A stretch of DNA of 64,000 bases from Phycisphaerales bacterium (GTDB taxonomy: Bacteria; Planctomycetota; Phycisphaerae; Phycisphaerales; SM1A02). Of the stretch, positions 1-64,000 are shown in pieces. The DNA lies in the NCBI GenBank assembly GCA_029268515.1, contig JAQWNP010000012.1:1-64000 (forward strand). The letters are read 5' to 3'. The number at the start of each line of letters is the position of its first letter. Within the stretch, counting starts at the first letter, position 1. The notes under the pieces were generated by a model that saw nothing but the letters and a program-made list of their open reading frames with translations, did no database searches and was not told where the DNA came from. The translations under genes were made by a program, and so were the position numbers.

Positions 1-194
1 TTGCTGACTTCTCTGATTTTCTCGTCAACTTCGGAGCCACTGGCGAGAACCCAGCAGACATCAATGGCGATCTTGTCGTCGATCTTGTGGACTTCAGCGC
101 CTTTCTTGTGGCCTACGGCAACGCTTGTGAGGACAATCGAAGCCAAAGGGAAGTATCCCCTCAACGCCGTCAACGTGCCTCAAGCAGGCCGTGA
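1..194 (+). CDS. C-terminal end of a dockerin-like (EF-hand loop) secreted protein, 5' truncated
   Basis: Only the last 63 codons are visible, in the frame starting at base 3 and ending at TGA 192-194. The translation contains two copies of a calcium-loop repeat (ADFSDFLVNFG and, after DINGDLVVDLVDFS, AFLVAYGNAC). This is the tandem arrangement seen in dockerin type I-like (GC-type) C-termini of planctomycete exported proteins. The last 20 or so residues are basic and polar and look unstructured. The catalytic or structural part lies upstream of the window, so its function is unknown. The same repeat type occurs in the next gene and in the large protease at 58.5-62.3 kb, so this is presumably one more member of that extracellular set. 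Confidence 0.75.
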   Translation, partial: ADFSDFLVNFGATGENPADINGDLVVDLVDFSAFLVAYGNACEDNRSQREVSPQRRQRASSRP

Positions 195-397
195 GCTGAG
201 CAGCTCGTATTTTGAAGACCAGCCCAAGAGCACGCAATCTGCCACAGGATTGTGGTGACTCTTTTCTCCGCCAATCAAGTGCAGTCATCGAACGATGACC
301 AAGTTTGGTGCGTACCGACTGCTGTCGTACCTCATGGCCTATGGCTTTCCAAAATGGCCTCAACACCTTTTTGCACTCTGAGATTGAAAGAACGCTT

Positions 398-1429
398 ATG
401 TCTCGATATCAGGCATGTGTATTACGCGCCTTGCCTGTTGTGGCGGCGATTGGGGGCATTCCAGTCGCCGTCAATGCCACAACTCATCAGAACTGCACTG
501 CTGACATCAATCAGTCAGGCGTGGTTGACCTCGATGACTTCTCAATATTTTTGATTCACTTTGGCCAGATTGGCGTGAACATCGCAGACATTAACGGCGA
601 TCTGGTGGTCGATCTTGCAGACTTCAGTCAGTTGTTATTGAGCTGGGGACCCTGCCAAAATGAAGAGGCTGAGATCATCTTTGAACAAGACTTTGAACAC
701 CACCAATCCGGACTGTATACCGAGGAGATGCTGGACGCAGACTGGCAGTCACCAACTTGGTCGCAGGGAATCGATGAGGGCAGGGTGAGCATTGTTTCAA
801 CTGATGATGAAAATAATCATGCATTGGCAATCCAATACCCTCAAGGCGCGTTTGGCACATCTCAAACAGGTGCACAATGGAAACTCCTTTTTGATCAGTC
901 ATATGAATCTGTTCGACTAACCTACCGGATTCAATTCCAGGCTCCATTTGATTTTGTGAAGGGTGGCAAGCTGCCGGGACTGATTGGCGGCGAAGGCAAT
1001 ACCGGCGGGGGCATCCCAACGGGCACCGATGGCTGGAGTGCCAGGATGATGTGGCGCACACAAGGCAATGCCGTCCAGTACGTCTACCATCCCGACCAAC
1101 CCAATAATTATGGAGAAGATTTACCTTGGACAATCGAGGACCAGGTGGTGCAGTTCACGCCTGGGCAATGGCATGAGGTCGTCCATGAGATCAAGATGAA
1201 TACGCCAGGCCAAAACGATGGACATGTGACCTGCTGGTTTGATGGTGTCAAAGCCCTTGAGGCCGAGGCAATGCGTTTTCGCGATATTGCTGATTTTGGC
1301 ATTGATGGGCTGTACTTCAGCACCTTCTTCGGCGGCAGCAATTCAACTTGGGCTACTTCAAAGGATGAGACCGTACTCTTTGATGACTTTCATATCGAAG
1401 CAATACTTTCTAATCAACGGTCACCTTAA
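398..1429 (+). CDS. Secreted polysaccharide lyase (PL14-like) with N-terminal dockerin-like repeats
   Basis: I chose the ATG at 398 (343 aa), not the longer frame opening at 305, because it begins a clear signal peptide (basic MSRYQ, hydrophobic core, AVNA cleavage region). Residues about 30-85 hold two EF-hand-like loops (TADINQSGVVDLDDFS and IADINGDLVVDLADFS). Residues about 100-335 resemble the polysaccharide lyase 14/alginate-lyase-like beta-jelly-roll fold. The family-type motifs KGGKLPGLIGG, GWSARMMWR and YFSTFFGG, and a late TVLFDDF strand, are visible. The protein is likely exported and cleaves uronic-acid polysaccharides by beta-elimination; substrate cannot be told. It ends 4 bases before the convergent sulfotransferase gene. 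The repeats sit at the N-terminus, whereas in its neighbours they are C-terminal. Confidence 0.75.
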   Translation: MSRYQACVLRALPVVAAIGGIPVAVNATTHQNCTADINQSGVVDLDDFSIFLIHFGQIGVNIADINGDLVVDLADFSQLLLSWGPCQNEEAEIIFEQDFEHHQSGLYTEEMLDADWQSPTWSQGIDEGRVSIVSTDDENNHALAIQYPQGAFGTSQTGAQWKLLFDQSYESVRLTYRIQFQAPFDFVKGGKLPGLIGGEGNTGGGIPTGTDGWSARMMWRTQGNAVQYVYHPDQPNNYGEDLPWTIEDQVVQFTPGQWHEVVHEIKMNTPGQNDGHVTCWFDGVKALEAEAMRFRDIADFGIDGLYFSTFFGGSNSTWATSKDETVLFDDFHIEAILSNQRSP

Positions 1430-1433
1430 ATGA

Positions 1434-2363
1434 CTAGACTTCCCAGTCGCTCAAATCACGATCGGCAATCTCGGCAAGTCGCTTGTTGTAGGGCTTGAAG
1501 TATTCCAGTAACTCTTGTCGCATCGCTGGCGACATTGGTTCGTAGCCACGTTTACCAGATCGCTTGTGCGTTTTGCGTACCGCCGTACCAACTGCCGTCT
1601 TGCTAATTGCTCCCAGAAGCGGCGCCACGCCAAGCCGCTTGGCAGCTGAACGAATGAGTGGAAACATAGCTGCATTTTTCATCTGCCCGATGGCTGCAGG
1701 CGTATGTTGCGGATCAACGCCAATAAACTCATAGATCGCGCTTATAAACTCACGGTCATCAAGAGCTAAGTCATCATAGAACAGCAGCTTGATGCGCTCT
1801 TGTGGATAATACTCCAGCAGCTTTTCAAGCTGTTCGCTGTAGCGACCCCGTGCCAGTAAATCATCATCATCTTTGACCGCCTGAGCAAAGGATGACCATC
1901 CTTGCTCGACACAGCGAGCCTGATAGTTGCTGTACGCCCGATCGACCGGATGGCGCATAATCATCAGAAGACGCACATCAGGCAATGCTTGAGCCATTCG
2001 TGGTATCGCGTCAAGTAGGCAGTAGCCAGTTGCGACTTCACCAACTGCCTGATGCGCGTGACTCACGCCAGCGAACTGTTCCATGTACCAGGGAAGCCCA
2101 AGATCAAACGTACGATCAAAAAAATATGTTTGCTTTTGTGGAGGGAGATACACCTGAGGATGATCTCGTAATGCGGCGTCGAGCCAAGTGGTACCACAGC
2201 GTTGACACCCTACAACTAAGAAGTTCAGGGGAAGTTGAGCAGCGCTGTTTTGCTTTTCTGTAGTGATAAGGCACCTCAGGACAAGCCCATTAATTAAGTA
2301 GCCTGTTTCTTGTCCAAAGCACAGGCCAGCATACGATACAGAGTCTGGCTGAAGGTTTGCCAT
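1434..2363 (-). CDS. Sulfotransferase domain protein (PAPS-dependent, cytosolic)
   Basis: 309 aa. After a leader of about 45 residues comes the PAPS 5'-phosphosulfate-binding loop FLVVGCQRCGTTWLDAAL. The 3'-phosphate site follows as MRHPVDRAYSNYQ. A conserved HPQVYLPPQKQTYFFDR strand also marks the Sulfotransfer_1 family of carbohydrate and heparan-type sulfotransferases. The enzyme should move sulfate from PAPS to a hydroxyl or amine of a glycan or other acceptor; the acceptor is unknown. It is divergent from a flippase-like gene (49 bases between starts) and convergent with a polysaccharide lyase, which fits a role in sulfated polysaccharide metabolism, but this is inference. The exact start is uncertain because the residues before the core domain are not conserved. 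Confidence 0.8.
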   Translation of the reverse strand: MANLQPDSVSYAGLCFGQETGYLINGLVLRCLITTEKQNSAAQLPLNFLVVGCQRCGTTWLDAALRDHPQVYLPPQKQTYFFDRTFDLGLPWYMEQFAGVSHAHQAVGEVATGYCLLDAIPRMAQALPDVRLLMIMRHPVDRAYSNYQARCVEQGWSSFAQAVKDDDDLLARGRYSEQLEKLLEYYPQERIKLLFYDDLALDDREFISAIYEFIGVDPQHTPAAIGQMKNAAMFPLIRSAAKRLGVAPLLGAISKTAVGTAVRKTHKRSGKRGYEPMSPAMRQELLEYFKPYNKRLAEIADRDLSDWEV

Positions 2364-2412
2364 CCGGATCGCCTCTCAGACACATCTGCACCATAGCACC
2401 GAGAACTGCCCT

Positions 2413-4056
2413 ATGTCTGAAGTCCGCCGTGGCATTATTCGCATTACAACTAACTACGGAAGACTTTTCTCGACATTAGCCATCGGCTTGGCCTTGGTGC
2501 CAATTCAGCTGGCGTGGCTCGGCACCAATGGCTTTGGGCTGCTTATGGCGGTAGGGGCAACGGTGGGCTTGGCTGCCATGCTCCGAGACATCATTCGGCA
2601 TTCTATGGTGCGAGAGCTTGGCGCTGTCTGGCATCTGGCTATTAGCGAGAATGCAACATCTGAGGATCGCGAAAAATTCCGCAGTGTCTATGCGGCGGCA
2701 TTCTGGCTCTGCGCCGGAGCCTCCATTGTCACGGCTTTGATTTTTGTGGGCTTTGCCGCCTTACTTGAGAATGCCATCTGGCCTTTTGAGGAAATGCCTG
2801 AGGCCTACCGCGAGGGTGGTTTGTGGATTCTCATTAGCGAGGGAATTGGAACCACACTCCTGGTTTTGCTCGCACCTGCCTACAACATGTATGTGGTCAC
2901 AGAACGTTTTCTCGCCAACAATATCTGGGACACACTGAGAAGGGCCTGCTATCTCATATCGGCGGTTGTGCTGTTTAGTATTCTTGGCACAAGTAATCCT
3001 GAACAGAGTTTGATCCTTTACGGCGTCTGTTCAGCAGGCCTTTGTGTCATACTTCTTCTTATCGCTGTTGCCCTCATTATGATTCAGATGCCGCTGACCC
3101 GGCCACACCTGGGTAAAGCGAAGTGGTCAGCGATGCGCGAAATAGGTGGAACATTTGGATGGAACGGCGGTGTGATCACCGCCATGAATCTACATGAACG
3201 CATCGGCTTGTGGATTATGTTGGGTACCTTTGGACTATGGGGCTCGACCGTGTTTGCTCTTGCCCTCAGGCTCGTCGGTTACGTTCGCATGCTCACACTA
3301 GGGCTCTCATTTGGGCTCGACGCGGTAAGCGCACGTCTCACGACATCATCCACTGGCCATGAAGATGATGCCACACAGGGCACACTTCGGGCAATCGTGC
3401 ATCACTCCACAAGACTGCATGGCTATGTTGCATTTCCTGCTGCCATCACAGTCTTTTTACTAGCCGAGCCGCTTTTACGAATCTGGATTGGCGGAACAGT
3501 GACAGATCCTGATCCTGAGACAGGTCGAGCCGTCATCTCCGCTGCTGCCGTATTGGTTCAAATCATGGTGTTTGGCATGGCAAGCCGAGCGATTGCGGAT
3601 GGGTGGATGAAAATTCTCTATGGAGCTGGCCATATAAGGCGCTATGCACCAATCATCTTTGCTGGAGGCATTGCCAATCCACTCATTACATTTGCACTGA
3701 TCTACTCGCTGCCCGAGGGAAGTCGCTACCAAGGTGCTGCTTGGGGTTTTGCTTTTTCTCTCGTCATTGCACACTTCTTGCTGCTTCCAGCTGCGGGCGC
3801 GTCTAAGTTGGGTATGACATGGGCACAGATGCTGGGCGCACTTTGGCGACCATTTTGGATCGCTGCCATTGCAAGCGTGGTTTACCTGATTGCGCTCACC
3901 TCTACACTCTGGTGGGTCGTACTCATTGTTTGCAGTTGCTACTGCCTACTGTATGCGATCCTCTGTTTTTTCCTTGGCTTGGAACCATCGGAACGAAAAG
4001 GGGTATCCCAGTTGCTAAAGCGAAAACAATCACCACAAAGCATGTCCCATCTTTAG
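2413..4056 (+). CDS. Polysaccharide/lipid-linked oligosaccharide flippase-like membrane protein (MOP superfamily)
   Basis: 547 aa with about 12-14 hydrophobic segments. The opening (RRGIIRITTNYGRLFSTLA, then GLALVPIQLAWLG and the GFGLLMAVGATVGLAAMLRDI region) is typical of Wzx/MurJ-type MOP exporters. A hydrophilic loop around residues 315-335 separates two bundles, and the C-terminus is a basic cytosolic tail (LKRKQSPQS). The role is probably to flip undecaprenyl- or lipid-linked glycans across the inner membrane. It is divergent from the sulfotransferase gene, so the two may be co-regulated for a surface polysaccharide. No glycosyltransferase cluster is adjacent, so its substrate is unknown. 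Confidence 0.7.
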   Translation: MSEVRRGIIRITTNYGRLFSTLAIGLALVPIQLAWLGTNGFGLLMAVGATVGLAAMLRDIIRHSMVRELGAVWHLAISENATSEDREKFRSVYAAAFWLCAGASIVTALIFVGFAALLENAIWPFEEMPEAYREGGLWILISEGIGTTLLVLLAPAYNMYVVTERFLANNIWDTLRRACYLISAVVLFSILGTSNPEQSLILYGVCSAGLCVILLLIAVALIMIQMPLTRPHLGKAKWSAMREIGGTFGWNGGVITAMNLHERIGLWIMLGTFGLWGSTVFALALRLVGYVRMLTLGLSFGLDAVSARLTTSSTGHEDDATQGTLRAIVHHSTRLHGYVAFPAAITVFLLAEPLLRIWIGGTVTDPDPETGRAVISAAAVLVQIMVFGMASRAIADGWMKILYGAGHIRRYAPIIFAGGIANPLITFALIYSLPEGSRYQGAAWGFAFSLVIAHFLLLPAAGASKLGMTWAQMLGALWRPFWIAAIASVVYLIALTSTLWWVVLIVCSCYCLLYAILCFFLGLEPSERKGVSQLLKRKQSPQSMSHL

Positions 4057-4221
4057 CCTCCAACGATATATAGAGGGCCTGCCAAGAAGGATGATGCCCT
4101 TGGAGTCCAAATTAAAGATAGTTGTCCCCATGCCCAATCTAAGAACAACTTTCAATAGTGGGATTGCTTAGTGTGAGGCTGGGCAAGTCGCCATTCAGTG
4201 GACTTGTACCAACGGGAGACC

Positions 4222-5232
4222 ATGATCATGATTAAGACAATTGCGATTGCCACGCTGACAGGGATTGCTGGTATGGCACTGGCCCACCCAGTTCATACGG
4301 AACTTTCAAACCAGGATCCTGCAAGGCCAAACCGGCCACCCATCAATGAAAACGAACAGACGCTGCCAAAACCTCAAGTACGCATGGAGATTAAGGATGG
4401 CGTAAGGCACATCAAAGCCAATGGCATTCCCAATCATGTCACCGGCAAGTTTCCAGGCCGTCGCAATCCGAACTCTATTTCGGCGCAGCAATATCACTTC
4501 ATGATGCCAGTGACGCCCACGATTGCTTCTTCTTCTCAGCCTGTCGGAATGGCTTTCTTCGGTGTTGCTACCAATGGCATCCCATTTGAAGCGGGCACGG
4601 CCGAGTGGTGGAACAATGATCGCCGCTCAGGCTGGCATATTGAAGCGAATACTGGATTTGCCGATCTCGGACTGGATATGAACCATGCCCATGTTCAACC
4701 AAATGGTTCCTATCACTACCACGGGCTCCCCACAGTCTGGCTAGAAACATTGGGCAATCAACCCGGAGCACGCGCACCACAACACCTCGGTTGGGCCGCT
4801 GATGGCTATCCCATCTATGCGCAGCTTGGGTATAGCGATCCAATGGATCCACAAAGCGAAATAAAATCATTGCAACCCAGCTACCAACTCAAACCAGGCA
4901 CACGACCCGAACCGCCAAGTGGGCCTGGCGGACGCTTCGATGGACGCTATGAGGAGGACTTTGTTTATGTCGCTGACTCAGGTGACTTAGATGAGTTCAA
5001 TGGCCGCTATGGTCGCACCCCTGAATTCCCAGAAGGCACCTATTACTACGTGGTGACTGATGCCTTTCCAAATGTGGCACGGTCCTGGAAAGGCATTCCG
5101 AATCAAACCTTTATGTCCAAAGGTGGTAGCGATCGACGTGGCCGAGAAGGTCGCGGCGGCCGGCCAGGTCGTCCAAATCAGCAACCAGGACGCCCGCCTC
5201 GTCGACCGGGCGATGGTCGCGGGGGACGCTAG
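4222..5232 (+). CDS. Exported YHYH-domain protein with Arg/Gly-rich tail
   Basis: The start is ATG 4222 or ATG 4228; a GGGAG at 4214-4218 lies 9 bases before 4228. The signal peptide is MIKTIAIATLTGIAGMALA with cleavage before HPVH. The core carries the motifs that define the YHYH family: HVQPNGSYHYHGLPT, GWAADGYPIYA and YVADSGDLDEFNGRYG. The final 40 residues or so are low complexity, built from repeated RGG, RPG and GGR. YHYH proteins are secreted and of unknown biochemical function; the histidine cluster suggests metal binding. It is convergent with the next gene, and the two share a hairpin at their ends. Confidence 0.8.
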   Translation: MIMIKTIAIATLTGIAGMALAHPVHTELSNQDPARPNRPPINENEQTLPKPQVRMEIKDGVRHIKANGIPNHVTGKFPGRRNPNSISAQQYHFMMPVTPTIASSSQPVGMAFFGVATNGIPFEAGTAEWWNNDRRSGWHIEANTGFADLGLDMNHAHVQPNGSYHYHGLPTVWLETLGNQPGARAPQHLGWAADGYPIYAQLGYSDPMDPQSEIKSLQPSYQLKPGTRPEPPSGPGGRFDGRYEEDFVYVADSGDLDEFNGRYGRTPEFPEGTYYYVVTDAFPNVARSWKGIPNQTFMSKGGSDRRGREGRGGRPGRPNQQPGRPPRRPGDGRGGR

Positions 5233-5259
5233 GTCAAATTACTCAGGCGTAATTTGGCC
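5232..5259. terminator. Candidate shared hairpin between convergent genes
   Basis: A perfect 8-base inverted repeat, CAAATTAC (5235-5242) and GTAATTTG (5249-5256), with a 6-base loop is flanked by GG and CC, which extend it with one bulge. It overlaps the last codons of the minus-strand gene ending at 5239 and lies just after the YHYH stop. There is no strong T-run on either side, so a terminator role is tentative. Confidence 0.35.
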
Positions 5260-5721
5260 CAGTGGCTTCCACTCATTTTGGGGCACCTTGATCATGTCTG
5301 AGGACAGAATGGTCACAGACGTATCAGTGGTGCTTGCAAGACGATTTCCCATCATCAGCACCATTTGGCCAATGGTCTGACGCTCAAGATCATTGAGGGC
5401 ATTCCAATTATCGGCATTGACATACAAGCGGGTCGGCTTGAGGCCCATGCCAGTAATCACATCAGTGGCCATGAGATCCTGCATCCGCTCGGTAAAAACA
5501 TGATCCTGAGCTGATGTGGGTAGCCATGCAGGTGGCGGATCGCCTTTGGTCCAAATCGCCGGCTGCACATTCCCTTCCAGGAGTGGCTCAACGGCGGCTG
5601 TTGAGGCTGGAACGCTCTCTTTTCCGGTGATGGTCTCGTCGTCGCCGGGGTTCATGACCCAGCCCACAATCCAGATTGCAATACCAACAAAAACCACTGC
5701 GATAATCAAGTATTTAGCCAT
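5239..5721 (-). CDS. Uncharacterised membrane-anchored protein
   Basis: 160 aa. A single N-terminal hydrophobic helix (residues about 4-24, LIIAVVFVGIAIWIVGWVM) is followed by an acidic linker and a soluble domain of about 100 residues. The domain has a recognisable conserved look (AWLPTSAQDHVFTERMQDL, LYVNADNWNALNDLERQTI), but I cannot assign it to a family. The topology predicts a domain exposed in the periplasm. It is a single gene between convergent YHYH and divergent beta-helix genes, with no obvious Shine-Dalgarno on the coding strand. No function is proposed. Confidence 0.6.
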   Translation of the reverse strand: MAKYLIIAVVFVGIAIWIVGWVMNPGDDETITGKESVPASTAAVEPLLEGNVQPAIWTKGDPPPAWLPTSAQDHVFTERMQDLMATDVITGMGLKPTRLYVNADNWNALNDLERQTIGQMVLMMGNRLASTTDTSVTILSSDMIKVPQNEWKPLGQITPE

Positions 5722-5853
5722 AGGAGGGTACTGTAGCGAAGCAACACGTCACACGCGACCCCAAAGGCCACATACCCACACTTGCTGGTAACTGCCTGGG
5801 GTGGTTCAATAGGGGTTCAGCCCCGAAAAAGAATCGGCCGAAGGAGCCCTTTA

Positions 5854-7008
5854 ATGCCACAGATATCCACCTCCACCCAAATTCTGCTTGCCACGTTGAC
5901 ACTATCAATAGGTGCCAGTCTCCAAGCGGTCGAGATTACGGTTTGCCCAGCAGGGTGCGATCAAGCAACCATCCAAGCCGGCATTGACGCTGCGGGCCCA
6001 GGGGATTCGGTCATCGTGACGCCTGATGAGTATCGGGAGAACATCAATCTGAATGGCAAAGAGATCACGCTCACCTCAAGTGAAGACGAATTGTTCGTCA
6101 TCCTCAAGCCTGCCCCAGGCACACCCGATGAGCCTGTTGTTTCTATTACAAGTGGCAATGTGAACTCAACAATCATCGGCTTCGACATCCGCAACGGTGT
6201 GACCACAGGCAATGGCGCCGGCATCAGGATCGAAAACAGCACCGCAGAAACCAGAACCCTTATTTTTCAACGCTGCGTCGTTTCACGTAACCAAACCGAC
6301 GAAAACGGCGCCGGTGTTTCAGTGAGTGGAGCGAATAGCCTTGTCACATTTACGAATTGCACGTTCTCCAACAATAGCGCAGGCGGTAATGGCGGGGGAA
6401 TGACTATCGAGATTGACGCGGTGGTTACGCTCGAAGGCTGTCGCTTCCAACGCAATGCCGCAGGTGGCCTTACTTCAGCGTCCGGTGGCGGACTCAATAT
6501 ATCTGATGCTGATGCAACCATCACTGGTTGCAGTTTCAACATAAACGTGGCGCCAGAAAATGGCGGCGGCCTCAACATGGACTGTGGCGAGGGCTTTAAA
6601 GTCGATTTATACAATTGTGCATTCTCCAGTAACAGCGCCAAGCTGGGAGGCGGCTTCTATGGAACAGGCGACGCCAAATTCACCGTAAAATACTCTCTCT
6701 TCAAAAAGAACACTGCCACAACAAATGGTGGCGGACTTGCTTTTGATCGCCTACGCAACAGCGTTGGAAAATTCAATACGATCAAGCGAAACGTTGCTTT
6801 TGATAATGGCGGCGGCCTTTATGTTGCGTACAAAAACTTGACGTTTAATTATCTCACGATCACAAAGAACACCTCGGTCAATGGTGGCGGAGTTGATGCA
6901 AACAACGCCAGGGTGAAACTCTATGATTCACGTGTTTGCAAAAATGAAGGCGGCAACACGAATGGCAACGTCGTAGCCAAATCTGATACACAAATTTGCT
7001 CTGACTAA
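5854..7008 (+). CDS. Secreted right-handed parallel beta-helix repeat protein
   Basis: I chose ATG 5854, preceded by AAGGAG at 5841-5846 (7-base spacing), not the upstream in-frame opening; this gives 384 aa with a signal peptide ending near SLQA. The segment CDQATIQAGIDAAGPGDSVIV is the usual first strand of pectate-lyase-like/NosD-like beta-helices. The rest shows repeats of roughly 22-30 residues marked by NGGGL, GNGGGM and ENGGGL turns alternating with short V/I/F strands and Cys or Asn ladders, typical of polymorphic outer membrane or right-handed beta-helix proteins. No catalytic residues are recognisable, so it may be a carbohydrate-binding or adhesin-like surface protein. It is 58 bases upstream of the tryptophan catabolic operon and probably unrelated to it. 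Confidence 0.7.
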   Translation: MPQISTSTQILLATLTLSIGASLQAVEITVCPAGCDQATIQAGIDAAGPGDSVIVTPDEYRENINLNGKEITLTSSEDELFVILKPAPGTPDEPVVSITSGNVNSTIIGFDIRNGVTTGNGAGIRIENSTAETRTLIFQRCVVSRNQTDENGAGVSVSGANSLVTFTNCTFSNNSAGGNGGGMTIEIDAVVTLEGCRFQRNAAGGLTSASGGGLNISDADATITGCSFNINVAPENGGGLNMDCGEGFKVDLYNCAFSSNSAKLGGGFYGTGDAKFTVKYSLFKKNTATTNGGGLAFDRLRNSVGKFNTIKRNVAFDNGGGLYVAYKNLTFNYLTITKNTSVNGGGVDANNARVKLYDSRVCKNEGGNTNGNVVAKSDTQICSD

Positions 7009-7066
7009 TGCGTGACATAGGCGCAACCCATAGCGTCCTCGCGGCGCAATAAAGCGAGCCGCCGAA

Positions 7067-8110
7067 TTGTATAAAGTAGATCTGCATACACATATCCTGC
7101 CTCCGAAGTGGCCTGATTTTGCAAAGAAGTGGGCTGATGACCGCTGGGTCACGATGACACAGACATCTCCATGCTGTGCTGATTTAATGTGTCAAGGAAG
7201 TAAGTTCAGGCAAATCGAGTCTAATTGTTGGGATCCCCAACGTCGCATTGAGGAATGCGATGAGACGGGGGTCAATGTCCAGGTGCTTTCTACCGTTCCC
7301 GTCATGTTTAATTACTGGGCAGACGGCGACAAGGCACTCGAGCTCGCAAAGATTCTCAACGATCATGTCGCACAAGTCGTACGCGAATTTCCAACCCGTT
7401 TTTTAGGACTGGGAACGGTGCCTCTGCAATCCCCTGATCTAGCCATTGCTGAACTTGAACGGTGTATTGGTGAACTGGGCCTGGCTGGCGTGCAGATTGG
7501 CACCCATGTCAATGGCTGCAATTTAGATGACGATTCAATTTTTCCGTTCCTTCAAGCAGCCGAAGCAAACAATGCCGCAGTCTTTGTGCATCCATGGGAC
7601 ATGCTTGGCGCGAATCGGATGCAGCAATACTGGCTCCAATGGCTGGTTGGCATGCCCGCTGAAACAGCGTTGGCGATGTGCTCCCTGATCTTTGGCGGCG
7701 TACTTGACCGGCTTCCGCGACTTCGGATTGCTTTTGCTCATGGTGGGGGTGGCTTTCCAAATATCATTGGCCGTGTTGAGCATGGATTCAATGTGCGGCC
7801 GGATTTATGTGCGGTCAACAATTGCAATGACCCGCGAAGCTACCTTGAGCGACTCTACGTAGACTCTCTCGTCCATGATCCATTGGCTTTGAATTTACTC
7901 ATTGACTTGTTTGGCTTTGATCGCATCGCAGTTGGCTCCGACTATCCATTTCCTCTCGGTGAATCAAGGCCTGGCATGCTGGTCGAATCACTGCCCGAGC
8001 TCACCAAGACGCAGCGTGGCCGAATGTTGGCTGGAACAGCTCTTGAGTTCCTAGGCATCAACCCAACCCACACCGTAGCGAGAGATTTTCAGACAGCATG
8101 CAGCGACTAG
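7067..8110 (+). CDS. 2-amino-3-carboxymuconate-6-semialdehyde decarboxylase (ACMSD)
   Basis: 347 aa, starting at TTG 7067 so that the metal-binding VDLHTHILP motif is at residues 4-12. It decarboxylates ACMS to 2-aminomuconate 6-semialdehyde, steering tryptophan carbon away from quinolinate and NAD. All amidohydrolase-type zinc ligands are visible: HTH near the start, FVHPWDM, FAHGGGGFP and VGSDYPFP. Length and motif order match bacterial and animal ACMSD. It is the first gene of a tight five-gene plus-strand operon and overlaps the start of the kynureninase gene by 13 bases. TTG is the only reasonable start because the catalytic HxH lies within the first nine codons. Confidence 0.93.
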   Translation: MYKVDLHTHILPPKWPDFAKKWADDRWVTMTQTSPCCADLMCQGSKFRQIESNCWDPQRRIEECDETGVNVQVLSTVPVMFNYWADGDKALELAKILNDHVAQVVREFPTRFLGLGTVPLQSPDLAIAELERCIGELGLAGVQIGTHVNGCNLDDDSIFPFLQAAEANNAAVFVHPWDMLGANRMQQYWLQWLVGMPAETALAMCSLIFGGVLDRLPRLRIAFAHGGGGFPNIIGRVEHGFNVRPDLCAVNNCNDPRSYLERLYVDSLVHDPLALNLLIDLFGFDRIAVGSDYPFPLGESRPGMLVESLPELTKTQRGRMLAGTALEFLGINPTHTVARDFQTACSD

Positions 8111-9417
8111 CACCCATCAAACATCCAATGCCTGCTGATGATTTTTCAGGAACAAGAGCATTTGCTGTTGCTGCTGATGAGTGCGATCCACTCCATCTCC
8201 TTCGAGATGAGTTTGAGCACCCATTTGACGAGAACGGAAATTCAATTCGCTACTTTGCAGGCAACAGCCTGGGGCTGATGCCAAAGAAGGCAAAACAGCT
8301 CGTTGCGCAAGAGCTTGATGATTGGGCGAAGCATGGTGTCGACGGCCACCAGCATGGTGATTCAGCCTGGTACCGTTACCACGAATTATTCCGTGAGACT
8401 GGCGCCGCAATGGTCGGCGCTCAGGCCGGCGAAACCGTCATGATGAACTCGCTGACGGTCAATCTTCATCTGATGTTAGTCAGCTTCTATCAGCCTGATT
8501 TGCCGAGCGGCCGCACAAAGATTTTGCTCGAGGAGCCGATCTTTCCATCAGATCGGTACGCGATAGCCTCACATATCCGATCGCGTGGCCTTGATCCAAA
8601 CGAACACGTCATATGGATTCGCCCGCGACCCAACGAGCACTTAATTCACACTGAAGATGTGGAGCAACTGCTGCGAGATCATGGCAGTGAGATTGCGCTT
8701 GTCATGCTGGCTGGTGTGAACTATTTCACCGGTCAATTCATGGAAATCGATCGCATTACGCAGGCTGGCCATGCTGCAGGTTGCATTGTGGGATGGGACC
8801 TCGCACATGCCGTTGGCAACATGCCGCTTGAACTGCATGAATGGGGACCAGATTTTGCTGTTTGGTGCTCTTACAAATATCTCAATTCAGGACCCGGCGC
8901 CATTGCCGGTTGTTTTATTCATCAGCGACATGAACATTCACTCGAACTCAATCGCTACAGCGGATGGTGGGGGAATGATCCTGAAACACGATTTGAATTC
9001 AATGATGCCTTTTATCCCCAGCGGGGCGCCGATGGATGGCAACTCAGCAATCCACCGATTCTCGCCATGGCGCCACTGCGAGCCTCGCTTGATCTTTTTC
9101 AGCAGGCTTCCATAAAAAAGCTTCGGGCCAAGAGTATTGCACTGACTGGGTATTTGCGATGGTTACTGGAACAGGCCGAAGGAAAGCCATTCGAAATTAT
9201 CACTCCCTCTGACCCTCATTTATGTGGGTGCCAACTCTCACTGCTCGTCCACGATCAACCGCGAGAACGTTTTGAGGCCGTACGCGCCGCACACATGGTG
9301 TGTGACTTTAGAACCCCAAATGTCATACGGGTTGCGCCAACACCGCTCTACAATACCTTTGAAGATGTCTGGGTCTTAGCAGATGTACTCTCAGCACAAC
9401 AGGCAAAAAATCAATGA
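8098..9417 (+). CDS. kynU: Kynureninase
   Basis: 439 aa PLP enzyme (fold type I) that hydrolyses kynurenine or 3-hydroxykynurenine to anthranilate or 3-hydroxyanthranilate plus alanine. The N-terminal YFAGNSLGLMPKKAK motif is diagnostic, as are GWDLAHAVGNMPL and WCSYKYLNSGPG, which carries the PLP lysine K260. The ending VIRVAPTPLYNTFEDVW is the usual C-terminal signature. Its ATG lies inside the end of the ACMSD gene (13-base overlap); an alternative ATG at 8128 would avoid this. The downstream gene overlaps by ATGA. With the monooxygenase next door, the physiological substrate is probably 3-hydroxykynurenine. Confidence 0.95.
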   Translation: MQRLAPIKHPMPADDFSGTRAFAVAADECDPLHLLRDEFEHPFDENGNSIRYFAGNSLGLMPKKAKQLVAQELDDWAKHGVDGHQHGDSAWYRYHELFRETGAAMVGAQAGETVMMNSLTVNLHLMLVSFYQPDLPSGRTKILLEEPIFPSDRYAIASHIRSRGLDPNEHVIWIRPRPNEHLIHTEDVEQLLRDHGSEIALVMLAGVNYFTGQFMEIDRITQAGHAAGCIVGWDLAHAVGNMPLELHEWGPDFAVWCSYKYLNSGPGAIAGCFIHQRHEHSLELNRYSGWWGNDPETRFEFNDAFYPQRGADGWQLSNPPILAMAPLRASLDLFQQASIKKLRAKSIALTGYLRWLLEQAEGKPFEIITPSDPHLCGCQLSLLVHDQPRERFEAVRAAHMVCDFRTPNVIRVAPTPLYNTFEDVWVLADVLSAQQAKNQ

Positions 9418-10742
9418 CCCAACACGCCGTCATCGTGGGGGCTGGCCTGGCTGGGAGTCTACTTGCCTGCCATCTCGCCCGCGCAGGGTGGAAGGTCGAT
9501 GTCTATGAGGGTCGCCCCGATCCAAGAAACGCCGGTTTCATTGGCGGCAGATCAATTAACCTCGCTCTTTCGACCCGTGGTATTGACGCGCTGAATCAAG
9601 TGGGGCTTGCAGAGCGCGTTCTCAAAGACGCTGTTGCAATGCCTGGCCGTATGCTCCATGACAAAGAGGGCCGCCAGACCTTTCAGCCCTATTCAGGCAA
9701 ACAGAACAATTTCATCAATTCGGTCTCGCGGGGCGGACTCAACATCACCCTTCTCAAGGCGGCCGATGATTATGATTCGGTCACACTACATTTCGAACGG
9801 AGCTGCACTGGAATCGACCTCAAGCAGGGCATTGCGACCGTGTGTGATCTCAAAAACCAGACCTCAACAACGCCGGAGTGCGATCTATTGATCGGCGCCG
9901 ACGGCGCTTTCTCGAAAGTGCGAGAGAGCATGGCCACACAGGCAGGGTTCAGCCACTCGATTTCCTATATTGATCATGGCTATAAGGAACTGACGATTCC
10001 AGCGGCCGCCGATGGAAGTCATGTGCTTGATCCGGAGGCACTTCATATCTGGCCACATGGCGAGTCAATGATGATTGCATTGGCCAATCAGGATGGCTCC
10101 TTTACATGCACACTCTTTTGGCCTTGGAATGGCCCAATCAGCTTCAATGCCATCAAGCGATCTGAAGACGTACAACCACTCTTTGAGGCGCACTTTAAAG
10201 ACGTGGTCCCACTGATGCCAGATCTTGTCGAACTCTACATGAAGAACCCAACAAGTTCACTACAAACCATTCGTTGTGGGCCTTGGCATTTTGGTGACAA
10301 AGTTGTTCTGATTGGAGATTCTGCTCATGCCATTGTTCCTTTTTTTGGCCAAGGCATGAATGCCGCCTTTGAGGACTGCACTGTTCTCACGCGTCATCTT
10401 TCGGCTTCTGATTCAGTTGCCCAGGCAATCGCAGGCTTCTACGCTGAGCAGAAGCCAAACGCTGAGGCAATTGCAGATCTTGCACTTAGTAACTTCATAG
10501 AGATGCGAGATACGGTTCGATCGCCAATATTCAATGTAAAAAAGAAGATTGAGCGATTCCTCACTCAGATCTCAAGAGGTCGGTACAAGTCGCTCTATGA
10601 GATGGTGTCTTTCACGACCATCCCTTATGCCAAAGTCTGCCAGCGAGCTCGCCGTCGCCAGCGTATTCTATTAGCTGCTCTGTTCACTCTCACCGCCGTT
10701 CTTATTATCTGTGGCCTACTTGCCATTGGCTCTACTTTTTAG
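9414..10742 (+). CDS. kmo: Kynurenine 3-monooxygenase
   Basis: 442 aa FAD-dependent hydroxylase converting kynurenine to 3-hydroxykynurenine with NADPH and O2. The N-terminal dinucleotide-binding motif VGAGLAGSLLACHLARAG, the FIGGRSINLALSTRG segment typical of KMO, and the second FAD motif LIGDSAHAIVPFFGQGMNA are visible. A C-terminal hydrophobic segment (residues about 417-438, ILLAALFTLTAVLIICG) suggests membrane association, as in eukaryotic KMO. The start overlaps the kynU stop by four bases (ATGA), implying translational coupling. Confidence 0.94.
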   Translation: MTQHAVIVGAGLAGSLLACHLARAGWKVDVYEGRPDPRNAGFIGGRSINLALSTRGIDALNQVGLAERVLKDAVAMPGRMLHDKEGRQTFQPYSGKQNNFINSVSRGGLNITLLKAADDYDSVTLHFERSCTGIDLKQGIATVCDLKNQTSTTPECDLLIGADGAFSKVRESMATQAGFSHSISYIDHGYKELTIPAAADGSHVLDPEALHIWPHGESMMIALANQDGSFTCTLFWPWNGPISFNAIKRSEDVQPLFEAHFKDVVPLMPDLVELYMKNPTSSLQTIRCGPWHFGDKVVLIGDSAHAIVPFFGQGMNAAFEDCTVLTRHLSASDSVAQAIAGFYAEQKPNAEAIADLALSNFIEMRDTVRSPIFNVKKKIERFLTQISRGRYKSLYEMVSFTTIPYAKVCQRARRRQRILLAALFTLTAVLIICGLLAIGSTF

Positions 10743-10756
10743 GTGTTCTTCGCCAA

Positions 10757-11554
10757 ATGACCGAGACGCAACCACCATTGACGTATGCTCGCTATCTTCA
10801 TCTAGATTCACTCCTGCATCTTCAGCAAGCGCAATCAAATCCTGCTGAACACGATGAAATGCTTTTTATCATTATTCACCAGACGTATGAACTGTGGTTT
10901 AAGCAAGCACTTCATGAACTAGACAGGGCAAAAGAGCATCTAGCCAACAATGAACTTTACGGGGCACTAGGAACCTTCAAACGAGTTCGCATGATTCTCA
11001 AAACACTCGTTGGCCAGATCGACATCCTGGAAACCATGACCCCGGTTTCTTTCCAGAGCTTTCGGGATCGCCTTGATACCGCCTCTGGATTTCAATCAAT
11101 GCAGTTCAGAGAGTTGGAATTTGTCCTTGGTGCTAAACGTCCAGAAGTTTCAAAATATATCAAGCCAAGCATGCTTGGATATGAAGCCGTCATAAGAAGA
11201 CTCAATGAGCCTTCACTCACTGATCACTTTCATACCTTTCTCATTGCCAACGATGCAAAAATACCGCAGGAGGTATTGGATCGCGACATAACCCAACCCA
11301 ATAGTGCCAATGAGCAAGTACAGCATGAATTGGTCCGTCTTTACCGAGAACGCCCCGACCTCGCCTTGCTGTTTGAACTGATGACCGACATTGACGAGGG
11401 CCTACAGGAATGGCGATACCGCCATGTCAAACTTGCCGAACGCACGATTGGGCAGAGGCCTGGGACTGGAGGGTCCCCAGGCATCGAATTCCTAAAGCGA
11501 TCGTTGTTCACTCCTGTCTTCCCCGACCTTTGGCAAATTCGGAATCAGCTCTAA
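10757..11554 (+). CDS. kynA: Tryptophan 2,3-dioxygenase
   Basis: 265 aa heme enzyme that opens the indole ring of L-tryptophan to N-formylkynurenine, the committing step of the pathway. The signatures LTYARYLHLDSLLHLQ, MLFIIIHQTYELWFKQ (containing the distal-site His and substrate-contact residues) and GFQSMQFRELEFVLG are characteristic. The C-terminal GTGGSPGIEFLKRSLF motif is also typical. It lies 14 bases after kmo and two bases before the formamidase ATG. The length is normal for bacterial TDO. Confidence 0.95.
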   Translation: MTETQPPLTYARYLHLDSLLHLQQAQSNPAEHDEMLFIIIHQTYELWFKQALHELDRAKEHLANNELYGALGTFKRVRMILKTLVGQIDILETMTPVSFQSFRDRLDTASGFQSMQFRELEFVLGAKRPEVSKYIKPSMLGYEAVIRRLNEPSLTDHFHTFLIANDAKIPQEVLDRDITQPNSANEQVQHELVRLYRERPDLALLFELMTDIDEGLQEWRYRHVKLAERTIGQRPGTGGSPGIEFLKRSLFTPVFPDLWQIRNQL

Positions 11555-11556
11555 CC

Positions 11557-12180
11557 ATGGAAGTGCTCTACGATATTTCACCATCGATCGATTCTGACCT
11601 GGCTGTCTGGCCAGGAGACACACCAATTTCCCGACGAGTCCTCATGGATATCGAGAAGGGTGATTCAGTTCGCCTCTCGACCATGACTGCAACCGTTCAC
11701 CTGGGATCCCATGCCGATGCACCTTCTCACTATGCAATGGATGGTGCCGGCATCGAACAATGGCCACTGTCTTATTTCATTGGCCCATGCCAGGTCATGC
11801 ATGTTGATGTCAAACCAGGCGACCTTGTTGGTATACAACACTTAACTGGCGAGATACAAGCTGGCAGAATCATCCTTGCCGGCGGCACCTATCCAGATCC
11901 AACCCACTTTAATGAGGACTTCTGCGCCCTCGATCCCGCTCTGGTCGATCACTTGCATGCGGAAGGGGTGATGACTGTTGGTGTCGACACTCCGAGCGTT
12001 GACCCATTCGACTCAAAAGATTTACAAGCCCACACCCGTTTCTACCACAATGAAATGGCGATTATTGAGACCCTCCGCCTTGAAGGGGTGCCCGATGGTT
12101 TATATCAATTGGTGGCTCCGCCACTGAAGCTTGCTGGCTTTGATGGCAGTCCTGTGCGCGCCGCGCTTTGCTCGCTCTAG
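11557..12180 (+). CDS. kynB: Kynurenine formamidase (cyclase family)
   Basis: I chose ATG 11557 (207 aa); the upstream frame reading is inside kynA. It hydrolyses N-formylkynurenine to kynurenine and formate. The metal-binding motif HLGSHADAPSHYAMDG of bacterial KynB/cyclase-family hydrolases is clear, as is VGVDTPSVDPFDSKDLQAH. It starts two bases after the kynA stop, so it is the last gene of the plus-strand operon. Its TAG shares the palindrome CTAG with the stop of the convergent RidA gene. In order of reaction, kynA-kynB-kmo-kynU are all present here. Confidence 0.94.
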   Translation: MEVLYDISPSIDSDLAVWPGDTPISRRVLMDIEKGDSVRLSTMTATVHLGSHADAPSHYAMDGAGIEQWPLSYFIGPCQVMHVDVKPGDLVGIQHLTGEIQAGRIILAGGTYPDPTHFNEDFCALDPALVDHLHAEGVMTVGVDTPSVDPFDSKDLQAHTRFYHNEMAIIETLRLEGVPDGLYQLVAPPLKLAGFDGSPVRAALCSL

Positions 12181-12599
12181 CGAATGGTGGCAATCACCTT
12201 GACTTCAACGGCAATGGGCGTTGGAAGCGAACTAATCTCAATCGTTGTTCTTGTCGGATTCGGATTACCCGCACCAGCAAAGCACTCGGCGTAAATCTTG
12301 TTGTAAGTTTTGAAGTCGCCCTGCATATCGGTAAGAAACACCAGCACGTCAACGATTTGATCCCATGAAGAGCCGGCGTCTTCAAGAACGTGCCGAACAT
12401 TACGAAAGCATGATCGACACTGAGCTTCAATGTCCTTATGAACGACGCGCCCCTGATCATCTAAAGTCACACCGGGAATTTGACTACTGCCACGCTCCCT
12501 GGGGCCAATGCCAGAAAGGAAGAGCAAGTTGCCAACGCGGCGTGCGTGTGGATAGGCGCCAACTGGCTCAGGTGCTCTTGATGATTCAATTCCAGTCAT
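12177..12599 (-). CDS. RidA-family protein, probable 2-aminomuconate deaminase
   Basis: 140 aa from ATG 12599, which overlaps the upstream ALDH stop (ATGA). YjgF/RidA-fold features are visible: the opening PEPVGAYPHARRVGNLLFLSGIGP, the middle ECFAGAGNPNPTRTTIEI with the conserved arginine that binds the carboxylate of imine/enamine substrates, and the end AVEVKVIATI. RidA-fold enzymes include 2-aminomuconate deaminase of the aminophenol/3-hydroxyanthranilate meta-cleavage route. Position directly after a 2-aminomuconate semialdehyde dehydrogenase-like gene makes that the best assignment. A generic imine deaminase is the alternative. Confidence 0.8.
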   Translation of the reverse strand: MTGIESSRAPEPVGAYPHARRVGNLLFLSGIGPRERGSSQIPGVTLDDQGRVVHKDIEAQCRSCFRNVRHVLEDAGSSWDQIVDVLVFLTDMQGDFKTYNKIYAECFAGAGNPNPTRTTIEISSLPTPIAVEVKVIATIR

Positions 12600-14056
12600 G
12601 AAGGCGATGGCTCCATTGCGAGGCAAATATTTTTTGGTTCTGTGAAAAATCGTAATGCTTCATCGCCACCTTCACGCCCGATGCCACTGGCTTTCATTCC
12701 ACCAAAGGGGACGCGCAGATCTCTCAGCATCCAACAGTTGATCCAAACCGTACCCGCATCCAGCTCAGCGGCCACGCGATGGGCCCGAGCAACATCTTTC
12801 GTAAAGACGCTGGCAGACAAACCGTAGACCGTGCTATTGGCCATAGCGATCAACTCAGATTCGTTTTCAAAAGGAATCACAGACACGACGGGACCAAAGA
12901 TCTCTTCTTGGTTCGTAAGGCAGGTGTGAGAAAGTCCAGAGAGCACTGTTGGCTCACAAAAGAAGCCATCCTTGCATCGCCGAGGCAAATCACGCGGTGG
13001 GACACCACCCACGTGCACTACAGCACCCTCGTCACGGGCTCTTTGAATGGCCGAGAGCACCTTCTCTTGATGCGACTGAGAGACCAACGCGCCTTGCTGC
13101 GTAGTGGGCTCAAGTGGATCGCCTATTCTCAATGCGACAGCCTGTTGGCATAATGCATCAACGAATCGATCCATGATGGGCGCTTCAACAAAAAGGCGTG
13201 AGCCACAGAGGCAAATTTGCCCCTGGTTAGCAAATGCTGCACGGCATGCCAGCGAGACTGACTGATCAAAGTCTGCATCAGCAAAGACAACATTAGGATT
13301 CTTGCCACCTAACTCAAGAGAAACCTTCTTTAGGCCTGCCGCCGCTGCCTTGCCAATGATGGCACCTGTACTTGTGCCGCCAGTAAAAGAAACTGCCTTG
13401 ACTTTGGGATGTTCAACCAGGGCGATCCCTGCTTGGTCACCGCGCCCATGCACAATATTGAGGACCCCCGGCGGCAAACCAGCTTCGTCAATAATTTCGG
13501 CCAGCAAGAAAGCCGTCATGGGCGTGACCTCAGACGGCTTGGCAACCACTGTATTACCAGCTGCTAAAGCTGGTGCAATCTTCCATGTCAGGAGATACAG
13601 AGGCAAATTCCAGGGAGAGATACAACCGACCACACCAAGGGGCTGCCGCAGCGTGTAATTGAGTGCCATATTGTCTGAGACATAGGCCTCTTCATTGACG
13701 TGCAAGATACTGGTTGCAAAGAAACGAAAGTTCTCAGCAGCTCGGGGAATATCGACACCTTTCGATAGCCCAATCGGCTTACCATTATCAATCGTCTCTG
13801 CCTTGGCGAGCACTTCAAGACGACGCTCAATTCCTGCAGCCATGGCCAGCAACAAATCACTTCTTTGCCTGACCGGCATTAAACGCCAAGCTGGAAACGC
13901 GCGGTGAGCTGCCTCAACCGCACGACTCACATCTTGTTCATCGCCTGCAGCAACTTCACAATAGACCGCTCCGGTCGCGGGCTCGACATTTGGTAAATAG
14001 GCCCCATTCAAAGGCGCCACTAACTTGCCGTCAATGTAATGATCGAGGCGTTTCAC
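12596..14056 (-). CDS. Aldehyde dehydrogenase, probable 2-aminomuconate 6-semialdehyde dehydrogenase
   Basis: 486 aa starting at GTG 14056, which overlaps the SDR stop (GTGA). It is an NAD-dependent ALDH: the Rossmann and substrate-binding segments run CISPWNLPLYLLTWKIAPAL, then the catalytic Glu in VSLELGGKNPNVV and catalytic Cys in NQGQICLCGSRLFV. The ending PFGGMKASGIGREGG is also standard. Similarity to the ALDH8A1/AmnC type, plus the neighbours ACMSD and RidA, point to oxidation of 2-aminomuconate semialdehyde to 2-aminomuconate. Hydroxymuconic semialdehyde dehydrogenase is the closest alternative. Confidence 0.85.
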   Translation of the reverse strand: MKRLDHYIDGKLVAPLNGAYLPNVEPATGAVYCEVAAGDEQDVSRAVEAAHRAFPAWRLMPVRQRSDLLLAMAAGIERRLEVLAKAETIDNGKPIGLSKGVDIPRAAENFRFFATSILHVNEEAYVSDNMALNYTLRQPLGVVGCISPWNLPLYLLTWKIAPALAAGNTVVAKPSEVTPMTAFLLAEIIDEAGLPPGVLNIVHGRGDQAGIALVEHPKVKAVSFTGGTSTGAIIGKAAAAGLKKVSLELGGKNPNVVFADADFDQSVSLACRAAFANQGQICLCGSRLFVEAPIMDRFVDALCQQAVALRIGDPLEPTTQQGALVSQSHQEKVLSAIQRARDEGAVVHVGGVPPRDLPRRCKDGFFCEPTVLSGLSHTCLTNQEEIFGPVVSVIPFENESELIAMANSTVYGLSASVFTKDVARAHRVAAELDAGTVWINCWMLRDLRVPFGGMKASGIGREGGDEALRFFTEPKNICLAMEPSPS

Positions 14057-14856
14057 TTCTGACCCAATCCTGGCTGCGCCGCAAGTCGGCCACCATCAAC
14101 AGGAATACTCACTCCATTAATGTAACCAGCCTGTTGTGAGGAAAGATAAACAACAAGATCTGCCAACTCTCCTGGCTCAGCAAAACGCCGGGCTGGCACA
14201 GTGGCCATGACCATTTCTTCTGCTTCTTTTTGTGTTGTGCCCTGACGTTCCGCCAACTTACTCATCATGCCTTTTAAACGATCTGTTCTTGTAAAACCCG
14301 GAAGAACATTATTGACCGTAATACCATCGGGACCGAGCTCTCGAGCGAGTGTGCGCGACCAATTGCCTACTGCACCCCGAATCGTATTTGAAACACCAAG
14401 GTTGCCAATTGGCATGATGACTGAAGTAGAAATAATATTGATAATTCTTCCCCAGCTCTGATTTCGCATTGACGGCGTCACCGTCTGAGCAAGCACCTGA
14501 TTACAGAGCAAGTGCTGCGAAAAGGCTGCAGCATAAGCCTCAACATCAGCTTCAATTGCAGGGCCAGGCGCCGGCCCTCCAGAGTTATTGATCAAGATAT
14601 CAATACCACCAGATTCATCGACATGCTTCTCGACAAGCTTCCGCAACTGCTCGAGCTGCAAGAAGTCGGCTGAGAACCAGTGATGGCAGCGCCCCTCAAC
14701 ATCTGCCAAGCCAGCATGAACCGAAGCCAACATTTCGCCATCGCGAGCCAAGAGTGTTACGGCGGCACCATGCCGAGCAAGGGCCTCGGCGGTTGCACGT
14801 CCAATACCACGACTCGCTCCAGCAACCAGAGCACGTTTTCCTGTGAGATCAAGCAT
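14053..14856 (-). CDS. Atypical short-chain dehydrogenase/reductase family protein lacking the Tyr/Lys pair
   Basis: 267 aa from ATG 14856 (the longer frame reading adds an unconserved leader). The Rossmann glycine motif GASRGIGRA (residues 13-21) and NNSGGPAPGP (90-99) identify an SDR. The usual active-site Ser is present (IISTS, S143), but the positions where YxxxK should stand read SNTIR (S156 and R160), so the catalytic Tyr and Lys are missing. It is translationally coupled to the ALDH gene and lies 4 bases after the symporter stop. Its exact reaction in 2-aminomuconate breakdown is unknown; it may bind NAD(P) or do chemistry other than classical SDR oxidation. Confidence 0.8.
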   Translation of the reverse strand: MLDLTGKRALVAGASRGIGRATAEALARHGAAVTLLARDGEMLASVHAGLADVEGRCHHWFSADFLQLEQLRKLVEKHVDESGGIDILINNSGGPAPGPAIEADVEAYAAAFSQHLLCNQVLAQTVTPSMRNQSWGRIINIISTSVIMPIGNLGVSNTIRGAVGNWSRTLARELGPDGITVNNVLPGFTRTDRLKGMMSKLAERQGTTQKEAEEMVMATVPARRFAEPGELADLVVYLSSQQAGYINGVSIPVDGGRLAAQPGLGQK

Positions 14857-14860
14857 GCCA

Positions 14861-16468
14861 TCAGGATACCGTCTTTGTCGCCTGGCCTGGGCCACGTGAC
14901 CCCATTGCGCACACAAAGAAGCTCAAGCTGGTCGCAACTAGCATCTGCCAACCGAACCAGAGCGGGCGGTAGACCGCTGTCTCAACCTCAATTCTCATGA
15001 AATCTTGTTGTAAGAGCCAAACTGCAATGAAACCCACAATCAGGGCTGCGATGGCAGACCAAGCATTGCCTCGGGGCGTCAGCAGAATAGTAAGAAAGAC
15101 CCCCAGCAACCCGCTATAGGCGAAGACCATCACGCCTAAAGCAAAATCGATAAGAGAGACCCTGTTTTCGGCATTGTGTTGCACCAGGACGCACCCCATT
15201 GCAAAGAGCGCTAAGGTCACTGCCCAGACAACAACGGCAAAACGGCTCACGCGAAGCTCGCTTGCAGGGGCCGGATCTCGCTGATGGCGCCAACGATGCC
15301 AAGGACGATAAAAATCTGCGACCGAAGTAGATGCCATGGCATTCAGCGCAGAGTCAATGCTACTCATGGCCGCAGCAAAAAGACCTGCCAGCATCAATCC
15401 ACGAATCCCAGTTGGAAGTTCTTCGAGGATAAAAACAAGAAACACTTTCCGCGTATCGTTATCAGGTAGTCTTCCGCCAGCATCGCCCATGAGCTCAGGC
15501 ATGCCATAAAAGATGGCGAGCAATAGTCCAATAGCAAGGAATAAAAGCAGGACCGGCCAGGTCACGATATTGGCCCAAATAATCGCCCACATGCCACTGC
15601 GAGCGGTACGGCAAGTCAACATGCGCTGCGCAAGATCTTGATCTGTACCGTATGCCGCCAAATTAAAGAGCGTCATACCGAAGACAATTGACCAGATCGT
15701 CCATGGCTCAGTCAAACTCAAACTGGTATTAATCAGAGTGAGCTTATTGCCATCAGATGTCGTTTTCAGTGCATCAAAGGTCTCAGTGGCCGAGAGCGGA
15801 ATCTTGTTCCACAAGATAATCAAAGCCACCACAACGGTAGAGATATAGACAATGGACTGGAGAACATCAGTCCAAATCACAGCGCGTATGCCCCCAAGCA
15901 CCGTATAAATCGTTGCACCAGACGCAATGATGATCAAAGAGAACATCATCTGCGCAGGTTCAATATCACCAAATGCAATCAGCGAAAAGGGGATACCAAC
16001 AATGTAAAGGCGAGCCCCGGATGCAAAGACCCGCCCAACCATGAACATGCCACTGGCGCATTTTTGAGCGACCGGCCCGCACGTATGACCCACCACTTCA
16101 TAGATGCTGGTCACACCTTGCCGGTAGAAGACCGGCAAAAAGACCAGGCCAACGATGAGCACTGCTATGAGCGCCCCAAGATTACCGGCGAAGTAGGTCA
16201 GATTGCCAACGTAGGCCTGTTGCGGACCACCAATAAATGTGGCTGCCGATTGGCTTGTTGCTAGCACACTCAGCGCGACTGCCCAAACCGGCATTTGTCG
16301 ACTGGCCAAAAAGAACTCATCTTTGGTTCGATTGGTACGCCCGACGATGGCGCCCACCGCGACCACCACCACCAGATAAACTCCGACAATCACCCAATCC
16401 CAAGGGCTAAAGCTGGTGTCCGCTAACAATGGTGTCACCCAGGCAAGGTTATCGACCGTTCGCAGCAT
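14861..16468 (-). CDS. Sodium:solute symporter (SSS family)
   Basis: 535 aa with about 13 membrane segments. SSS hallmarks are visible: the N-terminal WDWVIVGVYLVVVVAVG helix, the sodium-site region ALSVLATSQSAATFIGGP, the GGIRAVIWTDVLQSIVY motif and LFAAAMSSIDSALNAMAS. It imports an organic solute with Na+. Being the first gene of the operon with SDR, ALDH and RidA, and convergent with the kynurenine genes, it probably brings in tryptophan, kynurenine or a related aromatic amino acid, though the substrate is inferred only from context. A span of about 300 bases separates it from divergent rplU. Confidence 0.88.
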   Translation of the reverse strand: MLRTVDNLAWVTPLLADTSFSPWDWVIVGVYLVVVVAVGAIVGRTNRTKDEFFLASRQMPVWAVALSVLATSQSAATFIGGPQQAYVGNLTYFAGNLGALIAVLIVGLVFLPVFYRQGVTSIYEVVGHTCGPVAQKCASGMFMVGRVFASGARLYIVGIPFSLIAFGDIEPAQMMFSLIIIASGATIYTVLGGIRAVIWTDVLQSIVYISTVVVALIILWNKIPLSATETFDALKTTSDGNKLTLINTSLSLTEPWTIWSIVFGMTLFNLAAYGTDQDLAQRMLTCRTARSGMWAIIWANIVTWPVLLLFLAIGLLLAIFYGMPELMGDAGGRLPDNDTRKVFLVFILEELPTGIRGLMLAGLFAAAMSSIDSALNAMASTSVADFYRPWHRWRHQRDPAPASELRVSRFAVVVWAVTLALFAMGCVLVQHNAENRVSLIDFALGVMVFAYSGLLGVFLTILLTPRGNAWSAIAALIVGFIAVWLLQQDFMRIEVETAVYRPLWFGWQMLVATSLSFFVCAMGSRGPGQATKTVS

Positions 16469-16654
16469 CCGTGCAGCCCATCTGACGTGAGAGGTTCCAT
16501 AAGCCCCCTAGAAGCACTGTAAGGCATCTACTGGGATGTCTACAAGTAGTCACCAGCGGGCCAGCGATCCCGACAGGGGAGAAGCTGAGAGGGCGGATCC
16601 TACCCTTTTGATGAGGACTTTCCCCACCAGCAGGGTTTTCTAGAGCCCAGAATA

Positions 16655-16683
16655 TTGAACCGGCGCTGTTTGATCGGTAAGAT
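16655..16683 (+). promoter_or_regulatory. Candidate sigma-70-type promoter of rplU
   Basis: TTGAAC (16655-16660) and TAAGAT (16678-16683) are separated by 17 bases, giving 4/6 matches to each consensus hexamer with optimal spacing. Transcription would begin near 16690, leaving a leader of about 80 bases before rplU. This is a pattern match only. Confidence 0.4.
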
Positions 16684-16687
16684 GCCC

Positions 16688-16754
16688 GGCCCGACAATCG
16701 GGGGCCAACGGCACCAGGCAACATTGAGCAGTGATTGCTGCGACCTGGGATGCC
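16688..16754 (+). promoter_or_regulatory. Structured 5' leader of rplU
   Basis: Two consecutive foldable elements lie between the candidate promoter and the ribosome-binding site. The first pairs 16688-16693 with 16699-16706 (GGCCCG / CGGGGGCC, one bulge). The second pairs GGCACCAGG (16710-16718) with CCTGG (16744-16748) and TGCC (16751-16754), and encloses a smaller AGCA/TGCT stem (16727-16730 / 16736-16739). A ribosomal-protein leader used for autoregulation is plausible because L21 leaders are known in other phyla, but no known consensus is matched by eye. Confidence 0.4.
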
Positions 16755-16771
16755 ATAATCAGGAGTGACCC

Positions 16772-17098
16772 ATGTACGCCATCGTCGAAGACAGCGGAAC
16801 TCAGATCAGAATGACCGAAGGCGAGGTCATTGATATCGATCTACGTGACCTTGGCGAAAAAGCCAAGACGGTCACATTCGATCGCGTCCTTCTTGTCAGC
16901 GATACCAACAAGAAGAGTGCTGCCAAGGTGGGCCAACCTTATCTTGATGGCGCATCAGTAAAAGCTGACGTTCTTGACCAAATCAAAGATGACAAAATTG
17001 ATGTCATCAAGTTCAAACGTCGCAAGGGCTACAAGCGTAAACAAGGCCACCGCCAAGGCTACCTGCGTGTACGTGTAAGCAAGATCACTGCTGCCTAA
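16772..17098 (+). CDS. rplU: Large ribosomal subunit protein bL21
   Basis: 108 aa, the usual length. It opens MYAIVEDSGTQIRMTEGEV and ends with the conserved 23S rRNA-binding tail FKRRKGYKRKQGHRQGYLRV. An AGGAG at 16761-16765 sits 6 bases before the ATG. In most bacteria rplU is followed by rpmA (bL27) and often obg; here the next gene, 61 bases away, is on the other strand, so rplU is monocistronic and rpmA must be elsewhere. A structured leader precedes it. Confidence 0.97.
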   Translation: MYAIVEDSGTQIRMTEGEVIDIDLRDLGEKAKTVTFDRVLLVSDTNKKSAAKVGQPYLDGASVKADVLDQIKDDKIDVIKFKRRKGYKRKQGHRQGYLRVRVSKITAA

Positions 17099-17159
17099 AA
17101 CTGCGGCCACCAGTATCTCAAAAAGAATACCGCTACTCATATTGCCAACGCGTGTGGCG

Positions 17160-17843
17160 TTATTGCAGCGCCGCTGCGCTCTTTAGTCGCTGCAATGCTA
17201 ACTGGAACGCTGAATAGGAACCCCTCGATCGCACTAACCAGGGAACACCCAATCGGTCAGTCACTAATTGACTAGTTCCATAATAAAACCGGCGCGTCTC
17301 CCTTGCATTATCGACTGCGCTGGCAATACCAGTCAACTGAGCCGGCGAAAGAAGATCTTGAAAACCTGGACTTGACGTCGCCAGGCGCAGCGTTGCATCC
17401 CGCAACGAAATGCGAGTTTCGCTGGACCAGAACGGCGAAACAGTCATCGCAAAACCGCCCCCTTGATAAATACCAACCTCGCCATCTACAAAAAGGATGT
17501 AACGAATACTTGCATTCGTGGCAGACGAGTCAATCGGTGTCATCCCGGGAAGAGGTGTCCACAGAATAGTTACATGAACAATCTGGCCATCTTCAATCTC
17601 GCCCTTGAGCAGACTTTCTGTTGAGACGGTGCTCATCCAAAAGGTTGCCTCTGTGTACTCGTCACCAGAAAAGACCACCTGGGAAAAATCCGCCGAAAGG
17701 ACGACCGGGTCATCACGCAGGCTACTGGCATAAAAAGTACCGGCGGGCACAACTGCTTCATAAACAAGTTGAGGCGAGCAGCCTCCGGTGGTTACGGCAA
17801 ATATCCAGAACAAGACGATCGCCAGTTGTCGCACAGGTCGCAT
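17160..17843 (-). CDS. Uncharacterised lipoprotein
   Basis: I chose ATG 17843 over TTG 17861 because it directly starts the signal peptide; GGGA lies 7 bases upstream. The product is about 227 aa. The signal ends in a lipobox (AVTTGGC), so the mature protein is lipid-anchored in the envelope. The mature part is beta-rich with no family I recognise; it contains SADFSQVVFSGDEYTEATFW and a later ARETRRFYYGTSQLV segment. It lies 42 bases downstream of the amidohydrolase-like gene on the same strand and may be cotranscribed with it. No function is proposed. Confidence 0.6.
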   Translation of the reverse strand: MRPVRQLAIVLFWIFAVTTGGCSPQLVYEAVVPAGTFYASSLRDDPVVLSADFSQVVFSGDEYTEATFWMSTVSTESLLKGEIEDGQIVHVTILWTPLPGMTPIDSSATNASIRYILFVDGEVGIYQGGGFAMTVSPFWSSETRISLRDATLRLATSSPGFQDLLSPAQLTGIASAVDNARETRRFYYGTSQLVTDRLGVPWLVRSRGSYSAFQLALQRLKSAAALQ

Positions 17844-17885
17844 CCTTAATTCCCATGCCAAATCAAAGATCAGCAGGGAGGACTA

Positions 17886-18806
17886 TCAATCCGTCAATTG
17901 ATTGCCTACTTCGGAAATCACAGGTATTTCCCTGTCGATCTCCACTTGAGGCGTGGGTAACTCAACATCAATGCCCAGACATGCCAGGCTATTGCGCTCA
18001 ACAATATCACGAACGAGCGAACGAGGCACATTTGGCAAGCCTGTGCCCTGACTAAACTGGTTGACTGAGTACATGTACTCAATGGCCTTGGCGGGCGTCT
18101 CTCGAGGAAATCCGGAGCCAAACAGCAGTTTGTTCATGACACCGAGACTTTGGGCCGACAGAAGCGCCTGATAGAGCTGCCATGGCGAAGATGCGACGCC
18201 AGCGACGTCAGCATAGATACCGGAATGCTTATCTAACAGCAGCAGCGTTTCATCAATCCATGGGTGGCCCAGGTGCCCAATGAGGATAGAGAGATCAGGA
18301 TAGTTCCTCGCAACCTCATCCCAGAGCATTGGTCGCCCAAATTCCAGCACAGCCTGTGTATCCATTGGCGCATGAAGTGTGATGAAGATTGGCATGCCGA
18401 GCTCGCAACAGCGCTCGTAGACTCGCATCGCCTGAGAGTGAGTAGGGTGAAACCCCTGGCCGGCAGGTGACATCGTCACGCCAACAAGCCCTAGGTCGCT
18501 GATCTGATTGATCTGACCAACAGGATCATCCATCAGGGGATCGACAGCACCTATTCCAAGCCTCGCCTTCGGCTTCGCCGCGACATATTCAGCCACCAGC
18601 TCATTTGGAACAAGGGCACCGGTTCGCTGTGAACGGTATCCCAGGACCACACTGATATCGACGCACTGCATTTCTCTTTCATGTCTCTGAGGGGCGCCAT
18701 CAGAGCGACCAGACTGCTGCTTATCTCGCTCTCGAAACAAGGCCGCCACGTTCGGCCCCAGTTGGTCAAGATGGGACCAGATCTGAGTATGAAGATCAAT
18801 GATCAT
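17886..18806 (-). CDS. Amidohydrolase-2 (ACMSD-like fold) protein with missing metal ligands
   Basis: 306 aa. The overall strand order of the amidohydrolase_2 family is visible: MIIDLHTQIW at the start, GLVGVTMSPAGQGFHP, MPIFITLHAP, LSILIGHLGHPWID and LLFGSGFPRETP. Two usual metal-site residues are altered: the HxH reads HTQ (Q8 in place of His) and the C-terminal GSD(Y/F)P motif reads GSGFP (G232 in place of the catalytic Asp). The central His residues are kept. It is either a divergent hydrolase or decarboxylase using another geometry, or a non-catalytic relative. It stands alone and is not part of the ACMSD operon 8 kb away. Confidence 0.7.
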   Translation of the reverse strand: MIIDLHTQIWSHLDQLGPNVAALFRERDKQQSGRSDGAPQRHEREMQCVDISVVLGYRSQRTGALVPNELVAEYVAAKPKARLGIGAVDPLMDDPVGQINQISDLGLVGVTMSPAGQGFHPTHSQAMRVYERCCELGMPIFITLHAPMDTQAVLEFGRPMLWDEVARNYPDLSILIGHLGHPWIDETLLLLDKHSGIYADVAGVASSPWQLYQALLSAQSLGVMNKLLFGSGFPRETPAKAIEYMYSVNQFSQGTGLPNVPRSLVRDIVERNSLACLGIDVELPTPQVEIDREIPVISEVGNQLTD

Positions 18807-18968
18807 GGGTTCGGTACTCCAGTGAGATCAAATGGATCCCCAAAACTAGGGGGCCCGGAAAGAGTTGATCGGCTAGCTGCTTCAGACTTCGAGAATTGTA
18901 TACCTCAGAGAAAGAAACCATACCCCTGGTTTTTCTGAAAAAGCCATGATTGACGAGGTAACCACCAC

Positions 18969-19838
18969 TCAGAGCCTCTCAAGCATCTTCTGATAGGCAC
19001 CCCGACCAGTTTTATATTCAGGATTATTCACCGCAAACGCATACCGACCTCTCAGCAACCTCGTAATGGTTTCAATCCGCGTATCGGGATGAGGGTGCGT
19101 TGAGAGAAACTCTGGGGGCAAACCGCCCTCGGAAGCCTCGCCCAGAACCCGAAGAACATCGACCATACCCTCGGGATCGTAACCAGCTTCCACCATGTAG
19201 CGAACCCCCAAGGTGTCGGCTTCAGATTCATGGTCGCGACTGAAGTTAAGCAAATACATCTGGCCACCCACATTGACAAAGAGGGGCACATAGGAGGCGA
19301 TGCCATCTTGATCTTGCCCGACCGCAATCCCGACACCGGCGATCACAGCGCCCGCAACGGTGGAGTGAGAAATCTGCTCATCAATGTGTTGCCCTGTGAC
19401 ATGTCCAATCTCATGAGCCAAAACACCGGCGAGCGCTGACTCTGAATCGAGACGCTCCAACAATCCTCGGGTAATAAATGTTTGCCCTCCTGGGAGCGCA
19501 AAAGCATTGATCACATCAGAATCAAGAACCGTGAAGGTCCAAGGCAGATCCTGATATTGCCCCTCAACTTGCTGAACGATGTTTTTGCCAACCTTGGTGA
19601 CATATTTCTGGACTGCTGAATTGCGGAGCTTTCCCCCATATGTTTTGATTAACTCCGGCGCTGCCTCACGCCCAATGGCAATTTCTTGACTCTGACTCAG
19701 GACCAGCAGCTGACTGCGCCCAGTCGCGGGATTCTTCGTACAGCCGCCTAAACTAATTAAGGCCACACAAACCGCGGCCCCAATTCGGCAATGGATTGAT
19801 CTCTTTGGCCGGACGTCTGGCTTGGTTCGCTTACTCAT
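18969..19838 (-). CDS. M48-family zinc metalloprotease, lipoprotein
   Basis: 289 aa. The N-terminal signal ends in the lipobox SLGGC (C33), so the enzyme is anchored in the envelope. The zinc site HEIGH is at residues 142-146 (AGVLAHEIGHVTGQH), with the third ligand probably the Glu in FSRDHESEADTLG. The preceding NAFALPGGQTFITRGLL is a family signature. This is the LoiP/YcaL/BepA-like group that degrades or helps assemble outer membrane proteins. It is a single gene; a weak hairpin (TGGTTTTTC/GAAAAAGCCA, 18927-18946) lies just after the stop and could end its transcript. Confidence 0.88.
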   Translation of the reverse strand: MSKRTKPDVRPKRSIHCRIGAAVCVALISLGGCTKNPATGRSQLLVLSQSQEIAIGREAAPELIKTYGGKLRNSAVQKYVTKVGKNIVQQVEGQYQDLPWTFTVLDSDVINAFALPGGQTFITRGLLERLDSESALAGVLAHEIGHVTGQHIDEQISHSTVAGAVIAGVGIAVGQDQDGIASYVPLFVNVGGQMYLLNFSRDHESEADTLGVRYMVEAGYDPEGMVDVLRVLGEASEGGLPPEFLSTHPHPDTRIETITRLLRGRYAFAVNNPEYKTGRGAYQKMLERL

Positions 19839-19953
19839 GATGCATAATCACCTTAATTTGGGGCACTCAGGGCCAGCCAGCACGCTCCACCTCAAACCAC
19901 AAGATATGACTTGATCGGCGCTTCCATTGATTTCTCCTCTATGATTACAACTG

Positions 19954-20733
19954 ATGGGCAATTCACCACAACAAACTGGCTGGTCCACAAGTGATCTACA
20001 AGCAGACCCGCATGGCAATGCTGGTAAGGCTGAGAAAGTCAGCGACATGTTCACGGCCATTGCCCCACATTATGACCTCAATAATCGGCTTCACTCCTTT
20101 GGCCGAGATCAAGCTTGGCGACGGGCTTTGGTCAGAAGGGCCTCCGTAAAACCTTCAGATCGAATCCTTGATATCGCATGTGGCACCGGTGACCTCACCG
20201 AAGCTTTCGCACGCTCGAATCCTACTTCCGTGACAGGCATGGACTTCAACCAAGCCATGCTCGATGTTGCCAACCAGAAAATGACGAGGCGTCGCTGGCC
20301 CACACACCCCACCTATGTTCTTGGGGATGCCATGGACCTCCCTTTTGAATCCGGCAGCTTTGACATCTTGAGCATTGCCTTTGGCATTCGCAATGTCACC
20401 TCACCTGAGGCTGCAATCCGCGAGTTCCACCGTGTCTTAGCGCCTGGTGGCCGACTGCTTGTACTCGAATTTTCTGAACCACAATTCACACCTTTTCGTT
20501 TGCTCAATCATTTCTACTGTCACCATGTGATGCCTCGGACTGCAAGCTGGATTGCGCGGGACCGATCTGGTGCATACCGCTATCTTCCTCGATCAATTGA
20601 AACTTTTATGTCACGCAAAAAGATGCTGGACTTACTCGAATCAGGCGGCTTTAGTGACCTAAGCGTGCATCCCATGACCATGGGTATTTGCTGTATTTAT
20701 CAAGGACTTCGATGCGAGAACAACAAAGGATGA
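19954..20733 (+). CDS. ubiE: Demethylmenaquinone/ubiquinone-type C-methyltransferase (UbiE/MenG)
   Basis: 259 aa SAM-dependent methyltransferase for the last step of menaquinone (or a shared step of ubiquinone) synthesis. Signatures are MFTAIAPHYDLNNRLHSFG near residue 32, the SAM loop ILDIACGTGDLTEAF, GDAMDLPFESGSFD, and the second family motif REFHRVLAPGGRLLVLEFSEP. The N-terminus is about 25 residues longer than usual, so the true start may be further in. The next gene, msrP, begins 10 bases later. A menaquinone role is the more likely for this phylum, but the sequence does not settle it. Confidence 0.92.
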   Translation: MGNSPQQTGWSTSDLQADPHGNAGKAEKVSDMFTAIAPHYDLNNRLHSFGRDQAWRRALVRRASVKPSDRILDIACGTGDLTEAFARSNPTSVTGMDFNQAMLDVANQKMTRRRWPTHPTYVLGDAMDLPFESGSFDILSIAFGIRNVTSPEAAIREFHRVLAPGGRLLVLEFSEPQFTPFRLLNHFYCHHVMPRTASWIARDRSGAYRYLPRSIETFMSRKKMLDLLESGGFSDLSVHPMTMGICCIYQGLRCENNKG

Positions 20734-20743
20734 CCACTCGGCC

Positions 20744-21817
20744 ATGACAAAGAAAACCGACCACAAATGGCAAACATCACTCACCAGTGACGCGCGTACC
20801 ACTTCGCCTGACATCGTTTTTTCTCGCCGCTCAGTCCTTAAGACAATGGCGATCAGCGCTGGCGCCGGAATGGCCTTAGAGATGAGCGCCTGCGCCGCCA
20901 ATGCACAGTCTGACGACCTGACGAGCGCCGAGCAGGCCAAAGTCACGGCGCCGCCATTGCAATGGCCGGCAGGCGCAACAGTCACAGAAAACAAGTCGTT
21001 CCCGCTACCAAAGACGGTTCCACAAAAAACCACGAAGAAAATCGTATCTGCTTCACATAATAATTTCTATGAGTTCTTGCCAGGACAAGGCGGCTTCGTC
21101 TATCCGTTAACAGACAAGTTCGAGGTCACACCCTGGAAAATAGAAGTCACAGGCCAATGCAACAAGCCACAGACATTTGATCTTGATGACATCATTAAAC
21201 TTGGCCTTGAAGAACGACTCTACACATTCCGCTGTGTTGAGCGATGGGCCATGAATGTGCCTTGGGTTGGCTCGCCACTTTCCAAACTGCTAGAAAAAGT
21301 CGAGCCAAAATCAGATGCCAAGTATGTCGCATTCGTCTCGGCAGATCGACCAGCACAAATGCCAGGCATCCGAATGGGTGGCGCTGGTTACCAGTGGCCA
21401 TACCATGAAGCTCTTCGCATGGATGAAGCCATGAATGAACTGGCAATGTTGGTCACTGGCATGTATGGGCAGCCACTCTTAAAGCAGAATGGAAGCCCAG
21501 TGCGAATCATTGTCCCTTGGAAGTATGGATACAAGAATCCAAAGTCAATCGTCCGGATTGAGTTGACGGAAAAGCAGCCAGCAACCTTCTGGTCAGGTGG
21601 ACCGTACAAGAGTGAGTATGGTTTTCTTTCAAATGTTAATCCAAACATACCGCACCCACGATGGCCTCAATCAACCTCGTTCTGGCTCGGTTCTAAACCT
21701 CGAGAAACATTCCCAACACCAATCTTCAATGGCTATGGAAAGTACGTTTCTCACCTCTATCCAGATGAACCCACCACACCACAGAAACCATTAACACGCA
21801 GCGAGACTGCTCGCTAG
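20744..21817 (+). CDS. msrP: Protein-methionine-sulfoxide reductase catalytic subunit (molybdopterin)
   Basis: 357 aa. A Tat-type signal, SRRSVLK at residues 27-33 followed by a hydrophobic stretch, directs export of the folded enzyme to the periplasm. The Moco-ligand cysteine is in TFRCVERWAMNVPW (C164). LPGQGGFVYPLTDKFEVTPW and RIIVPWKYGYKNPKSIVRI are hallmarks of MsrP/YedY. It repairs oxidised methionine in envelope proteins. The membrane partner MsrQ is not adjacent, so electrons must come from an unlinked donor. It is 10 bases downstream of ubiE, so expression may be linked to quinone synthesis. Confidence 0.93.
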   Translation: MTKKTDHKWQTSLTSDARTTSPDIVFSRRSVLKTMAISAGAGMALEMSACAANAQSDDLTSAEQAKVTAPPLQWPAGATVTENKSFPLPKTVPQKTTKKIVSASHNNFYEFLPGQGGFVYPLTDKFEVTPWKIEVTGQCNKPQTFDLDDIIKLGLEERLYTFRCVERWAMNVPWVGSPLSKLLEKVEPKSDAKYVAFVSADRPAQMPGIRMGGAGYQWPYHEALRMDEAMNELAMLVTGMYGQPLLKQNGSPVRIIVPWKYGYKNPKSIVRIELTEKQPATFWSGGPYKSEYGFLSNVNPNIPHPRWPQSTSFWLGSKPRETFPTPIFNGYGKYVSHLYPDEPTTPQKPLTRSETAR

Positions 21818-21892
21818 CCATCCTTTCCAAGATTCTCTTTTGAACAGTTTTTGCGTCGCGTCTTAAGAATCGCCGATATAGATAGTGACTTC

Positions 21893-23230
21893 ATGGCAAC
21901 AATCATTCAGAAGTACGGCGGCTCCTCACTCAGCGACCCAGAGCGCATTATGCAATGTGCAGCTCGGGCCCATGCGGTCTCTCAGCAGGGGCACCAAGTC
22001 GTTGTGGTTGTCTCGGCAATGGGGCGTACCACCGATCATCTTCTTGATCTCGCCCGACAGGTCAGCCATCATCCAGGACGTATCGAGCTCGATACGCTGA
22101 TGGCCACCGGCGAGCAGGTCTCCACAGCCCTCATGGCCATGGCTCTCAAGGATCATGGGGCTGATGCCATTTGTCTGACAGGGCGTCAGTTGGGCATTAC
22201 CACGGACGACGCCCATGGCCGGGCACGAGTCCAGTCCGTCGACCGTGCTGGAATACAAGCCCATTTAGATGCTGGGCGGGTCGTGGTCGCAGCTGGCTTC
22301 CAAGGCGTGACCAACGAGGGCCATATCACCACGCTCGGTCGTGGTGGCTCAGACATTACTGCCGTGGTATTGGCCGCCACGTTGGGGGTTGGTACCCAAA
22401 AAGAGCCCTATTCTGATACCGAACTCAAAAGTGGGGGGGCACATGAGGCCCCATCCGGCACCTGTGAGATCCTGACAGATGTCGATGGCATCTACACAGC
22501 AGACCCACGGCATGTCACCAATGCACGCCGACTTGATGAAATCCCATACGAGCTCATGGTCGAGCTCGCAACTCTTGGTGCGGCGGTTGTACACCCTCGC
22601 GCCGTCATGATTGCGCAACGCTATGGCGTGCCGGTCCATGTCAGGCATAGTGCCTTGCCAGGCCCGGGAACGCGGATCGTAAAGGAGTCACACCTCATGG
22701 AAGAGGTTGCTGTTATCGGTGGCGCTTTGACGCCAGATCTTGCTCGAATTCATGTGAGAGGCCTCCCAGGCGACGCAAGTGCCCACGCGTCGTTTTACGA
22801 GCGCCTCGATGAAGCCGATCTCCTCATTCACGACCTTTCACAGCACTCCAGGGCCACCGGAGATCCCGCAGATTCTGCAGTGCGATTCACGGTTGCTCGC
22901 GAGAACCTTCAGGAGACGCGTGAGATGGTTGATCAGGCCCTGGCCGACTATGGCCAAGTCGATGTCCATGTGGAGATAGACCTTGCCCGAGTCTCCGTGG
23001 TTGGTGCCCACCTTGGCTCCAGCTCAAAAGGCACAGCTACCATGCTCAGTAGCCTTGCAGAGGCCGGCATCAATGTCTCAGCCATTACAACGACGCCAGT
23101 CAAAATCTCATGTCTTGTCAGGGAGGCCGATGGCCCCAACGCCCTGAAGGTCATCCACGATGCATTCCGCCTGGACACCCAACCACAACAGCGGGCTGGC
23201 ACAGAGACACGACAAGCCCGGGCTAATTAG
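21893..23230 (+). CDS. lysC: Aspartate kinase with C-terminal ACT domains
   Basis: 445 aa from ATG 21893 (the frame opens with TTG at 21851, but this start gives the canonical MATIIQKYGGSS). It phosphorylates L-aspartate, the first step to Lys, Thr and Met. The kinase domain covers residues 1-250 (ATGEQVSTALMAMAL, GRGGSDITAVVLAA, TDVDGIYTADPR). Two ACT regulatory domains cover about 275-430 (VSVVGAHLGSS, LAEAGINVSAITTTPVKISCLV). Residues about 165-190 form an insertion (QKEPYSDTELKSGGAHE) between the GRGGSD helix and the TDVDG strand. It stands alone on the plus strand, with no asd or dapA nearby. Confidence 0.93.
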   Translation: MATIIQKYGGSSLSDPERIMQCAARAHAVSQQGHQVVVVVSAMGRTTDHLLDLARQVSHHPGRIELDTLMATGEQVSTALMAMALKDHGADAICLTGRQLGITTDDAHGRARVQSVDRAGIQAHLDAGRVVVAAGFQGVTNEGHITTLGRGGSDITAVVLAATLGVGTQKEPYSDTELKSGGAHEAPSGTCEILTDVDGIYTADPRHVTNARRLDEIPYELMVELATLGAAVVHPRAVMIAQRYGVPVHVRHSALPGPGTRIVKESHLMEEVAVIGGALTPDLARIHVRGLPGDASAHASFYERLDEADLLIHDLSQHSRATGDPADSAVRFTVARENLQETREMVDQALADYGQVDVHVEIDLARVSVVGAHLGSSSKGTATMLSSLAEAGINVSAITTTPVKISCLVREADGPNALKVIHDAFRLDTQPQQRAGTETRQARAN

Positions 23231-23372
23231 GCGACAGACCACTTGATCGAGAACTCGAAAGCCCAAAGCCCTTTTAGAGCCCACTGAGTCCATTTAACAT
23301 AATATGTATTATCGGCGGCCTAGGCTGGTGATACTGCCAGGGCTGATTCTGAGCTTGGGCCCCAGGATCGCC

Positions 23373-24488
23373 TTACTGGCTCGCTTGAACCATTCGCTCC
23401 ATCAGATCATCAAGTCTTGCGACGGCCGCCTGGGCTCTTGCAGGCTCCAGGTGCTGGGCGATTTCACGACGAAGATCAGATGGACAGGCAGGCGGATTCG
23501 TTGGCGCGAGTCCTTGGGCTTGGGTTGGAAGCAACTCAGGATAACTCAATCGGTTTGGAAGCCACGGCAAGCACCCAGCAAACAAAGCTTCGACGACGGC
23601 AATCCCAAAGAACTCATGGTCAGCCGTCGAGAGCACCCAGTCGGCTTTATTGAGGAGGCTCCAATAGTCGCAACGCTCAGGAACATAACCCCAGTGTTCA
23701 ATCCGTCCAGCCAAAGATTGTTTCAGTTGCCGCATTGATGGTGGGATGTCTCGAAAAGACTCTCCGAGAATGATCCACCTTAGATCCAAGGGCTCGGATA
23801 AACGCATCGCTATTTCCAAAAGCTCATCAGGCCCCTTGTCGTGCTCCCAACGATGTGGCCAAACCACCAAAGTCGGCTTGTTAATACCACGCTCAAGGCG
23901 ATCGGGCTCTAAATCTTCGGGCACCTCAACAGGTGGCCATGCGACTTGAGCATTTGACTCAATGCGATCGATAAGGCTGCCTAGCTCGGCATCTGGACTA
24001 TGGGCAACCAAGGCACGAATGCCCTCTATAAAACTATGGCGGTTGAAACGAGAATTGAACAGCACCATGTCTGCTGCAGCGCAACTCGTAAGATTGGTGA
24101 GAGCAAATTGGGCATCCCATGTTTTCTGGGCTTCTTTTTCGACGCCTTCGATTCGACGGCTTGGGTAAGCAGCCTGGTTCTCGTGAAGATAGAACGCGAC
24201 GGGAATCATTCGCATTGGTGATGGCAAGCCTGCCCTGAGGTCACCGAGATTCAACAAGCTGGTCGCAAAAACTGCATCAAAACGTTGCTGCTCTATCTCT
24301 TGCCCCAGCAATCGTATTTGTTGCAAGAGCTCAAGGCTGCCCAACCTCATTCGCCATTTCCATGCTCGTCCGGGGCGCGTCAGCCATCTCCACTGATGCC
24401 GAGAGTGCCGTGATATTGCTTGCCGAGTTGCCTGGTGTGACCCCGTATCAAATGGCTCAAATGCGAGTATAGAAAGCGACTGTCCCAT
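23373..24488 (-). CDS. GT4-type glycosyltransferase, tRNA-queuosine alpha-mannosyltransferase homologue (DUF3524/GTDC1-like)
   Basis: 371 aa. The N-terminal half shows the DUF3524 signature: ILAFEPFDTGSHQA at residues 7-20, WKWRMRLGSLEL near 43-54, and FYLHENQAAYP near 99-109. The C-terminal GT4 half has WPHRWEHDKGPDE (210-222), and EFFGIAVVEALFAGCLPWLP for nucleotide-sugar binding. In animals this family (QTMAN/GTDC1) mannosylates queuosine in tRNA-Asp. Bacterial homologues are less well characterised, so the acceptor here is inferred. It is convergent with lysC and divergent from the Fur-like gene. No queuosine biosynthesis genes are adjacent. Confidence 0.75.
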   Translation of the reverse strand: MGQSLSILAFEPFDTGSHQATRQAISRHSRHQWRWLTRPGRAWKWRMRLGSLELLQQIRLLGQEIEQQRFDAVFATSLLNLGDLRAGLPSPMRMIPVAFYLHENQAAYPSRRIEGVEKEAQKTWDAQFALTNLTSCAAADMVLFNSRFNRHSFIEGIRALVAHSPDAELGSLIDRIESNAQVAWPPVEVPEDLEPDRLERGINKPTLVVWPHRWEHDKGPDELLEIAMRLSEPLDLRWIILGESFRDIPPSMRQLKQSLAGRIEHWGYVPERCDYWSLLNKADWVLSTADHEFFGIAVVEALFAGCLPWLPNRLSYPELLPTQAQGLAPTNPPACPSDLRREIAQHLEPARAQAAVARLDDLMERMVQASQ

Positions 24489-24564
24489 CGCCCCACTGTA
24501 CCTTTACATTCCCAAATGCACCTACTGCCACCATAGTTGCTCGCACCGCGTTACACTTTCCACT

Positions 24565-25062
24565 GTGACGAACGAACCTCAGCCATCAATTTCTCTTCCA
24601 GAATCAATCGACCTCGCTGCCATGACGCCGCTGTGTTCGATCTTTCGTCGCTACTTGAAATCTCAAAATCTCAAGTACACGCCTGAGCGAGCTGACATAC
24701 TCAATGCGATTATTGAACGCGATGAGATTTTTGAAGCGGACGAACTGATGCGAACACTTCGGTCACAAGGCCACCGTGTCTCCAAGGCAACCATCTATCG
24801 AACAATCAAGCTACTACAAGACGCCGGAATCATTACTGGCGCCCTTTTTGACTCAAAGCAAGAGCACTACCAACTCATCTATGGCCGCTCTCCGATCGAT
24901 ACTATGGTTTGCATCAAGACGGGCAAGACTCGGCAATTCAATGCCCCCGAACTCAACGCACTCCGAGATCGTCTGTGCAAAGAGGCTGGCTGGAGTGCTG
25001 TTGGCCACCGCTTCCAAATCTATGGCATTAGCGAAGAAGCCCAAAGCACCACCAGCGACTAA
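24565..25062 (+). CDS. Fur-family transcriptional regulator with degenerate metal sites
   Basis: 165 aa, GTG start at 24565. The N-terminal winged helix is intact: LKYTPERADILNAI, FEADELMRTLRSQGHRVSKATIYRTIKLLQDAGII (residues 36-90). The dimerisation part departs from canonical Fur: the His-rich HHDH sensor reads SPID (109-112), the first CxxC reads CIKTG (116-120), and the C-terminal CxxC is absent. EHY (100-102) is retained. A typical iron- or zinc-sensing mechanism therefore looks unlikely, and the signal is unknown. It is convergent with the TsaE-YacG gene (26 bases between stops). Confidence 0.85.
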   Translation: MTNEPQPSISLPESIDLAAMTPLCSIFRRYLKSQNLKYTPERADILNAIIERDEIFEADELMRTLRSQGHRVSKATIYRTIKLLQDAGIITGALFDSKQEHYQLIYGRSPIDTMVCIKTGKTRQFNAPELNALRDRLCKEAGWSAVGHRFQIYGISEEAQSTTSD

Positions 25063-25088
25063 GTCATCGCATCGCACTCAGCACTGAC

Positions 25089-25715
25089 TTATGCATCTTC
25101 CCAATCAACGTCCTTCAGCGGTCGCGACAAGGTGTAAGACCCACTAAACCAACGGCCAAGATCTGCCATCTTGCAGCGATCACTGCAAAACGGAATGGAA
25201 TCCTGGTCAATAGCCACCCCGCAGACCACACACACTTGAGAAGACGCCGCATTCTGCAGCCAATCAGGTAGAGCCCCTGCCGCTGGTGGCCATTTGATGA
25301 TGATCCGTCGCTGGCTCTGACCAACATGCTCGATCGTCACCGTAATACTTGAAGCGGGAAGCTGCCCGGCAATACGATCGGCCCACTCCACTGCAATCCA
25401 GGTTTCTGGATCGGCCACAAGTTCTGACCAGCCGATACTGGCTAATTCATCCTCACCACTAAGACGATAGGCATCGATATGAGCCAACTGAGCCTGCTCA
25501 CCGCAGGGGTGCTCACTTGAAATGACAAACGTCGGACTATTGGCCATAGCCGCGTCGCCGCCCAATCCCTCGAGTAACCCCTGGACAAAACACGTCTTTC
25601 CGGCACCCAGATCCCCCACCAAAGCCACGCATCCGCCACGCGGCAGTGCGACAGCGAGTCGCCCTGCCAAGGACTGGGTCTGCTCAGGACATTCTGTAAA
25701 GAACTCAGTCTGCAT
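25089..25715 (-). CDS. tsaE: Fusion of TsaE (tRNA t6A ATPase) and YacG-like zinc finger
   Basis: 208 aa from ATG 25715, which overlaps the end of thiL by 11 bases; the earlier in-frame starts lie deep within thiL. Residues 1-150 are TsaE, the P-loop protein that drives threonylcarbamoyl-adenosine formation on ANN-decoding tRNAs: Walker A GDLGAGKT (34-41), SPTFVISSEH, then LAHIDAYRLSGEDELASIGW and VEWADRI. Residues 162-208 match YacG, a small four-cysteine zinc finger known as a DNA gyrase inhibitor: CVVCG (C162, C165), FCSDRCKMADLGRWFSGSY (C177, C181). These two are separate genes in most bacteria. A frameshift is not needed, because the frame is continuous. Confidence 0.88.
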   Translation of the reverse strand: MQTEFFTECPEQTQSLAGRLAVALPRGGCVALVGDLGAGKTCFVQGLLEGLGGDAAMANSPTFVISSEHPCGEQAQLAHIDAYRLSGEDELASIGWSELVADPETWIAVEWADRIAGQLPASSITVTIEHVGQSQRRIIIKWPPAAGALPDWLQNAASSQVCVVCGVAIDQDSIPFCSDRCKMADLGRWFSGSYTLSRPLKDVDWEDA

Positions 25716-26643
25716 TGGGTGCCCTTGAAATGTGTTCATAGCCAAGGTCATCAACACACTGGGAGGTGGCGCCATCATTGACGATCACACGACACGGATG
25801 ACATCGCGCGGCATCTACAACTGTTCCCACGCGCGCCACTGGAATGCCATCGACCTCATTGACAGCTGACGAGGATGTAAAGCACAGTTCATAGTCTTCT
25901 CCATCAGCAATTGCTTCATGGAGTGACGCACCGTTCCTTCGGGGAATCATGGCCCCTTCGAGCTCGATACCAACCCCAGATGCCTTGGCAATGTGTCCCG
26001 CATCCCGTGCGAGACCATCACTGAGATCGATCATCGCATGGAGATCTTCTCCCAGAACCTTCTTTAGACGCAGCGATAATTCAATCCGCGGCACGAAATG
26101 TAAGTGATGCCCGTGCCCATCGGCCTCAAGTGTACGACCTAGTTCACCTGTCACATAAACACCATCACCAACTTCTGCACCGCTCCGCAGAAGCACCCGG
26201 CCATCATTGCTGGTTGCCAAGACGGTTACCGTCAAAACCAATGCCTGCCCCTTTTCCGGAAGCACCGCAATATCACCGCCAACAATAGGACAACCGAAGG
26301 ACTGCCCCACCTGATGTACCGAATCAGAGAGCTTCTTAATCCATGCGTCATTGATCATTTCATCACCGGTTGGAATTGCCACCGTGACGACGCCTGCAAT
26401 CGGCTTCGCCCCCATCGCAGCCACATCACTGAGACAACGACAAACTGCCTTTCGACCAACGAGTTCTGGCCCGACCCGACTGATGTCTACGTGCCGACCT
26501 GCAATGACCTGATCAACACCAATGAGAAGATTCATCTCATCTAGCTTGAGCTGAGCCATGTCATCACCTGGACCGACCACCACTGGCCCAGTTGGACCGG
26601 GGGTCTTCTTGAAAATGTGCGAGAGTAATTCTGATTCACGCAT
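25705..26643 (-). CDS. thiL: Thiamine-monophosphate kinase
   Basis: About 312 aa from ATG 26643 (GTG 26649 is two codons earlier). It phosphorylates thiamine phosphate to the active cofactor TPP. PurM-like family motifs are present: VVVGPGDDMAQL, LIGVDQVIAGRHVD, RCLSDVAAMGAKP, PIVGGDIAVL, then MIDLSDGLARDAGHIA. It is upstream of and overlaps the TsaE-YacG gene, so the two are cotranscribed. A 330-base non-coding span separates it from waaA upstream. No other thiamine genes or recognisable TPP riboswitch lie nearby. Confidence 0.92.
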   Translation of the reverse strand: MRESELLSHIFKKTPGPTGPVVVGPGDDMAQLKLDEMNLLIGVDQVIAGRHVDISRVGPELVGRKAVCRCLSDVAAMGAKPIAGVVTVAIPTGDEMINDAWIKKLSDSVHQVGQSFGCPIVGGDIAVLPEKGQALVLTVTVLATSNDGRVLLRSGAEVGDGVYVTGELGRTLEADGHGHHLHFVPRIELSLRLKKVLGEDLHAMIDLSDGLARDAGHIAKASGVGIELEGAMIPRRNGASLHEAIADGEDYELCFTSSSAVNEVDGIPVARVGTVVDAARCHPCRVIVNDGATSQCVDDLGYEHISRAPNAD

Positions 26644-26649
26644 GATCAC

Positions 26650-26980
26650 AACTCAGTAGCAACACATCACTTTCCTCAAACTCCGATGCAATGATTGTTG
26701 TTTCAATCACACACACTTATATCACGCTCAAACCGAAATGATTGACTACCTGCTGCCCTGAGGCGCAAAACTTGCGTAGGGCACCCTATCTATCTACGCA
26801 AATTCCATCAAGCGAAACAACACTTCTTGGTACTGGAGTGCCCAACAAGTCATATCATACGATCGCAGTCACGATCGGCTCCTTGCCGGTGAAAGCGTGG
26901 CAACACTTGTGGCGGGCTACCTGCTTAATTTATCTGCAAGCAAGAATGCGATTCTTAACGCAAGAAACATCTTGCTCATA
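26650..26980. other. Intergenic stretch between waaA and thiL
   Basis: About 330 bases with stops in all frames on both strands apart from short unlikely ORFs. I see no convincing terminator, tRNA or repeat. The minus-strand promoter of thiL should be here, but no clear -35/-10 pair stands out. Confidence 0.4.
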
Positions 26981-28306
26981 TTACATTGCTCTTTCTTCTC
27001 CGTCGTCGCTCTCATCTTGTATGAGGGCGGCGACCTCTTTTGTACTCATCTTGTGTAGATCACAACCGTTAACCAACGCTTGCAGGAGGCGGGCATGCCG
27101 TAGGGCTGCGCCCTGACGAGAACGAATAACAGCCCTACCTCTCTTTCCAATCTCAGTTGCATAGGCAGGGTTATCAAGCATTTTTTTTATTTGCACTGCT
27201 AATTCAGAGGCCGGGATCTGAATCAGACCGCCCCCTTTTACTAACACCGTAACCATTTCTGTAAAGTCACTCACAGCAGGCCCAACTATTGTTGGTTTGC
27301 CTAGGCCGATTGGCTCAGTCACATCTGATCCAAATAGATTGCCAAAGCTGCGACCAACAACCACAATGTCCGCCAGTGCATAGGCCTGGCGTAACTCACC
27401 TATTGTGTCAAGAAGAAATCTTCGTGTTGCTTTTGACTTTTCCGGCAAACGCTTTTCTGTAACAACCGTTCGCCGAATACAACCTGGCATTGCTCTGGCT
27501 GCTGCATCAAACCACTCCGGCCGCCTGGGCGCACAAAGTAGTTGCACATCAGAAGGCACTGCCTGGTGTAATAATGCGGGCTCGTTGGGCCCAGTCGATC
27601 CGGCCACCACCAGTGGAATGTCCTGGTCAATACCAAGTTCTTCTGCAAGTTCAGTAGCCCCCGGTACCACTTCTTCTGTCACCGCGTTATCCCATTTCAT
27701 GGAATCTGTAACGAGCACAGGCGACGCTCCCAAAGCACGAAAATGCTCGGCATATGCTTCTGACTGAACACCACTGACTGCTAAGCGACCAAACGATGGC
27801 CGAACCATCCAACGAACAAGACGATAGCGACGGAAACTGCGATGACTTAGACGACCATTGATCACACAAACCGGAATTCTCCTGCGTTGACAAGTCGCCA
27901 CCATATTGGGCCAGATCTCAAGTTCGACCAATGCAATGACATCTGGCTCGATCCGACGAAGAAAACGGGAAACAACCCAAGAAAAATCATATGGATATCG
28001 CACCACTTGGTGCCGGTCACCAAAAAGTGATTCAGCCCTCGCAATACCAGTGTCCGTTGTGACTGACACAACAATGTCGAGGCCACGTTGATCTAGAACA
28101 TCAACGAGCGTACGAATTGCATTCACCTCACCAACAGATACAGCATGGAGCAGTATTCTCGTTCTGGTTTTCGTTAAGGGAGGCACATGCCCAAATCGCC
28201 CCGCCCAATCTGTGCGCAACTTCCCCCGCCACGCCATGCGCGGCAGAAGCACGGGTGAGAGCACAATGAGGACAACCAAGTAAATTACATCAGCAAGCCA
28301 TCGCAT
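26981..28306 (-). CDS. waaA: 3-deoxy-D-manno-octulosonic acid (Kdo) transferase
   Basis: About 441 aa from ATG 28306, giving MRWLADVIYLVVLIVLSPVLL as a membrane anchor; a longer reading to 28399 is possible. It transfers Kdo to lipid A precursor (GT30). Signatures: the acceptor domain LHAVSVGEVNAIRTLV, VELEIWPNMVATCQRRRIPVC, NGRLSHRSFRRY, then AGSTGPNEP and the CMP-Kdo site VVGRSFGNLFGSDVTEPIGLGKP. In the family the last part usually reads GGHNPLEPA, so the GSDVTEP version is a variant. Its presence implies an LPS-bearing outer membrane. Confidence 0.88.
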   Translation of the reverse strand: MRWLADVIYLVVLIVLSPVLLPRMAWRGKLRTDWAGRFGHVPPLTKTRTRILLHAVSVGEVNAIRTLVDVLDQRGLDIVVSVTTDTGIARAESLFGDRHQVVRYPYDFSWVVSRFLRRIEPDVIALVELEIWPNMVATCQRRRIPVCVINGRLSHRSFRRYRLVRWMVRPSFGRLAVSGVQSEAYAEHFRALGASPVLVTDSMKWDNAVTEEVVPGATELAEELGIDQDIPLVVAGSTGPNEPALLHQAVPSDVQLLCAPRRPEWFDAAARAMPGCIRRTVVTEKRLPEKSKATRRFLLDTIGELRQAYALADIVVVGRSFGNLFGSDVTEPIGLGKPTIVGPAVSDFTEMVTVLVKGGGLIQIPASELAVQIKKMLDNPAYATEIGKRGRAVIRSRQGAALRHARLLQALVNGCDLHKMSTKEVAALIQDESDDGEERAM

Positions 28307-28431
28307 TTGGCGAAAGTCTAGTGAATTGCGGGCCAAGCGTATTCTCAGCAAAGTCGATGGATTACCGGTCCTGTCCCGTCGAATACCCATTCTTGCCAAC
28401 GAAATTGGGATTACCTTTGCTTATGCAGCCT

Positions 28432-28506
28432 GTTAAAAAGTCCAGTTTTTCTGTTCCTGATAGGGAGGCATTTCAGCATTCCTACTCGCCTCATTGACTT
28501 TTTAAC
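28432..28506. repeat. Inverted-repeat element with 11-base termini
   Basis: GTTAAAAAGTC (28432-28442) is perfectly inverted as GACTTTTTAAC (28496-28506), with a nested GAGGC/GCCTC stem (28465-28469 / 28488-28492). It lies in the divergent gap between waaA and the FHA gene. The 75-base unit with A/T-rich ends could be a MITE-like remnant or a structured regulatory element; no second copy was noticed in this window. Confidence 0.45.
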
Positions 28507-28647
28507 CTAGAATAGAAAGTGGGCTTGGGATGATCTGGCAGTACATTTCTGCTTTTTAGTGACCTCCATCCCCACGTGCCTGCGAACTATTTGGATCGCG
28601 GGACAACTTGTCGGCTGCCCGACAATTGGTTTCTGGAGCTGTTGGTC

Positions 28648-28947
28648 ATGATGGAGCTACACGTCTGCACCCGAGAAGGAGAAATGCTTCGAGCATTTGC
28701 TATCGGTGATAATGCAGAGCTGATCATCGGCCGAGATGAATCTTGCGACATTCAGATTCGGTCTCAGACGGTCTCAAGGGAACACTGCTCCATCGAGTAC
28801 ATCGGCGAAGAAATGATGCTGCGCGACCTAGAATCCAGCGGTGGCACCTATCTTAATGGCCAACGCGTTGAGAATGTGCGCATTGAAGACGGCATGGAGG
28901 TCTCGGTGGGACCAGCCATACTCAAATTCCTAGACGCTGATTTTTAG
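28648..28947 (+). CDS. FHA domain protein
   Basis: I chose ATG 28648 (99 aa), with GGAG at 28635-28638, 9 bases upstream; the longer frame adds a non-conserved leader. The whole protein is one forkhead-associated domain: LIIGRDESCDIQIRSQTVSREHCSIEY contains the conserved GR, S and H, and DLESSGGTYLNGQRV contains the G-T-x-(L)NG motif. FHA domains bind phosphothreonine peptides. It has no fused output domain and no adjacent kinase, so its partner is unknown. It is convergent with the next gene (2 bases between stops). Confidence 0.88.
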   Translation: MMELHVCTREGEMLRAFAIGDNAELIIGRDESCDIQIRSQTVSREHCSIEYIGEEMMLRDLESSGGTYLNGQRVENVRIEDGMEVSVGPAILKFLDADF

Positions 28948-28949
28948 CA

Positions 28950-30251
28950 CTAGCGCATGTCGCGTAACTGCTTTTGCAGATACTTATTCTCACGTTCGAG
29001 ATCTTCTTTGGTCCGACCAATGTTTCTCGCAACTGGTGGGCACCGATCAAGCCAGCGAATATACTTCTTATTGCGCTCAATAAGCCATCCGATTCGAGCG
29101 GCTTCATTTGGAAATGACTTGATCTGGGTGTCACGCTGAAGTGTCTTCAGGTCGCGTGTGCATTTTTCGATTGTCTCTAACCAATTGTCATGCAGCTCAC
29201 GACCGTAGTCGCTGATCTCGACCCATTGGTCAATTTCTAAATTCTCCGCTAACTCGTCGACCGTATCTGCTCGACCGTCAGCAAATCCAGAATCGATTGC
29301 TGTCGTGACATTGAACACCAGGTTCTTGCCTGGAGTACTTAAACTCACATCGCCGGATAAGTCGTTGTACCAGGTGACATCACCGGTTTCTGGATCTCTG
29401 GAATAAGACAGCGAGTATCGGTGATCAATCATGGCCGGGCCGATATAGGCACTCCGATTACCATTGGCCGTTACTTCCGCAAGACGATTAATCCAATCCT
29501 GCAGTGGTTGCCCGGTAATCGATACACCAGTCGCGCCATTAAAGCCCGTTGCTGCCCCGAGCGTCCCCCCGGTCTGGAAGTAGATTTCGTGGCAACACAT
29601 CGCAGTGGCTGCCGCTGCCGAGATAGCGGATTTGATCCACGCCACCACACGGTGACGCTTCTTAATATCCTCCATCTGCTCAGCAATGATGTCGTATTCA
29701 AACAGACTGCCGCCACCAGAGTCGATGTGCAGCACAATAATTTGCCCATGCCCGCGCTTATCCGCTTCCTCGGCCATTTTTCGAATTTCATCGCTTCGAA
29801 ACTCAACACCGACTGTACCGCTCAAGGGCAGCACAAAGACACCCTTCGAATTACTCTTTTCTCCTGAAGCAGGCTCACTGGCCGCATCAGTCAGAACTGG
29901 TTCGTTTTCAGTATCGTTCTGCCCATCTACTGCCGGCGATGGTGTGGATTGCCCAGGCTCTGAAATAGAGATCACTCTGGCAACAAGGATCGTTATTGGC
30001 GCCCCATCTTCTGCCCCTTGAACATCACTGATCTGCAAGAAAAGATCTGTCGCCTTTGCCAGCTTTCCAACAGCAACCTTTTTGCCTTGCCCACTACTGT
30101 AGACAACGCTGATCTCCTGCCCGATCTCACCACGCCATCTCGATCCATCTTCCAAGTTGATCCGTACTCGATCTCCAAATGCGACCGATCCTGTAAGCAA
30201 TACCAACAGAATCATTGCCATCATTTTTTGTACGCGAGAATTGAAATCCAT
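28950..30251 (-). CDS. Exported ClpP-fold (SppA/NfeD-like) protein
   Basis: About 433 aa from ATG 30251 with a signal peptide (MMAMILLVLLTGSVAFG). Residues about 140-270 show the ClpP/crotonase fold found in NfeD-type serine proteases: VFVLPLSGTVGVEF, IIVLHIDSGGGSLFEYD, AWIKSAISAAAATAMCCHEIYF and GGTLGAATGF. The oxyanion-type DSGGG and a serine in SAISAAAA fit, although the usual SAG motif is altered. A C-terminal coiled-coil-like region (about 370-433) follows. It is 77 bases downstream of a related gene on the same strand; both are probably periplasmic partners. Confidence 0.65.
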   Translation of the reverse strand: MDFNSRVQKMMAMILLVLLTGSVAFGDRVRINLEDGSRWRGEIGQEISVVYSSGQGKKVAVGKLAKATDLFLQISDVQGAEDGAPITILVARVISISEPGQSTPSPAVDGQNDTENEPVLTDAASEPASGEKSNSKGVFVLPLSGTVGVEFRSDEIRKMAEEADKRGHGQIIVLHIDSGGGSLFEYDIIAEQMEDIKKRHRVVAWIKSAISAAAATAMCCHEIYFQTGGTLGAATGFNGATGVSITGQPLQDWINRLAEVTANGNRSAYIGPAMIDHRYSLSYSRDPETGDVTWYNDLSGDVSLSTPGKNLVFNVTTAIDSGFADGRADTVDELAENLEIDQWVEISDYGRELHDNWLETIEKCTRDLKTLQRDTQIKSFPNEAARIGWLIERNKKYIRWLDRCPPVARNIGRTKEDLERENKYLQKQLRDMR

Positions 30252-30328
30252 CACAATCCTTTCCATCCGATCTACCTGCGAACGCTCTCTTAAACCGAGT
30301 TACTGAAGACTACTTAATGACTGGCCTA

Positions 30329-31786
30329 CTAGTTCCGGCCACCACCACCGCCACCACTCATTCCACCGCCACCACCACGGCTACCACCACCGCCACCTTG
30401 ACGCATCTGCTTAAGCTGTTCATCAAGGATGGCAATCTGATCTTCAATGTACCCAGGCGTAATACCAATGCTCCGTGCGAGTCGAACCTGAACGGCCTCA
30501 TACTTCTTCATGTTGCGAAGAATTTTCAATAGTACGCCGCGTGCTTGAGCAAGATAATTCATCGCATCAGCACCGGTCGCCCAATTCCGAAGATCCTGAT
30601 ACTCAAGCCAAAGATCTTCAGAAACCGCCAGCACCTTTCGCCAGCCTTCGATATAGCTGTCAACTTTCGTCTTTGCTTGACCGTCGAACTCTTCAAATTC
30701 GCGGTAATTCAGGAGCAATGCTAGATCAGCAAGCGAATCTGCTGTGCCCGAACTAAGGCAGAACTGCTCTGCCTTCTCCGCCGTAAATTGCGTGGTGGCT
30801 TTGTCCGTACCATCAACGGTGTAGTCGCCAGGTTTATTGAGACGCCACTCTACCTCACGCCCTTTCCAAGAGGCTGTTAAGTAATATCTTGGATCGAGCA
30901 TCGCATCAGCCAACTCCATTGGTTGGCCACCGTATTCAAAGTGACCTTTGGCATGCCCGAGCCAGGCAGCCATCATCTTGGCACGCACTTGGCTATCTGA
31001 CCAACTTGCAGCACCACTCTGCATTAAGACCTGAATCATCCCACCCAACCGAGCTTCAGGCATCATGTAAATTTCGTCCCATCCCATCGCGAGCAATGAG
31101 CTGGTACCGACTGCATCCTCAATCCATAGCACCTGCCGAATATCTCTCAGTGGCCCGACACGAAAATGTCGCAACAGCGCTTCGGAGTCATCCATGTTCA
31201 GCATGCTGTATTCCATGGGATCAAAATCACCCATCATCTTGGCCCGGAGCGTCTCGCCTTTATCTTCACTGTTGAGTTTGAAAATCAGAACGTCGGGTTT
31301 CTTTTCACTTGCCGCTATTTCTTCAGCAATTTCCGAATAGACTTCGGAACGAATATCTGTATTCATCTGGCCGCGGATTGGAATCACATAGAACCGAGCA
31401 ACCGATTCGTCAGCTTGGGCTGCATCACTTGCATTCTCTGATGGGGATGCGGTACCACCTGTTGATGCCGTTGGGCTAGCGGCATCCTGAGTCCCCACAG
31501 CACCATGCCGGTCGATCTTCACAATCTCACTCTTCTGCAACTCCATCTGAGCTGAAAAACTGAGCCCCTCAGGCTGATACTCGAAAACGATATAACTATC
31601 TGTTTCTTTGAGGATCACTCCGTCTAGCTTGCGCCCATCTGCCAGATGAACGGTCGCTTTTTGGCCCTGCTCATCTTGCCAGACCGCTGCTTGCGCAGAC
31701 ATGGAAAGAGGGGTCACGTAACTCAACAATCCTGTCGCGAGAGTCAAGGCACACCAAGTCAGTGGCAGGTAAGTCCGTCCATGCAT
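30329..31786 (-). CDS. Exported ClpP-fold-like protein with Gly-rich tail, likely inactive paralogue
   Basis: 485 aa with a signal peptide of about 33 residues (ending SAQA). Residues 33-100 contain a small beta domain (ATVHLADGRKLDGVILKETD) like that in the downstream protein (VRINLEDGSRWRG). The ClpP-like part (about 130-260) is recognisable from VARFYVIPIRGQMNTDIRSE and VLWIEDAVGTSSLLAMGWDEIYMMPEARLGG. The oxyanion motif DSGGG is replaced by NSEDKGE, so peptidase activity is unlikely. The last 25 residues are nearly all Gly and Arg/Ser/Met. With the gene at 28950 it forms a diverged tandem duplicate. Confidence 0.6.
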   Translation of the reverse strand: MHGRTYLPLTWCALTLATGLLSYVTPLSMSAQAAVWQDEQGQKATVHLADGRKLDGVILKETDSYIVFEYQPEGLSFSAQMELQKSEIVKIDRHGAVGTQDAASPTASTGGTASPSENASDAAQADESVARFYVIPIRGQMNTDIRSEVYSEIAEEIAASEKKPDVLIFKLNSEDKGETLRAKMMGDFDPMEYSMLNMDDSEALLRHFRVGPLRDIRQVLWIEDAVGTSSLLAMGWDEIYMMPEARLGGMIQVLMQSGAASWSDSQVRAKMMAAWLGHAKGHFEYGGQPMELADAMLDPRYYLTASWKGREVEWRLNKPGDYTVDGTDKATTQFTAEKAEQFCLSSGTADSLADLALLLNYREFEEFDGQAKTKVDSYIEGWRKVLAVSEDLWLEYQDLRNWATGADAMNYLAQARGVLLKILRNMKKYEAVQVRLARSIGITPGYIEDQIAILDEQLKQMRQGGGGGSRGGGGGMSGGGGGGRN

Positions 31787-31973
31787 AAAAAGTCCCTTTA
31801 GGAGAGCTCTTGTGATTGAGGTCTGAACATCAACATTGACGCAGGCTCTAACAACCTAGTTACTGTATCCGACGCATCGGCAAGGGCAAGGTTCCCCCAA
31901 CAATGACCTTAGATATCGTTTTCATAGACGATTATAGGGGCACCGTGCCCTTCATAGCCTCTTTACGAGAGAA

Positions 31974-33221
31974 TCAGATCAAACGATGTGCCATTTCTAG
32001 AGCTGAATCGCGATCTGTGACCCGCTGCTCAAGCTGAGCATCATAGATCTCAGCGAGAACCTGACCTGTACGCTCCGAAGGCTCTAGGCCCATTCCAATG
32101 AGGTCAGTACCGTTGAGAAAGGGCTCTGGCTGAAGACCAGTCCTTTCTAGCTCATCAACTCGCGCCCTGATCGCCATAGCGCCGGGGCTGTCCACGGCTT
32201 GGAGAATCGCCAGAGCAGAGAGAAAGCCCAGCTTCACTGCTAGCCGCTTCTGCTGAGCCATTTCGAGCCCATCCCAGGCACGTGGCTGATCTGATTCACT
32301 GGTCAGTGCGGCGTGGATCGTAATGATCGAATCCAGCATTCGGTGATCGGCATTTGAGAGCATGAGGGCTTCTGCATACTGATGAACTTGAGCACTGAGA
32401 TCAATACCGGGTTCATGCCGATCGAGCAGCCAAGCGGCCAAGGCAATGATTGCCTCCGTATTCGGCTTCATTCGACTGACCCGCATTGGCGCCCCCTTAC
32501 GACTCTCATCCTTCAGGACCGGCCCATCCAAACCCAAACGCTGCAGCTGGGCAACGGCAATAGCTCTTCCCTCATGGCCAAGCATGAGATTTATTTCTTG
32601 GCCGATGCGCTCACGACTGATACCAGAGAGTGCTGGTGCCAATTGGGTGATCGCCCGCTCTGTTTTCGCTTCAAGAGCAAAACCGAACCGAGCTTGAAAT
32701 CGAACTGCCCTTAACATTCGGAGATGATCTTCCTCAAAACGATCCTGAGCCGATCCAATGGCCCGAATCAACCTCGCCTTTAGATCTGCTTGCCCACCCA
32801 CATGATCAATGATCTTCTCCGCAACGGGATCTTCAAAGAGCCCATTAATCGTAAAGTCACGTCGACTCGCATCTTCAGTTTCTCCCACATACTCAATCGA
32901 TGAGGGGTGACGATGGTCCTCATATTGGCCATCGGACCGAAACGCAGCGACATCAAAACGATGCCCTCCCTGCGGCACTAAGGTCACACCAAAAGACATC
33001 CCAACCATTTGAGCATTTGAAAAGAGAGCTGCCACTTGTTCGGGACGAGCATCGGTTGCAATGTCATAGTCTTTCGGCGTAATGCCCAGCAAGCGATCAC
33101 GCACACAGCCGCCCGCAAAGTAGGCTGTGTACCCTTCTTTTACGAGGCGACGCACCACGTCAATAGCCGCATCTCGCATCGGACGTGACTGACCTTTTTC
33201 TTTTCCCTGCGTTGACGTCAT
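31974..33221 (-). CDS. CCA tRNA nucleotidyltransferase / poly(A) polymerase family (class II)
   Basis: 415 aa. The head domain has GGCVRDRLLG and the metal-binding DYDIATDA motif, followed by VGMSFGVTLV. The neck contains RRDFTINGLFEDP and the base-selecting EDHLRMLRAVRFQARFGF. These are common to CCA-adding enzymes and to bacterial poly(A) polymerases; the two cannot be separated by eye. The function is addition of CCA (or A) to tRNA 3' ends. The tRNA-Gly in this window lacks an encoded CCA, so such an enzyme is needed. The gene lies 9 bases after rsmD on the same strand, reading in the order rsmD, then this gene. Confidence 0.88.
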   Translation of the reverse strand: MTSTQGKEKGQSRPMRDAAIDVVRRLVKEGYTAYFAGGCVRDRLLGITPKDYDIATDARPEQVAALFSNAQMVGMSFGVTLVPQGGHRFDVAAFRSDGQYEDHRHPSSIEYVGETEDASRRDFTINGLFEDPVAEKIIDHVGGQADLKARLIRAIGSAQDRFEEDHLRMLRAVRFQARFGFALEAKTERAITQLAPALSGISRERIGQEINLMLGHEGRAIAVAQLQRLGLDGPVLKDESRKGAPMRVSRMKPNTEAIIALAAWLLDRHEPGIDLSAQVHQYAEALMLSNADHRMLDSIITIHAALTSESDQPRAWDGLEMAQQKRLAVKLGFLSALAILQAVDSPGAMAIRARVDELERTGLQPEPFLNGTDLIGMGLEPSERTGQVLAEIYDAQLEQRVTDRDSALEMAHRLI

Positions 33222-33230
33222 GCACGCATT

Positions 33231-33824
33231 CTATTCGGACTGTGGGGCTGTGCTTTGTTGATAGAGCAGCATCCACATAGAGGCGCCGTACTTATGTACT
33301 TCAGGCCCCTCAAATCCCGTAATCTCATGATCAACTTGAGATGGATCAAGCGGCGTCCGTAGGACCAGCCAACCCTGGTCAGTCATGATTGGAGATAAGG
33401 ACTGTGGATGTGCCAATATTCTTTGCCTTGTCTCATCATCCTTCATGAACGCGTAAGGCGGATCGATGAAGACAACTTCAATTGGACGAGGTGCCCGCAC
33501 TGCCACAATTTGACCGAGTGCATCTCCCATGAGCGCTGTCGCTCGATCACCACAATCCAGCGACTGAATATTTTCTTCCAGGAGTGAGAAAATGGCCCGC
33601 TGTCTTTCAACCAACAAGACTGATTTGGCACCCCTGCTGACTGCTTCAAGACCCATTGACCCAACGCCAGCGTAAAGATCAAGCACATTGGCATCTTCAA
33701 ACCAACCACGCAAGAGGTTAAAGGCAGACTCACGAACACGCTGAGGCCATGGCCTTGTCAGCGCCGCGTCTGGTGGCGAAACCAATTTCCTACCCCGATA
33801 AATGCCCCCTGCGATCTTCAACAT
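33231..33824 (-). CDS. rsmD: 16S rRNA (guanine(966)-N(2))-methyltransferase
   Basis: 197 aa from ATG 33824, giving MLKIAGGIYRGRKLVSP, the standard N-terminus; the longer reading runs into the divergent gene region. RsmD family motifs are TRPWPQRVRESAFNLL, VLDLYAGVGSMGLEAVSRGA (SAM site) and FIDPPYAF (the DPPY catalytic motif). It methylates G966 of 16S rRNA. Its start is 76 bases from the divergent alpha/beta-hydrolase gene. The CCA-adding enzyme gene follows 9 bases downstream, making an RNA-modification pair. Confidence 0.93.
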   Translation of the reverse strand: MLKIAGGIYRGRKLVSPPDAALTRPWPQRVRESAFNLLRGWFEDANVLDLYAGVGSMGLEAVSRGAKSVLLVERQRAIFSLLEENIQSLDCGDRATALMGDALGQIVAVRAPRPIEVVFIDPPYAFMKDDETRQRILAHPQSLSPIMTDQGWLVLRTPLDPSQVDHEITGFEGPEVHKYGASMWMLLYQQSTAPQSE

Positions 33825-33900
33825 TCCAGTCAGCATGGACATCAGAACCAACCAAGTCAAGCTGTCTACACTTGACCCGATCATTCTGAACCAGAAGTGT

Positions 33901-34770
33901 ATGATCCGATCTCATATGGATGATCGATTCAACAGACTGCCTGCAGCAATCCAAAAGTGCGCTACCTGGACCCGCCTCTCCAGCGTGGACATACCTGCAA
34001 TGCTCATTCATCCCGATCCCGATGCATCGGCGCTCGCCCCCACCATGATTTGGATGCATGGGCGCACCTCCAATAAGGAGACAGATCCCGGACGCTACCT
34101 ACGACTGATCAGAGCTGGGATTGCTGTGGTTGCAATTGACCTACCTGGGCATGGACAGCGTGCCAGCGAGGCGCTCCAGAGCCCCTATGCAGTCCTTGAC
34201 GTCGTTCTACAAGCCGTCGAGGAGATCGACCCACTGCTGATTGCTCTGCAGGAGTACCAGGGATTTGATCTATCGCGTATCGGTATTGGGGGTATCTCAG
34301 CCGGTGGCATGGTCTCACTTTCCAGGCTCACAAGCCCCCACCCATTTAAGTGCTGCTCTGTCGAAGCCACGACGGGTGCTTGGCGTTTTCAACAGCGTCG
34401 CCCCAACCTCAGTGAACGGGGCCACCAAGAATTTCATCACCGCAATCCGATGGAACACCTTTCAACCTGGCGCCCCATTCCATTACAAGCGCAGCACTCT
34501 CGCTTTGATCAGTGGGTCGACTATCAAGGCCAAAAGGCGTTCCTTGACGCAATTGGCCGCGAGACCCGTCGACCTGATCTCATTGAGCTCACGACCTACG
34601 GACGAACTGGTGCACCTCAGGAGCACTCTGGATTCGGCCGCCGAGCTGCAGTGGCCAAAGATCGACAACGAGACTTTCTTGCACATTGGCTACTGGGTCT
34701 GGACCGCCAAAGGGCGCCCCAAAGTGATGAATCTGACCTTCAATCAGAGAACCCTGCCACGAACACCTAA
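33901..34770 (+). CDS. Alpha/beta hydrolase (dienelactone hydrolase/peptidase S9-like)
   Basis: 289 aa from ATG 33901 (ATG 33916 is equally possible). The alpha/beta-hydrolase fold is shown by TMIWMHGRTSNKETDPGRYL, VVAIDLPGHGQRAS and the nucleophile elbow GIGGISAGGM. The late His may lie in HSGFGRRA. The organisation resembles YitV/esterase-type hydrolases. The substrate is unknown. The upstream part of the open frame (33802-33900) overlaps the start of rsmD and is not likely translated. It ends 30 bases before trpB on the same strand, so cotranscription is plausible. Confidence 0.75.
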   Translation: MIRSHMDDRFNRLPAAIQKCATWTRLSSVDIPAMLIHPDPDASALAPTMIWMHGRTSNKETDPGRYLRLIRAGIAVVAIDLPGHGQRASEALQSPYAVLDVVLQAVEEIDPLLIALQEYQGFDLSRIGIGGISAGGMVSLSRLTSPHPFKCCSVEATTGAWRFQQRRPNLSERGHQEFHHRNPMEHLSTWRPIPLQAQHSRFDQWVDYQGQKAFLDAIGRETRRPDLIELTTYGRTGAPQEHSGFGRRAAVAKDRQRDFLAHWLLGLDRQRAPQSDESDLQSENPATNT

Positions 34771-34800
34771 GCCGCCCCCTTTGGGGCCTATCATGCCAAC

Positions 34801-36012
34801 ATGAACAGCACGGATATCACCGCAGAGACCGTTGGTACATTTGGCCCCTTCGGTGGCCGCTTTGTACCTGAAACACTAATCGCAGCGCTTGATGAGTTAA
34901 CGGATGCGTATCAAGCCGCCAGCGTTGACCCTGATTTCAATGAGACACTCAATGAACTTCTTGCCAACTATGTTGGCCGCCCAACACCCCTGACTCAAGC
35001 GCCAGGACTCACCGCCGCTGCTGGAGGTGCTCGCATTTTTCTCAAACGAGAGGATCTTGCGCACACCGGGGCACACAAGATCAACAACACCATGGGCCAG
35101 GCACTTCTGGCAAAACGCATGGGAAAGAAACGCATCATCGCTGAAACTGGTGCAGGGCAACACGGCGTAGCGACTGCAACAGCATGCGCTCACTTCGATC
35201 TTGATTGTGAAATCTTCATGGGCGCAGAGGATGTCCGCCGTCAATCATTGAACGTCTTCCGTATGGAACTACTTGGGGCCACTGTGCGCGTCATCGAAGA
35301 TGGCACACGCACTTTAAAAGATGCAACCAACGCGGCAATGCGAGACTGGATGGAGACGGTTGGTGATACCCATTACATCCTTGGCTCAGTCGTTGGGCCA
35401 CACCCATTTCCAGGAATGGTCCGGGACTTCCAATCTGTCGTTGGCGACGAATGCAAAGAACAGTGCAGAACTCACATCGGACAACTTCCCGACTGCATTG
35501 TGGCTTGTGTTGGCGGAGGCTCAAATGCAGCGGGCATCTTCGCGCCTTTCATTGCTGATCCCTCGGTAGAATTGGTTGGTGTTGAGGCTGGTGGCCGCTC
35601 TGATCAGCCAGGCGATCATGCTGCCCCATTGTGCCATGGCGACATTGGGATACTCCATGGCTGCATGAGCTTTGTACTTCAGGATGCAGATGGCCAAACA
35701 CTACCTGCCCACAGTTGCTCAGCTGGACTTGATTACCCAGGCGTGGGTCCAGAACATGCTTGGTGGAAAGAACAAGGTCGCGTGAAGTACTTATCTGTGA
35801 CTGATGACCAATCGCTCGAGGCCTTTCAGCTGCTCTCTCGCTGCGACGGCATTATTCCCGCCCTTGAAACTGCACACGCCATCGCTGCGGCAGTCCAATT
35901 GGCCTCAAAGATGTCCGCTGAGCAGAACTTGGTGATCAATGTCTCTGGTCGTGGCGACAAAGATGTCCAAGAGGTTTTACGCTTGCTCGAAGCAAAGCAG
36001 AAAACGTCTTAG
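34801..36012 (+). CDS. trpB: Tryptophan synthase beta chain
   Basis: 403 aa PLP enzyme joining indole and serine. The N-terminal [16 protein letters not shown], the PLP lysine in HTGAHKINN (K93), [17 protein letters not shown], and the phosphate-binding [12 protein letters not shown] are all diagnostic of TrpB1. No trpA or other trp genes accompany it here, which is unusual because trpB and trpA are normally adjacent. The stop shares bases with the stop of the convergent EEP gene (TTAG). No attenuator-like leader is visible in the 30-base gap upstream. Confidence 0.95.
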
Positions 36013-37094
36013 GGCTTTTCTTGAGGCATTAATTCAATGACAACTGGATAGTGATCTGCTGCGTATCCTTTTGGATGTGGATCCGTACGCCAGTCATACG
36101 TGTCCGGCGGCATAAGCGTGCCATAGACATGCGGCGACCCAAGCACTAGTTCACGATGCGCAGCGCTATTAAGTAAGACATAATCAAGCACTCGATTCGA
36201 TTCATGGGTCTTATAGTCATACGCGTCGGGATCGTATTTGATTTTCATCGTACGGTGTGAAAGTGAGTCAATCATCCCATTTTCAAGATAGAGTCGATAG
36301 GACTTATCCCATGGGGCCGCATTAAAATCGCCAAGCACAATAATATTCATTGCAGGATCTTGCTTTCGCATTTCTGCAACGAGTTGATTGGTTCTAATAG
36401 CCTCTGCTTCTCGATGCCACTTAAATGATCCGCCAGACTTGTGATGCAAGACGATAAGAATGACCTTGTATCCATCTGGCCCCTCAACCATGACCTTAAG
36501 CGGACTTCGCGCATAAGTTAACTCAGCTGTCCCTTCAGGAACTGGGGTCCAGCCCACACCTGGCTTCGGCAAATCCATAAGATTTGAATCAGGCCATGTC
36601 TTGATCTCGCTCAATGGATAACGACTCAGGACAGCGCACTCAAAGCCTCGGTAATAACCCACATCTTCCGATGCAATGTAGTCATAACCCATGCCATCTA
36701 GATACGTATCACGAAACCACGTCAATGCCTCCAGTGATTCAATTTCTTGCAGCGCAAGCACGTCGGCATCAATTTCAGCGATCGCTTCTGCCAACTTCTC
36801 ACCGCGCTGCTTGGTGAGTGCATATTGCATGTCATCATGCTCGCCACTCAATGCAGGGTCATCATTGTGATCTGCCAAATTAAGCATGTTATAAGTTGCA
36901 ATTCGAAGACTTTGGGGTGTCTTCGCTAGTGATTGCGATAGCCCATATCGATTAACCGGCGGTTTTTGATCCGGAGAGGACTCCTGCCCTATGCCCGTAC
37001 GAACCGTCATAAGAACCAAAATAACTGCCACCGACAGAACAAATGCGACTCGAGTGCTGTATCGATGGATCTTCGGAATATGCCTACTGGACAT
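36009..37094 (-). CDS. Exported endonuclease/exonuclease/phosphatase (EEP) family protein
   Basis: 361 aa. An N-terminal hydrophobic segment ([14 protein letters not shown]) acts as signal or anchor. The EEP fold is shown by [13 protein letters not shown], the metal-binding Glu in [24 protein letters not shown] and the final [11 protein letters not shown] (catalytic Asp-His). The family includes nucleases, sphingomyelinase-like and inositol phosphatases; the substrate here is unclear. A secreted nuclease or phosphodiesterase used for nutrient scavenging is the likeliest reading. It is convergent with trpB. Confidence 0.82.
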
Positions 37095-37337
37095 ATGCGG
37101 CCTCCTTCAGTGGTATGAGGCGCGTAGTGTATGCGATAGGCCCACCCGAATTACGTGCCTAAAGACCGTTTTCTCAATTCAAGGCTGGCGAAACGGTGTT
37201 AAACCTCGTTAGCAGGTAGCAATTAGAAGAACTGCAACATCTCGCTTGCTTTCAACATCCAGAAATATGCCAAGAACACAGAAGTAGCTCAGATTTCGAT
37301 CCGATGCTCTAGCAAGACAACTGGAAGGAATGACTCA

Positions 37338-37565
37338 GTGAAAAGGCCAAATAGAAAGCAATCCTGGCTTGGAATTGGAACGGTTACCTGTATGGCAATC
37401 GCCCTTTCCGGATGCGTCACTTCCATGGAATCAGTCGTTGCACATCGCTATGAGCACCTGCTTCCACAGGTAGATCGCGTGAACATCGCCATTGAGGAGG
37501 CCTTCGGCCTCGCCCAAATATCTGACGTTCCAATGAGCGCCTCAGCTGACTCGCTTACAGAATAG
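37338..37565 (+). CDS. Small lipoprotein of unknown function
   Basis: 75 aa, GTG start preceded by GGAAGGA (8-9 bases upstream). The signal peptide ends in the lipobox ALSGC (C26). The mature part of about 50 residues (HRYEHLLPQVDRVNIAIEEA) is probably helical. No family is recognised. It is isolated between the divergent EEP and convergent S41 protease genes, with an unremarkable gap of about 240 bases before it. Confidence 0.55.
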   Translation: MKRPNRKQSWLGIGTVTCMAIALSGCVTSMESVVAHRYEHLLPQVDRVNIAIEEAFGLAQISDVPMSASADSLTE

Positions 37566-37611
37566 CTTCACCAAAGTGAAGAACGCTTTGCCAGCACATT
37601 GATTGAGGGCA

Positions 37612-39894
37612 CTAGTTCGGTGTCGACTCATCTGACTGCAAGCTTGCCTGCCTTTGACTTGCAGCAGCGGCCACTTGCGATTTCAACAACAACAAAGCGA
37701 ACTCAAGCTGTGGATCCAGACCATCACTTAGCAACTGATCTTCATTAGGACGCTCAGGAGAATCTAAAATGACCTTGCCGTCCCCGTCAGTGGGAATGAT
37801 GTCTGCTTCTTGACGTAACTTGATTGAATCGATCACCTGCGACGGCGTCATCACAATCTGAATATCGGGCGAGACGCCCCAGTCCGTTGAGCCTGGCACG
37901 CGATGTACCAATCGCCCTGGCGAAACACCATCTACAGATGGAAGGCGGTAGTACTGCGTCGTGACCTTGAATCTGGCTCCACCACTTCGGCCAACATGAT
38001 GAACTGACTGCACAGACCCCTTCCCATAGCTCCGCTCACCAATCACAAGGCCTGCATCATGAGCCTGAACGCAACCAGCAACAATCTCGCTGGCAGATGC
38101 TGAACCTTTGTTGATCAAGACAATAGTCGGCATATCAGATAGCACTGCTTTGCTTTCGACTGCTCTCATTTCAAAGACTGGATTCTCCGCCTTATCCTCG
38201 CCGGACACGATCGTGCCCTCTTCGACAAAGAGATTACTAATGTCGACAGCAGAGGGAAGCAACCCGCCTGGGTTGTATCGAAGATCAAGGATCAAGCCAT
38301 TTGGCTCTTGACCATCTTTGCTCAGCTGCTTCAACGCCTTGAGCAAGTCACTGTAGGTCTCCGCTGTAAACTGCGTCAGCTTTACATAGGCAATCTGATC
38401 TTTAGGATCGATGTACCAATCCCAAAGCGGTTGCCCTTGACTATCTAATCCATACTTATGCCAACCCTTGACCGAGTGAATCTTGATCACATCACGCCGG
38501 AGTGGCAACCGCACAAGATCATCATGCCCCTCTCGACGTACGCCAAGTTCAACCTCAGTACCTCTGGCGCCGGTAATTCGATCAACTGCATCATTGGTCG
38601 ACCAGCCAACCGTGGCCTCGCCATTGACTTCTACAATCACATCATCCGGCTTAATGCCACCGAAGTAGGCAGGCGTCCCTTCCAATGGATTAACAACTTC
38701 GATTTCACCCTTTTCATTGGGCCGAATCAGAATGCCGACCCCAACAAAATTACCCTCTGTGGCCTGCTGAAAACGACGCACCTTGTCGGGCCAAATGATT
38801 TCAGAAAATCGATCTAGCTCATAGGTCGCTCCATCACCGAATTCTCTATAGAGAAACTCAGGAGGCAGCCCAACCGCATTTTCATTGGTCTCCAGGAGCC
38901 TATTGAGACAGCCAAGACACTTACGCCGTCCTTCAAACCAGCTTTGGTAGTCACCAGGCTGTGCCAACTCATGCTCGATTTGCTCGATCCATGCCATTCG
39001 CTTCTCGTCCTCGGCGAGCAGCGGGAATGACTCAGAGAGAGACGGCATTGTCGCCACCAGGTGCAGCGAATTAAGCCCACCTTGCAGCAAGGGATGCCAA
39101 CCGCTGGAGCTGATGTGCTCAGTCGCTGCTGTATCAAGAGAGTCGACTAGCATTCGAAACTTGATGCCATCCAATCGGTCCTGCCAGTTAATGACTGTTG
39201 CTGGATTAAGTGGCTCAGGAGGATCCTCACCATTTCGCTCCGCTTGTATGCTGCGAAGTTCGTGAAGTCGCTCCGGCGCATAACGAGCCAAGAGTGAGAC
39301 ACGCCGGTTTACTTTTTCGAGCGCGTCTTCATATGCATTAAACGAGGCTGTCCGACTTGTGTCCTCATACAACGTACGCAACAAAAACGTAAGCGATTGG
39401 ACCTGAAGCCAATCACCTTCGGATTCAGCTTTCGGGATTTCCTTTTCAGCCCATTGAACGAGTTGGGCAATATGCTGCTCTTGAAGGGCCGAATCAAATT
39501 CGTCACTGTAGGATTGAACCTCCACGGCCTTTCTCAGGGCCATCTCAAGCTCACCTGCATCCCGATGCTCGATCAGCTCGACCATCGCCTCATCGTAAGA
39601 TTGCGACTTGTTGCCGATCGCCTTATTGATGTTTTGTGCCCACAACTCGTAGGCAGCATCCATGTCTTTTTCAGACTCGGTTGTCAGAGACTCAGGGGTA
39701 TCCGCAAGCAATGCCTCAACTTGAGCTCGATCGCCCATATCTGCTGCCGACCAGATTTTCGCTGCCCATGCTGACGGATCATTTCCATCATCAGCAGCAG
39801 CTGGGCGGTCTTGTGCTTCCGAAGAAGCCAGCAGTTGGCTTGATAGTGATACGGATATCAGGCCAGTCATCGCAAAACGACTGATTTGCCACAT
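37612..39894 (-). CDS. C-terminal processing peptidase (S41 family) with PDZ domain
   Basis: 760 aa from ATG 39894, with signal peptide ending about SSEA. A long N-terminal helical region of about 370 residues precedes the PDZ domain (FVGVGILIRPN, PAYFGGIKPDDVIVEVNGE). The S41 domain follows: DLRYNPGGLLPSAV, then the Ser nucleophile in NKGSASASEIVAG and the general-base Lys in GERSYGKGSVQ. It is a periplasmic Tsp/CtpA-type protease that trims or degrades envelope proteins. The N-terminal helical region is larger than usual for the family and unassigned. Confidence 0.88.
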   Translation of the reverse strand: MWQISRFAMTGLISVSLSSQLLASSEAQDRPAAADDGNDPSAWAAKIWSAADMGDRAQVEALLADTPESLTTESEKDMDAAYELWAQNINKAIGNKSQSYDEAMVELIEHRDAGELEMALRKAVEVQSYSDEFDSALQEQHIAQLVQWAEKEIPKAESEGDWLQVQSLTFLLRTLYEDTSRTASFNAYEDALEKVNRRVSLLARYAPERLHELRSIQAERNGEDPPEPLNPATVINWQDRLDGIKFRMLVDSLDTAATEHISSSGWHPLLQGGLNSLHLVATMPSLSESFPLLAEDEKRMAWIEQIEHELAQPGDYQSWFEGRRKCLGCLNRLLETNENAVGLPPEFLYREFGDGATYELDRFSEIIWPDKVRRFQQATEGNFVGVGILIRPNEKGEIEVVNPLEGTPAYFGGIKPDDVIVEVNGEATVGWSTNDAVDRITGARGTEVELGVRREGHDDLVRLPLRRDVIKIHSVKGWHKYGLDSQGQPLWDWYIDPKDQIAYVKLTQFTAETYSDLLKALKQLSKDGQEPNGLILDLRYNPGGLLPSAVDISNLFVEEGTIVSGEDKAENPVFEMRAVESKAVLSDMPTIVLINKGSASASEIVAGCVQAHDAGLVIGERSYGKGSVQSVHHVGRSGGARFKVTTQYYRLPSVDGVSPGRLVHRVPGSTDWGVSPDIQIVMTPSQVIDSIKLRQEADIIPTDGDGKVILDSPERPNEDQLLSDGLDPQLEFALLLLKSQVAAAASQRQASLQSDESTPN

Positions 39895-40219
39895 ACTATT
39901 TCCTGATCTCAACACAGTGCGCCCCTTTCATTTTTGGGCATTTTGAGACGCTTGACTCCTTGTCATCGCCTCCCGAAGCCTGCCTGCCTTCCGAAAGAAG
40001 GCATTTCTTAGTCCATTCCCAATCAAGAATCGGCTGCCCTGGGTGCTGCCTCCAGCAAATATCCCGAATACCAGCATCAGATTCTGCAGCCACAACCAAT
40101 CATGAGGGGACCACGTATAAGATCATACGTACTGAAGCCACTCCTGTTCGCCTCATACAATGAGCATGACAGGCTGAAAGGGCTACAAAAAGCGAAGAGA
40201 TGCTGCTGGAAGACGATTT
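39895..40219. other. Divergent gap with a hairpin and a palindrome
   Basis: About 325 bases between the S41 protease start and the small membrane protein. It contains a perfect hairpin GCCTTC-CGAAA-GAAGGC (39986-40002) and a separate 6-base inverted repeat ACGTAT/ATACGT (40113-40130). The second could be an operator for a dimeric regulator. Short ORFs here have no protein-like features. Confidence 0.4.
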
Positions 40220-40528
40220 ATGACCATGAACCTACTAATCACCCTCCCATATATCGTGAACGCTCTCCCAGCTTCACCTACTGAGAACTCAGCCCTGCAC
40301 GAGAACACTGAGGTCATGAGTGGGCTGGTGTTACTTGGAATCGTGGTCTTTTGGCTTGTTGTGGCCACTGTTTTTCTGACCGTGATGTTTCGAGTGCTTC
40401 GAAGAGCGTCTCCATCGGGGAAAAAAATGACCTCTCCAAAAAATGAGCAAGATCAGCCACCGTTAGATCCGTGGGTTGAGGCAGCCCATCGCGTTGACAA
40501 TCACGCTGATCGAGAACCACTGGATTAG
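40220..40528 (+). CDS. Small single-pass membrane protein
   Basis: 102 aa, ATG 40220 (or 40226). One strong hydrophobic helix at residues about 33-60 (GLVLLGIVVFWLVVATVFLTVMF) is followed by a basic stop-transfer patch and a polar tail ending PLDPWVEAAHRVD. The tail looks like a conserved short motif, but I cannot name the family. It is a single gene; function unknown. Confidence 0.55.
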   Translation: MTMNLLITLPYIVNALPASPTENSALHENTEVMSGLVLLGIVVFWLVVATVFLTVMFRVLRRASPSGKKMTSPKNEQDQPPLDPWVEAAHRVDNHADREPLD

Positions 40529-40568
40529 AACGGAAGCGTTCATCCTGAACCAAGAATCTTCAGATTGC

Positions 40569-41621
40569 CTACTCCTGATCGAAGCGAACATCTCGGGGCG
40601 CGAGAAGCTCAGCTTTTCGTTGCCATACCCCAGCGGCAACCTCATCACCAGCTTCTCGCAAACCGATCGCCGCATCTCTCGCCCATTGCCACGCATCTGG
40701 ATGGGTTGGGCTTGCATCAAAAACAAGAATCCAGGCTTCAGCAGCTGGACGAGGGCGATCAAGCTTTTTCCATGCCCAAGCCAGTTCATACGCCATACCG
40801 GGATGGGCGCGTTGCATCTTAGAAAGTGGCCCTAATCGCTCCAGGATCATCTGCGGTTCATCCAAAGAACGATAGACCTTTGCTTCAATAAGACGGATAC
40901 CAGTGTTTGTAGGATCATTCCGCAACGCCATCGCAATGTGCTCCACTGCGGAATCTCGATTGCCACGCTTTGAATCAATCAGCGCCAAGGTTGCATGCGC
41001 ATAGACTTCACCAGGGTTCAGCACCAAGACTTGCTCAAGCATTGCACGTGCCTCGTCTTCTTGCCCAAGAGACAGGAGCTGCTGACCATAGAGCAAGGCC
41101 GCCCTCGGATTCAAAGGCTCAAGACGGACTGCCTCCTTGAAATGCATCAGAGACTCGGTGGACAATCCAGCAACGACTGCAATCTCTCCAGCACTTTGTT
41201 GAAGATTTACATCCTGGGGAGATAACAAGCAAGCCTGAAGATAGGAATCGTATGCTCGCCGATGGTAGAGCTGCGCCTGTTCACCGAGCCCCGCTTTCTT
41301 CGCATCGGACGCCAATCGAAAGTGCAATCTGCCAAGCATCTCATGGGCTCGCCAATCTTCAGCGGCACGCTCTGTCAGGACCGTCAAAATAGCACGAGCT
41401 TCAGGCGATCGGCCTGTCACCATATAGGTCTCAGCGGACTCTAATGCAGCCTGAATGTCTGACTCACGAATGTTGCTGGGCTGCGTTTTGTCGACAGTTG
41501 TCCCAGGATCACCGCCGCATGATGCCTGGCCTACTAAAACGGCGACCATGATGGCCTGTGCGCCACGGCGCAGACTCGCTCCAGGCACGAACCTATTCCA
41601 GGGGTATGATGCAACGCTCAT
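40569..41621 (-). CDS. TPR-repeat lipoprotein
   Basis: About 350 aa from ATG 41621 (ATG 41636 is possible). The signal ends in a lipobox (VGQASCGGD). The mature part is a chain of about seven tetratricopeptide repeats (for example ESLMHFKEAVRLEPLNPRAA and EARAMLEQVLVLNPGEVYAH). Such proteins are protein-interaction scaffolds in the envelope. Its start codon overlaps the start of the divergent valS gene by sharing CATG, so both promoters must lie inside the coding sequence of the other gene or further away. Confidence 0.75.
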   Translation of the reverse strand: MSVASYPWNRFVPGASLRRGAQAIMVAVLVGQASCGGDPGTTVDKTQPSNIRESDIQAALESAETYMVTGRSPEARAILTVLTERAAEDWRAHEMLGRLHFRLASDAKKAGLGEQAQLYHRRAYDSYLQACLLSPQDVNLQQSAGEIAVVAGLSTESLMHFKEAVRLEPLNPRAALLYGQQLLSLGQEDEARAMLEQVLVLNPGEVYAHATLALIDSKRGNRDSAVEHIAMALRNDPTNTGIRLIEAKVYRSLDEPQMILERLGPLSKMQRAHPGMAYELAWAWKKLDRPRPAAEAWILVFDASPTHPDAWQWARDAAIGLREAGDEVAAGVWQRKAELLAPRDVRFDQE

Positions 41622-44600
41622 GTCAACACCCAGCAAAAAATCCGCTCCGTCTCAAGCCGTCGGTCCAAGTACGCTGCCCACATCCTATGTACCTCAAGAG
41701 CAAGAGGCCATTGTGATGCAGCGTTGGGAGGAGACAGATGCCACCCATATCCCGGCAACCCCCCACCACGATCAGGATTGCTTTTCGATTCTCATACCGC
41801 CACCCAATGTGACTGCGGCACTCCATCTTGGCCATGCCCTGAATAATACGCTGCAAGATATCTTGATTCGTTACCACCGCATGTCTGGCGACGAAGCCCT
41901 TTGGATGGCTGGCACTGACCATGCTGGCATTGCCACTCAAACCGTTGTTGAAAAACGTTTGCTCCAAGAAGGAAAACGCAGAACCGATTTCTCCCGAGAG
42001 GCGTTCGTAGCCCGGGTTCAGGAGTGGAAAGACGAATATGAAGCCACCATCCTCAATCAGCTCAAAGCGCTTGGCGCAAGCTGTGATTGGCCGCGAACGC
42101 GTTTCACCATGGACCCGGTGTGCGCCCGTGCAGTTCATGAAGCATTCTTTCAACTCTTCCAAGCGAGCCTTATTGAACGCGGCAAGAGATTAGTCAACTG
42201 GGATCCGGTAACCCTCACTGCGTTGGCTGATGATGAAGTTGAAATGCAAGACATTGACAGCTTCATGTGGTACTTGCGCTATCCCCTAGAACACGCCATC
42301 GAGACCAACGCCGGTACGCTCACAACTGTCACCGTAGCAACCACACGCCCCGAGACCATGCTGGGCGATACGGCCATAGCAATTAACCCCGCAGACCCTC
42401 GTGCGAAACAACTGGTTGGAATGAACGTCATCGTCCCGATTGTCAATCGAACCATTCCTATCATTGAAGATGACTATGTGATCATGCCAGGCACGGGCGA
42501 TGAAAACGAAGATCCAAAGGCGGCATTCGCATCAGGCTTCCTCAAGGTGACGCCAGCTCATGATCCAAACGACTGGGACATCGGCCGGCGACATGAGCTG
42601 CCAATCATTAACGTGATGGCACCAGATGGTTCTATCTCAAGTGACCATGGATGGCCGGCCAATGAATTCGAAAATGGACAAGCCGATGACGCCAAGCCAT
42701 TCATCGGACTGTCACGAGAAGATGCTCGAACTGCGATCGTGCAATGGTTCCAAGACAATGACTTGCTAGAGGAAATCCGACCGTATAGCCACGCTGTTGG
42801 CCACAGTTATCGAAGCCACGTGCCGATCGAACCTTACCTTTCAGATCAATGGTATGTAAAAGTCACCGACGATCGCCTCGTCGGCGAAGCCCAGCGAGCC
42901 CAAGACCCCAATCAATATGATGGCTGCGCCCCAGAACGTGCTGACCACAGCCACCGTGAAGGTGACGGCCAGCTGAAGTTCTTCCCTCCCCGATACGCAC
43001 GAATGTATCAGTCATGGCATGATCAGCTCCGCGACTGGTGCATTAGCCGCCAGCTTTGGTGGGGACATCAGATTCCGGTATGGCGAGCTGAGCCAAAAGT
43101 AATTGCAGATCTTGCCGACCAACTCCAAATTTGGACTGCCGACAAACGAGTCTCCACGATTGAAGCACCTGAGGACAGCAGTGATGCTGGCAAAACATTC
43201 ATCTGCGTTCGCGATAGTGAGTGCGATGACACTGAGATTGCCAAGGCCTTGGATGCAGCAGGCGCCCACCGCGATCCTGATGTGCTCGACACTTGGTTCT
43301 CTAGTGCACTATGGCCGATATCAACCATGGGCTGGCCTGATCCAGATCGCTTTGAAGACATGACTGGACTCCTAGAGAGATTCAACCCAACCAGCGTGCT
43401 CTCAACAGGCCGCGACATCATCACTCTTTGGGTGAGTCGGATGGTGATGTTCAATCGCTTCTTTATGAATGGAAACCTTCCATTTCGAGATGTCTACATT
43501 CACCCAATGGTCCAAGATGGTTTCGGCCAGCGCATGAGCAAGAGTCTGGGCAATGGCGTAGATCCACGTGACATTATTGCAACGCATGGTGTCGATGCGT
43601 TGAGATTTACCATGGCCCAAATCGCAACCAACACGCAAGATGTCCGGCTGTCGCTCGATCTCATTTGCCCATTCACTGGCGAAGTCTTCCAGCCCAAGTT
43701 CATAACATCACCAGCGGGCTATCAAGTCACAGCGCCAACCCAAGTATGCCCAAGTGATCCAAACAAAACCATGGCGACATCTTATGGCGTTGCTATTGGA
43801 GAAGTTCAGCCCACACCAGAACAACCATTGGCAAAGAACTCCTCAAGCAAGTTTGATCTCGGCCGTAACTTCTCTAACAAACTTTGGAATGCAACCCGAT
43901 TCGTACTAAGCAAATTACCAGAGAGTGCACAAGACAGCGACAACGAGGCTCCACTGAGCCCCATCGATCGCTGGATGTTGACGCAATTATCGATCGCAAC
44001 AAGATCTGTCAATGAACTGCTGGGCCAATATCAATTTAGCCAATGTATCGAAACACTCTACGATCTTATCTGGAGAGACTTTTGCGACTGGTATCTTGAG
44101 TCGATCAAGCCAACAGTCGCCGATTCCCCTGGACAGCAACGAGTACTTTCTACGGCTTTGGACGTGATCCTAAGACTCCTGCATCCAATCTGCCCTTTTG
44201 TGACAGAAACCTTGTGGCCTGCTTTTCTCGAAAAACGACTTGAGCCAATCCAAGGCGTGATACTTCCAGTTGCCGACTCACTCATGCTCACAGCCTGGCC
44301 TACCTTTGAATCAGATATTGAAGATGTGCCCGCAAGCAAACAGATCCAACGACTGCAAGTACTCGTTAATGCAATCCGGCAACTCCGGGCTGAGCACAAG
44401 ATCCCACCAAGGGAATTGCTGACGGTCCAACTTTCAGATGACCTTCTTCCATTACTCGATGGCACGGAAGAAATCCTCAGCACACTCACAAAAGTAACGG
44501 TGGATTTTGATACTGACCAATCCTCTACCGGAGGCCTAAGCACTACCGTTGAGGGGCATGCCGTCATCCTTCGAGCCGCAGATATTGACACGGACCAAGA

Positions 44601-44799
44601 AATCAATCGATTGAACACCGTGATCAAAAAGCAACAACAGGCCATTGCCATGCTGGAGGGGCGGCTCAATAACCCCGGCTACGTCAAGAAAGCCCCGCCA
44701 CAACTCGTGGAAGAGAGTCGCGCTCAACTCGAAAAAAACAAGGTTGATCTGGCTGCTGCACAGCAATCACTGGAATCCTTGAGCACCAGCAAACCATGA
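41620..44799 (+). CDS. valS: Valine--tRNA ligase
   Basis: 1059 aa class I synthetase, start ATG 41620 (the open frame begins earlier, within the divergent gene). HLGH (69-72, HIGH equivalent) and RMSKS (638-642, KMSKS) mark the catalytic core. The editing domain lies between about 200 and 400 (TTRPETMLGDTAIAINP). The C-terminal coiled-coil arm ends the protein (IDTDQEINRLNTVIKKQQQ). Compared with a typical ValRS there is an insertion of about 60 residues after the KMSKS region (about 683-742) with two Cys residues, and another in the 485-530 region. It heads a run of nine plus-strand genes. Confidence 0.95.
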   Translation: MSTPSKKSAPSQAVGPSTLPTSYVPQEQEAIVMQRWEETDATHIPATPHHDQDCFSILIPPPNVTAALHLGHALNNTLQDILIRYHRMSGDEALWMAGTDHAGIATQTVVEKRLLQEGKRRTDFSREAFVARVQEWKDEYEATILNQLKALGASCDWPRTRFTMDPVCARAVHEAFFQLFQASLIERGKRLVNWDPVTLTALADDEVEMQDIDSFMWYLRYPLEHAIETNAGTLTTVTVATTRPETMLGDTAIAINPADPRAKQLVGMNVIVPIVNRTIPIIEDDYVIMPGTGDENEDPKAAFASGFLKVTPAHDPNDWDIGRRHELPIINVMAPDGSISSDHGWPANEFENGQADDAKPFIGLSREDARTAIVQWFQDNDLLEEIRPYSHAVGHSYRSHVPIEPYLSDQWYVKVTDDRLVGEAQRAQDPNQYDGCAPERADHSHREGDGQLKFFPPRYARMYQSWHDQLRDWCISRQLWWGHQIPVWRAEPKVIADLADQLQIWTADKRVSTIEAPEDSSDAGKTFICVRDSECDDTEIAKALDAAGAHRDPDVLDTWFSSALWPISTMGWPDPDRFEDMTGLLERFNPTSVLSTGRDIITLWVSRMVMFNRFFMNGNLPFRDVYIHPMVQDGFGQRMSKSLGNGVDPRDIIATHGVDALRFTMAQIATNTQDVRLSLDLICPFTGEVFQPKFITSPAGYQVTAPTQVCPSDPNKTMATSYGVAIGEVQPTPEQPLAKNSSSKFDLGRNFSNKLWNATRFVLSKLPESAQDSDNEAPLSPIDRWMLTQLSIATRSVNELLGQYQFSQCIETLYDLIWRDFCDWYLESIKPTVADSPGQQRVLSTALDVILRLLHPICPFVTETLWPAFLEKRLEPIQGVILPVADSLMLTAWPTFESDIEDVPASKQIQRLQVLVNAIRQLRAEHKIPPRELLTVQLSDDLLPLLDGTEEILSTLTKVTVDFDTDQSSTGGLSTTVEGHAVILRAADIDTDQEINRLNTVIKKQQQAIAMLEGRLNNPGYVKKAPPQLVEESRAQLEKNKVDLAAAQQSLESLSTSKP

Positions 44800-45872
44800 G
44801 GGGCCTGAACATCGGCTTCACTTGGCCTCTTGTTTTACGAGCTCATAAAAATGCGATGAGATTGTGCATGACACTGGGGATCGTCATGTTTATCTTGGGC
44901 TGCACCCATACCCATACGCGAAGTCGCCCAAATAGAGCCGTCCAACAGACACCGACGATTCGCACAGAAGCCATAGTGACGCCCACAACCTACAGGACCG
45001 AGCCGTGGAAATTTATGGACATCGATGGCGTGCAACTGATATCTGAACACTATCGGATCTATACAACCATAAACAACCAAGAAGTACGACAACGTTTTCC
45101 TGCGTTTATGGAGAGCGCACTTCGCCAGTATCGAACAACTTTTGGGCCGCTAGATAATGTGCCTAAAAAACTAATCATGTACATCATGGAAGATCGGCGT
45201 CAATGGAAAAATTTGAGTCGCCAACTGCTACCCGAGCATGCCACCCTACTTGAGATGGTCCAACGCGGTGGGTTCACAACCAATGGCATCGCCATTTTGT
45301 TTTTCATCGACTGGAATAGCCTGAGCAAAGACACGATGACGATTGCCGCCCATGAGGGCTGGCACCAGTACATGCAAGCGACCTTTGCATGTCCGTTACC
45401 TGCCTGGCTTGATGAGGGTATTGCCACCTATCTTGAAAGCCACCGAACAACCATGGGCATTCAGCAGTTTGACCCAGCAGTCAATAATGCTCGGCTCGAT
45501 ATGCTCAAGGCGAGCATGGCTTCAGGCCAAGTCATTCCATTGCGACAACTCATGAACGAATCACCCGAGGCCTTCCTGAAGTCAGGCCAAAAAGGCGTCT
45601 TGCTCTACTACGCCCAGACCTGGACGCTCATCCATTATTTGATGCAACACCCCATTTATCGCACGGGGCTGCAGCAAATCCTTCTCGATGCCCAGAGCGG
45701 CGTCTTGACCGATCACCTGAAACATCGCCTTTCCTCCATGACGCTGACAACACCGCTCCCCAGGAACACAACCCTGGGGCATGCAATCGTCCAAGAGTAT
45801 TTGGATCCTGCATTCGATCAGTTTGAGGCCGGATACTGGCGTTTTACGAGGCAACAGGCCAATCAGGAGTAG
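44796..45872 (+). CDS. DUF1570-like lipoprotein with HExxH-type motif
   Basis: 358 aa, ATGA overlap with valS. The N-terminal hydrophobic segment ends in FILGC (lipobox), so it is an envelope lipoprotein. A metallopeptidase-like motif AAHEGWHQYM followed by LPAWLDEGIATYLE is visible; this is the gluzincin pattern HExxH plus a downstream Glu typical of DUF1570. Substrate unknown. The tight coupling to valS is probably operonic convenience. A Zn-peptidase role is inferred from the motif. Confidence 0.75.
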   Translation: MRGLNIGFTWPLVLRAHKNAMRLCMTLGIVMFILGCTHTHTRSRPNRAVQQTPTIRTEAIVTPTTYRTEPWKFMDIDGVQLISEHYRIYTTINNQEVRQRFPAFMESALRQYRTTFGPLDNVPKKLIMYIMEDRRQWKNLSRQLLPEHATLLEMVQRGGFTTNGIAILFFIDWNSLSKDTMTIAAHEGWHQYMQATFACPLPAWLDEGIATYLESHRTTMGIQQFDPAVNNARLDMLKASMASGQVIPLRQLMNESPEAFLKSGQKGVLLYYAQTWTLIHYLMQHPIYRTGLQQILLDAQSGVLTDHLKHRLSSMTLTTPLPRNTTLGHAIVQEYLDPAFDQFEAGYWRFTRQQANQE

Positions 45873-45991
45873 GCCTTCAAAAACGCACGCTGGCGGCAGA
45901 GCCAAGAACCCGCTTGAAATTGGATCTTTGGAGATCGCTTGGACGCGGTATACTGGAGTGCCCTTTTTACGCGTACGCGGTTGAATTTCTT

Positions 45992-46555
45992 ATGAACAAC
46001 GGCGACTCCAACTCACCCAAGCCTCCATCCAAAATGCGTGCGCCTGCGGCACAGGCAGAGCGCAAGGACCCTCCCTTGGTAACGATTGAGATCGCTTCAA
46101 TTAATGACCAGGGTATTATCAAGCAACTCTTTGAAGATGGCCGGCTCGAAGGACACACACATGTTGGAGATAATGGTGTTGATTTAAAAGAGATTGAAAC
46201 AAACTACCTCAATACTGAAACCAATAGTGGCCTGTGGGTCGCGAAGCACAAGTCGCAGGTCGTAGGCATGATTGGCGTAAAACTCATCTCAGATGACCGA
46301 GCAGAAATTTGCAGACTTCGAGTCAGAAACAATTTTCGTCGCCAAGGCATCGGAACATTGCTTATGGAACAAGCACTTAAGCACTGCTCAGCACTAGGGT
46401 TTCTAAAAGTTTCGCTCGACGTACGAATTGAACGTTCACCAGCTATTGCAATGTTTGACAAATTTGGCTTTGCCCTGGCAAGAACCAGAGACATTGACGG
46501 AAAGAAATTACTCGACTTTTATATGGATCTGTATCGTGATCCAAGCAGCTCATAA
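45992..46555 (+). CDS. GNAT-family acetyltransferase
   Basis: 187 aa from ATG 45992 (an earlier TTG at 45914 adds an unconserved stretch). The first 25 residues are disordered. The GNAT fold is shown by GVDLKEIETNYLN, LWVAKHKSQVVGMIGVKL, EICRLRVRNNFRRQGIGTLLMEQAL (motif A, acetyl-CoA pyrophosphate loop RRQGIG) and SPAIAMFDKFGFALART (motif B). The substrate is unknown. It lies between DUF1570 and the cyclophilin gene on the same strand. Confidence 0.85.
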   Translation: MNNGDSNSPKPPSKMRAPAAQAERKDPPLVTIEIASINDQGIIKQLFEDGRLEGHTHVGDNGVDLKEIETNYLNTETNSGLWVAKHKSQVVGMIGVKLISDDRAEICRLRVRNNFRRQGIGTLLMEQALKHCSALGFLKVSLDVRIERSPAIAMFDKFGFALARTRDIDGKKLLDFYMDLYRDPSSS

Positions 46556-46591
46556 AAATTGTTTACAACGAATCTTTAAAAAGGCAACATC

Positions 46592-47320
46592 ATGACCACC
46601 CGTTCGCTATTTATGCTGACACTTTTCACTTTGGCCACCTTTACGCTTCATGGGATCGCCCAAGAACTTACCCCAAACATGCAAGCAGACCCAGGCACGG
46701 CGCCAGCAACCGAGGAAGTTATTCTGCTAACGATCGACACAACTCGTGGCCCGATACATATGAAGCTCTATCCAGAGAAAGCCCCACTCACAGTGGCGAA
46801 CTTCGTCAATCTCTCTCATCGAAAATTCTATGACAATGTAAGCTTCCATCGCGTCATTCCCAACTTCATGATTCAGGGCGGCGACCCAACGGGTACCGGT
46901 AGAGGCGGCCCTGGATACCGCTTTCGTGACGAAACCGATACCGATCTGCGACATAGCAAGCCAGGCATCCTTTCGATGGCAAATGCAGGCCCAGGCACCA
47001 ATGGCAGCCAGTTCTTCATCACCCATACACCAACGCCGCACCTCAATGGAAAGCACACCGTCTTTGGTGAAGTCGTGAATGAAAAAGATCAAGCCATTGT
47101 CAATAAGATCCAAAAAGGCGACACCATTAAAACCATCATCATTGAAAGCGATACGACCAACTTGATGGATCGGCAAAAGAAACAAATCGATGCATGGAAT
47201 GCAGTGCTAGACAAAAAGCACCCCGACTTGCCAAAATACCCTCCAGCGGCACCAGCAGAGGAATCCTCTACGTCAACATCACCAGGCCAGTCGCTTCCGA
47301 CTTCAACCACTGACAGCTAA
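46592..47320 (+). CDS. Periplasmic cyclophilin-type peptidyl-prolyl isomerase
   Basis: 242 aa with a signal peptide ([21 protein letters not shown]). Cyclophilin motifs are in order: [42 protein letters not shown] (active-site Arg), [20 protein letters not shown] and HTVFGEV. It catalyses proline cis-trans isomerisation to aid folding of exported proteins. A C-terminal tail of low complexity (Pro/Ser/Thr) follows. It is 30 bases upstream of the WXG100-like cassette and may share its transcript. Confidence 0.93.
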
Positions 47321-47350
47321 TCTCTTACATCGCCAAACCGAAAGGCTCCC

Positions 47351-47623
47351 ATGGGCAAGGCAATTGTCGATCCTGAAGAACTTCGTCGTTTCGCCAGCGA
47401 ACTCAAGCGATTTAATAATGAGCTACAACAGAGACTCACGTCACTTCAAGGGCGATGGCGTAGCTTGGGTGAGACCTGGAGAGACCAAGAACATAAGAAG
47501 TTTGCAGATGAGTTTGAGCATACCGCTCGCGCACTGGGGCAATTTGTAGAGGTAAGCAATCAACACATTCCGTTCCTTCTTCGCAAAGCAGATCGGATTG
47601 ATGAGTACCTACAACAGCGATAG
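47351..47623 (+). CDS. WXG100-like small secreted-type helical protein
   Basis: 90 aa with no signal peptide, predicted as a two-helix hairpin. It has the size and central tryptophan turn of ESAT-6/WXG100 proteins, but reads WRD in place of WxG: the turn is ETWRDQEHKKFADEF at residues 41-55 (W43, D45, K49, F51). Helix 1 spans about 8-40, helix 2 about 47-88. WXG100 proteins are substrates or partners of type VII secretion ATPases. It is the first gene of a four-gene cassette with a large FtsK-like ATPase. Annotating it as WXG100 rests on fold size, the turn and context. Confidence 0.75.
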   Translation: MGKAIVDPEELRRFASELKRFNNELQQRLTSLQGRWRSLGETWRDQEHKKFADEFEHTARALGQFVEVSNQHIPFLLRKADRIDEYLQQR

Positions 47624-47649
47624 AACTAAACGCTACGCCGTTCGATAAA

Positions 47650-48216
47650 ATGTCTAACCCTGCCGACATTCGAAGTTTCGAAGCATTACTCGACACCCGA
47701 GTGGCACTTATCTCGTTCGCAGAAAATGCGAGGGCGTCACTTGGTGATGTGGATGCAAATGTCAAGAAGATGATGAGCTGGCTGGAGAATGACCGACCCC
47801 AGCATTGGAAACGTGAGCTCAAACGGAGGGAACGAGCGATGGCGGATGCCAAACTCGATCTTCAACGGTGCCTCATGAATAACCGAAATGATCGAGGCCG
47901 ATGCCTTCTCGAGAAACGAAGATTTGATAAATGCGAACGAGCCGTTGAGGAAGCTAAACAGAAACTTGTTGCGATTCGAAAATGGCGACAGATGTTTCCG
48001 AGAGAAGTCGCTTTGTACAAGGCTCAGACGGGACAACTCGGACATGCAGCCGATCACCAAGTACCTGTGGCGGTGGCTGAGCTCGAACGGATGGCCAGAG
48101 CACTCGAAGCATATGTTCAAACCAAGCCCGTACATGGCAAGTCGAGCCCCTCGCCACGACGACCCTCGGCCGGCCAAGATGGGAACATGTCTCCAAAATC
48201 AGAGGAATCAGAATGA
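47650..48216 (+). CDS. Coiled-coil protein of the WXG100/FtsK cassette
   Basis: 188 aa, no signal peptide. Residues about 10-150 are nearly all helical with heptad-like hydrophobic spacing and many charged residues (RRERAMADAKLDLQRCLMNN, EEAKQKLVAIRKWRQMFPRE). The last 35 residues are disordered (Pro/Ser/Lys rich). No known domain. It sits between the two WXG100-like genes (27 bases after the first, ATGA overlap with the second). In this position it could be a substrate, chaperone or structural element of the secretion-like system; that is inference. Confidence 0.7.
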   Translation: MSNPADIRSFEALLDTRVALISFAENARASLGDVDANVKKMMSWLENDRPQHWKRELKRRERAMADAKLDLQRCLMNNRNDRGRCLLEKRRFDKCERAVEEAKQKLVAIRKWRQMFPREVALYKAQTGQLGHAADHQVPVAVAELERMARALEAYVQTKPVHGKSSPSPRRPSAGQDGNMSPKSEESE

Positions 48217-48419
48217 GTGCAGGACGAAGTAAGCTTCAGCTCACCTATAAGGAACTATGTATAGCCTGGGAAAAGACCTCCACTGTCTGGGGCGATGCAA
48301 CCGCCAAGAGCTTCGGAGAACGGTATATCGAATCGCTCCGACCTTGCGTCAAGTCAGCCTGCGACGGCATGGAACAGATGTCCCAGATCATTCAACAAGT
48401 CAAGCGTGACTGCGGATGA
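48213..48419 (+). CDS. Second WXG100-like miniprotein
   Basis: 68 aa, start overlaps the preceding stop (ATGA), with AGAGGA 6 bases upstream. It has a turn WGDATAKSFGERY (W26, D28, K32, F34) that matches the W-x-D-x3-K-x-F pattern of the first cassette gene, so the two may be distant homologues or heterodimer partners. Helix 1 (about 8-24) is shorter than in canonical WXG100 proteins. Three Cys residues are also present (C16, C45, C50) plus C67. Nothing else is recognised. Confidence 0.65.
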   Translation: MSAGRSKLQLTYKELCIAWEKTSTVWGDATAKSFGERYIESLRPCVKSACDGMEQMSQIIQQVKRDCG

Positions 48420-48550
48420 TGCCCTGACCCATGAAACTCATACTCCACCAATGGACCCACCCCACGCACCAACAGGCCAATTCTGATTTAGAATAGCCGC
48501 TGCGTAGAGGCTGCTAAAGCAGAATCTTATTGCCCTTGGAGCCCGACCTG

Positions 48551-51500
48551 ATGACCGCTGATCCCAACTCCATCAACGCTGATGGCAACAACGAAACTCT
48601 GAGCGCCAAGCAGCGACTGGCGATTCAGCAGATCAAGCAACTCACTGAGCAGCGGCATGCTGCTGAAAGAGCGACCAACGAAGCCAAAGAAAGCGGCCTT
48701 GCCCATCTCGAAAAAGAACACGCTGACACTCTTTCGGCAATTGAGACGGCCCACAAATCAGGACTCATCAAGGCGAAAGAAAAGCGAACAAAAGCAATTC
48801 ATCAGTGCGAATCAACTTTCAAGTTGAGCGTTAAGTCGGCTGAGGAAGGACTCCAGAATCGGCTCAAGAGCATCCATCAGCGAGACCTGACCCAATCTAA
48901 AAAGTCAAAGGACAACCTAGAGTTTGGCCAGTGGATCGCTGAGTCAGTCTATGAGGCCAATCAGCAACAACCGAGAGAGCAGTTCCTGGTTCGCAAAGAC
49001 AACATTGAAGAAACCGCAAAGCAAATCTCAGAGATCGCACGCCTAAGCTCACGAACACTAAAGAGGTATTGGCAGCCTCGCATCAACAGTACAAATCTTG
49101 AACGTGTGGAAAAAGGCGACAACCCCACACACACACTGCACTCATCACTCCAAGATGCGCAGCGGGGCTTTGCAAATCTCCGCCAACTTTGGATCCCAAA
49201 ATGCCTCAATCCACTCAGTATTCTTCTCGTTCTTATTATTACAGGCACCATTATCTTTGGTTGCGGCTGGCTTGTATTTAGCAATCAATTGTCGACATGG
49301 ATCACGACCAGCTCCGCTGTAACTGTAGGCATTCTTATTGTTTGGACATTGATCGCATACCTTGTCACACGCCGGCAAACTGCCGAGATACGCCTCCATC
49401 TAGAAAAGAGTATCCGGCGCGGACTTGCATCCGTAAATGACTGCATTGAAGCAGCTGAACAAGCAATGCAACAAATGGAGTTTTCGCTCCAAAGCGAGCG
49501 AGACAAGGAGATTACTCGAGTCAAGGATACCTATGAGCCCCGTATCGAAGGACTCGGCGAGCACCGCCAACGACGGCAAGATCAAGCACAGATCCGCTAC
49601 GAACAGCGACTTGAGCATATCGACAAAAAAAAGAAGGAAACACTCCCCCTTATTGAGAGCGAATACGAGCAACTGGTTGCCACCACAACTCAAACCCATC
49701 AAGACGATCTCTCAAAGGAACAACACGAACATAAGCAGAAGGCAGATAAAATCCACTCGACGCATGACGAGGATTTTGAGTCACTAAAAAAACAGTGGGA
49801 CACAGGCATTGAAAAACATTGGTCAACGCTCCTAAAGATCAACGAGCGAGCTAAGACTATTTTCGGCTCAGACCACGAGAGCCGTCCATACCAAGCGCCT
49901 ACAACATTTCCCGACATGATTCAGTTTGGTTCGCTGGATCTTGATTTTTCAGCAATCCCTCATGCAATCCCAACAGATGCACGCCTTGCATTCCCTTGCC
50001 CTAAAAAGGTTGCACTGCCAGCAATCCTGGACTTCCCTATTGCCAGCTCTTTATTGATCAAAACAACGGGCGCTTCAAGGGCAAATGGAATTGATGTCAT
50101 TAGTGCGACCATGTTTAGACTCCTTACGGCACTACCGCCAGGCAAAGTTCGCTTTACCATTTTTGATCCCATTGGGCTTGGCCAAAGCTTTGCAGGCTTT
50201 ATGCATCTCGCTGATTACGAAAACGCTTTTGCACTCGACAAGATCTGGTCAGATTCCCGCCACTTTGAACAGCGACTTGCCGATCTAACCGACCACATGG
50301 AAGTAGTGATACAGAAGTACCTGCGCAATGAATTTCCAACCATTGCACACTACAATCAGCAAGCCGGACCAATTGCCGAACCATATCGCTTCCTGGTTAT
50401 CGCAGACTTCCCAAATCAATTCAGTGAGATTGCAACCCGCCGCCTCGCTAGCATTATTAATAGTGGGCCACGCTGTGGCGTATTCACATTGATGACCATG
50501 GACACCGCTGAGAAATTACCGAGTGGCTTTGATCTTGAAGAGCTCGAGCGAGGCGCGGTGACTCTTATTCATCGGGAGGATCAGTTCACTTGGCAGGATG
50601 AGACTTTTGCGGACCTTCCGCTTTCGACCGAACTCCCTCCTTCATCAGAACAACTCACTGAAACACTTCATGTATTGGGCCCACTTGCGCAATCTGCAAA
50701 CCGCGTTGAAGTCCCATTCCATATGGTGAGCCCAGATGCCGACAGCCTCTGGCAAGAATCAACGACTGATGCAATTACTGTTCCACTTGGGCTCAATGGT
50801 GCTAACAAAATGCAGTACCTTGCACTGGGCAAAGGAACCTCTCAACACGTCCTGCTTACTGGCAAAACTGGCTCCGGAAAATCCACACTACTGCATGTTC
50901 TGGTCACTAATTTGGCGATGCGATATAGCCCAGATGAGGTCGAATGCTATCTCATCGATTTCAAGAAGGGTGTGGAATTCAAAACATATGCCACACATGA
51001 ACTTCCACACGCTCGCGTGATCGCCATAGAGTCAGACAGAGAATTTGGAATCAGCGTTCTGGACCGCTTAGATTCAGAGCTTCGCCGTCGGGGCGCACTT
51101 TTTAGAGATGCTGGCGTTCAAGATTTACCTGGATTCCGAGCGGCCCATCCAGAGCAACCAATGCCGCGATCACTGCTCATCATCGATGAATTCCAAGAGC
51201 TCTTTATCGAAGAGGACAAAGTCGCTCAAGATGCCGCATTGCTCATGGACCGCCTTGTGCGCCAAGGACGTGCTTTTGGCATTCATGTACTACTCGGATC
51301 TCAGACACTCGGTGGCGCCTATTCCCTGGCTCGCAGCACGATTGGACAAATGAATATTCGCATTGCGCTACAGTGCAGTGAAGCCGATGCTCACATGGTT
51401 CTTGGTGAAGACAATGATGCCGCCCGCCTGCTTTCACGGCCAGGCGAAGCAATCTACAACGATGCCAATGGACAGGTTGAAGGCAACAGCCCCTTCCAAG

Positions 51501-52486
51501 TTGTCTGGCTTGATGATGCCGATCGAGATAAATACTTAGGCTATGTGCAGAATCGTTTCCAAACCGAACCTCCACAAGGCAACTACCCACCACCCGCAAT
51601 CTTCGAAGGCAATGTGCCAGCACATCTTGAAAGAAACCAGCTCCTGACCACTTGCCTCCAGGAAGACCACCGAAAACCGAGCCCAACATTAGTCAATTGC
51701 TGGCTCGGCGAAGCTATTGCCATAAAAGACCCCACCGCATGTGCCTTGAAACGTGAAACTGGCTCACATCTCATTATCGTTGGGCAACGCGATGAATCAG
51801 CGCTCGCCATGATGGCCAGCAGCCTTATCAGTATTACAGCACAGGTGAAACCTTCGAAGATATCAGACAAACTCTCTAACATTGTGCTGCTCGATGCGAC
51901 CAATCCTGAAGATACACGACATGGCTTCTTACAGAGTGTCCTAAGTCATAGCGATCATGAATACAACTTCGGCAATTGGCGGCAGGCGCCAGAGCTTATG
52001 GATGTTGTATCAGCTGAACTGAGTCGTCGACAGGAAGGTCGCATCTCAGACGAGCCACCCGTATTCGTATTTATTCATGCACTACATCGCTTCAGAGATT
52101 TCCGCCGTGGCGATGATGATTTCAGCTTCTCAGTAGACGAGGATGCGACCCCCACGCCCGACAAGCAGCTCAAAGAACTGCTTCAAGAGGGACCAGCTCA
52201 TGGGATACATGTGATCACCTGGTGCGACACCGTCAATAACATGGAACGCGCCTTTGATCGGCAGAGCTTGCGAGAGCTATCAAATCGAGTGCTCTTTCAA
52301 ATGAGCACAAGTGATTCTGCGACACTTATTGATTCGCCAATTGCTGCCAATCTCGGCATGCACAGAGCACTTATTTACCGGGATGAACTAGCACAAACTG
52401 AGAAGTTTCGCCCGTACGCGATGCCAGAAAATACGATATTAGAATTTGTAGCTCAACATTTGGGCAATAAGAATGGCCTAGGCTAA
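48551..52486 (+). CDS. FtsK/SpoIIIE-family membrane ATPase, type VII secretion-like (EccC/EssC-related)
   Basis: 1311 aa from ATG 48551 (GGAG 9 bases upstream). Residues about 10-160 are a long coiled coil. Two membrane helices at about 220-242 and 250-272 form a hairpin. A second coiled coil follows at about 276-438. Then three FtsK-like modules: D1 (about 480-710) has no Walker A lysine motif; D2 (about 745-990) has Walker A GKTGSGKST (771-779) and Walker B LLIIDEFQEL (D879-E880); D3 (about 1050-1290) is degenerate (VGQRDESAL at 1077-1085). A three-module ATPase with a TM hairpin is the plan of EccC/EssC, motors of type VII secretion. The N-terminal FHA domains of EssC are absent. Neighbours are two WXG100-like genes, which supports this reading over DNA translocation. 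Confidence 0.85.
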   Translation: MTADPNSINADGNNETLSAKQRLAIQQIKQLTEQRHAAERATNEAKESGLAHLEKEHADTLSAIETAHKSGLIKAKEKRTKAIHQCESTFKLSVKSAEEGLQNRLKSIHQRDLTQSKKSKDNLEFGQWIAESVYEANQQQPREQFLVRKDNIEETAKQISEIARLSSRTLKRYWQPRINSTNLERVEKGDNPTHTLHSSLQDAQRGFANLRQLWIPKCLNPLSILLVLIITGTIIFGCGWLVFSNQLSTWITTSSAVTVGILIVWTLIAYLVTRRQTAEIRLHLEKSIRRGLASVNDCIEAAEQAMQQMEFSLQSERDKEITRVKDTYEPRIEGLGEHRQRRQDQAQIRYEQRLEHIDKKKKETLPLIESEYEQLVATTTQTHQDDLSKEQHEHKQKADKIHSTHDEDFESLKKQWDTGIEKHWSTLLKINERAKTIFGSDHESRPYQAPTTFPDMIQFGSLDLDFSAIPHAIPTDARLAFPCPKKVALPAILDFPIASSLLIKTTGASRANGIDVISATMFRLLTALPPGKVRFTIFDPIGLGQSFAGFMHLADYENAFALDKIWSDSRHFEQRLADLTDHMEVVIQKYLRNEFPTIAHYNQQAGPIAEPYRFLVIADFPNQFSEIATRRLASIINSGPRCGVFTLMTMDTAEKLPSGFDLEELERGAVTLIHREDQFTWQDETFADLPLSTELPPSSEQLTETLHVLGPLAQSANRVEVPFHMVSPDADSLWQESTTDAITVPLGLNGANKMQYLALGKGTSQHVLLTGKTGSGKSTLLHVLVTNLAMRYSPDEVECYLIDFKKGVEFKTYATHELPHARVIAIESDREFGISVLDRLDSELRRRGALFRDAGVQDLPGFRAAHPEQPMPRSLLIIDEFQELFIEEDKVAQDAALLMDRLVRQGRAFGIHVLLGSQTLGGAYSLARSTIGQMNIRIALQCSEADAHMVLGEDNDAARLLSRPGEAIYNDANGQVEGNSPFQVVWLDDADRDKYLGYVQNRFQTEPPQGNYPPPAIFEGNVPAHLERNQLLTTCLQEDHRKPSPTLVNCWLGEAIAIKDPTACALKRETGSHLIIVGQRDESALAMMASSLISITAQVKPSKISDKLSNIVLLDATNPEDTRHGFLQSVLSHSDHEYNFGNWRQAPELMDVVSAELSRRQEGRISDEPPVFVFIHALHRFRDFRRGDDDFSFSVDEDATPTPDKQLKELLQEGPAHGIHVITWCDTVNNMERAFDRQSLRELSNRVLFQMSTSDSATLIDSPIAANLGMHRALIYRDELAQTEKFRPYAMPENTILEFVAQHLGNKNGLG

Positions 52487-52499
52487 GGAGGCATGATTA

Positions 52500-53705
52500 G
52501 TGGCCACTTCAGAACCCTTGCAAAACCTAGACCTCTACAGGCTTGAAGAACTACTTACCCCAGAGCAGCGAGCAAGCCGTGACCGCGTACGCGAATGGGT
52601 CCAAAATAGCGCCTTACCTCGCATGCCAGATGCATACGAAGATGATGCCTTCCCAACCGATCTGATTGCTCCGATGGCCGCAATGGGCGCCTTTGGAACG
52701 TCTATTAAAGGCTACGGCTGCCCAGGACTCGACGCACTGACATACGGCCTCATCATGCAAGAACTTGAAGCGGGTGACAGTGCACTTCGCACCTGCGCTT
52801 CGGTACAAGGCGCACTGGCAATGAGTGCTATTGCACTATTTGGAAGCGAACAACAGAAAGAACACTGGCTCCCGCTCTTGGCCAGTGGCCAAAAACTAGG
52901 TTGCTTTGGACTCACAGAACCAAGCCATGGCTCAGATCCTGGCAGCATGAACACCACCGCCTCTCTTCAGAATGGCCAATGGATCATCAACGGCTCTAAG
53001 ACATGGATCGGCCATGCGACCATTGCTGACGTTGCCGTCATCTGGGCCAAAGTACGTGACGATTCAAACGTTGGTGACATTCCGGATTCTGCAATCCGAG
53101 GATTCCTCGTAGACACAACTTCAACTGGATATTCCGCAAGTCAGATAAAGGGAAAACTATCACTGAGAGCCAGTACAACAGGCTGCATTGAACTAAAGAA
53201 CTGCGTCGCCGAGGAAGCATCGATTCTCCCAAACGCAACAGGATTAAATGGCCCACTCGCATGTCTAGATCAAGCACGATATGGAATTGCCTTTGGAGTC
53301 GTCGGCGCCGCCCATTCTTGCTTTACAAAAGCGCGTGACTACGCATTAGAACGAATACAATTCGGAAAACCACTTGCTCGCTTTCAACTTGTGCAGTCCA
53401 AACTTGCTGACATGGCCACAAAAATTACCCAAGCACAACTCACATGCCTGCGACTTAGCCAACTCAAAGATGCTGGCCATGCGACAACTGTTCAAATCTC
53501 ATTGGCAAAACGAGCCAATGTCGAGATTGCAATTACAGTTGCGCGCCAAGCAAGAGATTTACTGGGCGGCAGCGGCATCCTAAACGAACATCATGTGATG
53601 CGACATCTGTGCAACCTTGAATCGGTGCGCACGTATGAGGGCACACATGATATTCATACCCTGATTCTAGGAAGAGCACTGACCGGGATCAGCGCTTTTC
53701 GATAA
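52500..53705 (+). CDS. gcdH: Glutaryl-CoA dehydrogenase (acyl-CoA dehydrogenase family)
   Basis: 401 aa, GTG start with AAGGAGG (52485-52491) 8 bases upstream, overlapping the stop of the FtsK-like gene. The catalytic Glu is in RTYEGTHDIHTLILGRALTG (E380), a motif shared with human and bacterial GcdH. FAD and substrate features are CFGLTEPSHGSDPGSMNT and GSKTWIGHATIADVAVIWAK. It oxidatively decarboxylates glutaryl-CoA to crotonyl-CoA in lysine, hydroxylysine and tryptophan breakdown. It ends inside the convergent sulfotransferase gene (17-base overlap). Functional linkage to the WXG cassette is doubtful. Confidence 0.88.
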   Translation: MATSEPLQNLDLYRLEELLTPEQRASRDRVREWVQNSALPRMPDAYEDDAFPTDLIAPMAAMGAFGTSIKGYGCPGLDALTYGLIMQELEAGDSALRTCASVQGALAMSAIALFGSEQQKEHWLPLLASGQKLGCFGLTEPSHGSDPGSMNTTASLQNGQWIINGSKTWIGHATIADVAVIWAKVRDDSNVGDIPDSAIRGFLVDTTSTGYSASQIKGKLSLRASTTGCIELKNCVAEEASILPNATGLNGPLACLDQARYGIAFGVVGAAHSCFTKARDYALERIQFGKPLARFQLVQSKLADMATKITQAQLTCLRLSQLKDAGHATTVQISLAKRANVEIAITVARQARDLLGGSGILNEHHVMRHLCNLESVRTYEGTHDIHTLILGRALTGISAFR

Positions 53706-54879
53706 CTGCTCCGGCCATCAACTCTGAACGATCTACGCGCGGCTTTTCGGTATTGTTGTCGGGGCCCACCATGCGACGTATGCCCTTTGAAAACAAGAAC
53801 CGATTGGCTACATAAGTACGCAGGTCCTCTGACCGATCAAATCTTCGCCACCTCGATGCACTCGCACCCTTGGAGTCAAAGTCGAATTCCTGAAGCACAT
53901 CACGAAAGAGCTGCCGCACTAACTTCTGGACACCACCTGGCAACTGTTCCTTCCAAGCTGTCATTGGTGCCTTGCTAATCTCACCAGCCTTACGCTCACC
54001 CTGAAGCGACCAACCAGATCGTGTTCGCTGACTGCTGCCATTTTGCCCTGTTACTTGGGTCATGATTGGGTCAAACTCAACACCCAGCCAGTCTGCTAAT
54101 GGGCGAAGCTCCGCTTCTGGGTTATCAAGCAACCGATCATAAACCAGGATCCTAAAATTATCTGGATGTAATCCGGCCCATTTACGCATGAAGTAATAAC
54201 TCAATCGCATCTCTAAGATGCGCTGCCCCAAATAAGGATACTTGAGCTTCTTATGCAATTTCTTAGAGTCATTGTCAATCCGCGACTGCTCTTGCTTTCC
54301 CATCTGGGCATGACGCAGATTGTGAATTGCTGAATTCAACTGGCCAAACGGATTCCTGAGCACATAAATGAATTTTATATCAGGGAAGTAAGACAATAAC
54401 TCCGGAAAGAACTCTGCTTGCTGGACCCCTTTCACAACAACACTCATTTGATCAATAGGCTGCCCAGCATAATCAGCAGTGGCATGCACCCCAGCACACA
54501 GAATGGACTCCAGTAAATCACCATCGGTCTGAATAAGTCCGCCATCAAGTCGCTTATACAACTGTTCTTTGAATGAAATTGCAGAATAGTATGATTTTTT
54601 CCCGCTGCTCTTTGGTTGTGGCCTAAACCACTTGTCAGCGCAGATTGCTTCGACGCGATCTTCCATCGGCCCTGAAATCCGCCGCCGGTTACTCGTGATG
54701 TGCGATGAATCGGTGTAACTAAAAAAGTGCACTTCGTTTCGAGGATATGTATATGTGCCGGGAACACCATCCAAGAGATTGAAACTCATAGACGTGCCAG
54801 ATTTTCTTAATCCGGAGATAAATATCGGCTTAACGATTCGATCTGTTTGGCTGATCGTTGGAACTTCAACTTGTGTCAT
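53689..54879 (-). CDS. Sulfotransferase domain protein (second copy)
   Basis: 396 aa. PAPS-binding P-loop-like PIFISGLRKSGTSMSFNLLDG opens the domain, and the 3'-phosphate-binding segment is IKFIYVLRNPFGQLNSAIH. A conserved WAGLHPDNFRILVYDRLLDNPE follows. Cytosolic, no signal peptide. The acceptor is probably a glycan or other hydroxyl compound. It differs in length and sequence from the sulfotransferase at 1434, so they are not recent duplicates. It overlaps the end of gcdH by 17 bases, tail to tail. Confidence 0.82.
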   Translation of the reverse strand: MTQVEVPTISQTDRIVKPIFISGLRKSGTSMSFNLLDGVPGTYTYPRNEVHFFSYTDSSHITSNRRRISGPMEDRVEAICADKWFRPQPKSSGKKSYYSAISFKEQLYKRLDGGLIQTDGDLLESILCAGVHATADYAGQPIDQMSVVVKGVQQAEFFPELLSYFPDIKFIYVLRNPFGQLNSAIHNLRHAQMGKQEQSRIDNDSKKLHKKLKYPYLGQRILEMRLSYYFMRKWAGLHPDNFRILVYDRLLDNPEAELRPLADWLGVEFDPIMTQVTGQNGSSQRTRSGWSLQGERKAGEISKAPMTAWKEQLPGGVQKLVRQLFRDVLQEFDFDSKGASASRWRRFDRSEDLRTYVANRFLFSKGIRRMVGPDNNTEKPRVDRSELMAGAVIEKR

Positions 54880-54993
54880 TTAGCTGCATCGCCTCTTATA
54901 TAAACTAGGACCTCAAATTCACAATCAAATGCCTACGATTATCTACAGCATTTCATTATAATCTCTGCCGCCAAGCCCGTAATAAAACGAGTC

Positions 54994-55803
54994 CTAAGCC
55001 CCTTCAGCAGGCATAGCAGCAGAGGCCTTTTCACTGGCTTCCACTGCATTCTTGAGCGCTCGACGAGCAACATGAGCTACGACGGCAACTGCTGCTATTG
55101 CTGCCACAAGGCCAACAATAAGTCCAACGTAGTAAATGACTGACCCTTTCTCTTCCCCACTGGCCAGTCTGGCGACGTGCTTGGCTGCTGTTCCATAATA
55201 GACGGTCACAAAATTCCCGGGCAACATTCCAATCAGTGCCATGAAGTAGGCCTTGAAAGTGACACGCGTCGCCCCAAGCCCGTAACACAGCGGAGAGAAG
55301 GCAATGGGTGCCAATCGCAACAAAAGCATGATCTTAAAGCCCTCTCGACCAGTTGCCTTATCAATTGCCGCAAACTTGGGGTGCTTTTTCATCATCCTCT
55401 CGACAGGTCGCCTCAGCACATATCGCGATAAAAAAAACAACACGATGGCCGAGATAAAGCCCATCACAATGACAAAAAGCCAGCCCCACCACAGCCCAAA
55501 TAAGGCTCCAGCCGTAAGCGAAGGAACTGCTTCAGGGATAAAACAAATCACCAACACAAGAAAGATTCCGGCAAACAGCACCGGTGCCCAAATCCCTTGC
55601 CGTTCAATCCATGCCTCGACCGGCCCAAACCAGTGGCCCCCTACGATCGCCAAGATGGCAATGAGGCCCAGAATGACCAATGAAATGACAACGCGAACGA
55701 TGATCTTGACCCAACGGCGATGGTCCTGAACCGTGTGCTTGATCGAGTCACTTATCAGATTGGAGTGAATCAAGACCATATTTCGCTGCGGCAAGTTGTC
55801 CAT
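54994..55803 (-). CDS. TVP38/TMEM64 (DedA-related) membrane protein
   Basis: About 269 aa, start uncertain (ATG 55803 or 55779). About six membrane helices. The SNARE-associated/TVP38 signature is visible: LICFIPEAVPSLTAGALFG-like region with PEAVPSLTAGALFG, then ISAIVLFFLSRYVLRRPVE, and the re-entrant GREGFKIMLLLRLAPIAF, YGLGATRVTFKAYFMALIGMLPGNF. The family is linked to membrane lipid homeostasis (undecaprenyl phosphate or lipid scrambling). The C-terminal 30 residues are Ala/Glu rich and cytosolic. It faces the tRNA-Gly gene. Confidence 0.85.
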   Translation of the reverse strand: MDNLPQRNMVLIHSNLISDSIKHTVQDHRRWVKIIVRVVISLVILGLIAILAIVGGHWFGPVEAWIERQGIWAPVLFAGIFLVLVICFIPEAVPSLTAGALFGLWWGWLFVIVMGFISAIVLFFLSRYVLRRPVERMMKKHPKFAAIDKATGREGFKIMLLLRLAPIAFSPLCYGLGATRVTFKAYFMALIGMLPGNFVTVYYGTAAKHVARLASGEEKGSVIYYVGLIVGLVAAIAAVAVVAHVARRALKNAVEASEKASAAMPAEGA

Positions 55804-55924
55804 ACAAGAGCGGAGATCCGGAATCCTATTGAAACACCTACATAGCATCGGCGATTCTGCGTCTCCTTGCAATCTGCGCCCCAACATTACAGCCGCTCGG
55901 TGGCTTGCTAACCTATAGGTCCTT

Positions 55925-55997
55925 GCGGGTGTAGCTCAATTGGTAGAGCGTCAGCCTTCCAAGCTGAATGTCGCCGGTTCGAACCCGGTCACCCGCT
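55925..55997 (+). tRNA. tRNA-Gly (anticodon UCC)
   Basis: 73 nt. The acceptor stem GCGGGTG (55925-55931) pairs with CACCCGC (55990-55996), discriminator U. The D-arm GCTCAATTGGTAGAGC and T-arm CCGGTTCGAACCCGG are canonical. The anticodon stem TCAGC/GCTGA encloses CTTCCAA, giving anticodon TCC (Gly, GGA/GGG codons). CCA is not encoded. It is a single tRNA between a DedA-like gene and an ABC exporter. Confidence 0.97.
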
Positions 55998-56002
55998 TAT
56001 AA

Positions 56003-56032
56003 ACACACCTCAGTCTCCGGACTGGGGTGTGT
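56003..56032 (+). terminator. Terminator-like hairpin after tRNA-Gly
   Basis: ACACACC (56003-56009) plus CAGTC pairs with GACTG plus GGTGTGT (ending 56032) around a TCCG loop: 12 base pairs with one T-G pair. A short T-rich tail (TGCTTTGC) follows. Confidence 0.65.
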
Positions 56033-56242
56033 TGCTTTGCACTAGGCGTCCAATGTCTCGGCATCAAAGAGAAACTGGCCCTGGGACACCTGGCGAAGCT
56101 CCAGCTACCACCGCCTCCTGTGAAATCGATGATTCAATGTGGCCTTGGGAAGATTTAAAAAAGACCATGGGCCGCAGACCTCCCAAGATGCCCAGGCCTG
56201 ACTTTGCTTTTTTTATCAAGCATTGCGCTATGATGCGTGGCT

Positions 56243-58216
56243 ATGGAACCTCGCCATCACTCCTCTCGCAGACGTTTTACCACGTATCGCCGCGCCGCAC
56301 GTGGCGAGCGCAATGCGCATAGTGGCGATATCGCTCCAGCTGAACTAGCTCGCCGACAGTATGTACGACAAAGGCCTACTAAAAAACTGGTCGGCTGGTT
56401 TTGGCGGCTACTTCGCCAAGAGCGAAGAAGCCTTGCGCTCACACTACTGGCATTAGCAGTTGCGACAATACTCACACTCATACCTCCCGCTGCCACCAAA
56501 GTTGTATTTGACAATGTCTTAGGAGACCAGCCGCTCCCGAGCTGGTCAATTGATGCGCTGCCTTTCATTGCTCAACCGGGCTGGCTCCTTGCCTGCCTGG
56601 CAGCAGGAAGCCTACTGATTGCGATCGTGGGGCTCAGCATAGGAATGTGGACACGCTGGCGAGCCACACGAACGACCAAGCGGTTGCAGGTCCGTGTGCG
56701 TCGCCTTGCGTTTAGACATGCAGCCCATCTACCGCTGCACCGTGTCTACGAACTCAAATCTGGTGGCGCTTCAAGCATTCTTCGTGAAGATGCTGGGGCT
56801 GTTGCTGAGTTGATTTTTGGAATGGTCTATAACCCAGCCAAAGCAATCATTCAGCTCATCGGTGTGCTTTTTATCTTGGCTGTGGTGGATTGGACCATGC
56901 TCTTGGGGGCGATCATCCTCTTCCCATTGGTGTTTCTGACCCACCGGACTTGGATTAACCGCATCCGGCCATTGTGGCGCGATGTACGGCATACCCGCCA
57001 GCATACTGATGCCCATGCCACAGAGTCATTTGGTGGCATGCGCGTGGTCAGAGCCTTTGGAAGAGAGACCACTGAACGAAACCGCTTCGCACTTAACAAC
57101 CACCTACTCGCACGACAGGAGCTGTTGGCCTGGTGGTGGTCTCGTGGGGTGGACATTGCTTGGTCTATTCTGATTCCAGCCGCGACGGCCCTACTTTTAT
57201 GGTACGGCGCCACTCAAATTATCTCTGACAGGGCTGCTGTAGCGGCCGGCACATTGGCCGAGTCAAAAGCAATGACCGTTGGTGATCTCGTCATGTTCTT
57301 AACGTATCTAGCGATGCTACTAGCCCCGCTGGCAACACTCGCCGCCAGCGCCACTCAATTCCAGAGCAGTTTGGCTGGCTTAGACCGACTCATTGATCTA
57401 CTTGAAGAACCAACAGAACATGCCACTTCAGGGAAGCGCCTCATTTCAGCAGCCCAGGTAGATGGACGCATTACCCTTCAAAACGTCAGTTTCTGTTACC
57501 CCCGTACGACTGAGCCAGTGTTGAAAGACATTTCCTTTGAGGTTGCACCGGGCCAAGTGGTGGCTTTAGTTGGTGCCAGTGGCAGCGGCAAGTCGACGCT
57601 ATGTAATCTTGTGGCACGATTCTACGACCCCACTCAAGGGCGTATTCTTCTAGACGGCATCGATCTCACCGAAGTAGACTTACGTTCCTACCGCAGCCTG
57701 CTCGGGGTCGTCGAACAAGATATCTTCCTCTTCGATGGTTCCATCGCCGAAAACATTGGTTATGGACGTAGAGCTGCGACACAAGAACAAATTATCACCG
57801 CTGCTCAACAAGCACATGCAAGTGAGTTCATAGACCAGCTACCTGACAGCTACAACACGCTTATTGGCGAACGCGGCGTGCGACTTAGCGGTGGGCAGCG
57901 GCAAAGACTTGCAATTGCTCGAGCGATCTTAGCCAATCCTCGCCTTCTGATTCTCGATGAGGCAACCAGCAATCTAGACACCGCTAGCGAGCGGATCATT
58001 CAGTCCAGTCTTGATACGCTGATGCTTGGTCGCACATGCTTTGTGATCGCCCACCGCCTAAGCACAATCAATCAGGCTGACCTTATTCTGGTGCTCGACC
58101 ATGGGCGGGTGATTGAGCATGGCCATCATGACCAACTCATGACCAGAGGTGGAGCCTATCGGAATATGATCGAACTACAGGCCACATCCACAAATGTGGC
58201 CTCCGCAGGAAGTTAG
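56243..58216 (+). CDS. ABC exporter (MsbA/LmrA-like half transporter, permease-ATPase fusion)
   Basis: 657 aa from ATG 56243 (GTG 56237 is two codons earlier). An Arg-rich N-terminal cytosolic stretch of about 45 residues leads into six membrane helices (about 55-360). The ATPase domain has Walker A GASGSGKST (444-452), signature LSGGQRQRLAIARA, Walker B LLILDEATSNLD and H-loop VIAHRLSTI. It is a type IV exporter that would act as homodimer, flipping lipids such as lipid A core or exporting small molecules. It stands alone after tRNA-Gly, so its substrate is unknown. Confidence 0.92.
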   Translation: MEPRHHSSRRRFTTYRRAARGERNAHSGDIAPAELARRQYVRQRPTKKLVGWFWRLLRQERRSLALTLLALAVATILTLIPPAATKVVFDNVLGDQPLPSWSIDALPFIAQPGWLLACLAAGSLLIAIVGLSIGMWTRWRATRTTKRLQVRVRRLAFRHAAHLPLHRVYELKSGGASSILREDAGAVAELIFGMVYNPAKAIIQLIGVLFILAVVDWTMLLGAIILFPLVFLTHRTWINRIRPLWRDVRHTRQHTDAHATESFGGMRVVRAFGRETTERNRFALNNHLLARQELLAWWWSRGVDIAWSILIPAATALLLWYGATQIISDRAAVAAGTLAESKAMTVGDLVMFLTYLAMLLAPLATLAASATQFQSSLAGLDRLIDLLEEPTEHATSGKRLISAAQVDGRITLQNVSFCYPRTTEPVLKDISFEVAPGQVVALVGASGSGKSTLCNLVARFYDPTQGRILLDGIDLTEVDLRSYRSLLGVVEQDIFLFDGSIAENIGYGRRAATQEQIITAAQQAHASEFIDQLPDSYNTLIGERGVRLSGGQRQRLAIARAILANPRLLILDEATSNLDTASERIIQSSLDTLMLGRTCFVIAHRLSTINQADLILVLDHGRVIEHGHHDQLMTRGGAYRNMIELQATSTNVASAGS

Positions 58217-58521
58217 GGCCTATATTGCACCATACGGGGGCCCGGAGGGCACAAATCTGGCAGCCATCGATGTAAAACCCATATTTTAGATGTTTAGATC
58301 ACAATTTCTAGGTTGTTGATGGCTCGATCCAGTGATACTCTCAATGGTGAGAGGAAAGAGAGACTTACTGTCCCCGGCGGTATCTACAGGCTGAGGACAG
58401 CAATCCTATCGTCCAAATAGTTGTGAATAGGCTTGTTATAGGTCTTGCTAAGAAGAATCCAGAACCCACAGGCACAAATTAGTGGCTCCTAGTGAGGTTC
58501 TCTTGAGAAAGGTGATCATTA
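58217..58521. other. Intergenic leader before the large secreted protease
   Basis: About 305 bases without a coding frame. An AAGGTG (58509-58514) is 7 bases before the ATG at 58522. No clear riboswitch, repeat or terminator after the ABC transporter stands out; a long untranslated leader is possible. Confidence 0.4.
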
Positions 58522-61500
58522 ATGAGCGCTACATGTACTGGCCTGAAGTTCTTGACCTGCACAGCCCTGCTTGCGGGCCTCACGACCGTATCAACCACCA
58601 ATGCCGCAGTTGATCCCGGAAATTACACAACCGACCGAGTTTCCATCGGGCAAGACGGATCTATTAACTTTCCTGCTGTTGATGTGGAACAAGTCGCGGA
58701 TCTTGTGATGGCAGATCAACATGAAGCCAAGGCATACCGCTACGCCATGTTCTACGCGCTTGCTGGCCGAGATGCCAAAGGGCAGAACCTCGACCCAAAC
58801 ATGTGGCCAGCGGGCGCCCAATTGGATATGGACTGGCGCGGGCTTACCCCAGAGAACTGCGGAACGACTGGAATGAAACGAAATGCCCAGGAAGGGCCGA
58901 TGTCGTTTTGGAAAGTCCGCTTCACCTGTACCGAACAAGACATGGATGCCAACATTGGTGCCGCTGGCGCCATCATCCAATTGGACCGCAATCTACCGAG
59001 ACACCTGGCTGCGGACACCAGAATCCTACTCACAGATAAGTCTGGTCATCTGATTTGGGAAATGACAGGCGAGCAAATTGCTATCGCACCTGACTTGGTC
59101 AGTCACCAAGGCTTGCGGATGCCTGGGCCTAAAATCGTTCATACTGCATTTGTCCCTGTGAAGCCATATGACCCAACACGTTGGTTTGATATGGAGTTGA
59201 GATACACGGGACGAAATTTCCGTGACTTCGAGGAATTTCTAGCACAAGACTGTGCTATTACCGGCATGTCCACCTGTTTCCGCGGTACCAATCAAATGGT
59301 CGATTTGCTGGATCTTGGTGGCTTTTACAATGATCATCCGATCCCCTACTTCGTCCGTTCTGGAAGCTGCAATATCGACGTCATTTGCGACACGGTCAAT
59401 GGCAATGATATTCGCGAATGGGATGCAGAAATTGCCTGTGTTGCAGCCATTTCAACTGGTGGCAGCGGCTTCTGCTCTGGCTTTATGATCAACAACCATT
59501 TAGAGGACGGCCAGCCATTCTTCATGACCGCAGACCACTGTGGCATCAATAGTGGCAATGCTGGATCACTGGTTGCCTACTGGAATTTTGAAAATAGTAT
59601 TTGCCGTGCACCCGGAAGCGAAGCAAGTGGCGGCCCTGGTGACGGTTCTTTGAGTCAGTTCTCAACCGGAGCCACGTTCCTGGCAAGCAGCTCTGCGTCC
59701 GACTTTACACTCGTCAAATTCGTAAATCCTGTTGATGAAGCTTTTGAGGTTTCCTATTGCGGCTGGAATGCCACCCCCGACGCTCCAACAAGCATGGTTG
59801 GCATTCACCATCCAAGCGTAGACGAAAAACGCATTTCGTTTGATGATGATGCAGGCACATTTACTGATTATCTCGGTGAAGCCGAAGTGACTAACGGCAG
59901 CCATGTCCGGGTTACTGCTTGGGAGGAAGGCACCACCGAAGGCGGGTCATCTGGCTCACCTCTGTTTAACCAGAATCACCAAGTCATCGGACAACTGCAT
60001 GGCGGATTTGCCTCTTGCAGCAGCATTACCAGTGACTGGTACGGCTCTTTCGCCATCTCTTATCCTTACAATGGCGATGAGACTTCGAGCCTGCAAGCTT
60101 GGCTTGATCCATTTTTCCTCTTAACAGAGATAGACACCCTCGGCGGCGGCGGCCTGAGCATCCAAGGCCCCGGCAGTACAACATGGATTGGTGCCATTGG
60201 TGGACCATTCGAAAATGAAGCTGGCGGAGGCAATGCCGAGTACACACTGAAAAATAACTTTGACGTAGCAATTGCTTATGAAATTGGCTTTGATGCCTCG
60301 ATCGCCTTGAAAATCAACGGGTCAACAAGCCCAATTTCAGGCACATTGAATCCTGGATCAACCCTTAATGTTGGCGTGACCGTCGATCCGGCCACAGCCA
60401 ATGCACTGGTCGCAGGCTTCTATCAAGCAGGCCTTAGCTTCACAGATCAAACGAATATGACAGTTGTGAGCAAGCAACACACGATCGAAGTTGGGCAAAC
60501 AAACTTCGTACTCACACCAGATATTGGTTTCGAGACAGGCGGCCCTGTGGGTGGCCCGTTCAATTCGACTCAAACCTATACCCTGACTTCGACGCGACCA
60601 ACAGATCTCAATATTGAGATCTCTGCTGATCAGTCATGGATCGACATCAATGGCTCACCATCGTTGACGACCACCCTGACAGAAGCTAATCCAAGCCTGG
60701 ATGTGGAAATCTCCATTAACAGGCAGGCAGATGTACTTCCAGCTGGAATCGTGGCTGCTTTGATCTCTTTCAACAACTTGGATGGTGACAATGGTGACAC
60801 GACGCGTGAAATCACACTCGATGTAGGCCGCTACAGCTATGCATCGACTGACACGCCAACGTCAATCGTTGACAACACCGTGATCGTGAGCACGATCAAC
60901 GTCGCAGACTTCTACTGCATTGGTGATGTCGATGTTGAAGTAGATATCACACATACGTGGTCTGGTGACCTTGAGGTCATTCTCAGAAGCCCTGCTGGAA
61001 CAACTGTATATCTCCGCAATCGAACTGGTGGAGATGAAGACAATGTCCAGGCAACCTTTAACGAAGGAACGTTCGACGTCGATGGCCCTGGCCTTCTCTC
61101 AGACTTCAACGGCGAGAGCAGCAACGGCGACTGGACATTAGAGGTCGGTGACTATGCCAGCGCCGACCAAGGTGAATTGAACTCTTGGAAACTCAAGATT
61201 GCCTCATCAGGAGATCAGTGTCCTCCATCAGCCGTGGACGTGGCTTCTGGTGGCGAGCTCAATGCTGCACAGACGATTACCCTTGCCGGGGCGTCAGGCA
61301 CAGGCGGCCCTATTGACCATGTCATTGAATCGCTTCCAAGTAATGGCGTGCTCAGTGATGGCGGCTCAAACATTGCAACCGTCCCATACACGCTCAATGG
61401 TGCAACAGTGACCTACACTCCAGATAACAACTACTCTGGAGCAGACTCATTCACCTACTATGTCATGGAAAACAGCACGAATTCTAATTCCGCTGTTGTC

Positions 61501-62331
61501 TCGATCCAGGTTGGCGTTCCACCAGTATTGCTGGTTGATGACGATGACAACAATCCAGATGTCCGCGACTACTACACCAATGCACTCGATGCAATGGGCG
61601 TTGCCTATGACATCTACGACACCGTCAACAGTGACAACGAACCCACAGCCGGGCAACTTGCCTCCTATGACCTCGTCTTATGGTTCACCGGTGCTGAGTT
61701 CGGCGGCTTTGCTGGACCTGGTACGGATGGCGAAACAGCTCTTAGTTCCTATCTTGATGGCGGCGGCTGTTTGTTTGTATCGAGCCAGGATTGGCTCTGG
61801 GATAAGGGTGGCGCAGACAATGCCACACCAACACCACTGATGGCCAACTACATGAAAATGTCATCTGGACAAAGTGATGTGGGGCACACCACGTTTAGTG
61901 GTGCGAATGCCACCTTCAACGGCTTGACCCTGCCAATGGATTTCCTCTACACCAACTACACTGACAACATCAGTACGACCGCAGGCGAGCTCGCCTTTAC
62001 TGGTGACAGTGGTGATGGAGCAATCCAATACACCAATGAAACCTATGGTGCTTGGTATCTAGGCTTTGGCCTGGAAAATGTTCCATCAATCGATGCACGC
62101 GTCGATGTACTGAATGCTGTGTTTGGATTGTGTGCAGATGATCCGGAACCAGAGGACTGCGATGGCGACTTCAATGGTGATAGCCAAATAGATCTGACTG
62201 ACTTCTCATCATTCTTGGTGGCCTTCGGCAACCCATGTAGCGATTGCCCTGAAGATATGGATGGAAACGGAAGTGTGGGCCTGGAAGACTTCTCTGCCTT
62301 CCTGGTCGTCTTTGGAACCAGCTGCCCATAA
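58522..62331 (+). CDS. Large secreted mosaic protein: trypsin-like protease, P-domain, Ig-like and dockerin-like repeats
   Basis: 1269 aa with signal peptide (TALLAGLTTVSTTNA). A pro-region of about 290 residues precedes a trypsin-fold domain like lysyl endopeptidase: H339 in FMTADHCG, D394 in SASDFTLVKF, S477 in GGSSGSP. Next are two beta-sandwich repeats (about 543-770), a proprotein convertase P-domain (about 771-895, HTWSGDLEVILRSPAG, NGDWTLEVGDYASADQG), a cadherin/Big-like domain (about 900-998, TYTPDNNYSGADSFTYYV) and a flavodoxin or glutamine-amidotransferase-like region (about 999-1205, PVLLVDDDDNNPDVRDYY). It ends with two dockerin-like loops (about 1211-1269). It is presumably an extracellular protease anchored through the repeats. 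Confidence 0.85.
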   Translation: MSATCTGLKFLTCTALLAGLTTVSTTNAAVDPGNYTTDRVSIGQDGSINFPAVDVEQVADLVMADQHEAKAYRYAMFYALAGRDAKGQNLDPNMWPAGAQLDMDWRGLTPENCGTTGMKRNAQEGPMSFWKVRFTCTEQDMDANIGAAGAIIQLDRNLPRHLAADTRILLTDKSGHLIWEMTGEQIAIAPDLVSHQGLRMPGPKIVHTAFVPVKPYDPTRWFDMELRYTGRNFRDFEEFLAQDCAITGMSTCFRGTNQMVDLLDLGGFYNDHPIPYFVRSGSCNIDVICDTVNGNDIREWDAEIACVAAISTGGSGFCSGFMINNHLEDGQPFFMTADHCGINSGNAGSLVAYWNFENSICRAPGSEASGGPGDGSLSQFSTGATFLASSSASDFTLVKFVNPVDEAFEVSYCGWNATPDAPTSMVGIHHPSVDEKRISFDDDAGTFTDYLGEAEVTNGSHVRVTAWEEGTTEGGSSGSPLFNQNHQVIGQLHGGFASCSSITSDWYGSFAISYPYNGDETSSLQAWLDPFFLLTEIDTLGGGGLSIQGPGSTTWIGAIGGPFENEAGGGNAEYTLKNNFDVAIAYEIGFDASIALKINGSTSPISGTLNPGSTLNVGVTVDPATANALVAGFYQAGLSFTDQTNMTVVSKQHTIEVGQTNFVLTPDIGFETGGPVGGPFNSTQTYTLTSTRPTDLNIEISADQSWIDINGSPSLTTTLTEANPSLDVEISINRQADVLPAGIVAALISFNNLDGDNGDTTREITLDVGRYSYASTDTPTSIVDNTVIVSTINVADFYCIGDVDVEVDITHTWSGDLEVILRSPAGTTVYLRNRTGGDEDNVQATFNEGTFDVDGPGLLSDFNGESSNGDWTLEVGDYASADQGELNSWKLKIASSGDQCPPSAVDVASGGELNAAQTITLAGASGTGGPIDHVIESLPSNGVLSDGGSNIATVPYTLNGATVTYTPDNNYSGADSFTYYVMENSTNSNSAVVSIQVGVPPVLLVDDDDNNPDVRDYYTNALDAMGVAYDIYDTVNSDNEPTAGQLASYDLVLWFTGAEFGGFAGPGTDGETALSSYLDGGGCLFVSSQDWLWDKGGADNATPTPLMANYMKMSSGQSDVGHTTFSGANATFNGLTLPMDFLYTNYTDNISTTAGELAFTGDSGDGAIQYTNETYGAWYLGFGLENVPSIDARVDVLNAVFGLCADDPEPEDCDGDFNGDSQIDLTDFSSFLVAFGNPCSDCPEDMDGNGSVGLEDFSAFLVVFGTSCP

Positions 62332-62360
62332 TCAGAGCTTATATTTCTTGTTGATTTCAT

Positions 62361-62390
62361 CGCCCCCCGGAGATTTATCTTCGGGGGGCG
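62361..62390. terminator. Strong hairpin terminator after the protease gene
   Basis: CGCCCCCCG plus GAGAT pairs with ATCTT plus CGGGGGGCG around a TT loop: 14 base pairs with one G-T wobble, followed by TTTGCTTG. A Rho-independent terminator for the 58522-62331 gene; it is 29 bases after the stop. Confidence 0.8.
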
Positions 62391-62465
62391 TTTGCTTGCA
62401 AGCAGAATGACGGCCTACAATCTGATTCTGCAGCCGGAATCCAATCCCTTTTTAGAGGCCCTCTG

Positions 62466-63101
62466 ATGAAAGAACGCATGATCATCGGCGTGACTGGCGC
62501 CAGCGGCATCACATATGCCATTCGCTTACTTGAAGTATTACCCCAGATGGGATTTGAGACTCACTTGGTCATGTCTCGCGCTGCCCAACTCGTCCGAGAG
62601 TATGAAACTGGTGTCAGCAAACGTGGCATGGAGGCATTGGCCGATCATATCTATGGCCCTGGTGACATTGGCGCGTCCATCGCATCAGGGTCATTCAAGA
62701 CCAGAGGAATGATCATTGCCCCATGCTCAATAAAGACGATGTCTGAGATTGCATACGGGACCACCACTAATCTTGTTGCAAGAGCGGCGGATGTCACACT
62801 TAAGGAACGCCGCAAACTTGCATTATTGTTACGCGAGTCCCCGCTGCACGCTGGACACATCAAAACCATGCTGCAGGCAACAGAGGCCGGGGCAATCATC
62901 GCACCTGCGGTAACAGCCTTCTACGACAAGCCGCAGACAATCCAGGATATGGTTGACCATACCGTTGGAAGATTGCTCAGCCTCTTTGATATTGAGACCG
63001 ATCTCTTCGAGCCCTGGGTCCCGCCTAACACTGAAGCGGACCATTCCAAGACCACTCCGAGCAGAAGTTCGACCGACAAGACACTCACTACCGATGCATA
63101 G
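62466..63101 (+). CDS. ubiX: Flavin prenyltransferase
   Basis: 211 aa. UbiX/Pad1 features: IGVTGASGITYAIRLLEVL (FMN-binding loop), HLVMSRAAQLV, GSFKTRGMIIAPCSIKTMSEIAYG, and LTNLV-like ATNLVARAADVTLKERRKLALLLRESPLH. It adds a dimethylallyl group to FMN, forming the prenyl-FMN cofactor of UbiD-family decarboxylases. A C-terminal tail of about 20 residues is disordered. No UbiD-type decarboxylase gene is adjacent in the window, so its client is unlinked or downstream of the window. Confidence 0.92.
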   Translation: MKERMIIGVTGASGITYAIRLLEVLPQMGFETHLVMSRAAQLVREYETGVSKRGMEALADHIYGPGDIGASIASGSFKTRGMIIAPCSIKTMSEIAYGTTTNLVARAADVTLKERRKLALLLRESPLHAGHIKTMLQATEAGAIIAPAVTAFYDKPQTIQDMVDHTVGRLLSLFDIETDLFEPWVPPNTEADHSKTTPSRSSTDKTLTTDA

Positions 63102-63250
63102 CGATCATTGCTTGCAGCCAGAGCAATAAAGAAGAGCCTCCTACTATCAATCACTATTGGCCAATGCCGCAAGAGTGAGAGCTACTTCTATTTTGACTTT
63201 TGGCTCTTTCATTACGCATGATCTCGACAGGAGATAATATCTTCAACGCA

Positions 63251-64000
63251 ATGGTCTACCCCCACCTCTATTCTCACCAAGCCATGCTTGAGCATGATCC
63301 TGCGAAAGATATCCATGGCTTCACGAGTCCGGAAGTGCCTGACCGACTTGCAGCCATACTCAAGGAAACCCCGACACAGTCTCTGCAAATGATTCGCGAT
63401 CAAGAGGCTGCAACAGCGACTCAACTGAGCCGTGTCCATAGCGCCAACTACGTTGAGCATCTCATCAACTGCGCTGATCGAAACCTACTCCTTGATTTCG
63501 ACACCGCAATAAGCCCTGGGTCAGTCAAAGCCGCGACCATTGCAGCCGGGGCCGCCATTAAAGCGGTCACGTCTGCATGCGATCAGCCTGGACAACCGAC
63601 ATTGGCCGCCATTCGCCCCCCCGGACATCACGCCGAGATTGCTCGAGCAATGGGGTTCTGTCTCTTTAACAACATCGCTGTTGCTGCACAACACGCTTTG
63701 GACGAACTTAACATCAATCGCATCTGCATCATCGATTGGGATGTACATCACGGCAATGGCACGCAGAACATTTTCTATGACCGCAATGACGTTCTTTTTA
63801 TAAGCATTCACCAATCGCCACTCTATCCTGGATCGGGCTATCTAGAAGAGATCGGCAATGGTCCTGGCAAAGGATTCACCGTCAATGTGCCGATGCCTGC
63901 AGGGCAAATGGATGCCGATTACATACAGATATTTGAACACATCATTGAACCAATTAATAAAAACTTCAAACCCGACCTAATACTAATCTCAGCTGGCTTC
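63251..64000 (+). CDS. Class II-type histone deacetylase family protein (AcuC/HdaH-like), 3' truncated
   Basis: Reading from ATG 63251 (ATG 63218 is also in frame), 250 codons are present before the window edge. Conserved active-site segments are visible: LAAIRPPGHHAEIARAMG (the tandem His pair), FCLFNNIAVAAQ, IIDWDVHHGNGTQNIFY (zinc ligands Asp and His) and HQSPLYPGSGYLEEIG. It belongs to the deacetylase superfamily of bacterial HDAC-like amidohydrolases acting on acetylated lysines, polyamines or acetoin-related substrates. The substrate cannot be decided. The C-terminus lies outside the window. Confidence 0.88.
   Translation, partial: MVYPHLYSHQAMLEHDPAKDIHGFTSPEVPDRLAAILKETPTQSLQMIRDQEAATATQLSRVHSANYVEHLINCADRNLLLDFDTAISPGSVKAATIAAGAAIKAVTSACDQPGQPTLAAIRPPGHHAEIARAMGFCLFNNIAVAAQHALDELNINRICIIDWDVHHGNGTQNIFYDRNDVLFISIHQSPLYPGSGYLEEIGNGPGKGFTVNVPMPAGQMDADYIQIFEHIIEPINKNFKPDLILISAGF

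What the first reader, a model, noticed from the sequence alone, without database searches (positions are those of the whole stretch)
47351..52486. Minimal type VII-secretion-like cassette: two WXG100-like proteins, a coiled-coil protein and an FtsK/EssC-type ATPase
Seen: four plus-strand genes in tight order, encoding a 90-aa helical hairpin protein, a 188-aa coiled-coil protein, a 68-aa hairpin protein with a matching turn, and a 1311-aa membrane FtsK-like ATPase. Known: WXG100 proteins beside a multi-domain FtsK-like ATPase are the hallmark of type VII secretion (ESX/EccC in Actinobacteria, Ess/EssC in Firmicutes). Inferred: this is a planctomycete secretion-like system in a diderm. None of the usual accessory genes (EccB/D/E, EsaA/EssA/EssB, YukD-like) is adjacent, so the parts list differs from described systems. 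Crossing an outer membrane is an open problem for it.
Basis: partly seen in the sequence, partly recalled or inferred. Interest (0 to 1): 0.85.

Follow-up and report, generated by a model that had tools for sequence, protein, structure and literature searches.

The report
Planctomycete WXG100–EssC-like four-gene cassette
Four bacterial genes that travel together encode a membrane-anchored protein-pumping ATPase and three small helical partners; they look like a stripped-down relative, in cells with two membranes, of the type VII secretion machines of Gram-positive bacteria, a kind so far mentioned only in passing in the literature.

Summary
Window 47351-52486 encodes A (90 aa, WXG100), B (188 aa, long helical hairpin), C (68 aa, a diverged WXG100 paralogue) and D (1311 aa, membrane-anchored three-domain FtsK/EssC-type ATPase). 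The order A-B-C-D recurs in 59 of 63 testable loci from named genomes, mostly Planctomycetota. Nothing else nearby is conserved.

A and D co-occur in 49 of 50 D-bearing genomes in a 292-genome phylum sample. None of the 242 genomes without D has A. This holds even where A and D lie far apart on the chromosome.

D's predicted ATPase region best matches the type VII ATPases EccC and EssC. Only its middle domain keeps Walker motifs.

It is not a T7SSa or T7SSb member: A has WxD instead of WxG and lacks the YxxxD/E signal in 117 of 117 proteins, and no YukD or credible YukC was found in the genome. It fits the "solo WXG + YueA-like ATPase" kind of a 2012 table footnote and resembles CoCoNuT-linked WXG100/FtsK operons (2024). 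It differs in being membrane-anchored, free-standing and near-universal in its family.

Best reading: a T7-like export motor (D) with a B-A-C pre-secretion complex. Export itself is inferred, not shown.

The parts
47351..47623 (+). Gene A: 90-aa WXG100 protein with a WxD turn and C-terminal YLQQR
   Evidence: PF06013 E 7e-10, above cut-off; best solved-structure match H. pylori HP0062, E 7.9e-11; 117 of 117 relatives WxD, 111 of 117 exactly 90 aa
47477..47485 (+). WRD turn motif of A (residues 43-45; W43 and D45 invariant)
   Evidence: alignments A2 and A7
47650..48216 (+). Gene B: 188-aa protein, two ~70-residue helices forming a long hairpin, plus a disordered tail; some relatives carry an Imm33-like C-terminal domain
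   Evidence: AlphaFold2 mean pLDDT 89.4, helices 8-77 and 82-158; no Pfam or PDB family; Imm33-like domain in long relatives
48213..48419 (+). Gene C: 68-aa diverged WXG100-type protein with a W-x-D turn and a Cys near the C terminus
   Evidence: profile link to A; W-x-D in 125 of 135 and Cys in 126 of 135 relatives
48551..52486 (+). Gene D: 1311-aa membrane FtsK/EssC-class ATPase
   Evidence: PF01580 E 1.5e-29; fold of residues 425-1311 best matches EccC 4nh0 and EssC 4lya
49220..49276 (+). D transmembrane segment 1 (about residues 224-242)
   Evidence: hydropathy; two segments in 122 of 133 relatives
49313..49369 (+). D transmembrane segment 2 (about residues 255-273)
50006..50593 (+). D ATPase-like domain 1 (residues 486-681), no Walker A motif
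   Evidence: model; alignments
50774..51463 (+). D ATPase domain 2 (residues 742-971), the only one with intact Walker motifs
   Evidence: model; GKTGSGKST 771-779 and LLIIDEF 875-881
50861..50887 (+). Walker A GKTGSGKST of domain 2
51692..52417 (+). D ATPase-like domain 3 (residues 1048-1289), no Walker A motif
   Evidence: model; alignments

Best explanation
The cassette encodes a minimal, membrane-anchored, type-VII-like protein-export motor. D sits in the inner membrane through two helices. Shown: its ATPase region has the EccC/EssC fold by prediction, with only the middle domain able to bind ATP by motif. Inferred: A, a 90-aa WXG100 hairpin, pairs with itself or with its short paralogue C. 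A and C pack along the ~150-residue helical hairpin of B, as Lap1/Lap2 associate with LXG domains or PE with PPE. The conserved C-terminal YLxQR tail of A docks on the degenerate ATPase domains of D. ATP hydrolysis by domain 2 then moves B and/or the Esx-like proteins across the inner membrane into the periplasm. No outer-membrane step is encoded nearby. In plasmid relatives the B slot can carry nuclease domains. In the window B carries none, and in other Planctomycetota it may carry an Imm33-like domain, so the planctomycete version is probably a domesticated, housekeeping-like use of this machine.
For: D fold: EccC 4nh0 E 5.6e-32 across all three ATPases, EssC 4lya 3.6e-24, ahead of FtsK 5.7e-16; two-helix membrane anchor in 122 of 133 relatives. 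A is WXG100 by Pfam and its best solved matches are HP0062 and EsxB/EsxA. C is related to A. A-B-C-D order 59 of 63; no other recurrent neighbour. A with D in 49 of 50 genomes, A without D in 0 of 242, also when unlinked in single-contig chromosomes. B is a long helical hairpin. In a Helicobacter plasmid the B-position protein ends in a Colicin-DNase/WHH domain followed by a SUKH-type gene, between A and the C-position gene. LXG-Lap1-Lap2 precedent from PMC9600955. A separate FtsK-like ORF of about 905 aa exists in the same genome.
Against: No export was or could be shown. YxxxD/E is absent from all 117 A proteins. No YukD and no credible YukC in the genome. Only one A and one C in the genome, so no visible substrate repertoire. 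No outer-membrane component. Related CoCoNuT-linked ATPases are soluble (PMC11090510); the Caballeronia plasmid D has no hydrophobic segment and the Helicobacter one only a weak peak in its ATPase region. B homology to the plasmid proteins is significant only for Rhodococcus (2.4e-8) and weak or absent for the others.
Confidence: 0.55

Rival explanations
1. An intracellular stress or anti-phage module: D is an ATP-driven scaffold or remodeller using WXG100 hairpins as adaptors, with no protein export. The planctomycete form is a stand-alone branch of the Ter/CoCoNuT-linked WXG100-FtsK operon.
For: Closest plasmid relatives lie beside TerY-P-like genes (Caballeronia: VWA, PP2C, kinase, CARF) or TerD genes (Rhodococcus); CoCoNuT-linked homologues lack membrane helices (PMC11090510).
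Against: The planctomycete D is membrane-anchored in nearly all relatives; no other gene of any kind recurs nearby; PADLOC matches cover mainly the generic ATPase region; near-universal presence in the family is unlike a patchy defence system.
Confidence: 0.25
2. A toxin-delivery system of the LXG type whose toxin has been lost: B is the remains of a polymorphic effector, A and C its targeting factors, and the Imm33-like domain a captured immunity domain.
For: Helicobacter plasmid cassette with a DNase/WHH domain in the B position and a SUKH gene; Imm33-like domain on 12 of 13 long B proteins tested.
Against: B of the window has no effector domain; the genome shows a single A and C and no other WXG-like protein; strong conservation of A (75% mean column identity) argues against decay.
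Confidence: 0.12
3. A DNA translocase for chromosome segregation or division in bacteria with an unusual division apparatus, with the small proteins as regulators.
For: FtsK-family motor domain and membrane anchor.
Against: Fold ranks EccC and EssC above FtsK; a separate FtsK-like ORF is encoded in the same genome; WXG100 partner A is strictly paired with D.
Confidence: 0.05

Closest known systems
Solo WXG with a distinct YueA-like ATPase (Zhang et al. 2012, PMC3482391, table footnote 6)
WXG100/EssC-like operon in Type III-A CoCoNuT systems (Bell et al. 2024, PMC11090510; citing Anantharaman et al. 2012)
   Same: Three-domain ATPase with only D2 active and a long N-terminal coiled coil; two WXG100 proteins, one without the motif; a coiled-coil protein
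   Different: Those ATPases lack transmembrane helices, the coiled-coil protein carries a nuclease-like domain, and TerY-like VWA genes flank the locus; here none of these holds
H. pylori HP0062 with HP0066 (PDB 3fx7; PMC3397514, PMC4978471)
   Same: WRD hairpin protein in a diderm, clustered with an FtsK/SpoIIIE protein; best solved-structure match to A
T7SSa (ESX/EccC) and T7SSb (Ess/EssC)
   Same: WXG100 partner; membrane motor with three ATPase domains; EccC/EssC fold
   Different: No YukD or credible YukC, no recurrent adjacent genes; WxD instead of WxG; no YxxxD/E; ATPase domain 1 inactive by motif
LXG effector with Lap1/Lap2 targeting factors (T7SSb; PMC9600955)
   Same: One long helical protein plus two small WXG100-like hairpins encoded together
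   Different: B lacks a toxin domain and no sequence link to LXG was found; the FxxxD export motif was not looked for

Membership tests
Type VII secretion system (T7SSa/T7SSb) | WXG100 family protein | tested here: met
   PF06013 39.5 bits vs cut-off 27.3; TIGR03930 cut-off not reached (33.9 vs 44.85)
Type VII secretion system (T7SSa/T7SSb) | EccC/EssC ATPase equivalog | tested here: not met
   TIGR03924/03925/03928 matched at 86-129 bits, cut-offs 346-778; the fold is of the EccC/EssC class
Type VII secretion system (T7SSa/T7SSb) | W-x-G turn motif | tested here: not met
   117 of 117 A proteins have WxD
Type VII secretion system (T7SSa/T7SSb) | YxxxD/E C-terminal secretion signal | tested here: not met
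   0 of 117 A, 1 of 118 C
Type VII secretion system (T7SSa/T7SSb) | YukD/EsaB ubiquitin-like subunit | tested here: not met
   no match in own genome at E up to 1; B. subtilis control positive
Type VII secretion system (T7SSa/T7SSb) | YukC/EssB subunit | tested here: not met
   only sub-threshold short matches (best E 0.003, 16.9 bits vs 27.4) inside large ORFs
Type VII secretion system (T7SSa/T7SSb) | EccB/EccD/EccE, EssA, EsaA | not tested
   no recurrent neighbour of any kind; not searched genome-wide
Type VII secretion system (T7SSa/T7SSb) | ATP-dependent secretion of the WXG100 protein | not testable with these tools
   needs an experiment
Solo WXG + YueA-like ATPase (Zhang 2012) | three FtsK/HerA domains, only the middle one active | tested here: met
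   three domains in the model; Walker motifs only in domain 2
Solo WXG + YueA-like ATPase (Zhang 2012) | WXG protein without T7SS accessory genes | tested here: met
   (EccB/D/E and EssA/EsaA not searched genome-wide)
Solo WXG + YueA-like ATPase (Zhang 2012) | mobile behaviour | tested here: inconclusive
   near-universal in family f1 and composition like its flanks, but patchy in the order and phylum
CoCoNuT-linked WXG100/EssC-like operon | soluble ATPase, TerY-like VWA genes, coiled-coil nuclease | tested here: not met
   membrane segments, no recurrent neighbour in 80 loci, no nuclease domain found on B
LXG effector / Lap pair | B related to LXG domains | tested here: inconclusive
   no LXG Pfam match; long helical hairpin with no specific PDB match

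The most novel reading that the evidence does not exclude
A distinct type-VII-like export system of diderm bacteria: a membrane motor with an obligate single WXG100 partner (A), a paralogue (C) and a hairpin cargo carrier (B), vertically kept as a core function in many Planctomycetota and separate from toxin delivery, with its own C-terminal YLxQR signal instead of YxxxD/E.
Probability: 0.35. Interest if true: 0.85.

Novelty: new variant of a known kind. Interest (0 to 1): 0.58.

Why it matters
Type VII secretion is described for Gram-positive and mycolate-bearing bacteria. A simple, widely kept, membrane-anchored relative in Gram-negative-type cells would show how little is needed for a WXG100/EssC machine and would make the question of function in a diderm envelope directly testable. 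The strict A-D pairing, even when the genes lie megabases apart, gives a clean starting point: one motor, one WXG100 partner, no accessory genes. It also shows that a kind noted only in a table footnote and as an add-on to a defence system is, in one planctomycete family, near-core.

Tried and rejected
Searched PMC for planctomycete type VII or WXG100 work; the only planctomycete statement found is the Zhang 2012 footnote. No hint in the P. limnophila essential-gene paper PMC10632474. Foldseek with B gave only generic coiled-coil matches, none below E 0.001. PADLOC matches (SspH, mad8) lie in the generic FtsK region and were set aside. In-frame stops flagged for D in some genomes suggested a split gene; reading one flagged case (G076) gave an intact 1314-aa ORF, so I dropped the idea, though the other flagged genomes were not read. 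My first view that many loci lacked the cassette was an orientation artefact, corrected. Phage hits to D are partial matches to its ATPase region. ApoA-I matches to the D stalk reflect amphipathic helices, not homology.
Full report
OBSERVATION. B and C overlap by ATGA; C and D are 131 bp apart. Flanks are ordinary genes: a cyclophilin upstream and an acyl-CoA dehydrogenase downstream. Base composition does not change at the borders.

WHAT THE PROTEINS ARE. A is a WXG100 protein by Pfam (7e-10, above cut-off). As a profile it best matches H. pylori HP0062 among solved structures (7.9e-11), then EsxB and EsxA. The turn motif is W-x-D, not W-x-G, in 117 of 117 relatives, 111 of which are exactly 90 aa. 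The C terminus is YLxQR in most, and YxxxD/E is absent in all. C is not recognised by Pfam, but profiles join it to A. It has a W-x-D turn in 125 of 135 relatives and a cysteine near the end in 126 of 135. B is predicted at pLDDT 89 as two ~70-residue helices in a hairpin, with no specific fold match. Of 66 B proteins from named genomes 12 are over 290 aa. Of the long B proteins scanned, 13 of 14 entries (one, L004, from the same place as L051) are listed across; only L106 lacked a match, and most matches to the Imm33-like domain exceed the Pfam cut-off. The B in the window has no such domain.

THE MOTOR. D has an N-terminal helical half with two hydrophobic segments (two in 122 of 133 relatives), then three RecA-like domains in a model at pLDDT 85. 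Foldseek ranks EccC (4nh0, 5.6e-32, across all three ATPases) and EssC (4lya) above FtsK. Walker motifs are intact only in domain 2 (GKTGSGKST 771-779, LLIIDEF 875-881). It is not the cell-division FtsK: a separate FtsK-like ORF of about 905 aa matches weakly elsewhere in the genome.

CONSERVATION. In the window's family, D was matched in 176 of 181 genomes at the loose threshold. By my reading of the table, 158 have an ortholog or a fragment of one, and the clear absences cluster in genera g13-g16. A and D co-occur there (147 both, 19 neither, 11 D only, 4 A only; p 1.5e-14); G071 and G063, among the 11, have D near a contig end. In a 292-genome phylum sample, 50 have a match to D below 1e-60; 49 of these have A, and none of the other 242 does (p 3e-55, not corrected for relatedness). 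The exception, G542, has D at a contig start. Named loci are mainly Planctomycetota, with a few labelled Verrucomicrobiales, Lentisphaerae or Alphaproteobacteria MAG. A-B-C-D order holds in 59 of 63 loci with at least 1.9 kb upstream, and no other neighbour recurs. In some lineages D stands apart from A/B/C. In genera g28 and g4 the small genes sit together elsewhere. In G303, G370 and G208 A is without a detected B beside it. So the link is functional, not merely positional.

RELATIVES ELSEWHERE. tblastn against plasmids found three with both A and D relatives: Caballeronia, Helicobacter and Rhodococcus. In Caballeronia the genes sit among VWA, CARF, PP2C and kinase genes. In Helicobacter the protein in the B position ends in a Colicin-DNase/WHH domain and is followed by a SUKH-type gene, then the C- and D-position genes. 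In Rhodococcus the order is D-B-C-A beside TerD genes. A is clearly homologous in all three (1.8e-24 to 7.9e-15); B homology is significant for Rhodococcus only; the small C-position proteins are weak or unrelated by profile.

MECHANISM. I propose an export motor (D) with a pre-secretion complex of B with A and C, by analogy with LXG-Lap1-Lap2 (PMC9600955). Shown by computation: the fold class of D, its membrane segments, the WXG100 nature of A and C, the hairpin shape of B, and the strict A-D pairing. Inferred: complex formation, ATP-driven transport, and the role of YLxQR. Unknown: cargo, destination, and any outer-membrane step. Confidence 0.55. Rivals: an intracellular Ter/CoCoNuT-like module (0.25), a decayed toxin system (0.12), a DNA translocase (0.05).

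KNOWN KINDS. Zhang et al. 2012 (PMC3482391) noted in a table footnote that planctomycetes and other diderms have solo WXG domains with a distinct ATPase with three domains, only the middle active, and called them mobile. Bell et al. 2024 (PMC11090510) described an EssC-like ATPase with only D2 active, an N-terminal coiled coil, two WXG100 proteins and a coiled-coil nuclease in CoCoNuT systems, without transmembrane segments. The present cassette matches the ATPase logic and the two-WXG layout. It differs by the membrane anchor, the absence of TerY-P and nuclease genes, and its near-universal, single-copy presence in a family. It fails several T7SSa/T7SSb tests (membership table), so I do not file it as one. 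Verdict: real, well conserved, a new variant of a known kind; interest 0.58.

Noticed in passing
L172 (Helicobacter sp. NHP19-012 plasmid) 5749-10151: A cassette relative in which the B-position protein ends in a Colicin-DNase/WHH domain and is followed by a SUKH-type (SMI1/KNR4) gene, between A and the C- and D-position genes.
   Followed up: partly
L173 (Rhodococcus sp. AH-ZY2 plasmid) 6492-11922: D-B-C-A in reversed order next to TerD genes; by eye the D N terminus looks TerD-like, but this was not tested with a profile.
   Followed up: partly
B relatives, e.g. L004 72-1133, L057 4547-5614: An Imm33-like domain (PF24719) sits at the C terminus of long B proteins in Planctomycetota; role unknown.
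   Followed up: partly
window 48213-48419 and relatives: C has a cysteine near its C terminus in 126 of 135 relatives although it is otherwise divergent; no explanation found.
   Followed up: no
L179-L188 (G303, G411, G500, G370, G208): A, and sometimes B and C, lie far from D on single-contig chromosomes, yet A and D occur together.
   Followed up: yes
L097 (record titled Alphaproteobacteria MAG SP218), L113, L125, L129: Cassette relatives in records named outside Planctomycetota; not checked for mislabelled or mixed bins.
   Followed up: no
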